DNA of 37,752 nucleotides from Treponema sp. Lineage in GTDB: Bacteria > Spirochaetota > Spirochaetia > Treponematales > Breznakiellaceae. Below are positions 1 through 37,752 of the stretch, in pieces. Both the position numbers and the translations under genes were made by a program. Numbering within the stretch: the stretch's first letter is position 1; each line of letters opens with the position of its first letter. The DNA lies in assembly GCA_031256635.1 (NCBI GenBank), contig JAIRQF010000115.1, positions 1 to 37,752 on the forward strand, in the 5' to 3' direction. The notes under the pieces were generated by a model, which made no database searches, was not told where the DNA came from, and worked only from the letters and a program-made list of their open reading frames with translations.

Positions 1-1
1 G

Positions 2-853
2 GATCACATGATGCCGAAAATGGACGGTATTGAGACGGTAAAAATTATCCGAAGCATGGGATATACAAATCCGATAATCGCGTTAACCGCAAATGCCCTT
101 GTTGGAAGGGCGAAAATGTTTTTGCAAAACGGCTTTGACAGTTTCTGTCCAAAACCAATTGATTCGCGCGAACTTGATATAATTCTAAATGAATTTATCA
201 GAAACAGAAAACCGCAGGAAGTCATAGAAGCAGCCCGCCGTATACCTGTAAAAAATAAAATAAAATTATACGGCATTGAAAATTTCTTTGTACGCGACGC
301 TGAAAATACCGTAAACATACTTGAAAATATTGATATAAAAAAACTTTCCGTCCTAAAAGATAATACATCCGATCCTTCAGATAATGAAACAAGGGATCCT
401 CAAATAGCAAGTTTTATTACAACCGTTCACGGCATTAAAAGCGCTCTTTCCAATATTGGTGAGAAAGAATTATCTAATCTTGCCTTTAAACTTGAAAAAG
501 CCGGAGAGACAGGAAACATCAATTTTATGGAAGATGAAATACCCGGATTTATAAATGCTCTAAAATCCTTAATAACAAAGTACAAACCTGCGGAAGTTAA
601 AAATGAATCCGGTGAACAGGTAATTCCAAAAGAGGAAATGGAATTTCTATACGTAAAATTAAATGAGATAAAAGAAGCTTGTACTTTATATGATAAAAAA
701 GCCGCCAAAGACGCGTTGAATGATATAAGAAAAAAAATGTGGCCGGGAAATGTAAATCAAATTTTAAATGATATCACTATTCATTTATTGCACAGTGAAT
801 TCCCGGAAACGGAACAAGTTATAAACGATTTTAAGAAACAAAACAGTATATAA
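2..853 (+). CDS. Hybrid sensor histidine kinase, C-terminal part (REC end plus Hpt), cut by window start
   Basis: This is the 3' end of a multi-step phosphorelay protein. The frame is open from base 2 and the first codon reads Asp, giving DHMMPKMDG, the classic receiver motif around the phospho-accepting Asp, so the gene begins upstream of the window; the ORF track's ATG at 8 lies inside the receiver. PIIALTANA and the Lys of CPKPI, two further receiver hallmarks, follow. After a linker comes an Hpt-like helical domain with VHGIKSALSNIGEKEL, whose His is the expected phosphotransfer residue. A final ~80-residue helical stretch is unassigned. The kinase core is not visible, so the sensed signal cannot be judged. 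The next gene converges on it. Confidence 0.85.
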   Translation, partial: DHMMPKMDGIETVKIIRSMGYTNPIIALTANALVGRAKMFLQNGFDSFCPKPIDSRELDIILNEFIRNRKPQEVIEAARRIPVKNKIKLYGIENFFVRDAENTVNILENIDIKKLSVLKDNTSDPSDNETRDPQIASFITTVHGIKSALSNIGEKELSNLAFKLEKAGETGNINFMEDEIPGFINALKSLITKYKPAEVKNESGEQVIPKEEMEFLYVKLNEIKEACTLYDKKAAKDALNDIRKKMWPGNVNQILNDITIHLLHSEFPETEQVINDFKKQNSI

Positions 854-899
854 TCATTAGAAAGAAACGCCATAACTTCTTATTTTTTCTCTTGATATG

Positions 900-1430
900 C
901 TATTCGCTGTGGTAATTTATCAGTGTGGTTACAGGAGTCGGTTCAAGTATTTTTTCGTAATCAAGGAATGGAAGTCCTACAATACCGAAAATCCCTGGTA
1001 CTTCGGCGCCGCCTTCTATAAGTATTGACCTTGCGGCGTTTAATGTGCCTCCTGTGGCAATAAGATCATCTGTTAAAAGAACGCGCTTGCCTTTTGGAAC
1101 ATCCGATCTATGCACTTCAATTTCCGCCTGTCCGTATTCAAGAGCGTATTTTTTTGAAAGGGTAACGCCGGGTAACTTACCTTTTTTTCGAATGGGAATT
1201 ATGGGTATATTAAGACAGTAGGCAAAAGAAGCGGCAAATAAAAAGCCGCGCGCTTCTATTGCGGCGACGGCGTCTATTCCCTTGTTCTTATATAATTCAA
1301 CCATTTTGTCGATGCAGTATTTATATGCTATGGGAGATGAAAGGATGCTTGTTATGTCATAAAAGAGAATACCCTTTCTGGGAAAATCAGGCACTTTCCT
1401 GATGCAGTCATCCAAATTAAAATCAACCAT
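900..1430 (-). CDS. apt: Adenine phosphoribosyltransferase
   Basis: Salvages adenine to AMP using PRPP in the cytoplasm. The 176-residue length is normal. The N-terminus has the Apt-type VPDFPRKGILFYDIT, the middle has AIEARGFLFAA, and the PRPP-binding loop VLLTDDLIATGGTLNA is intact. A GGAGAG Shine-Dalgarno sits about 8 bases before the ATG. It is the last gene of a minus-strand set of three (secreted protein, flavodoxin-like protein, apt) with short gaps. A PRPP synthetase-like gene in the same window (33.8-34.9 kb) could supply its substrate. Confidence 0.95.
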   Translation of the reverse strand: MVDFNLDDCIRKVPDFPRKGILFYDITSILSSPIAYKYCIDKMVELYKNKGIDAVAAIEARGFLFAASFAYCLNIPIIPIRKKGKLPGVTLSKKYALEYGQAEIEVHRSDVPKGKRVLLTDDLIATGGTLNAARSILIEGGAEVPGIFGIVGLPFLDYEKILEPTPVTTLINYHSE

Positions 1431-1472
1431 CTTTTTACTCTCCGGCAGGTAATCTTTTATTTTAAACAGGAT

Positions 1473-1871
1473 TTAATCATCCATGAATCCTTTAAGCCAT
1501 TTTTTTATATCCGAATCTTTAATATTTTCGTTTTTAATAAAAAGCGGTTCGCAGACATCGGCTTCACAGTCTTTTACAATTTTTAAAAGATATTTTATTG
1601 TTTTTTCTTTTGACGAAAAAAGACCGCATTTTCTGGAAGCAAGATTTATATGAGATAGCATTTCTTCAAGATATGAAAATGATTCAGGTTTGGGATTTTC
1701 ACATCCGATTAAAAAACATTCGACTGGAAGAAGATCTGTACCTGAAAAATTATCCGCGGAGCATATTTTTACCTTATGACCCGGCATCATGCAGGAGATA
1801 GATTTTGCAATTATCTGAACCGGCTCTGATCCGTCAGTAATTATTAACGCGTTCATGCTCTCTTTAGTCAT
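1473..1871 (-). CDS. Small flavodoxin-like protein, function unknown
   Basis: 132 residues. The pattern of short hydrophobic strands and amphipathic helices (NALIITDG, ECFLIGCENP, KCGLFSSKEKT) resembles a flavodoxin fold, but the usual Thr/Ser-rich FMN phosphate loop is not seen, so FMN binding is doubtful. There are two possible starts: ATG at 1871 with a weak GGAT upstream, or the internal ATG at 1856, which begins directly at the first strand and has a GAGAG just before it. It lies 24 bases after the secreted-protein gene and 42 bases before apt, suggesting one transcript. The fold is inferred; no function is claimed. Confidence 0.6.
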   Translation of the reverse strand: MTKESMNALIITDGSEPVQIIAKSISCMMPGHKVKICSADNFSGTDLLPVECFLIGCENPKPESFSYLEEMLSHINLASRKCGLFSSKEKTIKYLLKIVKDCEADVCEPLFIKNENIKDSDIKKWLKGFMDD

Positions 1872-1895
1872 CTTAATCCATATAAAATATTACTG

Positions 1896-2885
1896 TCAAT
1901 CATTGCCTGCGGTTCCAAGACCCTGAACAGTATAATCAACAATTGTCCAGAAACCATCATTTTTTTCAAGATAATATGTATATTGCCTGAGTTCCGTAAA
2001 AGAAGGCATTCTGTATCTTTGAAGAACGGCAACTGTACCTTCATTATTATTGTATACAGTTCTCAGTATTTCATACGTAGTCGGAATTGTTACAATGTTT
2101 CCGTCAATAACAGAATTTTGCATATTTATCCTGTATTCCGTAAGCATACGGCGCCGGCCTTCCTCATTCTCAGCCAGATATCTTCGTTTTTGGACAGCGT
2201 CGCGCTGAAGCATTTTTTCAAGATCGAGATACAGAAAAAATCTTTCCCACTGGGACTGCTGCCGCGCCGATAACATATAATCAATTACCTGATCGGGAGA
2301 AAACTGCTGGCGTACAAGTACCGCGCCTGTGGCTATATCCATTTCAAGAGGAATGCCGTCAGGTCCTTGAATTAAAGCCGGACGCAGGGTAAAGTTTAAA
2401 TAATTTGTTTCAATAGCGGAAGAGAACGGGTACGCGATTGTTGAACGCAATAATTCAGGGTAGATAACAGCGCGTACCCTGAATGATCCCGCCTGGGTAA
2501 AATTAACATAATCGCGCAGGTCTTCCGTAAATGAAAATGATTCGCCGCTTTCTATAACTATTTCACGGAAAAAAATATGGCTTGTCTGTGTTCTTTTTCT
2601 GATTATTAAATCAGATTGAGGCAATTGCCTGTTTGTCATTGTTCTGATATCGAAATCAATTGAAAAAACGCGATCGTCGGCAAGTTTAAAACGGTATGGA
2701 TAAGGGCTGTTATTTGTAATGGTTATCTGTACAAAGATAGGATTTGATTCGATATAGTAGATTTGCCTGTCATAAAACCTGATATTATACTCCACCTGAC
2801 CCTGAGAAATTTCTAAAGAATGCAGAAAAGGAAGGCTTGTAAAAATCAAAAGGAATAAAGCCGGTATACGGTATATATTTTTCAT
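1896..2885 (-). CDS. Secreted protein of unknown function
   Basis: 329 residues from the chosen start. The ORF track begins 11 codons earlier, but ATG 2885 is preceded by AAGGGAAG at good spacing and opens a clean signal peptide (MKNIYRIPALFLLIFTSLPFLHS), so I take it as the start. The next part looks beta-rich (FVQITITNNSPYPYRF), like an immunoglobulin-type exported domain. The C-terminal half is helical, then ends in a domain with YYLEKNDGFWTIVDYTV, which resembles NTF2-like or DUF4440-style scaffolds. Likely periplasmic. It is divergent from mfd. I do not recognise the family. Confidence 0.65.
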   Translation of the reverse strand: MKNIYRIPALFLLIFTSLPFLHSLEISQGQVEYNIRFYDRQIYYIESNPIFVQITITNNSPYPYRFKLADDRVFSIDFDIRTMTNRQLPQSDLIIRKRTQTSHIFFREIVIESGESFSFTEDLRDYVNFTQAGSFRVRAVIYPELLRSTIAYPFSSAIETNYLNFTLRPALIQGPDGIPLEMDIATGAVLVRQQFSPDQVIDYMLSARQQSQWERFFLYLDLEKMLQRDAVQKRRYLAENEEGRRRMLTEYRINMQNSVIDGNIVTIPTTYEILRTVYNNNEGTVAVLQRYRMPSFTELRQYTYYLEKNDGFWTIVDYTVQGLGTAGND

Positions 2886-2926
2886 TAAACTTCCCTTAAT
2901 TTTAAGGTACCCCGTCAAAAAACAGG

Positions 2927-2943
2927 GTATTCAAAGTGAATAC
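2927..2943. promoter_or_regulatory. Overlapping small dyads in the mfd upstream region
   Basis: GTATTC-AAAGT-GAATAC is a perfect 6-bp dyad, and it overlaps AAGTG-AATA-CACTT (2934-2947), a second perfect dyad. A TATAAT -10-like box follows at 2949-2954, 20 bases before the mfd ATG. The dyads lie between divergent genes and could be an operator; no matching regulator is identified. Confidence 0.3.
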
Positions 2944-2974
2944 ACTTCTATAATATAGTAATCGGTAGATTTTT

Positions 2975-5900
2975 ATGAAATCCTTATCTTTTCCTGAACT
3001 TTTAAAAAAATGCCAAAGCGATAAATCATTCTCGGCAATTTCATCGGCAATAAGGAATGAGGATTTCCCCATAGATATTGAAGGCAGCGAAGGTTCGTTA
3101 AATTCGCTTCTTATTGCCGATGCGTACCTTGTTTTAAAGGGGAAAATCTTTATCATTGTTCCTCATGAGGATGCAGCAGATGATTTATTACTGGATTTAA
3201 CTTCGGTCAGAATCCAAAATGGAAAAGGCATCAATGTTCCATGTACTAAATTCCCATGGTGGGGAAGCGCTCCTTACCGCGAGTTAACCCCTCAATCTCC
3301 TGTCTTTGGTCTAAGGGCAAAAGCAATATCGGAATTGGCATCATGCGCTAAAGCCGGTATTGTAATTATTCCCGCGCGCGCGCTTTTTACACCCGTGCCT
3401 CCGCGCGATTATATAAAAAAACTTCTTATCACGCTTAAACCCTCAGGAGATATAGATACATCCGGTCTTTCCAAAACGCTTGCCTTATACGGTTATACAA
3501 GAGTGCCCAGAGTTCAGGTTCAGGGTGAGTTTGCCCTGCGCGGAGAAGTTCTTGATATTTTTATGGGTGGAGATGAAGAGGCATACAGGGTGCTTTTTGA
3601 TTTTGACAAGGTTGAATCAATCAAGCGATTCAATCCTGTAATGCAAATGACTGTAAATGATAAACTGCCGGAATTGACAATACGGCCGATTAAGGAAGTA
3701 ATCTGGAATGATGAACGAATAAATGCGCTTGAAAAAAACTTATCCCTTCTTAAAGAATTCCCTGACGGCGGCAGATCAATAATAGATGAACTTATAACGC
3801 ACCGGAATATAAAAGGCGAAGAGATGTTTTTTCCGCTTGCCTTTGAAAAGGCAGGATGCCTTCTTGATTACCTGAAAACAGAAAAAGGCGAACCGGAAAA
3901 AACATTATCAAAAACCCTGATGCTTGTTGACAGGGAAAGACTTGAAAATACTTTTTCAGGCCTTCTCCGGGAATATCAGGGATTATATTCAAGAGCGGTA
4001 AGGGAGAAAAACCAGTATGAGCGCGATAACAATGTCAGTTATCCTTTGCCCGAACGTTTGCTTCTTGATTTTAACCGGATGCTGGAAGGATATCAGAAAG
4101 ACTCATTAAAAATAATATCCTTGAGATCAATCAAAGGAGAGCCGAAAGAAGGCGTGCGTCATATTGAGCTTAACAGCGAGAGCGCGCGCAGTTTTTTTGG
4201 CAACATAAAATATCTAAAGGAAGAATTTGAAACATTATTGAACAGCGGATGGCAGATAACGGTTGCTGCTGAATCGGAAGTTCAGGCAGATCGCATCAGA
4301 ATGATAATTGAGCCATCAGATGCCAAAGCGGCGTATAAATCGCTTTGTGTAATGGCATCTCCCCTTACTGCCGGTTTTTCGCTTCCTGACATTAAGCTGA
4401 TGGTTGTTCAGGAAAATGAAATTTTCGGGCGGAGAAAAAGAGCCCCGCGTTCGTTAAAAAATGTCCGCTCAAGTCCCATCGACACATTTGTGGAAATTAA
4501 TCCCGGCGATTACATTGTCCATGTCAATCATGGAATCGGATTGTTTAAGGGAATCGAGCGGCTGACATCTTCCGGTCATGAAAGGGATTATATTAAAATA
4601 GAATACGCAGGCGAGGAAACCGTTTTTGTACCGGTTGAGCAGTTAAATCTTGTTCAGCGCTATATCGGCAATGAAAACTCTGGCTTACCGGTTCGTCTTG
4701 ATACGCTTGGATCCAAAAGCTGGGAGAACAGAAAAAACAGGGTTAAAAAATCTGTCGAGGATATCGCGGAAAAACTGATTGAATTGTATTCAAAACGCAA
4801 ACATGCCCAGGGGTACGCGTTCGGTAGGGATTCCGAGTGGCAGACAATGTTCGAAGCCGCCTTTCCGTTTGAAGAAACCGAGGATCAGCTGCGCTGTATT
4901 GCGGAAATCAAAAAAGATATGGAAAGCGTCTGCCCGATGGACAGGCTTATCTGCGGAGATGTAGGTTACGGAAAAACCGAAGTTGCCCTGCGCGCCTGTT
5001 TTAAAGCCGTAATGGACGGCAAACAGGTAGTGTTTCTTGCTCCAACGACAATTCTTGTTGAGCAGCATTATGAAAATTTTAAGGAGCGTTTCTCCCGGTT
5101 TCCCGTCAATGTCGCCATGTTATCCCGTTTTGTTGAAAGAAAAAAAATGCGCGTAATTCTTGAAAAACTTAAAAACGGCGAGATAGACATTGTAACAGGA
5201 ACACACCGCGTTATCCAGCGTGATGTGCAATTCAAAAATCTCGGGCTTATTGTAATTGACGAAGAGCAGCGTTTCGGCGTAAAGGACAAGGAACGCCTTA
5301 AGGAATTAAAGACAAATGTTGACTGTCTGACTCTTTCGGCAACTCCGATTCCGCGCACCCTGCACATGAGCCTTGTAAAAATCCGCGACATGAGCCTTCT
5401 TGCTACGGCTCCTCCCGGGCGGCATCCGATAGAAACCTTTGTGGAAGAGTATGACAATTATCTTATTGCAAGGGCAATCCGCCGTGAAGTTGAAAGGGAA
5501 GGGCAGGTTTTCTTTTTGCATAACCGCATAGAAACATTAAAGGAAATCCGTATCAAACTTGAAAAACTTTTACCTGAACTTCTGATAGAAACAGCGCACG
5601 GACAAATGGACGCCCATGAACTTGAAGATGTTATGCGGCGTTTTATTCATGGAGGATTTCATGTGCTTGTATCAACCACAATTATTGAAAACGGAATTGA
5701 TATTCCGAATGTAAATACAATTATTATTGACAGGGCCGATATGTACGGAGTGTCGCAGCTTTATCAGCTTCGCGGCAGGGTAGGAAGATCAGATCGCGTA
5801 GCATACGCGTATCTTTTTTATCCCGGCCAGAAAGCGTTATCTGAAATCGCGATGAAACGCCTTCAGACAATATCGGACTTTACCGAGCTTGGAAGCGGCT

Positions 5901-6499
5901 TTAAAATCGCCATGAAGGATATGGAAATAAGGGGAGCGGGGAACCTTCTTGGCAGGGAGCAGTCAGGCGATATTTATTCTGTAGGATTTGACTTGTATGT
6001 AAAACTCCTTGATGAAGCTGTAAAGCGGCTTGAGGAATCAGATTATGAGGCGGAAACAGAGACTCTTCTTGAACTTGAATATTCAGGTTTCATTCCCGAC
6101 TCATACATTGATTGTGCGCAGGAAAAAATGGAAGTATACAAAATGATAGCCGCAATCCGCGACAAAGACGACCTTGACAGGATTTACAGCGAACTGCTTG
6201 ACCGTTTCGGCCCTTTACCTGACGAAGCCGCTTCCCTTATGGCGCTTGCGGAAATCAGGATCATCAGCCGCCTTCTTGCGGTATCTTCGTTAAAAGAAAG
6301 AGGCGGCATTGTGCGCATAGAGTTCGCGAAAGTTTCGCGGATAAAAGCAGACCGTCTTATTCGCCTGATACAGGAATCATCAGGTAAAGTAAAACTTGAT
6401 CCAAAAAAACCAAATATTCTCCTGCTTACAACAGGCAGCATCGGTTTAAAAGAGAAGAGCGAGTTTTTAAGAGAAAAATTATCAGTTTTGGTCAATTAA
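2975..6499 (+). CDS. mfd: Transcription-repair coupling factor
   Basis: A DNA translocase that removes RNA polymerase stalled at lesions and recruits UvrA. It is 1174 residues, a normal length. The N-terminal third is the UvrB-like module; PGDYIVHVNHGIGLFKGIERL marks the RNA polymerase-interacting domain at about residues 505-525. The superfamily 2 helicase core follows, with Walker A GDVGYGKTE (about 660-668), the DEEQRFG box and LSATPIPRTL, then RGRVGRSD in the second RecA-like lobe and the C-terminal TRCF domain. The Shine-Dalgarno is weak (GGTAG). It begins the plus-strand group mfd-lepB-lepB-hemW. Confidence 0.97.
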   Translation: MKSLSFPELLKKCQSDKSFSAISSAIRNEDFPIDIEGSEGSLNSLLIADAYLVLKGKIFIIVPHEDAADDLLLDLTSVRIQNGKGINVPCTKFPWWGSAPYRELTPQSPVFGLRAKAISELASCAKAGIVIIPARALFTPVPPRDYIKKLLITLKPSGDIDTSGLSKTLALYGYTRVPRVQVQGEFALRGEVLDIFMGGDEEAYRVLFDFDKVESIKRFNPVMQMTVNDKLPELTIRPIKEVIWNDERINALEKNLSLLKEFPDGGRSIIDELITHRNIKGEEMFFPLAFEKAGCLLDYLKTEKGEPEKTLSKTLMLVDRERLENTFSGLLREYQGLYSRAVREKNQYERDNNVSYPLPERLLLDFNRMLEGYQKDSLKIISLRSIKGEPKEGVRHIELNSESARSFFGNIKYLKEEFETLLNSGWQITVAAESEVQADRIRMIIEPSDAKAAYKSLCVMASPLTAGFSLPDIKLMVVQENEIFGRRKRAPRSLKNVRSSPIDTFVEINPGDYIVHVNHGIGLFKGIERLTSSGHERDYIKIEYAGEETVFVPVEQLNLVQRYIGNENSGLPVRLDTLGSKSWENRKNRVKKSVEDIAEKLIELYSKRKHAQGYAFGRDSEWQTMFEAAFPFEETEDQLRCIAEIKKDMESVCPMDRLICGDVGYGKTEVALRACFKAVMDGKQVVFLAPTTILVEQHYENFKERFSRFPVNVAMLSRFVERKKMRVILEKLKNGEIDIVTGTHRVIQRDVQFKNLGLIVIDEEQRFGVKDKERLKELKTNVDCLTLSATPIPRTLHMSLVKIRDMSLLATAPPGRHPIETFVEEYDNYLIARAIRREVEREGQVFFLHNRIETLKEIRIKLEKLLPELLIETAHGQMDAHELEDVMRRFIHGGFHVLVSTTIIENGIDIPNVNTIIIDRADMYGVSQLYQLRGRVGRSDRVAYAYLFYPGQKALSEIAMKRLQTISDFTELGSGFKIAMKDMEIRGAGNLLGREQSGDIYSVGFDLYVKLLDEAVKRLEESDYEAETETLLELEYSGFIPDSYIDCAQEKMEVYKMIAAIRDKDDLDRIYSELLDRFGPLPDEAASLMALAEIRIISRLLAVSSLKERGGIVRIEFAKVSRIKADRLIRLIQESSGKVKLDPKKPNILLLTTGSIGLKEKSEFLREKLSVLVN

Positions 6500-6546
6500 T
6501 CTCTGCGTAATTGATCATACCGTCTTTTTATGGTAGATTAACACAA

Positions 6547-7614
6547 ATGCCGAAAGACGCAAGCCAAACTGAACCTCAGCCGGGACGGAATACCCGTGAT
6601 AAGTCAAGCCATAAATTTACAGGCGAAGATTCCTCCCCTGATTTTTATGATCGCGTTCAGGTGATTACAGAGAGAATTCTTACATACCGCGCAAGAGTCC
6701 GCCGCATCAAGAAGGAAAAACGCAAGGCAAAAAACCCAATTGTTGACTGGATTGAAGCGTTTTTATGGGCTGCCTGCATGGTTTTACTGATAAATCAATA
6801 TCTGGTTCAGGCATACAGAATTCCTTCAGGATCAATGATTGATACGCTAAATATAGGCGACCATGTTTTTGTCAATAAAATCATTTATGGGCCTGAATTA
6901 CTGCCGGGATTTTTAAAACTTCCAAGTCTTTTTATTCCGAAACGAAACGATATTATTATTTTTGAAAGTCCGGCTTATATTTCGCGCGGAACTGTTTTTG
7001 ATATTGCCCAAAGAATCATCTATATGCTAACACTGTCTTTGGTTGATATAGACAGAGATGAAAAAGGCGAACAGCGTATTCACTTTCTTATCAAGCGCGC
7101 GGCAGGGCAGGCTGGTGACCGGTTTAAAATTGAGAACGGAGAGATGAAAATTCGCTTTGCAGGAGAAGATCGCTGGGTCGATGAAAGAGAATATAATGCT
7201 TCCCGCGGCTGGGATCACAATATCAGAAGGCTTGTTTCTCCCGATCAATACCCTGCGCTTTCAGCGGCAGGACAGGCCAGGGGATGGAGCGATTTGGGGT
7301 TTCCTGTATCCGATGAGCTTTATTCAAGGGCTTTGCCTGTTGAGAATATGCAATACGGCGACAGTTTCGCCTATCACCGCGCAAGGCTGCAGACGCAGAG
7401 AAAAGCAGCCGTTCAGGACAGGCGTTACGCGATGCTTCACGCAAGAGAGCATACTCTTGGTTTTTATATACCGGAAGGGAGAATATTGCCTTTGGGCGAT
7501 AATCGCGACAGTTCGCATGACGGCAGGAATTTCGGTCCTGTCAGATTATCAAAAGTGCTTGGGATGGGAATGATTATATATTGGCCGTATAAACGCATGG
7601 GAAAAATTGAGTAG
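6547..7614 (+). CDS. lepB: Signal peptidase I, active-site-complete copy
   Basis: Membrane serine protease that cleaves signal peptides from exported proteins. The ORF track starts at a TTG (6511); the ATG at 6547 seems more likely, giving 355 residues. A charged cytoplasmic N-terminus of about 65 residues precedes one membrane helix (WIEAFLWAACMVLLINQYLV). The nucleophile Ser lies in PSGSM (about residue 96) and the Lys base in IKRAAGQAGD (about 183). The C-terminal box LGDNRDSSHDGRNFGPV is intact. An insertion between the Lys region and the final box makes it longer than the E. coli enzyme. A second copy follows 7 bases later. Confidence 0.93.
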   Translation: MPKDASQTEPQPGRNTRDKSSHKFTGEDSSPDFYDRVQVITERILTYRARVRRIKKEKRKAKNPIVDWIEAFLWAACMVLLINQYLVQAYRIPSGSMIDTLNIGDHVFVNKIIYGPELLPGFLKLPSLFIPKRNDIIIFESPAYISRGTVFDIAQRIIYMLTLSLVDIDRDEKGEQRIHFLIKRAAGQAGDRFKIENGEMKIRFAGEDRWVDEREYNASRGWDHNIRRLVSPDQYPALSAAGQARGWSDLGFPVSDELYSRALPVENMQYGDSFAYHRARLQTQRKAAVQDRRYAMLHAREHTLGFYIPEGRILPLGDNRDSSHDGRNFGPVRLSKVLGMGMIIYWPYKRMGKIE

Positions 7615-7621
7615 GTAAAAA

Positions 7622-8338
7622 ATGTTTAGTAAATTATCGCAATATTCATACAGAGAGCAAAAAAACAAAAGATTCAGGCTTTTAAAATTTTTTATTTTTA
7701 TTCTTGTTGTATATATTTTATATAACTGCCTTACCGCATTTTTATTTTCTGTATGGGTTGTTGATAACAATACCATGCAGCCTAATTTAAACGAAGGAGA
7801 TCGTCTTATTTTTACATCATTTGATCCGCCGTGGAAAAAAAGCAATGATAATTCCCTTACATTCAGCCGCGGCAGCATTGTATTGATAGATATGAGACAT
7901 GAGAAAGACCAGATTATGCCCCTGCGGATACTGGACGGAATTGTCAGATTCTTTACAGCGCAGAGAATCAGCATTCTTTCCGGGAGAGGGCAGTTTCATG
8001 TAAAACGAGTAATAGCGCTTCCGGGGGATGAGATTTCCATGCAGAATTATATTTTCAGGGTAAAAGCCTCCGGCAGTTCATTCAGTCTTACGGAATTTGA
8101 ACTTTCAGGCAAACCGTATCTTCCCGCAATTCCGCAGGTTTCAGGTCTTTGGGATGATTCAATTCCTTTTTCCGGCAGCATGAACACGATAATTCTGGGA
8201 CCTGATGAATATTTTGTAATTTCAGATGATCGAAGCATCACTAATGATTCCCGCACATGGGGATCGATTTCACATTCACAAATTACCGCAAAAGCAATAC
8301 TGAGATTCTGGCCTTTAAATAAAATTGAATTATTTTGA
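7622..8338 (+). CDS. Signal peptidase I paralogue with Thr at the nucleophile position
   Basis: 238 residues with one N-terminal membrane helix (FFIFILVVYILYNCLTAFLF). The peptidase S26 order is kept: NNTMQPNLNEGD in place of the usual SGSMxPTLxxGD, the Lys motif VKRVIALPGDE (Lys about 128), and a changed final box SDDRSITNDSRTWG. The codon at the catalytic Ser position is ACC, Thr (about residue 51). It may be a low-activity or specialised threonine-type peptidase, or an inactive partner of the upstream LepB. It is tightly packed behind lepB, and its stop overlaps the hemW start by four bases, so the three are very likely co-translated. Confidence 0.85.
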   Translation: MFSKLSQYSYREQKNKRFRLLKFFIFILVVYILYNCLTAFLFSVWVVDNNTMQPNLNEGDRLIFTSFDPPWKKSNDNSLTFSRGSIVLIDMRHEKDQIMPLRILDGIVRFFTAQRISILSGRGQFHVKRVIALPGDEISMQNYIFRVKASGSSFSLTEFELSGKPYLPAIPQVSGLWDDSIPFSGSMNTIILGPDEYFVISDDRSITNDSRTWGSISHSQITAKAILRFWPLNKIELF

Positions 8339-9495
8339 TTTCCTGTTCCCTTTACATACATATTCCATTTTGCGCCTCTTTCTGCGATTACTGTGATTTT
8401 TATTCTGTAAATGTAAATGATACAAATGACGATTATATTAATTCATTCCTGACTTCTCTTGTTTTCGATATCAAAAGCCAAATTGAATATTTTAATGTTG
8501 ATAAAATTAAGAGCTGTTATATCGGCGGCGGAACGCCTTCAGTATTGGGAAAGAAAATCCGCTTTCTTCTTGACGCATTAAATAAAACGCCTCAATTTAC
8601 ACCGCTTGAGTTTTCCGTAGAAGCCAATCCCGAATCAATAACAGAAGATTTACTTTCTATCTGCCGCGGCGCAGGCATAAACAGGTTCAGTCTTGGAGTG
8701 CAGACTTTTCATGAAAAAAGCCGCATTGCGGTTAACAGGGCGTTATACGGCGAAGTTCTGGAGGATCGCCTTGCTCTCGCTTCGCGTTATTTTCCAGGCA
8801 TGTTGTCTGCCGATCTTATTACCGGACTTCCGTATCAGAATGAACTTATTGTCAAGGATGACATTAAAAGACTTCTTTCTTTTGAACCTGTTCATATTTC
8901 GCTTTACAGTCTTTCTGTTGAAGACGGCGCTCCTTTAAAAGAAAAAATAAAAAATAAAACTGTTACAATTCAGGACGGCGATTTTTCTGATTCACTGTGG
9001 CTTGAAGGACGCGATGAATTAATAAACGAAGGTTTTATACATTATGAAGTTTCTAATTTTTCCCTTCCCGGTAAAGAATGTCTTCATAATATCCATTATT
9101 GGCAAATGAAAAACTGGCTTGGCGCCGGTCCTTCAGCTTCCGGCACCATTATTGATGATAATTCTGGAGGCGCAAAACGTTATACTTATTTGAACGATGT
9201 TGACGAGTATATAAAAATTTTAAGAGAAGATCAAAAAAAGGCGGACAAAAAGCCTTCATTTCGCGCGGTCAATAGTGAAGAACTTGATAGAGATACATTA
9301 TTAAAAGAATGTATCTTAATGGGTTTTCGTTATTTGAAAGGTCCGGATCCGAATTTATTCAAAAAAAGATTCGGTAGCGCTGTTGAAGAATGTATCGGAA
9401 AGACTCTTGAAAAATGGAAGGATAAAGATAAAATGCTGTTTTTAAACAGTTTTTTATATGACGCGTTTACAGAACTGGATAACGGAATATATTAG
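8335..9495 (+). CDS. hemW: HemW-like radical SAM protein (heme chaperone family)
   Basis: Belongs to the family once annotated as oxygen-independent coproporphyrinogen oxidase-like. The Fe4S4-binding motif CASFCDYC is at the N-terminus, GGGTPS follows at about residue 64, and the HemW-type HNIHYW motif with GAGPSASG is present. 386 residues is typical. The start is a TTG overlapping the previous stop (TTGA); the conserved YIHIPFC block begins only six codons later, so no later start fits. It converges with the HD-GYP gene, and the two coding regions overlap by a few bases. No other heme gene is seen here, which fits a chaperone role better than biosynthesis. Confidence 0.9.
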   Translation: MISCSLYIHIPFCASFCDYCDFYSVNVNDTNDDYINSFLTSLVFDIKSQIEYFNVDKIKSCYIGGGTPSVLGKKIRFLLDALNKTPQFTPLEFSVEANPESITEDLLSICRGAGINRFSLGVQTFHEKSRIAVNRALYGEVLEDRLALASRYFPGMLSADLITGLPYQNELIVKDDIKRLLSFEPVHISLYSLSVEDGAPLKEKIKNKTVTIQDGDFSDSLWLEGRDELINEGFIHYEVSNFSLPGKECLHNIHYWQMKNWLGAGPSASGTIIDDNSGGAKRYTYLNDVDEYIKILREDQKKADKKPSFRAVNSEELDRDTLLKECILMGFRYLKGPDPNLFKKRFGSAVEECIGKTLEKWKDKDKMLFLNSFLYDAFTELDNGIY

Positions 9496-10556
9496 TCTTT
9501 ATTATTGTCGTATATTTTTTTAAAATCATTTGTAATATTTTTAAAGACATCAACCAGATTTGGATCGAAGTGTGTTCCGCTGCTTTCAAATATTTTTTGT
9601 ATTGATACTTCATGGTTTATCGAAGGTTTATAGCTGCGTTCCATTCTGAGAGCGTCATATACATCGGCTATCGTTACAATTCTTGCCGCAAGAGGGATCA
9701 TGTCTCCTTCAAGGCGGAAAGGGTATCCTGCGCCGTTCCATTTTTCATGATGGGAAAGAGCGATTTCCTTTGCCATAGGGTTTGGGTATGTTGAAAGAAT
9801 AAACGCGCCGTTCTTTGTATGTTCGCGCATTACCGCCCATTCCCAGTCGGAAAGAGGCCCTTCCTTGTTTAAAATATCATCAGGCGTACCGATTTTTCCG
9901 ACATCATGCATGGCGGCAAGAAAACCGATGTTGTCTATAAAATCCGCATCAATGCGTTTGTAAGCTTCTCCGCCGATTTTAAAAAGTTCCTGCGAAAAGC
10001 GTTTTGAGTATTCGTTGACGCGGATAATATGTTTTCCCGTATCATTGTCTTTTAATTTAGAAGCTTCCAGCAATGAAAGGAAGACAGATCTTAACAGTTT
10101 TTTGTTTTCTTCGGTAAAATCATCGAACATTACAACAAAATCACTTGGAGCGCTCAGATCCATTTCAAGAGGAAAAATGTATACCCTGATTTGTACAGAA
10201 ACCGTATCACGTGTTTTTAAATGAGCTGTGCCTTTCCATGAGAAACCGTTTCCGCCGTTTAAAATTGTGTCCCTTATTTTTCTCGCGTCTTCAATTCCGA
10301 AAGCTTTGCCGAATAAATCAAAAAAATACTTGCCTGGAAGATTTTTAAATCCCATAAACATATGTTTACAGGCTTCATTGGCATAAATTATTCTTAATTG
10401 CCTGTTTATTATAAGGACAGGAAAAATGCTTGTTTTAAACGGGCTGTGCGAAGATGATAAAATCTGTTCAACTTCTTGCAAAGATGTATCTGCGCTGTTT
10501 AAAACCTCTTCAGGTTCTTCCGCGAGTTCCAATTCTTCTTCAATAATGTAATTCAT
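9492..10556 (-). CDS. PAS plus HD-GYP domain protein, likely c-di-GMP phosphodiesterase
   Basis: Predicted to hydrolyse cyclic di-GMP. A PAS-like sensor covers about residues 40-150 (FPVLIINRQLRIIYANEAC). The HD-GYP domain covers about 155-345, with DTGKHIIRV, the metal-binding pair in AAMHDVGKIG (217-218), HHEKWNGAGYP with an intact GYP (276-278), and ADVYDAL. There is no membrane segment, so it is probably cytosolic and reads a soluble or redox signal. The ATG overlaps the tsaB stop as ATGA, so it is translationally coupled to tsaE-tsaB. A PilZ gene lies upstream in the same strand cluster. Confidence 0.92.
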   Translation of the reverse strand: MNYIIEEELELAEEPEEVLNSADTSLQEVEQILSSSHSPFKTSIFPVLIINRQLRIIYANEACKHMFMGFKNLPGKYFFDLFGKAFGIEDARKIRDTILNGGNGFSWKGTAHLKTRDTVSVQIRVYIFPLEMDLSAPSDFVVMFDDFTEENKKLLRSVFLSLLEASKLKDNDTGKHIIRVNEYSKRFSQELFKIGGEAYKRIDADFIDNIGFLAAMHDVGKIGTPDDILNKEGPLSDWEWAVMREHTKNGAFILSTYPNPMAKEIALSHHEKWNGAGYPFRLEGDMIPLAARIVTIADVYDALRMERSYKPSINHEVSIQKIFESSGTHFDPNLVDVFKNITNDFKKIYDNNKD

Positions 10557-11230
10557 TTGAGATCCTGTGAAATTTCCGCATCCGTTTTTCTTATATATTC
10601 AGGACCCGAATACAGAAAATCTTTCGTACCATTATCAAGTATTTTTCTGTTTTTTGCAACGGCGATAATTTCCCTTGCATATCCTGAGTTTATGTTTCTT
10701 AAAAGTATATTTTCTTTTAGTTCATCAGGCAGTGTTTTATATAACTGCTCGCAGCCGGGACCTGATAAAACCATCTCTTCTTTAAACTGATTGATTTCAT
10801 CCGCAATTTGATTTACCTCCGCTTCTACATCGGAAGTAAGACGCAATGCGCCCCGGAAAAAAGCATAAAAATACGCATTCCTGCGCGCTTGTATAACCGC
10901 AAGCGTTTTTTTTTCATTTCCCTGCTCCTTGCGGGCAATACAGTCAAGAGACGGTACAGGCGCAAATGGAATTGATAATGAAAGACAGAGAGCTTTTGCT
11001 ATTGAATAGCCGATACGAAGGCCGGTAAATGATCCGGGACCTCCCATGCAAAAAACTCCGTTTAAATTCATTGGCTTTAAAGCTGCCTCCTTCATTTTGC
11101 TGTCTATTAAATCCATAACAAGCTCCGAATGTTTCATGCCTTCTTCCGCATGGGCGTAAAAAATATCATCATTACGTGAAACCGCTACAGACAGGACAGA
11201 TGAACATGAATCAATCGCAAGGCAATTCAT
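10553..11230 (-). CDS. tsaB: tRNA t6A biosynthesis protein TsaB
   Basis: Scaffold subunit of the threonylcarbamoyl transfer complex that makes t6A37 in ANN-decoding tRNAs. The ASKHA-fold N-terminus is clear: LAIDSCSSVLSVAV, then GGPGSFTGLRIGYS (about residues 64-77), the TsaB signature. 225 residues is normal. It starts 2 bases after tsaE and overlaps the HD-GYP gene at its end. Its partners TsaD and TsaC are not in the window. Confidence 0.94.
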   Translation of the reverse strand: MNCLAIDSCSSVLSVAVSRNDDIFYAHAEEGMKHSELVMDLIDSKMKEAALKPMNLNGVFCMGGPGSFTGLRIGYSIAKALCLSLSIPFAPVPSLDCIARKEQGNEKKTLAVIQARRNAYFYAFFRGALRLTSDVEAEVNQIADEINQFKEEMVLSGPGCEQLYKTLPDELKENILLRNINSGYAREIIAVAKNRKILDNGTKDFLYSGPEYIRKTDAEISQDLK

Positions 11231-11232
11231 AC

Positions 11233-11670
11233 TTAAAGTTTATCCAATCCCTGTATTAAAATGCGCCTTAAAGATACTTCGGTTATTTCCAGCAGAACCA
11301 TTATTGTATTATCCGGAAGCAATCCGGATATTCGTTCGCTCCATTCAATAACGGAAATTCCGTTTGAATTGATTATTTCCTGTCCGCCAAGATCGTCAAA
11401 TTCTTTCTCGCTGTTAAGGCGGTATACATCAATATGGTACAAAGTATCGGCTTTGCCTGAAGGTATTGGATACTCATTAATAATGGTATAGGTCGGGCTT
11501 GTTATATTTTCTTTTATGCCAAGTCCCAGCGCGATTCCTTTTGTAAGGCATGTTTTGCCGCTTCCAAGCGTTCCCTGAAGCGCGACAACAGAACCGCTTC
11601 CTAAATGTTTTGCAATCTGCTTTCCGGCAGCGGATGTTTCATCCGGTGAACCGGAAATTAGTTCTACCAT
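11233..11670 (-). CDS. tsaE: tRNA t6A biosynthesis ATPase TsaE
   Basis: P-loop ATPase that drives turnover of the TsaBD complex. Walker A GTLGSGKT is followed by the family motif TSPTYTIINEY, then HIDVYRL and VIEWSE. The ORF track begins at a TTG 16 codons upstream; ATG 11670 (MVELISGSPDET) gives the family-typical 145 residues, and AAAGGA lies about 12 bases before it, a little far. It lies directly before tsaB. A gap of about 90 bases upstream holds a hairpin that may separate it from the flagellar genes. Confidence 0.92.
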   Translation of the reverse strand: MVELISGSPDETSAAGKQIAKHLGSGSVVALQGTLGSGKTCLTKGIALGLGIKENITSPTYTIINEYPIPSGKADTLYHIDVYRLNSEKEFDDLGGQEIINSNGISVIEWSERISGLLPDNTIMVLLEITEVSLRRILIQGLDKL

Positions 11671-11719
11671 ACAAATGATATATCCTTTTATTCCGACCGG
11701 AATTTTTTTATTAATCAAG

Positions 11720-11750
11720 GCTTTTCAAAAACTTCAGTTTTTGGATAAGC
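11720..11750 (-). terminator. Stem-loop between the 89-aa gene and tsaE
   Basis: CAAAAAC-TTCA-GTTTTTG is a perfect 7-bp stem (11726-11743), flanked by GCTT and AAGC which can extend it across a small internal loop. There is no U run directly after it on the minus strand, so it may be a weak terminator, attenuator or processing site. A similar A/T-rich stretch containing GAAAAAGCCT follows the rarA stop (19740s). Confidence 0.35.
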
Positions 11751-11760
11751 TACCTAAGAT

Positions 11761-12030
11761 TTAATCGTCTATCGGAAGCCCGCCTGCAGAATCCAAATCG
11801 TTTATATATGTTTTTAAATCTCTGGTTATCGGAATAAGAGGATAATCCACTTTATCTATAAAAGAAATATTAATTTCCTTTTGTCCTGTAGGTTTGTATT
11901 CGATGGAAAAATCAATGCGAAAATCCGCCGGTTTATCATTAATTTCTATAACAGCGACTCCGGTATATAATTTCCGGTAATAGATTGGGACATCTTTTCT
12001 GATCATGTCTTTAATTTTGATAACCTTCAT
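11761..12030 (-). CDS. Conserved-looking 89-residue protein in the flagellar cluster, unknown function
   Basis: A small acidic protein without signal peptide or membrane segment. Alternating strands (GVAVIEINDKPADFRIDFSIEY, INISFIDKVDYPLIP) suggest a compact beta-rich fold, with a helical end. AAGGAAGGGCGAG precedes the ATG, a convincing ribosome site. It lies 17 bases after the PilZ gene, so it is probably in the same transcript. Its position suggests a motility or signalling role; that is inference only. Confidence 0.7.
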   Translation of the reverse strand: MKVIKIKDMIRKDVPIYYRKLYTGVAVIEINDKPADFRIDFSIEYKPTGQKEINISFIDKVDYPLIPITRDLKTYINDLDSAGGLPIDD

Positions 12031-12047
12031 TCTCGCCCTTCCTTTTT

Positions 12048-13157
12048 TTATTCACGCCCGTATTCATAAACAAAAGCATTTATTACATTCATGGATTTCT
12101 GGGATACCCTTAAAAATCTGACATGAATAATTGTACTTACCCCGATCCTGTTTGATCTTAATACCTGTCCCAGTGCCGCTACTTTTTCCTCGCTTTGCGA
12201 AAATTCAATTTTAAACCTGGCGCCGACCTGCACGGGAGCCATGGTTTTTATCGAGCAGCCTCCGACTGAAATGTCCGCGATATTTCCCTGGAGACGCCTT
12301 TTATCAACCATTAAACGCTGTTTTTTTCCGCTTCCTTCAACATACACTAAATGCAGAGAACAGGCAATAGAAGTTTGTCTTCTACGGTATCGTCTCTGTG
12401 AAAGGAATCTTATCTGATGCGAATGCGCCAGCTGCAGGATCGGGTTCCCGTCTCTGCTTGAATAACCTAAAACGCGTGTTTCAAAAGAAAACCCTTTATT
12501 GTTTCTGTTAAAAAACATAACGGTCAGCCTTGTGCCTTTCGGTATCTTTATAAGGCTTCCCAATACTGTTTTTGGAGCGTCAACAACCAGGAAATCTCCC
12601 TTGTTTGACAATACATTAACATAAAATTTTTCTTTACCGGTATTAATTGTTATGGAAATATCATCCTTAAGCTGCTGAGTGGATGTTATGCCACCTATTA
12701 TACTGTTTTCCAGTATATTTCTTGTTGAAAAAAGAATCGCAAGCCTGTTCTGAGCTTCTTTTTCCGAACCAGGGGAATGTTCAATTATCCTGTAAGATTT
12801 TCTGAAATGCCTGTCTAAAAGAGCGGGGGTATTTATGGATTTTTCCGGATCCGTTACGCCATCGGATTTAAAAATATAATCAAGCATTTTTGACTGTTCG
12901 TGATTAAGCCCCAAACTGCGCGATATACGGCGCATTGTAAAGCCGGAAAAAAAACCGGACTTATTATCGCTTACAGGCCTTGTTCCGTTTCCTGAAGGAA
13001 TTCTTTTATTAATTAAATTTAATACGAACAGGGAGACAATAATGGCAAACAGTATGGAAGCGCCGATGATAATTTCAGTGGGAGAGACCACAATATCATC
13101 TAACGCAAAATTATCCAAAGACTGTAATGGCAAAAGTATTAAAATACTTCCTGTCAT
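12048..13157 (-). CDS. Membrane-anchored PilZ-domain protein, c-di-GMP receptor
   Basis: Predicted to bind cyclic di-GMP. One membrane helix lies near residues 28-50 (EIIIGASILFAIIVSLFVLNLI). A central region of about 200 residues resembles the YcgR/PilZN-like module that often precedes PilZ. The C-terminal PilZ domain has the arginine motif (QRRYRRRQTS) and DISVGGCSIK, matching RxxxR and D/NxSxxG. 369 residues. It begins 3 bases after the previous stop, with GGGTGAG as Shine-Dalgarno. Sitting in a flagellar gene run, it is a good candidate for linking c-di-GMP to motor or filament behaviour; the target is unknown. Confidence 0.85.
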   Translation of the reverse strand: MTGSILILLPLQSLDNFALDDIVVSPTEIIIGASILFAIIVSLFVLNLINKRIPSGNGTRPVSDNKSGFFSGFTMRRISRSLGLNHEQSKMLDYIFKSDGVTDPEKSINTPALLDRHFRKSYRIIEHSPGSEKEAQNRLAILFSTRNILENSIIGGITSTQQLKDDISITINTGKEKFYVNVLSNKGDFLVVDAPKTVLGSLIKIPKGTRLTVMFFNRNNKGFSFETRVLGYSSRDGNPILQLAHSHQIRFLSQRRYRRRQTSIACSLHLVYVEGSGKKQRLMVDKRRLQGNIADISVGGCSIKTMAPVQVGARFKIEFSQSEEKVAALGQVLRSNRIGVSTIIHVRFLRVSQKSMNVINAFVYEYGRE

Positions 13158-13160
13158 ATC

Positions 13161-14003
13161 TCACCCTGAATCCTTGTCTTTTACATTACCCAAAATAGCA
13201 TAAAAAAGGTCCTTTAATTTGGGAGACGCTTCATATTCGGTTAAGTCTCCGACAAGTACGGAATCGTTTTTTTCATATGCTTCCAAAAGTTCCTTTAAAA
13301 CGCCGCTGAAATTGGTTATTTGCGTTTCCAGTAACTCCTCTGATTGCTCGTCTGTACTCAAATATCCCTGCATATTAAGCTGTCTGTAAAGGCGGATGAT
13401 TTTTTCCGTAACAGCGGAAAAAATCTGAATGCTTTGCGCCGCGCGGGCGTCTTTTCCGGTTTGAATATCCAAAGGAAGGTTTTCAAGCCTTTCGCATGTA
13501 TCTTTTAAAATAGGTTCAAGATTTGTAAGTTCTTTTACAGGTTCATTTACTTCCCGCAGAATTTCTTCCGTTACAGAAATCAGGGTCTCGCCTGTCATAT
13601 TACCGTTTGAAAACGTATTTACACAGAATGCGTATAAATCGAAAATCTCCGCCGATATAAACTGAGCCGTTGCGCTGCCTGTCCAATTATTAAAAAATTC
13701 CTGCTTGTCTTTAAAATCAATTTTTTCAAATTCCCTGATGTCTTCAAGCAGATTTAAAAGGCTTGCTGCCATTAATTCAGCGATTGCGTTCGTTTGTATA
13801 TCCACGCATTGTATTTTATCTATTTCCCTTGAAAAAATGCTTTCAATCATGGAGGCGCTGGTTTGCTCACCGTCAATGCTTATGCTGGATATCCGGTGTC
13901 CCATATTGCCCAGCCATTGTTCCAGTCCGGCGAGTACCTCGCCCAGCGTATTTTCATTGTCAAGACTCACATCAAGAGCTCTGTCATTTATTTTTATATC
14001 CAT
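13161..14003 (-). CDS. Helical protein downstream of fliD, possible flagellar export chaperone
   Basis: 280 residues, acidic, cytosolic and mostly helical after a short beta-like N-terminus (MDIKINDRALDVSL). I do not recognise the family. It is encoded 3 bases after fliD, where many bacteria place fliS or fliT, and the following gene encodes a PilZ protein. Length and composition do not match classic FliS (about 130 residues), so a chaperone role is only a positional inference. Translation is probably coupled to fliD (CAGGTAGTATG across the junction). Confidence 0.65.
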   Translation of the reverse strand: MDIKINDRALDVSLDNENTLGEVLAGLEQWLGNMGHRISSISIDGEQTSASMIESIFSREIDKIQCVDIQTNAIAELMAASLLNLLEDIREFEKIDFKDKQEFFNNWTGSATAQFISAEIFDLYAFCVNTFSNGNMTGETLISVTEEILREVNEPVKELTNLEPILKDTCERLENLPLDIQTGKDARAAQSIQIFSAVTEKIIRLYRQLNMQGYLSTDEQSEELLETQITNFSGVLKELLEAYEKNDSVLVGDLTEYEASPKLKDLFYAILGNVKDKDSG

Positions 14004-14006
14004 ATA

Positions 14007-16082
14007 CTACCTGTTGCTGTTCTGGTTCTGCTGACTGAAATTATTTAATGAATTGGACAACGATTCCATTTGCGCGTATGCTGATTCCATTCTTGCAAAT
14101 TGCAACCTGAGTTCCTGTTCCTTTGAAGCCAGCTGCCTGTCCAAATTTGTAATCCGGCTCTGATCCTGGCTTATGCGCGAATCAATCGTGCTTGTTTTAA
14201 GGGAAATTATGCCTCCGGTCTGGACAAACGGGCTTACCAGAGCGTCCACATTATATGCGACTCCGGTATCCGCGAGCAAGTCTCCGGTGGAATCATAGGC
14301 GAAAAGTTCCTTAATCGCGGGTATTCTGTTTTCAAGAGCCGCGTCAAGGGTTTTTTCATTTATTTCAAGATAACCGCGAAGGCGCGACACATCATATCCT
14401 GTGTTGCCGCTTGCGTTGGTGCTTATCCCGATTTGGGCAAGTAAACTAAGATCTCTTTCAAGGCTTGTCGGGTATGGAACCGATATCGTGCGCATAAGAT
14501 TATTTTTTAATGTGTTTAATGTTATATCTCCGCTGAACGCGCCAAGCCTTTCCCTCATCGCATCAATTTCATTTGCGTTTAAATATGTCAATTCATCAAT
14601 AAGGCGCGTATCCCCGCGCGCGGTCTGCTGATTTTGAGGCAAATCGGGCATGGAGGACGCTCTTGAACTTGTCAGCACATTTATTTCCGCCAAAAGGCGG
14701 TTATAATTTCCGACAAAGGATATTATCGCGTCTTTTATGGCTTCTGTATTACCTTCGATTTTCATGTTAACAGGTTTGTCGGATACTCCCTTAACATTCA
14801 GGGTAACACCGGGAATCAGATCGTCGATTGCGTTGGTTGAGCGGGTAATTTCTATGCCTTCCATCGTTATGATTGCGTCGCGGGCGGTTGAAACTGCGTT
14901 TACCGGTTTTAAGCCGCCTAATGAAGCCGGATCGAGGATTTCTATTTTTCCAATCAATACTTCGCGGTGGGTATTTGAATTCTCAACATTAAGGGAGACT
15001 ATAGTCCTGCCGCGCGCTATTTCCGCCAGATTAAACTGCCTTGAAACAAACTGGCCGGAATCGGTTATTAACGGTAGCTTTGAGGATGTACCGTCTGAAA
15101 AAGAAAGGAGTAAAACGCCCATATCGTCATTTCGCTGCGGCACAGAAGGAGGAGTTAAATCAGGAAGAGGAGTGGAGGACGGCTCATTTTCAATTATAAT
15201 TCCGCCGTATGATACAGATCCGGACGGTACAACAGGACCTGTAGGAGGTTCGGGAACATTTATTATTTCGCCTGATTCAACTCTGGTTTTGGTCTCAAGC
15301 CGAAGTACAAGGGGAGAATCCTGACCTATAAAAATATTGACAGGAATTACCGCTGTTGAAAGCGGAGCAACCTGCAGCTCTCCGTCGCTTATATTTATAT
15401 TTGACGCGTTCTGTCCGCTTGTCCGCACAGAACTCTCGTTTATGGCAATGTTTTTGTAAGAATCAACGGCCTGTTCCATCATGCCGATGCGTTTTGCAAG
15501 CTCTATTGTGTCTGCGGAAAATCCGAGTCTGTTTTCCGTTCCTGTCAGTTTTGATTCAAGCAATAATGATCTTGTTCCGCTCTGCACCGCTATTAATGAC
15601 GCGCCTATTTTGCCTCTTCCGCGGTTATTGATAATATCAACAAATTCCCTTAATGTACCGCCGCGAAAATTAATGGCTATTTCATCATTGTTCACGGTAA
15701 ATACATAATTACCGGCATCTATTCTTGTGTTTTCATTTAACGGCTGGGATAAAAAACGATCGGCCGCGGCGATTTGTTTAACGGTAAAACTGAACGACTG
15801 CTCGGATGCTTCTCTTGTTGCCGACGCGGTAATTGCGGATGTATCGGAAGAACTTGCGGTCCTTTCGTTAAAAGGATTCTGGAAGGAGAAAAGATTTCTG
15901 GCGCTGTCGCGCAATGAGGTAATGCGGCGGCCTACTTCATTCCAGTAACTTCTTTGAGTCTGAAGATTTTCAATGTTCGTCTGGACTCTATCGCGGGGAA
16001 TCCGTTCAATTGTCATCAGATCTTCAATAAGCTGATCTGAACTAAACCGGCTTCTTATACCCGGAATATAAACATCTGACAT
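14007..16082 (-). CDS. fliD: Flagellar filament capping protein FliD (HAP2)
   Basis: Caps the growing filament and assists flagellin folding; in spirochaetes this occurs in the periplasm. The ORF track's TTG start adds 11 odd residues; ATG 16082 gives MSDVYIPGIRSRFSSDQLIEDLM, the usual FliD N-terminus, with GGGGAG upstream, and 691 residues. FliD_N spans about residues 1-105. The C-terminal FliD_C region ends in a coiled coil (SRISQDQSRITNLDRQLASK). About residues 280-330 hold a Pro/Ser-rich insertion (PEPPTGPVVPSG, STPLPDLTPPSVP), probably an exposed linker. It follows flaG by 114 bases. Confidence 0.93.
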   Translation of the reverse strand: MSDVYIPGIRSRFSSDQLIEDLMTIERIPRDRVQTNIENLQTQRSYWNEVGRRITSLRDSARNLFSFQNPFNERTASSSDTSAITASATREASEQSFSFTVKQIAAADRFLSQPLNENTRIDAGNYVFTVNNDEIAINFRGGTLREFVDIINNRGRGKIGASLIAVQSGTRSLLLESKLTGTENRLGFSADTIELAKRIGMMEQAVDSYKNIAINESSVRTSGQNASNINISDGELQVAPLSTAVIPVNIFIGQDSPLVLRLETKTRVESGEIINVPEPPTGPVVPSGSVSYGGIIIENEPSSTPLPDLTPPSVPQRNDDMGVLLLSFSDGTSSKLPLITDSGQFVSRQFNLAEIARGRTIVSLNVENSNTHREVLIGKIEILDPASLGGLKPVNAVSTARDAIITMEGIEITRSTNAIDDLIPGVTLNVKGVSDKPVNMKIEGNTEAIKDAIISFVGNYNRLLAEINVLTSSRASSMPDLPQNQQTARGDTRLIDELTYLNANEIDAMRERLGAFSGDITLNTLKNNLMRTISVPYPTSLERDLSLLAQIGISTNASGNTGYDVSRLRGYLEINEKTLDAALENRIPAIKELFAYDSTGDLLADTGVAYNVDALVSPFVQTGGIISLKTSTIDSRISQDQSRITNLDRQLASKEQELRLQFARMESAYAQMESLSNSLNNFSQQNQNSNR

Positions 16083-16196
16083 AAACCTGGTTACTCCCCA
16101 TTTACAGGCGACCAATAAAAAAGGTCTGAAATTTTATGTAAATTTGTCAGGCTTAAATATATTTAACTTAAGCTGATCAATGACAAGAAAAGCCTT

Positions 16197-16511
16197 TTAA
16201 GCCATCTCATCAAATAAAGCGCCGCTTGCCTCTTTTAAGTTCTTATGCAGACGCTGCAATTCTTCAGGCGGAAGTTCTTTAATCACCTTATCGGTTTCTT
16301 TATCAATTACCTTGACCACCACCTGATTCGATCCATGATCTACCACATATTGCAGTTTTTTATTACTGAATGTCTGACTGATCCGCTGTAAATCCGCCGC
16401 CGCTATCTGAATAACCTGAGGCCGTGTTTCCTGTCTTGCTGTTTGCGCGCGGATATCACCGCTGAATTGAGTTGATGGAGCAGGAGTATGCCCCACAATA
16501 GCTATGGACAT
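16197..16511 (-). CDS. flaG: FlaG family flagellar protein
   Basis: 104 residues. The C-terminal half carries the FlaG signature: YVVDHGSNQVVVKVIDKET and KVIKELPPEELQRL. The N-terminus is disordered and Ala/Thr/Gln-rich, as is common in the family. FlaG affects filament length in several bacteria; its exact role in spirochaetes is less clear. The Shine-Dalgarno GGAGG lies 5-6 bases before the ATG within ACATGGAGG, the same word that precedes the flaB gene at 17710. Confidence 0.9.
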   Translation of the reverse strand: MSIAIVGHTPAPSTQFSGDIRAQTARQETRPQVIQIAAADLQRISQTFSNKKLQYVVDHGSNQVVVKVIDKETDKVIKELPPEELQRLHKNLKEASGALFDEMA

Positions 16512-16634
16512 TTTATACCTCCATGTAAAAACGTCTGAAAACCCGCTGTTGAAATTGACTTGCCGGTATAAATATATTACGGGAAATTCAGACTGCTTTC
16601 TTCCGCCAATCCATGGCAGAAGGAAAATTCACCC

Positions 16635-16689
16635 GACCACTAAAAACATTTTTCGAAATAAAAAATCAGCCAAATATATTTTAGTGGTC
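16635..16689. repeat. 11-bp perfect inverted repeat upstream of flaG
   Basis: GACCACTAAAA (16635-16645) is matched by TTTTAGTGGTC (16679-16689) across a 33-base A/T-rich loop that itself contains the palindrome TTTCGAAA. The stem has a GC-rich base and AT-rich tip. It could be a terminator for flaB read-through, an RNA stability element, or an operator. Confidence 0.6.
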
Positions 16690-16734
16690 AGGAAAGAGCA
16701 GTAAAGGCGCGAACTTCACTGTTCTCAAATCCGG

Positions 16735-16757
16735 CCTCCTGACGAAATATCAGGAGG
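16735..16757. repeat. 8-bp stem-loop containing a Shine-Dalgarno-like arm
   Basis: CCTCCTGA (16735-16742) pairs perfectly with TCAGGAGG (16750-16757) around the loop CGAAATA. Read on the plus strand, the right arm is a consensus Shine-Dalgarno just before a 17-codon ORF, so the hairpin would hide it. Read on the minus strand it is a stem about 100 bases after flaB, without a following U run. Confidence 0.55.
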
Positions 16758-16762
16758 TTCAG

Positions 16763-16816
16763 ATGAGCGAGGAAAAGACGACGTCCAGAAGTCTCTTGCA
16801 TCGCAAGGATTTTTAA
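16763..16816 (+). CDS. Possible 17-aa small protein or leader peptide
   Basis: ATG at 16763 is preceded by AGGAGG with a 5-base spacer and reads 17 sense codons to TAA. The peptide is hydrophilic with Lys, Arg and Ser and has no homology I can name. It is antisense in orientation to the flagellar genes. Without a recognised promoter it may be chance; the strong ribosome site is the only positive evidence. Confidence 0.25.
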   Translation: MSEEKTTSRSLLHRKDF

Positions 16817-16827
16817 ATCATTTACAC

Positions 16828-16847
16828 CTTTGAATCTTAATCCAAAG
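16828..16847 (-). terminator. Stem-loop directly after flaB stop
   Basis: On the minus strand CTTTGGAT-TAAG-ATTCAAAG forms an 8-bp stem with one G-U pair, starting 8 bases after the flaB stop codon. No strong U tract follows, so it may protect the mRNA 3' end rather than terminate. Confidence 0.4.
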
Positions 16848-16855
16848 ATATAAAC

Positions 16856-17710
16856 CTATGAAAGCAGCTGTAAAACCGACTGCGCGCGCATATTCGCCTG
16901 CGCAAGCATTGCGGTTCCGGTCTGGTTCAAGATAGCATCCCTTGTATAGTCGACTATCTTGTTAGCCACATTTACATCCCTGATGCGGGATTCTGCAGCC
17001 TGAATATTCTCTGCTGCTATGGCTACGCCCTGAGCTGCCATTTCAAAACGGTTCTGATAAGCGCCAAGATCCGCGCGCTGCTTGGAAACAAGCTTTAACG
17101 CGCTGTCAATGGTACCGATTGCCGCGTTTGCATCAAACGGGTCAGCAATGGAAATTTTTCCCGTGTTGCCCTGTGAGTCATGCAAACCAAGCGCTGATGC
17201 TGTCATGTTGCCAACATAGATTCTTGCGTTCTGATCCATGTTTGCGCCTACCTGCAATTGCATAACTCTTCCTGTAGCTGAATCCATGGCAAATGCGCCT
17301 GTGAGCATATTCATACCGTTGAACTGGGCATGACTTGCAATCCGGTTTACTTCATCAACAAGCTGTGATACTTCAACCTGAATCTGCATGCGATCTTCGT
17401 CGGTGTAGATTCCGTTGGCTGATTGGACAGATAATTCCCTGATACGGTGCAGTATATCCTGGGTTCCCTGAAGATAACCTTCGGTAGTCTGGATAAATGA
17501 CACTCCGTTCATGATATTACGTTCTGCCTGATGTAAACCACGAATCTGGCTTCTCATTTTTTCGGAGACCGCAAGTCCTGACGCGTCATCACCGGCACGG
17601 TTGATCTGTAAACCGGAGGTAAGTTTCTCCATGTTTTTGGTCAATGTGCTCTGGGTAACGCCAAGCTGACGATCTGCGAAGATTGCGCTCATGTTGTGAT
17701 TAATAATCAT
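16856..17710 (-). CDS. flaB: Flagellin core protein, FlaB type (second copy)
   Basis: Periplasmic flagellar filament core subunit, 284 residues, the usual FlaB size. The N-terminal D0/D1 region ([20 protein letters not shown], then the conserved [25 protein letters not shown] type block) and the C-terminal D1/D0 region ([21 protein letters not shown]) are both intact; the central variable part is short, as in other spirochaete core flagellins. GGAGGG gives a strong ribosome site. From gene order I suspect this is the FlaB3 counterpart of T. pallidum; not tested. Its leader has two stem-loops, one with a GGA loop. Confidence 0.96.
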
Positions 17711-17739
17711 TTATATACCCTCCATGTGTAGCGTAACTC

Positions 17740-17754
17740 CGGCAATCCTTGCCG
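17740..17754 (-). promoter_or_regulatory. Leader hairpin with GGA loop before flaB (17710), CsrA-site-like
   Basis: On the mRNA strand CGGCAA-GGA-TTGCCG folds into a 6-bp stem placing GGA in the loop. CAAGGAT matches the core of the published CsrA-selected sequence (CARGGAU). It lies about 17 bases upstream of the GGAGGG ribosome site, itself inside ATGGA. A second stem, TCCGC-TTCT-GCGGA, lies just upstream (17762-17775). Confidence 0.55.
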
Positions 17755-18099
17755 AAGCCGTTCCGCAGAAGCGGATTTAAGGGATGGTTTCGCGCTTGTC
17801 AGGCTTTTTTAAAAGACTGACGGCCGTCCCCTTATCCGCCAACAGAACGAAACGATCGATTTACCGTTTTCCTGATTTCCGCGCGAGGTAATTGCACCTA
17901 ACACGCGGATATTTTCAGATAACAGATAAAATAATCGTTTTGATCTGTCCTGCGCATCTGTCCTCTTAATTTTTGGTTATTAATGCCAGGCAATAAGCGT
18001 CTTGCCATAAATAAAGAAGTCAGACGGCCGGAGGGTTTTTTTTCAAAGAACACTGTACAGCAGCTGAAATCTCGGATGCTGTAACGGCACGAAGAGGGC

Positions 18100-18132
18100 A
18101 GTCTGAGGCTTTTCCACGACAAGGCTCAGACT
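18100..18132 (-). terminator. Second 3' stem-loop after the upstream flaB
   Basis: AGTCTGAG (18100-18107) and CTCAGACT (18125-18132) form a perfect 8-bp stem, extended inward by three more pairs after a mismatch. It stands 49 bases or more after the flaB stop. No U tract; likely a stability or processing stem. Confidence 0.45.
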
Positions 18133-18140
18133 ATCCCCCC

Positions 18141-18166
18141 ATATATCAGGAAAAGACCTGATATAT
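18141..18166 (-). terminator. First 3' stem-loop after the upstream flaB
   Basis: ATATATCAGG-AAAAGA-CCTGATATAT is a perfect 10-bp stem with a 6-base loop, starting 14 bases after the flaB stop codon. On the minus strand it is followed by GGGGGG rather than U residues, so it looks like a stabilising 3' hairpin more than a factor-independent terminator. Confidence 0.55.
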
Positions 18167-18180
18167 CAAATTCTAGCACA

Positions 18181-19041
18181 TTATTGCAATAATGACAATA
18201 CCGAAGTTGCTCTTTGATTCGCCTGCGCAAGCATTGCAGTTCCTGCTTGATTCAGAATTTGGTCACGAACATAATCAACCATCTGGTTGGCCATGTTGGT
18301 ATCCCTTATTCTGGCTTCTGAGGCCTGCATGTTTTCCGCGCCGATATCAAGGCCGCGAACCGCGTGTTCAAGACGGTTCTGATAACCGCCAAGATCCGCT
18401 CTTTGTTTGCTTATCAGTTTTAAAGCGGAGTCAAGTACGCCTATGGCCGAGTTTGCGCCTTCCGGATGCTCAAGCGTAATGAAGGAATTATCGCCGATAC
18501 TGCGCAGACCAAGGCCTTTTGTGGTCATTGTACCGATGAAAACCTGGGTCCTCTGATCCATGTTCGCGCCGATATGCAGCCACATTGAAGCCGTAACAGT
18601 ATTATTGCCTGCGACCTGCGCAAAACGGCCTGTAAGCATGTTCATGCCGTTAAACTGGGCATGGCTTGCAATTCTGTCGACTTCATCAATAAGAGAAGAA
18701 ACTTCGACCTGAATGTACATTCTGTCTTCTTCGGTGTAGATTCCGTTTGCAGCCTGAACTGCTAATTCCCGCAGGCGCTGAAGAATATCCTGTGATTCCT
18801 GAAGATAGCCTTCCGTTACCTGTATAAAGGAAATTCCGTTCTGAGCATTCTGCGAAGCCTGATTAAGGCCGCGAATCTGGCTGCGTAATTTCTCTGAAAC
18901 CGCAAGACCTGACGCATCGTCACCGGCTCTGTTGATCCGGAGACCCGAGGAGAGTTTCTCCATGTTTTTTGTCAGATAATTCTGTGTTACTTTGAGGGAC
19001 CTGTCAGCGAACATCGCGCTGAGGTTGTGGTTGATGATCAT
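18181..19041 (-). CDS. flaB: Flagellin core protein, FlaB type (first copy)
   Basis: Periplasmic flagellar filament core subunit, 286 residues. Both conserved ends are present ([60 protein letters not shown]). It differs from the second copy mainly in the middle ([20 protein letters not shown]). The ribosome site AAGGAGGATG is very strong. A sigma-28-type promoter lies about 100 bases upstream and the leader carries a GGA-loop hairpin. It probably heads a unit running into the second flaB, flaG and fliD, though hairpins between genes may uncouple their levels. By order it may be the FlaB1 counterpart. Confidence 0.96.
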
Positions 19042-19064
19042 ATCATCCTCCTTGGATAATTAAA

Positions 19065-19080
19065 GAAGCATCCATGCTTC
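19065..19080 (-). promoter_or_regulatory. Leader hairpin with GGA loop before flaB (19041), CsrA-site-like
   Basis: On the mRNA strand GAAGCA-TGGA-TGCTTC forms a stem of 6-7 bp with GGA at the tip; ATGGA fits the ANGGA rule for CsrA. It begins about 12 bases upstream of AGGAGG, within which AAGGA could be a second contact. Confidence 0.55.
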
Positions 19081-19142
19081 CTTTGGTAATAATATCCGTT
19101 TAAACCGTGGAATTGTTTTCCGGACACTATTTTCCATTAGTA

Positions 19143-19170
19143 ATATCGGCAGGTTTATACGCGGACTTTA
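19143..19170 (-). promoter_or_regulatory. Sigma-28 (FliA)-type promoter for flaB
   Basis: Reading the minus strand: TAAAGTCC, then 12 bases, then GCCGATAT. This is close to the consensus TAAAGTTT-N11-GCCGATAA. It predicts a start near 19135 and a leader of about 95 bases. It lies between the Lys-rich gene's stop and flaB, as expected for a late flagellar promoter. Confidence 0.75.
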
Positions 19171-19191
19171 GTCTTTTTTTGGGAATATTTT

Positions 19192-19662
19192 TTATTTTGG
19201 AAAAACGATTAACGGGCGGCGGTGACCGGTTTGTTTAAGAGCGTTTCCTTCAGGAAGGCTCATATCCTGCTGTTCGTTTGATTGTCGTATTCCTGAATTA
19301 TCATTTTTTTCTGAAATATTGGATTTTTTTTCCACTGGTTTTATTTTTACATTTGATGAACTTGTTGTTTTAACGGCTTTATTTTTAGTATTTACGGTTT
19401 TTCTTTTTTCCGCCGGTTTAGCGGTCAGCTTTGTTTTAATTTCCTTTTTTTTATCCTGTGTTTTTTTTAAGGTTTTCTTTACCTCTGTAGTTTTTTTTGC
19501 GGCAGTTTTTTTAATTTCAGGTTTGGATGCTTTTTTTACAGATACAGCAGGCTTTTTTACCGCAGTTTTGCTTTTTTTTACTATTTTTTCACTTTTTACA
19601 GGTTTTTTTACTTGTTTTGAAGAATTTTTATCAATTTTTTTCTTTACTGTATCCTTTTTCAT
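19192..19662 (-). CDS. Lysine-rich histone H1-like protein
   Basis: 156 residues, dominated by Lys, Ala, Thr, Ser and Val in irregular KKT/KPA-like repeats (KKTAAKKTTEVKKTLKKTQDK), so strongly basic and disordered; this is the composition of bacterial H1-like nucleoid proteins. The tail (about the last 35 residues) is different and Gln/Ser-rich, ending in RRPLIVFPK. ATG 19662 is preferred over the track's GTG because GAGG lies 8 bases before it. It has its own promoter-like elements and sits directly upstream of the flaB promoter. DNA or RNA binding is inferred from composition alone. Confidence 0.7.
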   Translation of the reverse strand: MKKDTVKKKIDKNSSKQVKKPVKSEKIVKKSKTAVKKPAVSVKKASKPEIKKTAAKKTTEVKKTLKKTQDKKKEIKTKLTAKPAEKRKTVNTKNKAVKTTSSSNVKIKPVEKKSNISEKNDNSGIRQSNEQQDMSLPEGNALKQTGHRRPLIVFPK

Positions 19663-19708
19663 AAAATACACCTCATTTCTTCTTTGTTATAATACTTATG
19701 GCAAACAT

Positions 19709-19737
19709 AATATAGCATATTTTATTAATAATGTGAA
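19709..19737 (-). promoter_or_regulatory. Sigma-70-type promoter for the Lys-rich gene
   Basis: Minus strand: TTCACA, 17 bases, TATATT; each box matches consensus at 5 of 6 positions. It predicts a leader of about 40 bases containing the GAGG ribosome site. Confidence 0.6.
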
Positions 19738-19770
19738 CTTTTTTTATTAAAAAATGAGGCTTTTTCAAAA

Positions 19771-21996
19771 CTATGATACAGGTTCGGCTTTTAAACAGAT
19801 TGATTTCCACTGCCATAATATCGGGCCTTTTATAATTCTTTTCCGCAATGCATCTTCAATAGCTAAAAAATCGTCATTTTTCAGATTTGCGGCCATAAAT
19901 GAACCCCAGCGCGACTTATTATTAAACCATGCGTCAATATCCTTGTCTGTGATAAGACGTTCTTCTTTCTGGTTAATAATTTGAACCGTTACAGAATATC
20001 CCTGCTGTTCAAAGGCGGATGTTAAATCGCTCTCTTCCCATAAATCCTGATGTAAATTGCTTCCGGTATTTTCAAAAAACAGCTTCTCCGCTTTTTTCAA
20101 TTTTACTGCCAGAGAGCCGTTTTCACATTCTTCTTCCATAACCCGCGAAATACGCTCTCCAAGGCAGGGAGGCGAGGATAAGAGAACAAGATTGCCTCCA
20201 GCCGCAAGTAATGGTTTCGCGTCAGAAGCTATCCGGGATGGCGTGAAGTTAAGACGCGGCGCGCGGATTAAAATGTGATCAAATTGTGATGAAGAAAAAA
20301 ATTTTTCACATTCCTGTACAGAAGGGAGGATATTATCCGTAACAGCGATTTGAGGTTTTTCAATTTCGTCCAGAACGGCCGCGTAACGTAAAAGAGCATC
20401 CCTGGCGCCGGAAGTATTTACAAGCGCCGCTGAAAGCCCTTCAGGGCTGCGTCTAAGGCTTTCCCAGAGTAATAACCCGTCATTTGCCGCCGGGATTAAC
20501 GTGCGGCTATGCCTTTTAACAAAAGCTGAATTAAATATAGCGTCTCTGTCGCTTAACAGCAGATTATTGCGTCCTGATTCAAGGCGTTTAAACCATCCTT
20601 CTTTCCCCCTGGAAGATGCGGACCATGATAAAAATTCTTCCGTATCATTATCACCAAGGACAATAGCCGCCTGCAATTCGCGTTTTCGTAAAATATCATC
20701 GCGAATTTTCCCTTCGTAACCTGAAGTTGATGGAATGTAAAAAGTTCTTCCGCGAAGAGAGCCCGGCAAATACTGCTGCGCCGCCCAATGATCACGATAC
20801 GCATGAGGATAAACATATCCTTCGCCGTGGCCAAAACCTTCCTTATCGCGGCTTGCGTCCCGCAGATGGTTGGGAACTTCAGCGTCTTCGCGTTCTACTT
20901 CATTAAGCGCGTCAAAGTAGGACATTGCGGTATTTGATTTAGCGGCGGTCGCAAGGTAAAGGCATGCGTGGGAGAGGGGAAAGTTTCCCTCCGGAAAACC
21001 GATCCGTTCAAAAGCCTGAGCGCAGGAAATTACAACAGAAAGCGCGAAAGGGTCGGCAAGCCCGACATCCTCGCTTGCAAGAATTATCATACGCCTGAAA
21101 ATAAATTTTGGATCTTCTCCCGCTCTTACCATTTTGGCAAGCCAGTAAAGAGCCGCGTCCGGATCGCTTCCGCGAACGCTTTTTATAAACGCGCTTATCG
21201 TGTCAAAATGGTAATCCCCGTCGCGGTCGTAAAGAAGGGCCCGTCTTTGAATGCTTTCCTCGGCAGCTTCCATTGAAATGATTATTTCCGATCCTTGTGC
21301 GGGAGGCCATGGCGCTATACTTGTTTCAACAGCAAGTTCAATTGCGTTAAGAAGGCTTCGCGCGTCTCCTGCGGCAACCTCAACAAGATGTTCAAGAGAG
21401 CCTTCCTGAAACTGAACATTCCAGTTTCCGTAGCCGCGTTCCTTGTCTGTAATCGTTCTTTTCGCCGTTTCCATCAGCCCTTCGTTATCCAGCGGTTTTA
21501 ACTGAAAAATCCGGCTGCGGCTTACAAGCGCGCGGTTTACTTCAAAAAAAGGGTTCTCTGTTGTCGCTCCGACTAGTATTACTGTACCGTTTTCTACCCA
21601 GGGGAGCAGCGCGTCCTGTTGAGCCTTGTTCCAGCGGTGGACTTCGTCTACAAAAAGAATTGTTCTTTTACTGTAAAGCCTAAGGCGGTCATCCGAGCGA
21701 TCTATAACTTCGCGGATATCTTTAACACCACATAAAACTGCGTTTAATTTTTCAAAAGCGGCGCTTGTTGTGTTCGCGATAACGGCGGCCAGCGAAGTTT
21801 TTCCTGTTCCGGGCGGACCGTACAGAATTATTGAAGAAAGACGATCCGCCTGAATCGCGCGCCTTAAAAGCCTTCCCGGTCCTACTATGTGATCCTGACC
21901 GACAATATCTTCCAGGGTGCGGGGACGCATACGGTCCGCAAGAGGATTGCAATTTTGAATGTCGTTTTTATTTTTAGCGGAAAACAGATCATCCAT
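19771..21996 (-). CDS. rarA: RarA/MgsA AAA+ ATPase fused to a C-terminal domain
   Basis: 741 residues, where ordinary RarA is about 430-450. The N-terminal part is a clamp-loader-like AAA+ ATPase acting at stalled forks: MRPRTLEDIVGQDHIVGPG, Walker A GPPGTGKTS (60-67), ILFVDEVHRW, sensor GATTENPFFEV, and the RarA C-terminal helices through HWAAQQYLPGSLRGRTFY. The extra ~300 residues (from about 450) have Rossmann-like strands (FDHILIRAPRL, LAAGGNLVLLSSPP) reminiscent of a degenerate methyltransferase fold without a clear SAM-binding glycine motif. Fusions of RarA with an extra domain are known in some phyla. The gene lies upstream of the Lys-rich gene. Confidence 0.88.
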   Translation of the reverse strand: MDDLFSAKNKNDIQNCNPLADRMRPRTLEDIVGQDHIVGPGRLLRRAIQADRLSSIILYGPPGTGKTSLAAVIANTTSAAFEKLNAVLCGVKDIREVIDRSDDRLRLYSKRTILFVDEVHRWNKAQQDALLPWVENGTVILVGATTENPFFEVNRALVSRSRIFQLKPLDNEGLMETAKRTITDKERGYGNWNVQFQEGSLEHLVEVAAGDARSLLNAIELAVETSIAPWPPAQGSEIIISMEAAEESIQRRALLYDRDGDYHFDTISAFIKSVRGSDPDAALYWLAKMVRAGEDPKFIFRRMIILASEDVGLADPFALSVVISCAQAFERIGFPEGNFPLSHACLYLATAAKSNTAMSYFDALNEVEREDAEVPNHLRDASRDKEGFGHGEGYVYPHAYRDHWAAQQYLPGSLRGRTFYIPSTSGYEGKIRDDILRKRELQAAIVLGDNDTEEFLSWSASSRGKEGWFKRLESGRNNLLLSDRDAIFNSAFVKRHSRTLIPAANDGLLLWESLRRSPEGLSAALVNTSGARDALLRYAAVLDEIEKPQIAVTDNILPSVQECEKFFSSSQFDHILIRAPRLNFTPSRIASDAKPLLAAGGNLVLLSSPPCLGERISRVMEEECENGSLAVKLKKAEKLFFENTGSNLHQDLWEESDLTSAFEQQGYSVTVQIINQKEERLITDKDIDAWFNNKSRWGSFMAANLKNDDFLAIEDALRKRIIKGPILWQWKSICLKAEPVS

Positions 21997-22008
21997 TAAA
22001 AATGCGTC

Positions 22009-23136
22009 TTATCTTTCCTCTTCCGCGTTCCATTGCCAGATGGTGCCGCGTTCACGGTATGACCAAACGCCGTTTTTTTGTGTAGATGCAAAAATCAGGG
22101 ACATGTCAGGATAATTAAGGGAAGAAGGCACATGGAAAATATGATTAACCGGATTTTTTCCGATTGTAGTTATGAATCGTTCATTGCTGTCAACGGTGGA
22201 ATAAGAAGGGTTTTCACCGGGCATTCTGTAAACTGCACCCTGTTTAAACCCGTCGGCATCCAGCTCAATTTCGATATATCCGAATGTATAGCCTGATGTT
22301 GTGGAATAAGTTATATCCATTCTTCCGACAAGTAGTAATCTTCTTCCATGATTGTCATCAAAGACTGTAAGCGCGCCTGTTGCGCTTCTTTTATCTGTAA
22401 ACTGAGCTTTACGTTCTATTCCAGTAGTTGAAACTAAATAAAGATCTCCGTTACGGGTAATTGCGGCTACATCATTCCCAAGATCAATAATACCAATGAA
22501 ATCTTTACCGTTTGAATCCTGTAGTAATGCGGCTCCGGCAGAAAGATTTGCCAACCTATATATTCCGTCGGTTGTGCAAATGAAGTAAGTTACCCCATTA
22601 TATACCGCACCGCGGAATTCTTTCACTTTACCAAGTCCGCTAATTGGCGTATCCGGTTTGTTAATATGATAAACAGCGTAATCATCATCACCGATATATA
22701 CGCTGAAAAACAATTGATTGTCTGCGGTAAAAATCGCTTTAACATCATGGTTAATATTAGGTGTTTTTGACCAATCAGTTCCATTATTTGATTGTCTTAA
22801 AACACCGGTTGAATTTTCAAGGCAGATCGCATACAGCATGGAGGAGCCAGCAACGGCAAGGCTCCCTATCCATCCGCCGCTAACAGAAATCGGATCGGAC
22901 CAAGTACCATGACCGTCTGTACCCGCACTGTAACTGTAAAGACTGCTTCCAGAAGCGACATATACACAATCTTTAAAAAAAACAAAATTAGTCGGCGAAC
23001 CGTCTATATAAGCAGGAATTACGGGAACTTCGCTGGAAATGGTGTAAAATACCGGATCGTTGCAGGCGCTAAAGGTTAATATAATTAAAGCGGGAATAAG
23101 TATTAAATAATCCGGTTTTTTCATCTGTTTAACCAT
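22009..23136 (-). CDS. Putative lipoprotein with propeller-like repeats
   Basis: 375 residues with a hydrophobic export signal ending at a Cys (LIILTFSAC), a relaxed spirochaete-type lipobox. The mature part has repeated short beta units (NFVFFKDCVYVASGSSLYSY; AVAGSSMLYAICL; YNGVTYFICTTDGIYRL; DVAAITRNGDLYLVST), suggesting a beta-propeller. The end KNGVWSYRERGTIWQWNAEE is Trp-rich. It follows the beta-barrel gene by 4 bases with no own ribosome site, so translation is likely coupled. ATG 23136 or 23124 could both start it. Surface or periplasmic location is inferred. Confidence 0.65.
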   Translation of the reverse strand: MVKQMKKPDYLILIPALIILTFSACNDPVFYTISSEVPVIPAYIDGSPTNFVFFKDCVYVASGSSLYSYSAGTDGHGTWSDPISVSGGWIGSLAVAGSSMLYAICLENSTGVLRQSNNGTDWSKTPNINHDVKAIFTADNQLFFSVYIGDDDYAVYHINKPDTPISGLGKVKEFRGAVYNGVTYFICTTDGIYRLANLSAGAALLQDSNGKDFIGIIDLGNDVAAITRNGDLYLVSTTGIERKAQFTDKRSATGALTVFDDNHGRRLLLVGRMDITYSTTSGYTFGYIEIELDADGFKQGAVYRMPGENPSYSTVDSNERFITTIGKNPVNHIFHVPSSLNYPDMSLIFASTQKNGVWSYRERGTIWQWNAEEER

Positions 23137-23140
23137 CGCA

Positions 23141-23755
23141 CTAAAAATGATAACGCGCTGAAAGAGTAAAATCTACAAAATTACCATAGACATTTCTATT
23201 GGAATTCCCTGTCCATTCCGGAAACAGATACCAGCTTGCTGTCGCTCCAAAACCCCAACTGGCTGTAGCTCTGAAAAAAGCGGAAGCGCTTGCTTTAAAA
23301 TAAAGACCAAAGTATCCTAAATCCAGATATGTTTGCCATGCCATTCCGGCCGAGAGAGCAAGCGGAAACTCAAAACGGCCCGCAACAAATTGGGTTCCGG
23401 CTTTGAACCCAAGATAAATCATATATAATGTATTGTCCGCCAGCGTAGGAAGGAACATACCTCCAAGTTCACCGCCGATTGTAAATTTCGGCAGAATGAA
23501 GTAATTTAATACAAATGAACCGGTTCCACCTACAGGCGGATCAATTTGATGATCAATAACTTTTCCGTCATTAAAAAAAATCATTGGAAGCGTCACTCCA
23601 AGCGAAATTACCAATGTTCTGTCCCCGCGGGTAAATAATTCGTATGGGATACTGTCCCAGTCAATTTCACCTGACGGATCATCCTCATCCTGAGCTGTAA
23701 GCAGAAAAGGCAAACCCAGCAGGAGTATAAGTATCAGGATTCCCGCTTTACGCAT
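23141..23755 (-). CDS. Putative outer membrane beta-barrel protein
   Basis: 204 residues. A signal peptide (KAGILILILLLGLPFLLTAQ) is followed by an acidic stretch and then alternating amphipathic strands with many aromatic residues (FVLNYFILPKFTIGGELGG; LGYFGLYFKASASAFFRATA), ending in a terminal Phe (LSARYHF), the usual BamA recognition pattern. The size suits an 8-stranded barrel. AAGGAG precedes the ATG. It is co-transcribed with the lipoprotein that follows; the two may form a surface pair. The family is not recognised by name. Confidence 0.7.
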   Translation of the reverse strand: MRKAGILILILLLGLPFLLTAQDEDDPSGEIDWDSIPYELFTRGDRTLVISLGVTLPMIFFNDGKVIDHQIDPPVGGTGSFVLNYFILPKFTIGGELGGMFLPTLADNTLYMIYLGFKAGTQFVAGRFEFPLALSAGMAWQTYLDLGYFGLYFKASASAFFRATASWGFGATASWYLFPEWTGNSNRNVYGNFVDFTLSARYHF

Positions 23756-23834
23756 GTAAACTCCTTATTTTGCATTATGATCAGGATAACTCATTCACTT
23801 ACTTTATTCAACAACAAAATGGGATAATGGGTTA

Positions 23835-24638
23835 CTAATTCCCGCCAATATGATTTTCCAGTGTTAGATATTCCAGTAAAACAGGATATCTGGTTAACAA
23901 ATCCCCGTATCTTTCCAGTTCCTCAAAACGAAGCTGGTTTTCTATGTGAATTTCCGCTCTTCTGCCGAATGCGGACGAAATAACCTCACGCTGCCTTGAC
24001 AGAAAATCCTCATATAAACCGCGGATCTGCCTGTACAGGATAAAATCCGGGAACTTGGCCGAATTAATAATCAAAGAAAAATCCTGGATTTCCGGAAACC
24101 TGCTTTTAACCAGTTGTTCAATCTGAACGTCATTCTTTCCTGACATTAATTGTTCAAGCCTGTCTGTTCCGGCGGATGATAATTCACCAATAATTAGAAT
24201 TTCCATCTCCTGCGAGACTGATTGTAAATATGAATTTAAATCATCCTGACTTGTTAAATTTTGCGATTTAGAAAGACTAACAAGCGAATCTGGGTTTACT
24301 TTGTAGGAAATATCGCCTCTTAAATTCCAGGAGAAATCAACATTGGTGATTCCGACAAATGAAGCGTATGTATCTCCCGAAGGCAGTGCGCTGTTATAAT
24401 TAATGGGGTACTTAACATGAGTCGGATTAAATACGGCAATTTTGACGTTAGTTGGTATTAACTTATACCAAATCCAGCGAAATTCTCCTGAACGTATTAA
24501 ATCAGGATTAATTCCGTGTGTTTTGGAAATAACAACACCGTATTGTCCGGGAGGAACCATAAACTGCGCCCAGCCGAAGAAAAATGCCGTCCCGCCGAGT
24601 ATCAACAGAATCAGCAGTGTAATAATAAATTTCTTCAT
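23835..24638 (-). CDS. SPFH/Band 7-like membrane-anchored protein
   Basis: 267 residues with one N-terminal membrane helix (FIITLLILLILGGTAFFFGW) followed by MVPPGQYGVVISKTHGI, the typical entry into an SPFH (stomatin/prohibitin/HflK-C) domain, and later a helical region (FLSRQREVISSAFGRRAEIHIENQ). Such proteins form membrane scaffolds or modulate proteases; no protease gene is adjacent. No Shine-Dalgarno is seen, and a promoter-like pair puts the transcript start almost at the ATG. Confidence 0.7.
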   Translation of the reverse strand: MKKFIITLLILLILGGTAFFFGWAQFMVPPGQYGVVISKTHGINPDLIRSGEFRWIWYKLIPTNVKIAVFNPTHVKYPINYNSALPSGDTYASFVGITNVDFSWNLRGDISYKVNPDSLVSLSKSQNLTSQDDLNSYLQSVSQEMEILIIGELSSAGTDRLEQLMSGKNDVQIEQLVKSRFPEIQDFSLIINSAKFPDFILYRQIRGLYEDFLSRQREVISSAFGRRAEIHIENQLRFEELERYGDLLTRYPVLLEYLTLENHIGGN

Positions 24639-24646
24639 ACTATACT

Positions 24647-24676
24647 ATAATAGTGCATATGCTGATTATTTGACAA
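24647..24676 (-). promoter_or_regulatory. Promoter-like pair for the SPFH gene, near-leaderless
   Basis: Minus strand TTGTCA, 18 bases, TATTAT, ending 8 bases before the ATG at 24638. A start 6-8 bases after the -10 box would leave 0-2 leader bases. Confidence 0.45.
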
Positions 24677-24695
24677 CTACGCAAGACAGGAGAAA

Positions 24696-25040
24696 ATGAA
24701 AGAGAATATCAAACAAAGAAAAAAATTCCGTCACAGCTACACAGCCTATGTCCTTTTATTATGTTTAGCCGTTTCACTTGTCTCCCTTGTAATTTATATT
24801 CTTGAAGTAAATTATGATGATTCTTTCCTTTATTATCTGTTAATCATAATGAGATATTCTTCATTTTTGGTTATTGTCTGCTGTTTTTATAAAATTCTGC
24901 TTAATTTATACCGTATAATCATAAAACACCGGAAAATAAACCCAATTGTAATGATTTTTTACTTATTCTTTTTAATTTACGGTATCTGTATTTTCCTGTT
25001 CGAGGCGTTCATTGTTGTAATATCAGGAGGAAATGCATGA
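24696..25040 (+). CDS. Small membrane protein, unknown function
   Basis: 114 residues with three predicted membrane helices (YVLLLCLAVSLVSLVIYIL; YLLIIMRYSSFLVIVCCFY; PIVMIFYLFFLIYGICIFLF) and a basic N-terminus that should stay in the cytoplasm. AGGAGA lies right before the ATG. Its last bases overlap the chorismate mutase start (ATGA), so the two are translationally coupled. A link to aromatic metabolism is only suggested by that. Family not recognised. Confidence 0.75.
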   Translation: MKENIKQRKKFRHSYTAYVLLLCLAVSLVSLVIYILEVNYDDSFLYYLLIIMRYSSFLVIVCCFYKILLNLYRIIIKHRKINPIVMIFYLFFLIYGICIFLFEAFIVVISGGNA

Positions 25041-25408
25041 AAAAACTCTATGCCTTAAGAGGCGCATGCCAATGCGAAAATACAGAAGATGATATCCGCC
25101 GCCAGATATCCCTTATGTATAACGAGCTGTTAAGCGAAAATAATCTTGGCGAGAGCGAAATAGTCTCCGTCATTTTTTCGGTAACAGGCGACCTTAACGC
25201 AATTAATCCGTGTTCCGCTCTCAGAAAATCCGGCCGCGCAGGAGAGCTCGCTCTTTTTTCCACTCTTGAACCGGATTGTAAAAATTCCGTAGAGCGGATT
25301 ACAAGGGTAATAATACATTGTTATCTGGATGAAGGCGCGAAAGCAAAGCATGTGTACAGAAACGGCGCGGAAGTGCTCAGACCGGACAGGGCAGTGAAGA
25401 ATAAATAA
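25037..25408 (+). CDS. aroH: Chorismate mutase, AroH class
   Basis: Converts chorismate to prephenate. 123 residues fits the monofunctional AroH family known from Bacillus subtilis. Matching blocks: ALRGACQCENTEDDI (active-site Arg), IFSVTGDLNAINPCSALR, LFSTLEPD (the Glu aligned with B. subtilis Glu78; the nearby Cys is replaced by Ser), RITRVIIHCY (Arg90 counterpart) and KHVYRNGAEVLRPD (Tyr108 counterpart). AGGAGG lies 7 bases upstream, inside the end of the previous gene. No other shikimate genes are nearby. Confidence 0.88.
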   Translation: MKKLYALRGACQCENTEDDIRRQISLMYNELLSENNLGESEIVSVIFSVTGDLNAINPCSALRKSGRAGELALFSTLEPDCKNSVERITRVIIHCYLDEGAKAKHVYRNGAEVLRPDRAVKNK

Positions 25409-25459
25409 TGAGAAGTGAATAATAAAGAATCCACTTTTCATTTCACACTTATCATTTCA
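25407..25459. repeat. Tandem 14-mer and stem between convergent genes
   Basis: CACTTTTCATTTCA (25432-25445) is repeated at once as CACTTATCATTTCA, one base different; the second copy covers the GH18 stop codon. An upstream segment (25407-25417) is complementary to the second copy, giving a loose stem that could end both transcripts. Confidence 0.5.
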
Positions 25460-26536
25460 AACTTCCAGTTTTATTATACTCCACACCTTCTGAGTTTCCT
25501 GACCTATGCGCCAGAAGCCTATCGATTTTACTCCCATTGATTTATACATTTCCATCCGGGCGGAGATAGAATATTCATCTTCATAATAAACTCTGACAGA
25601 AACACTCGCCTCATAATCAAACACCGGAGTACCGTTTTCGCGTCTTAACTCCGTTGTTTCAGCAGTGTTTTGAAGCCTTTCAATGCTTGGGTAAGTTAAG
25701 GCACGGCTGTGGTTTTGGCTTGCCCACGCGCGTCCGTAAAAAGGAATGCCCATTATAAGTTTTTCCGTTCCGATTACACGCAGTGAATAGTCCGCTACGC
25801 TTGCGCACCATCTTAAGGAAGAGACTGGGCCCGGCGCGCTTCCGCCCCAGTGTTCGTCGTATGCCATTACAAAAATACGGTCAACATACGGAGCGATTTT
25901 TGCGTAATCGTAAACGTCATTGGTAATTGCCCTGTTGCGTCCGTAAAGCGCGATAGTAAGCATTTTACCGGCGGGAAGCCCTTCGCGAAGTTCGCGCAGG
26001 AATGATAAAAAGGCGTCTCCTGACTGCGCGGGAATATTCTCAAAATCAATATTCAGACCGTCAAAATTACCTGCCGCCATTATCAGGTTTCTTATAAGAT
26101 CGACCCTCTCCTTGCTTCCCGGCATTAATGTAAAATATGTAAGGGAGCTGCTTGGGCAGGTAACTGTCAGATGCACCCGCCCTGTAAATGATGAAGAAAG
26201 GCGGCTCCTGTTTGGAACGCCATTGAGCCTTCCGTACATATTAACTTCCGCACCGAAATAGCAGACATCGGTAATGGGTAAGCCTCTTCTTAAAGCCGAC
26301 TCCTGCCCCGAAACCACATATCCCCATACTTCACGGAATTCGGAGACAGGAAGATCCGTTTCAGGATCAGGAATGAAAATCGAAAGGTCTTCTTCAGGTT
26401 CTTCTTCCGTCAGTTCAGCAGCCAAAGTCATCATCTGGTACTGCATGCATTCTTCACCGCAGGTACAGCTTTCCTCTTTGGAACATTGCGTCAGTAAAAT
26501 TAAAATCAATGCTGTTAAAAAAGCGGGATGTTTCAT
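25457..26536 (-). CDS. GH18-like glycoside hydrolase lipoprotein
   Basis: 359 residues from ATG 26536. The signal peptide (PAFLTALILILLTQC) ends at a lipobox-like Cys, and a Cys/Glu-rich linker follows. The rest is a GH18-type TIM barrel: FDGLNIDFENI matches DGxxIDxE with the catalytic Glu, followed by FVMAYDEHWGG, IMGIPFYGRAW and SIGFWRIGQE, as in spore-cortex or chitinase-like proteins. Probable substrate is an N-acetylglucosamine polymer such as peptidoglycan. The track's TTG start would put 13 odd residues before the signal. There is no Shine-Dalgarno before ATG 26536. Confidence 0.85.
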   Translation of the reverse strand: MKHPAFLTALILILLTQCSKEESCTCGEECMQYQMMTLAAELTEEEPEEDLSIFIPDPETDLPVSEFREVWGYVVSGQESALRRGLPITDVCYFGAEVNMYGRLNGVPNRSRLSSSFTGRVHLTVTCPSSSLTYFTLMPGSKERVDLIRNLIMAAGNFDGLNIDFENIPAQSGDAFLSFLRELREGLPAGKMLTIALYGRNRAITNDVYDYAKIAPYVDRIFVMAYDEHWGGSAPGPVSSLRWCASVADYSLRVIGTEKLIMGIPFYGRAWASQNHSRALTYPSIERLQNTAETTELRRENGTPVFDYEASVSVRVYYEDEYSISARMEMYKSMGVKSIGFWRIGQETQKVWSIIKLEV

Positions 26537-26542
26537 TGTGAC

Positions 26543-26571
26543 AATATAGTACAAAAATGTATAAATGTATA
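26543..26571 (-). promoter_or_regulatory. Promoter-like pair for the GH18 gene, leaderless
   Basis: Minus strand TATACA, 17 bases, TATATT, the last box ending 6 bases before ATG 26536; transcription would begin at or next to the start codon, consistent with no ribosome site. Confidence 0.45.
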
Positions 26572-26597
26572 TCAAAACAGAACTAAAAAATGGGTTT

Positions 26598-27380
26598 TCA
26601 CTTCCCGCTTTTGCGAAAAAATCTTTTCATTACAGGCTGAAAGTTTTCAAGATGAAGGGAGCGGGAGAAAAAATCCGAAGCGGAAGGCAGATCAATCGAA
26701 ACATCCAGCTTTTGTTTATCGGCTTTTTCAAGGATTTTTCCAAGAAGCGCTTTTCCAAGGCCCATGCCGCGGTATACGGGGTTTACTTCAAGGTAATTGA
26801 CATGCAGAATCTGATCGCCTGTGGATGATATATCGTTATTCGCTTTAACTTCACCGGCTGGGTCGCCGCTTACCGTTTCCGCAATAAAAGAAAAATCTTC
26901 CGTTCCCTGCCGGATAATAAAATCCTCAAAGATTAGGGATGAATTGTCTTCCGGTTCAATTCCAACAGGTTCAAGACCCCATTCTTCCCTGAGCGCGTTG
27001 TACCAGACAAGAACGGCGCCTTTCATGTTCCGCTCTTTATGCGCGTACCACATTTTTTCAGCTTCGGGATATTGGGAAAGAACATCCCTGAACGCGCGGA
27101 AGACTCCCTTGTTCCTGTTAAGCGCGTTTGTTAATTCCTGGCGGACAATGGGATTTTTTAAACCGGACGAAAAGCTTTCCATAAGGCGGTAGCCGTCCTG
27201 AGAGTCCCATTCGGGAAGGGAAATAAATCTGTCATCATCAAAATTCTGTTCTTCTTCACTATCGTTATTGTAAACATCAATTACATTGGCTTCCTGCGTA
27301 TCTAAAAGAAACTCACCGTCCTGATTTTCCATGTAAAAGAGAATCTCGTCCAGAAGGGTATCATCCATTTCAAAACGCAT
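26598..27380 (-). CDS. UPF0158-like domain fused to GNAT acetyltransferase
   Basis: 260 residues. The N-terminal ~140 resemble the UPF0158 family (GYRLMESFSSGL, ALNRNKGVFRAFRDVLSQYP, KMWYAHKE). The C-terminal ~120 are a GNAT domain, with strand LHVNYLEVNPVYRG followed by the acetyl-CoA loop RGMGLGKALL and a final helix. Substrate unknown. ATG 27380 or 27368 could start it; neither has a good ribosome site. It is divergent from aspS with only 56 bases between coding starts. Confidence 0.75.
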   Translation of the reverse strand: MRFEMDDTLLDEILFYMENQDGEFLLDTQEANVIDVYNNDSEEEQNFDDDRFISLPEWDSQDGYRLMESFSSGLKNPIVRQELTNALNRNKGVFRAFRDVLSQYPEAEKMWYAHKERNMKGAVLVWYNALREEWGLEPVGIEPEDNSSLIFEDFIIRQGTEDFSFIAETVSGDPAGEVKANNDISSTGDQILHVNYLEVNPVYRGMGLGKALLGKILEKADKQKLDVSIDLPSASDFFSRSLHLENFQPVMKRFFRKSGK

Positions 27381-27387
27381 AACCGCA

Positions 27388-27417
27388 TTGTAGCATAATT
27401 AAGGCAAAAAAGATAAT
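27388..27417 (+). promoter_or_regulatory. Possible aspS promoter
   Basis: TTGTAG, 18 bases, GATAAT, 19 bases before the aspS ATG. The -10 box is good and the -35 box is weak. Confidence 0.35.
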
Positions 27418-27436
27418 ATTGAGCAAAGGACAGAAT

Positions 27437-29239
27437 ATGGAAAACATGAAAAGAACGGCAAACTGCGGGGATTTAAGAAAAAAAGACGCGGGGAAAATTG
27501 TTATTTTAAACGGCTGGGTTCACAGAAAAAGAAATCACGGGGGAATATTTTTTATTAATCTGCGCGATCGTTACGGCATAACTCAAATAACTGTTGATAC
27601 CGAAGCGAATGCCTCTCTTGGAGAAATATGCAATGAGCTGAGAAATGAGTACTGTATAGCAGCCGAAGGAAAAGTTAATCTGCGCCCGGAGGATATGATC
27701 AATTCTTCCATGGATACAGGGGAAATAGAAGTAATAGCGTCAAAGATTCTAATTTTAAACAAGAGCGATGTACTGCCTTTTCAGATTGACGAAGAAAGCA
27801 AGGCAAATGAGGACTTGCGCCTTAAGTACCGCTACCTTGATCTTAGAAGCGCTGCGATGCAAAACAGGATCGCCCTAAGAAGCAAGACCGCGTTCGCTGT
27901 GCGCCAGTGGATGACAGCTAACGGCTTTTATGAAATAGAGACGCCTACTTTTATAAAATCCACCCCCGAAGGAGCGCGCGATTACCTTGTCCCGTCAAGA
28001 TTATACCCAGGAAAGTTTTACGCGCTCCCGCAGTCGCCGCAGCTTTACAAACAGATTTTAATGGTGTCTGGTTTTGACAAATATTTTCAAATCGCGCGCT
28101 GTTACCGCGATGAGGATTCACGGGGCGACAGGCAGCCTGAGTTTACGCAAATAGATATTGAGATGTCATTTGTTGGAAGAGACGATGTTCTTGACATGAC
28201 AGAGGGAATGATGCGTCATGTTTTTAAACAGGTTCTGAATATCAGCCTGCCTGAAAAATTCCGCCGTCTTACCTGGGAAGAGGCGATGGAAAATTACGGC
28301 AGCGACAAGCCCGACCTTCGCTTTGGTATGGAACTATGCAGCTTTGAACAATACGCCAAAGACAGCGGGTTTCAGGCTTTCAAGGACGCAATCGCGCAGG
28401 GCGGTACTGTAAAAGTGCTTGTTGTTAAGGGGAAAGCGGAAACTCCAGCAAAGCTTCCCGCGGACTACTCGCGGAAACAGATTGAAGAACTTGAAGCTCA
28501 CGCAAAAATCTACAAAGCCAAAGGCATGGCATGGATGAAAGTTGCAAAAGACTGCGCGCTTGAAGGAGGAGCTTCCAAATTCTTTACAGATAACGCCGCG
28601 GCGATAACAGGAGGTCTTGGCGCGAAAGAAGGAGACCTGATTCTAATGGTAGCGGACGCAGACCGCAAAATTGTAAACACATCCCTTGGAGCGGTACGGT
28701 CAAAACTTGGGCGCGATCTTGGACTTTACGATCCTGACAAATTTGAGTTTGTGTGGATAGTTGACTTTCCCATGTTTGAATACAACGAAGATGAAAAAAA
28801 ATGGGAAGCGGCTCATCACCTTTTTACATGGCCGCAGGAAAAGTATCACGAAACAATGGAAAGCGATCCGGGCTCGGTAAAGGGTGATTTATACGACCTC
28901 GTGTTAAACGGCTATGAACTTGCCTCAGGCTCCATTCGTATTCATGATCCTGTTATGCAAAAACGCGTTTTTAAAATAGCGGGTATTGATCCTGCGCAGG
29001 CGGAAAAAAAGTTCGGTTTTTTAACGGAAGCTTTTAAGTACGGAGCCCCGCCTCACGGAGGAATAGCGCCCGGTCTTGACCGTCTTGTAATGATCATGGC
29101 AGGAGTTACATCGCTAAAGGATGTTATCGCCTTTCCGAAAAATTCATTCGCGATAAGCCCGATGGACGACTGCCCCTCGGAAGTTGATCAAAAACAATTG
29201 GATGAACTTGGGATAAAAATAATTAAAGAGAATAAGTAA
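27437..29239 (+). CDS. aspS: Aspartyl-tRNA synthetase, bacterial type
   Basis: Charges tRNA with Asp. 600 residues fits the bacterial form with a GAD insertion domain. The OB-fold anticodon domain is at the N-terminus (VILNGWVHRKRNHGGIFFINLRDR). Class II motif 2 appears as FQIARCYRDEDSRGDRQPEFTQID and motif 3 as GGIAPGLDRLVMIMAG; the flipping-loop region is STPEGARDYLVPSR. ATG 27437 is chosen because AAAGGA sits 6 bases before it; the track's TTG lies within that ribosome site region. Whether it also charges tRNA-Asn cannot be judged. Confidence 0.97.
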   Translation: MENMKRTANCGDLRKKDAGKIVILNGWVHRKRNHGGIFFINLRDRYGITQITVDTEANASLGEICNELRNEYCIAAEGKVNLRPEDMINSSMDTGEIEVIASKILILNKSDVLPFQIDEESKANEDLRLKYRYLDLRSAAMQNRIALRSKTAFAVRQWMTANGFYEIETPTFIKSTPEGARDYLVPSRLYPGKFYALPQSPQLYKQILMVSGFDKYFQIARCYRDEDSRGDRQPEFTQIDIEMSFVGRDDVLDMTEGMMRHVFKQVLNISLPEKFRRLTWEEAMENYGSDKPDLRFGMELCSFEQYAKDSGFQAFKDAIAQGGTVKVLVVKGKAETPAKLPADYSRKQIEELEAHAKIYKAKGMAWMKVAKDCALEGGASKFFTDNAAAITGGLGAKEGDLILMVADADRKIVNTSLGAVRSKLGRDLGLYDPDKFEFVWIVDFPMFEYNEDEKKWEAAHHLFTWPQEKYHETMESDPGSVKGDLYDLVLNGYELASGSIRIHDPVMQKRVFKIAGIDPAQAEKKFGFLTEAFKYGAPPHGGIAPGLDRLVMIMAGVTSLKDVIAFPKNSFAISPMDDCPSEVDQKQLDELGIKIIKENK

Positions 29240-29245
29240 TTAGAG

Positions 29246-29272
29246 TCTGTCTATAGATATATTATAGACAGA
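29246..29272. terminator. Bidirectional stem-loop between aspS and thioesterase gene
   Basis: TCTGTCTATA and TATAGACAGA form a perfect 10-bp stem around a 7-base loop, in the 44 bases between two convergent stop codons. Position supports a terminator for both, although no U run follows. Confidence 0.6.
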
Positions 29273-29283
29273 TTACCTTAGAA

Positions 29284-29694
29284 TTACATCTTATCTTCAG
29301 TAACCAAGTGAGCCTCAAGGATTTTACGCTTGTCATCGGGAACTGGTATTGTTTTTTCCGTAATGAAGTCAAAATATACAATTACCGAGTTTCCTTTGGC
29401 GCAAAGGTGTCCGTCCTGCCATGCTTCCTGATACACTGTGAATGATTTTGTCCCGATTTTGGAGATTCCGGTTTTTATCGTTACTTCGTATTTGAAATAA
29501 AGCTGATGTAAAAAATCAAAATCAAGATGAGCCATAATTAACGGAAAAGCGTTTTTATCCACTTTTAGTTCCGGATCAAACAAGCGGATTATTTCCGTTC
29601 TCCCCATTTCAAACCAGATTGGGATAACTGTGTTATTGACGTGTCCCAGCACATCAATATCTCCGAAACGGGGGTATATCTTCATGCTAAACAT
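29284..29694 (-). CDS. Acyl-CoA/ACP thioesterase, 4HBT hotdog family
   Basis: 136 residues. The N-terminal RFGDIDVLGHVNNTVIPIWFEMGR matches the YbgC/FatA-type 4-hydroxybenzoyl-CoA thioesterase motif, with the catalytic Asp in GDID and the conserved HVNN. The long helix and later strands fit a single hotdog fold. The substrate is unknown, probably an acyl-CoA or acyl-ACP. AAGGAC lies before the ATG, and the gene starts 10 bases after the DUF4139-like gene. Confidence 0.85.
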   Translation of the reverse strand: MFSMKIYPRFGDIDVLGHVNNTVIPIWFEMGRTEIIRLFDPELKVDKNAFPLIMAHLDFDFLHQLYFKYEVTIKTGISKIGTKSFTVYQEAWQDGHLCAKGNSVIVYFDFITEKTIPVPDDKRKILEAHLVTEDKM

Positions 29695-29704
29695 TTTTTA
29701 GTCC

Positions 29705-31771
29705 TTACTGCAGATTAAGACCATTAAGGTAATTTTCATAGGTCTGCTGCGCTGTTCTTGAATCTGATACCGCTTTTTCAAGAGCGGGAGACAGCGCGTC
29801 GATTTCGCTGTCAAGATCGGTAAGCCGCCTTAAATATTCCTGGCCCTGCTGGGTTTGGCTTCCGGCCGCTTCAAGGTTTCTTCGTATTCTGTCCTGATCG
29901 GAAATCAGACGGCTTCGCTGCGTCTCAATATCCTTTACCGCGGTATCGGCTGCGTCAGATGCCCTTTTCAATTCAACAGCCTGCTGCAATGCCGCTCTTA
30001 CATTTGCGGGAATTTCCTGATTTGTCGTATAACTTAAAATTGCTTCCGGCCTTTGTGAAAGAAGCGTGATTCTCTCGCTTATCGGTCTTTGTTCGCTTAC
30101 AACAAGCGTTGCGGTATTGTTTGCAGGCAGCGTAACATTAAAGCGGTAAAGCGATTCTGTCTGCTCCGCCGCTGCCGGTGATATTAATTCTGTCATTGAT
30201 GTTTTGTTATGCTCGACAATCAGCGGTTTTGAAGAAGATCCTGAATTGATAAAAGTATATGTTTTATTATAAATCAGGTTTCTGGTGATGATCATCACGC
30301 CGCCTGAAACTGTCACCGTGCTTACATTGCGCGTGCTTGTATCGCTTGAGGAAGCTGTTACCGAAAGATCCTCTCCGAATGAGATTAGTCTTTTTTCATT
30401 TTCATTCCAGAATTCCAGCAGCGCGTCCCCTGCATATACTCCGCCGTCATAAACTGTGACAGGACCGGCGGGGAGTTTCATTCCGCTTGTATTTGTAATT
30501 TCCGCTCCAAGGCGTGGATTTTTTCCTCCTGTGTAAATTAAAAGGCTTCGCGCGTTTATCGCAGATTCAACAAGAGGGAGCATCGCGCTCATGCGGCGGT
30601 CAAGGCTGACAGGGTTCCTTAATGTAAATTCAAACTGGCCTCCGGCGTCGCTTCCCGCCGCTGTCTGCACTGTACCGCCAGCAAGATTTGTTGTAGGAGA
30701 TGCGGCGTAACTTGGCGCTCTATACGCGGATTGATCCATATCCATCATAACCATGCTTTCCGTTTGGTAAGCAGGGGAAGGTACACCGTAGCTGCGATCA
30801 TGAACGGCGGCTTCGGCGGTTCCGGCTATTGAAAGCGGAAGAACAGGGCGCGATACATAATAGGGCGGATAAAGATTCTGAATGAAAGATGTCGGGCGGC
30901 CCGCAATCAGAGATAAGGAGACATTGTTCCAGTCATTATCGCTGTCATTATCAACTATGGCCCATCCCTGAAACAGGGGCTCCCTTGATCCGAGATCCAG
31001 ACGGTAGGATACTTTCCATACAGGAGAGGGAATAACGTAGCTTATTGTTACATCCCTTCTGCCGCTGCCAGGAAGATTAACCAATAGCTGGCGGGAATTG
31101 GAAAAACGGGAAGCCGCGATTAAATCAAGCCCTCTGCTTAGATCCTGTTCGATTACCGGGTCTTTAAAACTAATTGAGTTTATATCATTTATATTGAATG
31201 CCCTCAAGCCCTGATTCGTACTTAATAATAGCCACGGTTCGGCATTATGTACAAACCCATTAGTTGCCATTGCCCTGTATTCGATGCCGGTAATTCTGCC
31301 TGTGTATAATGTAGGTGCGTTAATATTAACTTCGGCGCCTCGCAGCCTGGAAAGTATAATCGCTAGCCCCGGTTCATCGGACAGGTCGATTGATAAACTC
31401 CGCAGCGTCTGCAGCAGCGTTTGCTCCGATTGATATGTGACAGACGGATTGGCGGAATACGGATCATTTATGATAAGGGTTTTTAGCGCGTCATTTACAG
31501 CGTCAATCCTGAATTGAAGATCGATGTTTACATCTCCTGTTACCGCGCCTGAATGTTCATAGTACGCAAGGCCGGATGTCAGGATCACAACCCGCTTCAG
31601 GGGAAGAGAGCTGCTATCCAAAGGATAACTGCTGCCCAGAGACGGACTTTGAATTGTTTGAGCAGTTACCGGGTTTGGAACTGCAGGTGTATTTTGATTT
31701 TCAATTGCCGGCTGCGCAAAAAGGCAGGGTACAATAACAAAAACCAGAGCAGTGATAATAATTCTATTCAT
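29705..31771 (-). CDS. Secreted DUF4139-like protein
   Basis: 688 residues with an N-terminal signal peptide (IIITALVFVIVPCLFAQ). The middle contains the DUF4139-type passage VTISYVIPSPVWKVSYRLDL followed by GWAIVDNDSDNDWNNVSLSLIAGRP. The end is a long helical coiled coil (about the last 90 residues). The N-terminal part (LKRVVILTSGLAYYEHSG) matches the start of this kind of protein. Role unknown; export to the periplasm or surface is predicted. GAGG gives a good ribosome site. It starts 38 bases after the phosphofructokinase stop and may be co-transcribed with it. Confidence 0.75.
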   Translation of the reverse strand: MNRIIITALVFVIVPCLFAQPAIENQNTPAVPNPVTAQTIQSPSLGSSYPLDSSSLPLKRVVILTSGLAYYEHSGAVTGDVNIDLQFRIDAVNDALKTLIINDPYSANPSVTYQSEQTLLQTLRSLSIDLSDEPGLAIILSRLRGAEVNINAPTLYTGRITGIEYRAMATNGFVHNAEPWLLLSTNQGLRAFNINDINSISFKDPVIEQDLSRGLDLIAASRFSNSRQLLVNLPGSGRRDVTISYVIPSPVWKVSYRLDLGSREPLFQGWAIVDNDSDNDWNNVSLSLIAGRPTSFIQNLYPPYYVSRPVLPLSIAGTAEAAVHDRSYGVPSPAYQTESMVMMDMDQSAYRAPSYAASPTTNLAGGTVQTAAGSDAGGQFEFTLRNPVSLDRRMSAMLPLVESAINARSLLIYTGGKNPRLGAEITNTSGMKLPAGPVTVYDGGVYAGDALLEFWNENEKRLISFGEDLSVTASSSDTSTRNVSTVTVSGGVMIITRNLIYNKTYTFINSGSSSKPLIVEHNKTSMTELISPAAAEQTESLYRFNVTLPANNTATLVVSEQRPISERITLLSQRPEAILSYTTNQEIPANVRAALQQAVELKRASDAADTAVKDIETQRSRLISDQDRIRRNLEAAGSQTQQGQEYLRRLTDLDSEIDALSPALEKAVSDSRTAQQTYENYLNGLNLQ

Positions 31772-31809
31772 TTTTATACCTCACTTTAAATATCAAACAT
31801 GGGAAGATT

Positions 31810-33468
31810 TTATGATTTATATTCAAGACTGAGCGTTATGGTCGTCGCGTCGCAGACTTCGGCGGGTCCGAAATATTGAATCGGGCCAGGAACTAGGAAG
31901 CATGTTTTATCGGCCCAGCCGCCGCGTTTTTCCGCGAATGTCTTAAAGGGTTTCCCGTTAAGATCGACCAGCGCTTTTTTAATTACCGGCTTTTTTGCGC
32001 CGTGCCGGTGTTCAAGGTCCATCATTGTTGTAAGGGGGATGCCGCCTGCTATCCATTCTGAAGCCGGAGCGGTCAGATTCTTTACGCTTGAAATATATCC
32101 TGTTAATCCGGAAGCTATTAGAACAAACGCGCTGAAACCAAGTGAATAACAATAATCGGAATCAAAGTTTGACGGGAATGCGCAGCGGCCTTCATAACCG
32201 AAAAAATGCCCGAGCGCGCTGAATTTTCCGCTGTACTGTCCGTCCTTTTTCTTTACAGCCAACTTTTTTTCAACCATTCCGATTAAAAGTTTCTCGGTTT
32301 CTATTCTGGAAACCTGAACATTTCCGTGCGGATCGCGATCTACCAAAAATTGCTGCGCGATATCCGGGGGAAGCGATTGCAATATTCTGTATGATGTTTC
32401 AGGAATTCTGCTTGAGAGCCAGTACATCTGATCGATAAAACTGGTGATAACCGAAAAATCTTTTTCCTCATCCGCGATTGTATCGTTCAGGTCGTTTATC
32501 AGTTTCTTTATTTCGGGAATAAACTCAACAAGGCCTTCGGGAATTAAAATAATTCCGAAGTTGCATCCGTTTTCCGAGCGCTTAATTATTGACTGGCATA
32601 TCTGATCCACAACTTTTTCAAGAGACATTGCCTTTTCTTCGATCTCTTCGGAGATAAGGCAGATATTGGGCTGAGTCTGCAAAGCGCATTCAAGCGCTAT
32701 GTGGCTTGCGGAGCGGCCCATCAATTTAATAAAGTGCCAGTATTTTTTTGCGCTGTTTGTATCGCGGCAGAGATTGCCTATTAATTCAGAGTATGTTTTG
32801 CACGCGGTATCAAAGCCGAAAGATGCTTCGATATGCTCATTTTTTAGATCACCGTCAATTGTTTTAGGACAGCCTATTACCTGAATTGCCGTTCCGTTTT
32901 CTAAAAAATATTCAGCTAACAGCGCGGCGTTGGTATTGGAGTCATCCCCTCCTATTACGACAACCGCGTCAAGGTTAAGCTTTTTGGCTGTATCAAGAGA
33001 AGCGGACAACTGTTCAGGAGTTTCTATCTTGGTGCGTCCGGAGCCGATTATGTCAAAACCGCCTGTGTTGCGGTACTCGTCAATTATTTCTTTGGTCAAA
33101 AGAATTGTTTTATTTTCGATAAGGCCGCTTGGCCCGCCTTTAAAACCGTAAAGAACAGAAGAGGAATTGCCTTTTTTAAGACCGTCAAACAAACCTGCTA
33201 TTACATTATGCCCGCCCGGCGCCTGTCCGCCTGAAAGTATTACTCCCACTTTTAGTTCGCGTTTTAACTTGTCGTTTTTTCCGGTTTTAAAGGTTGCGGC
33301 AGGTTTCCCGTAAGTAAGTTTAAAAATTTTCCGCAGTTCTTCCTTGTCCGAAATTGCCCCGGTAGGAGAACCAAACTCTATCGCGATATCTTCGACATTA
33401 CCGCCAAGGATCGCAGGAAGTTTTGGTTTATATCCATAACGAACTTTCTGTAACGCGGATACATTCAT
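31810..33468 (-). CDS. pfp: Pyrophosphate-dependent 6-phosphofructokinase, long form
   Basis: Reversible fructose-6-phosphate phosphorylation using PPi, the glycolytic step typical of spirochaetes. From ATG 33468 the protein is 552 residues, the size of the long PFP clade. [13 protein letters not shown] is the phosphate-donor loop, GGDDSNTNA carries the second Asp that marks PPi specificity, [10 protein letters not shown] contains the matching Lys and catalytic Asp, and [13 protein letters not shown] binds sugar phosphate. AGGAG with a 6-base spacer selects this start over the track's upstream one. A TATAAT box lies 58 bases upstream. Confidence 0.94.
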
Positions 33469-33525
33469 GATCATCTCCTGACATTTTATATTAAAAGTGA
33501 TTACAAAACGGCAAAAACCAGTCGA

Positions 33526-33531
33526 ATTATA
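33526..33531 (-). promoter_or_regulatory. Possible -10 box for pfp
   Basis: A perfect TATAAT on the minus strand, preceded 17 bases away by the weak TTATTG. The implied leader is about 50 bases and holds the AGGAG ribosome site. Confidence 0.35.
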
Positions 33532-33623
33532 CAAATATTTTAATAAAACAATAATATTTAAAACTATCGCTTACAAAACTTCCGTGAAAAAACGTGTTCA
33601 ATATATGCTAATTCGCGTCCGGC

Positions 33624-33713
33624 TTATTTGCTTTTGTGTCTGTTTTTTCGTAATTTCTTTTTACGTTTATGGGTTGCTATTTTTCGCAGTTTGCGCTTTC
33701 TTCCGCAGGGCAC
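33624..33713 (-). CDS. 29-aa AURKAIP1/COX24-domain small basic protein, likely ribosomal
   Basis: This gene is too short for the ORF track. GTG at 33713 is preceded by AGGAG with a 7-base spacer and reads 29 residues to TAA. The peptide begins MPCGRKRKLRKIATHKRKKK and ends in Arg/Lys/His-rich residues, very like the bacterial AURKAIP1/COX24 domain proteins (about 30 residues, usually starting MPSGKKRKRHK). Relatives of this family are the mitochondrial mS38 and mycobacterial bS22 at the small subunit; an unannotated bS22 was reported in the Borrelia ribosome structure. It has a strong own promoter. The family call rests on recall of its sequence pattern. Confidence 0.85.
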   Translation of the reverse strand: MPCGRKRKLRKIATHKRKKKLRKNRHKSK

Positions 33714-33740
33714 TTAAACTCTCCTAGGGTATGAATAAAG

Positions 33741-33754
33741 ACGGCTCAGGCCGT
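33741..33754 (-). promoter_or_regulatory. Stem-loop at the start of the small-protein transcript
   Basis: ACGGC-CTGA-GCCGT on the minus strand, followed by TCTTTATT. It could be the terminator of the upstream PRPP synthetase-like gene, or an attenuator in the leader of the 29-aa gene, because it lies after that gene's promoter. Confidence 0.45.
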
Positions 33755-33762
33755 ATTGTTAA

Positions 33763-33791
33763 ATTATGATTGAATAGGGGAAAATGGTCAA
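33763..33791 (-). promoter_or_regulatory. Sigma-70-type promoter for the 29-aa gene
   Basis: Minus strand TTGACC, exactly 17 bases, CATAAT; each box has 5 of 6 consensus bases. The predicted start is near 33756, with a leader of about 43 bases. Confidence 0.7.
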
Positions 33792-33800
33792 GAGCGCGGA

Positions 33801-34901
33801 TTATTTCCCTTTTAAATAAATGCCGGCGTCAAAAGAACGAAGCAGCTTGCTCATCGATTCATTGCAGATTATCGCTTTTATTATCTGCGATGCCAGCTCA
33901 GCAGAGGATATGACTTCAAAACCGGGCATGGTTTCTTTTAAATTACTGCAGCATACGGTATCGGTTACAAGTGTGCGGTTAAGCAGGCCTTCATCACAAA
34001 GGGTTTTTAATTTTTCCATAGCGGGCGGTGAAAAAAGCGCATGTACGGAAATGATGTTTATTTCTTTTGGTTTTAATGTTGACAGGACACGGATTAATTT
34101 TTCGACAGAGCTTGCGGTATCAATCATATCATCTACTATCCAGAGACTTTTTCCTTCAATAGGCTCCGCGGAAAGGATATTTATTGATTCAATTGAATTT
34201 GGTTTTGAATAATCGCGCTGTTTGTGTGCGACAACCAAAGGCGCGCCGAATGAATTTGCGAAAACACGCGCCAGCTTCTCACCGCCGGCGTCAACTGAAC
34301 AGAAAGCCCAGTTTGTTCTGACTTCCTGTTCCAGTTTTTCAAAAGTCTGAATATATTTATCGCACAGATATTTATTTAACAGCGTCAGCGCGGGAATATC
34401 GTCAATTGCGCAAAAAGCAGGATCGAGCATTGTTTTGGATTTATCAGAATGTAATTGAAAAGTGACTATATGCCGAACCCCAAGGCTTGAAAGGGTTTTT
34501 AGATGAACCCATAAACCTACAGAACTTCGCCTTGTTGTACGATCCGATCTTGAACATGAAATAAACGGTTCAAAAACAAGGATTCTGTTAACTTGACAGC
34601 GTATTAAAGCGTCTACGGCATGATATAATTCAATTTTCGCTTCTTCAACGCCGATCTCAGCTTCATTGCGTGCGCTTGATGTAAATAAAACAACATCCTT
34701 GCCTCTAAGAGATGAATTGACCTGGACTTCCATTTCGCCGTTTGCGAAACGATCCGTTGTAAGCAAATCAAGTCCGTTTATCTGTTCGGTTATTTTTGAA
34801 AAACTTAAATATTTGGACAGATGCCCGATTACCTGTTCTGCGTAATTTCGCATTGAGCGTGTCGCGCATACTATAAAAGAGTTCATTAATATCAGTATCA
34901 T
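33801..34901 (-). CDS. prs: Ribose-phosphate pyrophosphokinase-like protein
   Basis: Expected to make PRPP from ribose 5-phosphate and ATP. The fold order fits: FANGEMEVQVNSSLRGKDVVLFTS, FISCSRSDRTTR (the usual active-site loop is YARQDR, so this differs), QLHSDKS, and the PRPP loop LWIVDDMIDTASSVEKL. 366 residues is longer than the usual 310-320, with extra sequence in the C-terminal third and at the end. ATG 34886 (MNSFIVCATRSM) is an equally good start; no ribosome site is seen for either. It may be a variant class, as some treponemes appear to have. Confidence 0.82.
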   Translation of the reverse strand: MILILMNSFIVCATRSMRNYAEQVIGHLSKYLSFSKITEQINGLDLLTTDRFANGEMEVQVNSSLRGKDVVLFTSSARNEAEIGVEEAKIELYHAVDALIRCQVNRILVFEPFISCSRSDRTTRRSSVGLWVHLKTLSSLGVRHIVTFQLHSDKSKTMLDPAFCAIDDIPALTLLNKYLCDKYIQTFEKLEQEVRTNWAFCSVDAGGEKLARVFANSFGAPLVVAHKQRDYSKPNSIESINILSAEPIEGKSLWIVDDMIDTASSVEKLIRVLSTLKPKEINIISVHALFSPPAMEKLKTLCDEGLLNRTLVTDTVCCSNLKETMPGFEVISSAELASQIIKAIICNESMSKLLRSFDAGIYLKGK

Positions 34902-34977
34902 GACTATTCAGTAAAAAAGCAATAAAATTAAACTTGCACAGCTTCAATTAATTACTTTACAAACATATAGTAATCTA

Positions 34978-35006
34978 TAGACATATTTTTAATAATATGA
35001 TAAAAT
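34978..35006 (+). promoter_or_regulatory. recA promoter
   Basis: TAGACA, 17 bases, TAAAAT; both boxes 5 of 6. The predicted start is near 35013. No LexA-type dyad of the GAAC-N4-GTTC or CTG-N10-CAG kind was seen, so SOS control is not supported here. Confidence 0.6.
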
Positions 35007-35024
35007 ATTTCAAGTTTCGGTCAT

Positions 35025-35044
35025 GCGCTATGCGATATAGGCGC
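35025..35044 (+). promoter_or_regulatory. Stem-loop in the recA leader
   Basis: GCGCTAT and ATAGGCGC can pair with one bulged G around the loop GCGAT, just upstream of the GGGGAGGAG ribosome site. Could affect recA mRNA stability or translation. Confidence 0.35.
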
Positions 35045-35066
35045 CATATATGGGGAGGAGATAATT

Positions 35067-36194
35067 ATGGCTAAGTCAAATGAGACAGAAAAAACCAGGA
35101 TCAATCCTGACGCGACAAGCGAGGAGAAATCAAAAGCCCTGGAAGCGGCCCGGCTTCAGATTGAGAAACAATTTGGCGCGGGATCATTAATTAAACTTGG
35201 AACGCATAACGCGGCTGCCGGTATCGATGTAGTGCCCTCAGGCTCTATTCTTTTGGATGAAGCGCTTGGTATTGGCGGATATCCGCGCGGACGCATTATC
35301 GAGATTTTCGGTCCTGAATCATCGGGGAAAACCACCCTCGCGCTTCATGCGATAGCGGAAGCTCAGAAACTGGGCGGAAACGCGGCGTTTATTGACGCTG
35401 AGCATGCCCTGGACCCTGTTTACGCTAAAAATCTCGGGGTTAACATTGATGAGCTGTGGGTAAGCCAGCCTGATAACGGAGAGCAGGCAATGGAAATCAC
35501 CGAAAGCCTTGTGCGCTCAGGCGCGGTTGATGTAATTGTTGTGGACTCTGTAGCGGCTCTTACCCCGCAATCTGAAATTGAGGGTGAAATGGGTGACGCG
35601 CAGATGGGCGCGCAGGCCCGTCTTATGAGTCAGGCTTTACGCAAACTTACCGCGACTATCGGGAAATCAAGAACAATTCTGATCTTTATAAATCAGATCC
35701 GCATGAAAATCGGCGTATTCTTCGGAAACCCCGAAACAACAACCGGCGGAAACGCGCTTAAGTTTTACTCATCGTTACGCCTTGAAGTCCGCAAAACGGA
35801 AACAATCGAAGTCAGCAAAGACACTGACGCAATCGGAAACAGGGTTCGCGTTAAAGTTGTAAAAAATAAAGTAGCGCCTCCTTTCAGGAAAACAGAAATT
35901 GAGCTAATGTTCGGCAAAGGCATTTCCGCCACGGGAAGCCTTTTGGACTGCGCGGTAAAATACGAAATAATTAAAAAAAGCGGCGCATGGTATTCCTACA
36001 ATGAAGAAAAAATAGGGCAGGGCAGGGATAATACGCGCGATTATCTTGATCAGCATCCGGATTTTCTGCGTGAATTGGAAACAAAACTGCGCAAACTTAT
36101 TTTCCCGGGAAGGGAATTCCCCCAGGCGAAAGCAACAGAAGCGAAACCCACTAAACCAGTTAAAGCTTCAAAGGATGACGCTAAAGCTGAATAG
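35067..36194 (+). CDS. recA: Recombinase RecA
   Basis: Strand-exchange ATPase of homologous recombination. 375 residues. Walker A is GPESSGKTT, Walker B is [12 protein letters not shown], and the L1/L2 regions ([49 protein letters not shown]) are intact; the usual MFG in L2 is FFG. The C-terminal tail is Lys/Ala/Pro-rich ([19 protein letters not shown]), in contrast to the acidic tails common elsewhere. GGGGAGGAG lies before the ATG, with its own promoter. It stands alone, followed by a palindromic element. Confidence 0.98.
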
Positions 36195-36277
36195 CTAACA
36201 ATATGACCATGTTGGTGATTTGATTATAAACTGAAACTGCTTTAAAGAATATATTTAACTATTTTGCAATTAAATTA

Positions 36278-36490
36278 CCAATATGGCATATGCGGAAAGC
36301 CTTGGTTGCGTCTGTGGCAGTTTTGACGGTGTTTATGTTACCAAGTCCGTTAATTATCATTATGTATAATAAATTATATTATTCAAAATAAATTTCAGCT
36401 GCCTAAACGAAGTAACGGACTCGTCACTAAGTTCATGTATAGATTTCTGCCATCCTAGCACACCAAGGCTTTCCGCATATGCCATATTGG
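36278..36490. repeat. 213-bp palindromic element with perfect 29-bp terminal inverted repeats
   Basis: The left arm (36278-36306, starting CCAATATGGCATATGCGG) is matched base for base by the right arm (36462-36490). Inside, shorter arms pair in nested order: GGCAG/CTGCC, TGACG/CGTCA and AGTCCGTTA/TAACGGACT, so nearly the whole element can fold into one long stem with an A/T-rich tip. No ORF of note lies inside and no clear target duplication flanks it. It resembles a MITE or large palindromic repeat; a structured RNA or recA terminator is also possible. It fills most of the 361-base gap between recA and the next gene. Confidence 0.8.
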
Positions 36491-36520
36491 AAAGTTGCTT
36501 ATAATAAATAATATCATTTC

Positions 36521-36549
36521 TTGACAAACCATGCTTTAGTTTTTATTCT
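36521..36549 (+). promoter_or_regulatory. Promoter of the acyltransferase gene, leaderless
   Basis: A perfect TTGACA, 17 bases, then TATTCT, ending 6 bases before ATG 36556. The transcript would begin at or next to the A of the ATG, and no Shine-Dalgarno is present. Confidence 0.6.
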
Positions 36550-36555
36550 TTTAGC

Positions 36556-37752
36556 ATGTATAAACCTTACAGGCGGCCTGTAACTGCAGCATCTCCTGAT
36601 GTAAAGATAGCGCCGCCGGTGATTTCAAAATTAGCATTATTTATTTTAAGAATAATCGCAAAACCTTATATACTGTTTCTTTTCGGCTCTGCAAAAATTG
36701 TTTTACATGATGATGAAATTCTTTTTGATATATTTAAAGAGCCGCCCTCAGGAAACAACCGCACTCTAATCGCTTTCCGCCATCCTGACGGAAGAGAGTC
36801 TCAGTTATTGGCATGGTTTTTCATTTTTAAATTAAGGAAGCTTGCGGCAAAAAAAGGGATTCATTTTACAAAGAGGCCGCATGTAATATTTGTATACGGA
36901 TATGAAGTAGCAAGATGGGGCGGCAGGACAGCAAGGCTTGTCATGCCGAAAATCGGAGCGATACCAATTCATCATTCAAAACTTGATTCCAATGGAATGG
37001 CCAGGATTTATGATTCAATTCATAACGGCTCTTATCCATTGGCACTGGCTCCTGAAGGGCAGGTTTCCTATTCAACAGATACCGTCCCGCGGCTTGAAAC
37101 AGGCGTTATTCGAATGGGTTTTCAGGCCGCGCAGACAAACGAAAATTGTTCTGTGCGGTTATTGCCCTTGTCGATTCATTTCCGTTACGGTAAACGCGGA
37201 AAAAAGGCAACGGAAAAACTCCTCGGAAAGATTGAAAAAATATGCGGCTTTTTTCCCGGAGATACAAACCCGCTTTCCTTTGAAGAAAGACTCAGCCGGT
37301 GCAGGAATAAAATTCTTGAAATTAACGAAGAAAGATATAATATAAAAAATGAATCTCTTTCATTTGAAGAGCGTCATAAAAAAGTTATTGATGCGGCGCT
37401 TGTAGCCGCTGAACGAATGCTTGGAATAAAAAGCGAGGGCGATTTTTTTACAAGACTTTATAAAGTACGCCATATCTGCTGGGACAGAATATATCTTCCG
37501 GATACAGAAAACTTTGACGGCGTTTCCAAGGCAAAACGCAGTTTATTGGATATAAGCGCAGGAGAAGCGTGGCATATAGCGCGCCATCAGGAACTTGCGG
37601 ATTTTGGCTGGTATTTTTGCCATCCGCTTCCAAAAGAGGATTCCGCGCTGCATGTTAAAGTTCAGTATGTTCAAAACCTTTTTGATTATGCAAGCAGAAC
37701 AATGGGAGGGGCAATCGCCGACAGAAAATATATTCCGTCCTGTAAAATTATA
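36556..37752 (+). CDS. PlsC-like acyltransferase, 3' end outside window
   Basis: Open from ATG 36556 to the last base (399 codons, no stop), so absent from the ORF track, which shows only a shadow frame. It resembles 1-acyl-glycerol-3-phosphate acyltransferases: the motif FRHPDGRES stands where NHxSxxD is expected, with Glu in the Asp place (HX4E), and LALAPEGQVSYSTD corresponds to the FPEGTRS block. A hydrophobic segment (ALFILRIIAKPYILFLFGSA-like) near residue 28 may anchor it to the membrane. The region after about residue 240 is long for the family and unassigned. Probable role is phospholipid or glycolipid acylation. Confidence 0.78.
   Translation, partial: MYKPYRRPVTAASPDVKIAPPVISKLALFILRIIAKPYILFLFGSAKIVLHDDEILFDIFKEPPSGNNRTLIAFRHPDGRESQLLAWFFIFKLRKLAAKKGIHFTKRPHVIFVYGYEVARWGGRTARLVMPKIGAIPIHHSKLDSNGMARIYDSIHNGSYPLALAPEGQVSYSTDTVPRLETGVIRMGFQAAQTNENCSVRLLPLSIHFRYGKRGKKATEKLLGKIEKICGFFPGDTNPLSFEERLSRCRNKILEINEERYNIKNESLSFEERHKKVIDAALVAAERMLGIKSEGDFFTRLYKVRHICWDRIYLPDTENFDGVSKAKRSLLDISAGEAWHIARHQELADFGWYFCHPLPKEDSALHVKVQYVQNLFDYASRTMGGAIADRKYIPSCKII

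Follow-up and report, generated by a model that had tools for sequence, protein, structure and literature searches.

The GGA-loop hairpin before a Treponema flaB gene is the last arm of the Termite-flg RNA and a candidate CsrA-docking site

A GGA-loop hairpin in the leader of the second flaB gene

The locus raises the question of why a short hairpin with a GGA tip stands just before a flagellin gene, and whether it is a CsrA site, as had been predicted from its sequence. The window analysed here is the whole 37,752-nucleotide stretch of contig JAIRQF010000115.1 (positions 1 to 37,752) from Treponema sp. assembly GCA_031256635.1. Its second flaB, the presumed regulated gene, lies at 16856–17710 on the minus strand, encodes a 284 aa flagellin ORF starting with MIINHN and is one of five flagellin paralogs in the genome. 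Read directly, minus-strand positions 17754–17740 give CGGCAA-GGA-TTGCCG (CGGCAAGGATTGCCG), so that the hairpin is present exactly as predicted, and outward extension of the helix yields a full stem at 17735–17759 (GGCUUCGGCAAGGAUUGCCGGAGUU), here called P4. Folded alone, this stem reaches −13.8 kcal/mol (z −4.7) and none of 200 shuffled sequences was equally stable, a stability far beyond chance. The loop GGA occupies 17748–17746 on the minus strand. The Shine–Dalgarno sequence (SD) follows as ATGGAGGG at 17725–17718, and the GGA within it begins 25 nt past the loop GGA when their starts are compared. The SD feature as a whole covers 17717–17725 on the minus strand (AUGGAGGGU, of which ANGGAGGGU is nearly invariant in the family alignment) and contains both the second ANGGA motif and the target of an anti-SD described below. 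The two A-U pairs flanking the GGA may open to leave the loop C-AAGGAUU-G; the consensus loop of the corresponding Rfam family is drawn likewise (AaGGAUa), with the A-U pairs beside GGA open.

P4 belongs to the Termite-flg RNA

P4 is the 3′, and last, arm of the Termite-flg RNA (RF01729), whose Rfam model extends over 17732–17857 on the minus strand with 65.5 bits against a gathering cut-off of 40. The hairpin thus belongs to a far larger conserved leader RNA, which also has an anti-SD element; the original prediction included neither. Termite-flg was first reported from metagenomes of the termite hindgut, its only listed source, as probably cis-regulatory and not a riboswitch, with no function assigned (Weinberg et al. 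2010, PMC2864571), and we found no function for it in the literature since 2010. As expected for this family, the RNA lies in the 5′ leader of a flagellar gene, with the flaB start at 17710, and the same holds for all 128 copies that we extracted with their flanks from one spirochaete family. This genome carries one copy. RF01729 was present in 124 of 200 genomes of the taxonomic family of the window and in only 7 of 395 genomes spread over the class, all seven from that same family. Other Rfam matches near the paralog leaders (mir-3747 and TD-1) were below the cut-off.

The loop is invariant while the stem changes

All 128 Termite-flg copies stand directly before flaB, and the gene starts with M[IV]IN in every one of them. 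The P4 loop GGA, as ANGGA, was likewise found in 128/128 (125 by automatic search and three by eye across one mismatch), and its distance to the GGA of the SD is 24–26 nt in most copies. One apparent exception proved to be an alignment artefact. The most invariant columns of the alignment are the loop A-N-G-G-A, the SD A-N-G-G-A-G-G-G-U and the P3 loop GCGCGA, while the pairs of the P4 stem vary freely and jointly; pair 454:474, for instance, is paired in 97% of sequences against 71% expected, with five pair types, and is significant in a tree-based null. Two copies have 20–40 additional bases between P4 and the SD, and the insert in one of them (ATGTATC...GATACAT) itself forms a clear hairpin.

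The background was drawn from 257 kb of this genome, which hold 105 other genes preceded by an SD. A GGA-loop hairpin scoring at least 17 was present in the leader of one of these 105 genes and one scoring at least 13 in four, whereas three of the five flagellin leaders reach at least 17 (Fisher p = 0.0002 against the background genes). In the other two, the GGA-loop hairpins are weaker, with stems of 4 bp (CGGC-AUGGAA-GCCG and CGGU-GUGGAA-ACCG), so that a GGA hairpin precedes all five flagellin genes, with differing stems. That the GGA fell by chance into an ordinary stabilizing leader hairpin is so improbable as to be negligible: single GGA-loop hairpins do occur in about 1–4 of the 105 other leaders, but the idea is refuted by a GGA kept in 128/128 copies while the stem changes around it.

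The upstream neighbour of the regulated gene is the first flaB (flagellin ORF at 18181–19041, minus strand). Its leader, which is not Termite-flg, holds the hairpin GGAAGCA-UGGA-UGCUUC at 19062–19083 on the minus strand, with its GGA 22 nt from that of the SD. Upstream, at about 19143–19171 on the minus strand, CTAAAG...CTGCCGATAT resembles what we take to be the consensus of a sigma-28 promoter, which would place the GGA hairpin of the first flaB inside the transcript. Both hairpins are real and their stems are unrelated, as the original prediction had it, and the invariant loop and covarying stem among the 128 relatives strongly support its suggestion that selection, not a recent duplication, is at work. 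In a third type of flaB leader, seen at six loci, the GGA hairpin stands about 60–75 nt before the start, and an extra hairpin lies between it and the SD that may restore the effective distance between the GGA and the SD.

GGA hairpins without the Termite-flg body

A hairpin with GGA in its loop precedes the gene in 75 of 80 flaB loci from named Spirochaetales; it falls within the 75 nt upstream of the start, in most cases between −32 and −39. None of 20 such loci, mostly from non-termite sources, reached the RF01729 cut-off, and only one gave a weak match. The GGA hairpin therefore exists in other spirochaetes without the Termite-flg body, and it is older than the body or independent of it. 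Four loci from rumen or gut Treponema (T. saccharophilum and other gut Treponema) retain the hairpin of the second flaB in place with a loop of AAGAU or ACGAA rather than ANGGA, an apparent loss of the GGA site. The csrA gene is still present in these genomes, but the neighbouring flaB keeps its GGA hairpin in all three of them that were examined, and the loss is thus neutral with regard to CsrA.

CsrA and FliW as candidate readers of the loop

In the genome of the window, csrA directly follows fliW, the two domain matches being 37 bp apart. The CsrA protein (PF02599, 85.5 bits; MLILSRK...VKVFRQE) has L4 and R44, presumably the residues that contact RNA, and FliW matches PF02623 with 147.5 bits. 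Within the family, csrA was detected in 174 of 200 genomes and fliW likewise in 174 of 200; given that both genes are nearly universal, their co-occurrence with the RNA is uninformative. CsrA bridges sites 10–63 nt apart (PMC7652899), and here one ANGGA lies in a hairpin loop and a second GGA at the SD 25 nt away, inside that range. The stem fits less well: most copies of P4 have 8–11 contiguous pairs against the four or fewer typical of CsrA hairpins obtained by SELEX (PMC7652899), which counts against CsrA. Given the adjacency of csrA and fliW, the bridging distance, the parallel with the Campylobacter jejuni flaA leader and the sites reported in Treponema denticola (both taken up below), CsrA is the best candidate reader of the GGA loop. 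The prediction of a CsrA site thus stands as the best explanation by comparison, from csrA next to fliW and an ANGGA loop 25 nt from the ANGGAGGG SD, with CsrA binding itself something that we infer.

Judging from sequence comparison, we consider it reasonably probable that P4 serves as the arm on which CsrA docks in a large leader controlling flaB translation, the extended Termite-flg RNA. One CsrA dimer would bridge the ANGGA of the P4 loop and that of the SD and so keep ribosomes off. FliW would release CsrA during flagellin export, and flagellin output would then follow export, as in a CsrA-FliW partner switch.

The Termite-flg body extends upstream of the Rfam model

The Rfam model appears to be incomplete: covariation supplies three further parts, namely an upstream strand that forms an 18-bp helix, a closing helix and, upstream, the anti-SD element. 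The first 16 bases of the model belong to a strand that we call A1 (17842–17861, minus strand), and its complement was sought upstream. This complement, A0 (17931–17948, minus strand, outside the Rfam model), lies about 10–90 nt upstream in most loci, and in 115 of 126 loci the A0:A1 complementarity was matched by at most 2 of 40 shuffles. The closing helix, P0, joins P0a (17950–17955, GCGCAG) through its core GCAG to P0b (CUGC, 17765–17768), both on the minus strand. We scanned a 125-sequence alignment that included 100 nt of upstream sequence for covariation, unprompted and over every pair of columns; P0 ranked first (176:439, paired 97% against 48% expected), followed closely by A0:A1, P4 and P3. 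In a tree-based null, in which our own script redistributed substitutions along a FastTree tree, ten pairs had E ≤ 0.033, and all of them fall in P0, A0:A1 and its continuation, P3 or P4.

Same-branch compensatory events point the same way: compared with registers slid out of phase, they number 22 vs 0–5 for P0, 32 vs 2–11 for P3, 28 vs 0–6 for P4, 43 vs 2–14 for the distal half of A0:A1 and 10 vs 0–4 for its proximal half. RNAalifold, run on a separate 27-sequence alignment, drew P0, A0:A1, P3 and P4 unprompted, with double changes in 30 of 39 pairs and 153 double-change cells against 52 ± 6.5 when shuffled. Cells with G.U exceed those with A.C by 75 to 9 in P0, 274 to 57 in A0:A1 and 159 to 18 in P4, an excess indicating that the body acts as an RNA of the flaB sense strand. 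These helices suggest that the body would fold into a closed multi-branch structure made of P0, A0:A1, P2/P3 and P4. A pseudoknot between the 5′ GUUUCG and an apical CGAAAC was also considered; it is perfect in some members and lost in others, and A0 explains GUUUCG better.

The P3 hairpin (17780–17832, minus strand) has a conserved apical loop, (N)GCGCGA, near 17788–17796. In the window copy, its arm contains an extra hairpin-forming insert at 17797–17822 (GTCAG...CTGAC), which is also present in two other copies. The apical loop GGCGC (AGCGC in the window, 17788–17796) is complementary to flaB codons 8–9 (17689–17684), and the Ala9 codon is GCC in 107 of the 128 flaB genes that follow a Termite-flg RNA against 0 of 10 paralogs. 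For a kissing interaction between the loop and codons 8–9, four or five pairs are possible in all copies, and covariation is absent.

The body might alternatively sense some other factor, such as a metabolite, a protein (free flagellin, for example) or its own coding region, with P4 bound by that factor or purely structural and CsrA playing no part. The P3 loop, nearly as conserved as the GGA loop and not explained by CsrA, its complementarity to codons 8–9 and the confinement of the body to one family would all suit such a sensor. We nevertheless regard it as improbable, since GGA hairpins occur in other spirochaetes without the body and before paralogs with unrelated stems, a distribution that fits a shared GGA-reading protein.

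An upstream element can pair with the Shine–Dalgarno sequence

Upstream of P0a, nearly all loci carry the conserved element UUCUUUGA(C/A)A..ACCCUC(C), located in the window at 18030–18050 on the minus strand, in which ACCCUCC (18030–18036) is an anti-SD for GGAGGGU. At least six contiguous pairs between anti-SD and SD are possible in 88% of loci, compared with 16% when the element is shuffled, and where the SD deviates (GGAGAGU, GGAAGGU, GGAGGGC, GGAGGAU or GGAGGGA) the element still pairs over 6–8 bases. The bases following ACCCUC also tend to pair with those preceding the SD (GCUAGUA/UACUAGC, CGUUUAG/CUAAACG and UACGGGUAAGC/GCUUACCUGUG are examples), scoring 13.2 within the own locus against 11.3 ± 0.2 on permutation, although the permutation ignores kinship and the difference is weaker than it looks. 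In predicted folds, the SD is paired with a probability of 0.90 overall and, on average, of 0.67 with the 5′ element, and the free fold of the window leader likewise pairs the 18030–18050 element with the SD. This pairing would join the ends of the body and act, beside CsrA, as another lock on the ribosome site.

The part of the element that reads UUCUUUGA(C/A)A, at 18037–18050, is strongly conserved and resembles a −35 box, yet it adjoins an anti-SD that seems to be transcribed. If UUCUUUGACA were indeed a −35 box, the anti-SD would lie outside the transcript, which counts against the anti-SD lock; a −10 box to match it is seen in no more than a few genera, and the neighbouring anti-SD does pair with the leader. 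Were the SD already hidden by the anti-SD, there might be no need for CsrA as a lock, or CsrA might open the leader rather than close it.

Competing pairings of A1

Rfam draws a helix P1 between the 3′ half of A1 and a strand here called A2 (17759–17766, minus strand, its first two bases overlapping P0b), and this helix uses bases that are also needed by A0:A1 and P0. Either the RNA switches between the two pairings or Rfam P1 is an artefact of the likeness between A0 and A2. That P1 is mis-drawn, with A1 pairing only with A0 in a single fold that does not switch, is a reading to which we give an even chance, and it is compatible with the CsrA lock. The mean pair probability is 0.11 for A1:A2 against 0.75–0.83 for A0:A1 (0.39 against 0.52 in the window), RNAalifold picks A0:A1, and the A1:A2 pairs fall below significance in the tree null, where neither helix of the A1 3′ half, with A0 or with A2, is significant alone. 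On the other side, 87.5% of the A1:A2 cells are paired, five of the eight pairs show changes in both partners, and the same-branch compensatory events of A1:A2 (7) exceed those of slid registers (0–3), against 10 for the A1 3′ half with A0.

These last figures would also suit a bistable switch: with A1 on A0, P0 and anti-SD:SD would form and close the ribosome site, with A1 on A2 the site would be open, and a FliW-controlled CsrA dimer on P4 and the SD GGA would select the state. We consider such a switch rather unlikely; if it were real, an RNA switch specific to this lineage would have been added to a CsrA hairpin that is ancient in spirochaetes.

A related possibility is that CsrA activates flaB: the SD would be closed by the anti-SD in the default state, and CsrA on P4 and on the GGA next to the SD would break the anti-SD:SD helix or move A1 from A0 to A2. 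The predicted pairing of the SD (0.90 overall, 0.67 to the 5′ element) means that the CsrA-free leader may be off, and compensatory events are seen for each of the two A1 pairings that exclude one another (10 vs 0–4 and 7 vs 0–3). Against this, the second GGA sits within the SD, which CsrA would cover, and the proven cases that we found in flagellin leaders (C. jejuni flaA, Bacillus subtilis hag and Borrelia burgdorferi flaB) are all repression, so that we hold activation to be improbable.

Comparison with known flagellin leaders

Repression by CsrA docked on P4 would have a parallel in the C. jejuni flaA leader, in which an ANGGA in a hairpin loop and another over the SD lie 21 nt apart, CsrA binding and repression are proven and FliW is the antagonist (PMC4894983). 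The likeness consists of two ANGGA motifs, one in a loop and one at the SD, before a flagellin gene in a genome with both csrA and fliW. The flaA leader differs in being 45 nt long, with two hairpins and proven binding, whereas the leader described here exceeds 200 nt, adds a body and an anti-SD, and would bind CsrA by analogy. In B. subtilis, CsrA represses translation of hag at the SD and FliW antagonizes it within the CsrA-FliW-Hag partner switch (PMC6529632, PMC7652899); both genes are present here too, although hag has no Termite-flg body and regulation of the present flaB is only putative. Closer relatives offer a similar picture: flaB of B. burgdorferi is under CsrA repression (Sze et al. 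2011, cited in PMC9481697), and T. denticola has fliW-csrA with putative CsrA sites near the SDs of flaB1 and flaB2 (PMC9481697). These are, as here, spirochaete flaB genes linked to CsrA, and the text consulted reports no large structured leader for them.

These findings point to CsrA-type control of flagellin as a general trait of spirochaetes, whose flagella are periplasmic and in which flagellin is said to be controlled largely after transcription. With respect to Termite-flg as published, the RNA of the window is a member by score and position, and its hairpin is an arm of a known RNA family. What is new is a probable, and testable, function for Termite-flg through its putative tie to CsrA, its distribution in one family and a revised structure, which questions Rfam P1 and adds three conserved upstream elements that Rfam does not model, A0, P0 and the anti-SD.

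Follow-up and report, generated by a model that had tools for sequence, protein, structure and literature searches.

Genomic context of a short basic reading frame

The 37,752-nt stretch of Treponema sp. DNA analysed here (the window; contig JAIRQF010000115.1) carries a very short open reading frame on the minus strand between prs and pfp (Table 1). The prs gene ends at 33801, and the start of pfp is placed best at the ATG at 33468, not at the start of a longer TTG ORF. The short frame reads from a GTG (33713-33711) through 28 further codons, and its 29-aa product, MPCGRKRKLRKIATHKRKKKLRKNRHKSK, has lysine or arginine at 16 of its 29 residues. A first-pass annotation of the window had described this basic, GTG-started frame of 29 codons between prs and pfp, together with an AGGAG seven bases before the start and a TTGACC-17-CATAAT promoter, and the sequence bears out each of these elements. 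The predicted promoter ties for the best of nine promoter-like matches in the interval 33300-35100, where shuffled sequences lead to an expectation of 4.5.

Table 1. Coordinates of the features discussed, in positions of the window.
Feature	Position	Strand	Description and basis
bS22 coding sequence	33624..33713	(-)	GTG start, 29 codons and stop; phmmer matches, phylum conservation, purifying selection
Shine-Dalgarno AGGAG	33721..33725	(-)	7-nt spacer to the GTG; read from sequence
Leader hairpin ACGGC-CTGA-GCCGT	33741..33754	(-)	5-bp candidate element just past the predicted transcription start, between promoter and Shine-Dalgarno
Sigma-70 promoter TTGACC-17-CATAAT	33763..33791	(-)	Predicted; same form in most family loci
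Inverted-repeat element	36272..36496		225 bp
Lysine-rich protein	19192..19671		159 aa

Two other features of the window are recorded here as separate observations. Just downstream of recA lies a 225-bp element whose terminal inverted repeats are 35 nt long and 94% complementary. Two more near-full copies (88% identity) and one partial copy occur elsewhere in the genome, which suggests a non-autonomous element of the MITE type. Near two flagellin genes, a lysine-rich, repeat-like protein of 159 aa resembles, by eye, histone-H1-like bacterial proteins.

Similarity to bS22 chains of solved ribosomes

We compared the peptide with the sequences of all solved structures using phmmer. The closest match is bS22 of Borrelia burgdorferi (8FMW_V, E = 9.2e-10, 24 of 27 aligned residues identical), followed by bS22 of Flavobacterium johnsoniae (7JIL_5, E = 2.2e-6) and by a chain labelled 'AURKAIP1/COX24 domain-containing protein' (9I5V_10, E = 2.9e-6). 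These are the only three distinct sequences among the PDB matches, and each is bS22 or a synonym of it. A profile built from 16 diverse relatives of the peptide, run against the same solved-structure sequences, recovers the same three chains at about 1e-13 to 1e-14. In an alignment of 16 sequences that includes the window protein, the THKRKK and NR motifs are invariant. Spirochaete and Bacteroidota bS22 are recognised by a length of about 28-33 residues, lysine or arginine at more than half of the positions and the THKRKK and NR motifs; the window peptide has all of these and also significant sequence similarity to bS22 as resolved in ribosome structures. Searches of phage and plasmid collections returned no match.

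The first-pass annotation had also tied the peptide to mS38, bS22 and the COX24 family, and had named the COX24_C model as the check. The bS22 part of this kinship stands on the solved-chain matches, whereas the link to COX24_C and mS38/AURKAIP1 was not recovered by sequence, either with PF08213 or with the 16-relative profile, and survives only as a structural link in the literature. Specifically, the window protein matched neither COX24_C in the Pfam search (PF08213, gathering cut-off 23 bits) nor ribo_bS22 in the NCBIfam search (NF047430, equivalog cut-off 34 bits). Both models likewise missed the bS22 proteins of Borrelia and F. johnsoniae known from solved ribosomes, which were included as controls, whereas an actinobacterial bS22 control scored 46.2 bits with PF08213 and 62.6 bits with NF047430. 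Membership in bS22 therefore cannot rest on PF08213, which the window peptide does not match; equally, since solved homologues are missed too, the lack of matches reflects a gap in the models and does not refute the bS22 assignment. For the same reason we rejected both models as membership tests. The tie of spirochaete bS22 to the COX24_C family is thus indirect and rests on published structural comparison, and the spirochaete type of the protein escapes the general family models tested.

Conservation across the Spirochaetota

Of the 393 Spirochaetota genomes searched, 346 gave a match to bS22 (among the 327 of good quality, 302), nearly always in a single copy. The corresponding counts are 155 of 200 for the family of the window (good quality, 39 of 45) and 29 of 40 for its genus (good quality, 11 of 12). 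Most of the absences in the genus look like assembly gaps, because 8 of the 11 genomes without a match (67-87% complete) are also missing pfp. Two genomes that are 95-98% complete and have no match (G351 and G406) may be true absences. In another genome (G296) the match begins at 867605, exactly where bb0822 is published to start (867605-867697; PMC10618245), and this ties the phylum search to the gene of the Borrelia ribosomal protein. Within the genus, codon differences from the window copy amount to 283 synonymous and 21 non-synonymous changes, and the coding sequence is under purifying selection.

Named genomes were sampled by a DNA pattern scan, and among the matches listed the PCG form of the protein occurs in Treponema, other Spirochaetes, Bacteroidota, Ignavibacteria, Neomarinimicrobiota, Cloacimonadota and WOR-3. 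One record among the matches listed, titled as a Streptomyces griseus MAG (L051), carries the Bacteroidota form, which suggests a mis-binned contig or a wrong label. One genome (G032) has two copies (L189 and L188), one beside pfp and the other at the extreme end of another contig; given 6% contamination, the second may lie on a foreign contig.

A-rich sequence easily yields short, low-complexity, basic ORFs, and recognition of this peptide by neither Pfam nor NCBIfam is what one would see if it were an untranslated intergenic frame of lysine and arginine codons that is open by chance. Against this stand the E-value of 9e-10 to a solved ribosomal protein, the phylum-wide conservation, and the synonymous bias of codon change together with the conserved Shine-Dalgarno; conservation refutes the chance frame, to which we give a negligible probability. 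The solved-chain matches, the presence in 346 of 393 genomes and the 283:21 synonymous bias together identify the protein as spirochaete bS22. We are thus almost certain that the ORF encodes ribosomal protein bS22 and has its own predicted sigma-70 promoter, a GUG start and a strong Shine-Dalgarno; the product would bind in the 16S rRNA pocket. Judged by homology, it is a further member of a known protein, of the spirochaete type, and bS22 as traced by these matches is near-universal in spirochaetes and no peculiarity of Borrelia. The first-pass identification as a bS22-type ribosomal protein is supported, and its comparison with an unannotated protein of the Borrelia ribosome was right: that protein, bb0822, is likewise GUG-started (PMC10618245).

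The neighbouring genes are far less constant. Conservation of position across spirochaetes had been proposed as a check, and the frame is indeed kept in hundreds of genomes, but its neighbours are not: pfp adjoins the gene at 16 of the 26 loci from the genus, prs is the upstream neighbour in the window only among these loci, and neither lies beside bS22 in the other genera examined. We therefore rejected a conserved prs-bS22-pfp operon. In four members of the genus (L005, L013, L020 and L022) a tRNA-Glu(TTC) gene lies upstream of bS22 with no promoter match between the two, so that they may be co-transcribed there.

Start codon, Shine-Dalgarno and promoter

A Shine-Dalgarno motif precedes bS22 in all 60 distinct spirochaete loci considered. 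The start codon is GTG in 141 of 149 distinct loci of the family and ATG in the remaining 8, whereas the control gene rpmJ (L36) starts with ATG in 30 of 30 cases in the same family; pfp, a second control, has ATG in all 8 loci matched. In 121 of the 149 family loci we found a promoter with 10 or more matches out of 12, mostly TTGACC-17-CATACT or CATAAT, a count that is descriptive because the score was tuned on the consensus of those same loci. A fair comparison is given by a generic sigma-70 score, for which the mean best value is 9.2 vs 7.1 in mononucleotide shuffles. A dedicated promoter, conserved in form, precedes most bS22 copies of the family.

A non-AUG start was also observed at another small ribosomal protein gene. 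In the same family, TTG is the start codon of bS21 (rpsU) in 19 of the 25 loci read, against 4 with ATG and 1 with GTG (L346-L375; the copy of the window's own genome is L373). A long GGAGGTGA Shine-Dalgarno lies before the start, and in some loci an in-frame GTG upstream could be the true one. This extended Shine-Dalgarno recalls the extended rpsU Shine-Dalgarno described for Flavobacteriales in PMC9976891.

A candidate leader hairpin

The interval between promoter and Shine-Dalgarno contains a small hairpin (Table 1), and one of the same shape was found in 17 loci, 15 of them from the window's genus, the rows having been picked by eye for the stem and aligned by hand. Over these rows the six proposed pairs are formed in 89% of cells and three of them are changed on both sides, a pairing inflated by the way in which the rows were chosen and aligned. 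The covariation score was reached in 1 of 500 shuffles of the 17 hand-picked loci, the shuffling leaving relatedness in. In 11 of the 17 the outermost pair does not form, and for these reasons we regard the covariation support as weak to moderate. Genome-wide the motif is found a single time, and a generic genomic repeat was rejected on that ground. Leader length across the family varies between 21 and 105 nt, and folding is only marginally more stable than that of shuffled sequences (mean z -0.5), so that a single family-wide leader structure was rejected. An Rfam search gave no leader match, and its single sub-threshold snoRNA match was taken as chance. The hairpin is accordingly a candidate element, a lead of weak to moderate strength towards a 5' stabiliser, an attenuator or a binding site.

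It is fairly probable that the hairpin has no regulatory part and simply stabilises the 5' end of the mRNA or terminates the upstream gene. The stem sits at the predicted 5' end of the mRNA, a T-rich stretch follows it in many relatives, and hairpins vary between lineages and are absent where leaders are short. A terminator of prs would nevertheless be odd in this place, the stem lying downstream of bS22's own promoter, and 5 bp is short for such a role. Alternatively, the conserved GUG and the hairpin could form a feedback or attenuation device of the ribosomal-protein leader kind, through which bS22 expression would be regulated at the level of its mRNA. Consistent with such control are the start codon contrast with rpmJ, the position of the stem between promoter and Shine-Dalgarno with its double-sided changes in the aligned loci, its single occurrence in the genome, and a hairpin of the same shape kept in L005 and L022, where tRNA-Glu precedes bS22 without a promoter match. 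Many family leaders, however, are only 21-30 nt long, too short for the hairpin, and the near-shuffled folding, the stem-selected rows with their failing outermost pair and the lack of an Rfam leader match also weigh against it, so that we consider self-control of this kind unlikely. The fuller proposal, in which spirochaete bS22 would regulate its own production by way of the conserved GUG and a lineage-specific hairpin as an undescribed ribosomal-protein leader, possibly in parallel with bS21 and its mostly UUG start behind an extended Shine-Dalgarno, is marginally more doubtful still. The non-regulatory reading is the one that we favour.

Comparison with known systems and proposed role

The nearest known counterpart, Borrelia bS22 (bb0822, 8FMW chain V), shares with the window protein the N-terminus MPCGRKRKL and the GUG start, and is absent from annotation. 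It differs by two or three substitutions (R10K, A13S, L21R), by its length of 31 codons in the locus read (two extra C-terminal residues) and by its neighbouring genes. The F. johnsoniae protein (7JIL chain 5; the organism is named in PMC10618245) and the Bacteroidota form have the same length and the THKRKK....NRHK core; unlike the window gene, Bacteroidota loci among the matches listed start with ATG without a Shine-Dalgarno, and residue 3 of the F. johnsoniae protein is S. Actinobacterial bS22 (NF047430; M. smegmatis, C. acnes) is a short basic helix in the same rRNA pocket (PMC10085706), but its sequence is too distant for NF047430 to recognise the spirochaete form. A basic helix also occupies this pocket in mS38/AURKAIP1/COX24 (PF08213) and eL41 (PMC10618245, PMC10085706); no tested sequence model connects these with the window protein, and the likeness may be homology or analogy.

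In Borrelia, bS22 was found as unexpected density in a pocket of the 30S subunit, unannotated and with a GUG start; the pocket is formed by 16S rRNA h2, h27, h44 and h45, and the protein contacts H68 of the 23S rRNA (PMC10618245). The density was clear, yet mass spectrometry did not detect the protein (PMC10618245). In mitochondria, certain mRNAs depend on the counterpart mS38 for efficient initiation of translation (PMC6582356). Transferring the Borrelia structure to the window protein, we infer that it is expressed and built into the ribosome, with contacts as follows. Transcription would start at the gene's own sigma-70 promoter, and translation at the GUG behind the strong Shine-Dalgarno. 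At the subunit interface, the 29-residue basic helix would fill the 16S rRNA pocket made by h2, h27, h44 and h45; it would also touch H67/H68 of the 23S rRNA, and would in this way brace h44/h45, near the decoding site, and an inter-subunit bridge.

Both the short length and the GTG start of bS22 work against gene finders, and its recognition amends the ribosomal gene inventory of an entire phylum, human pathogens included. The protein adjoins the decoding centre, the target of many antibiotics, and its conserved non-AUG start poses a simple, testable question on how bS22 is controlled. The general interest of the finding lies in a phylum-wide annotation gap and a conserved non-AUG start.
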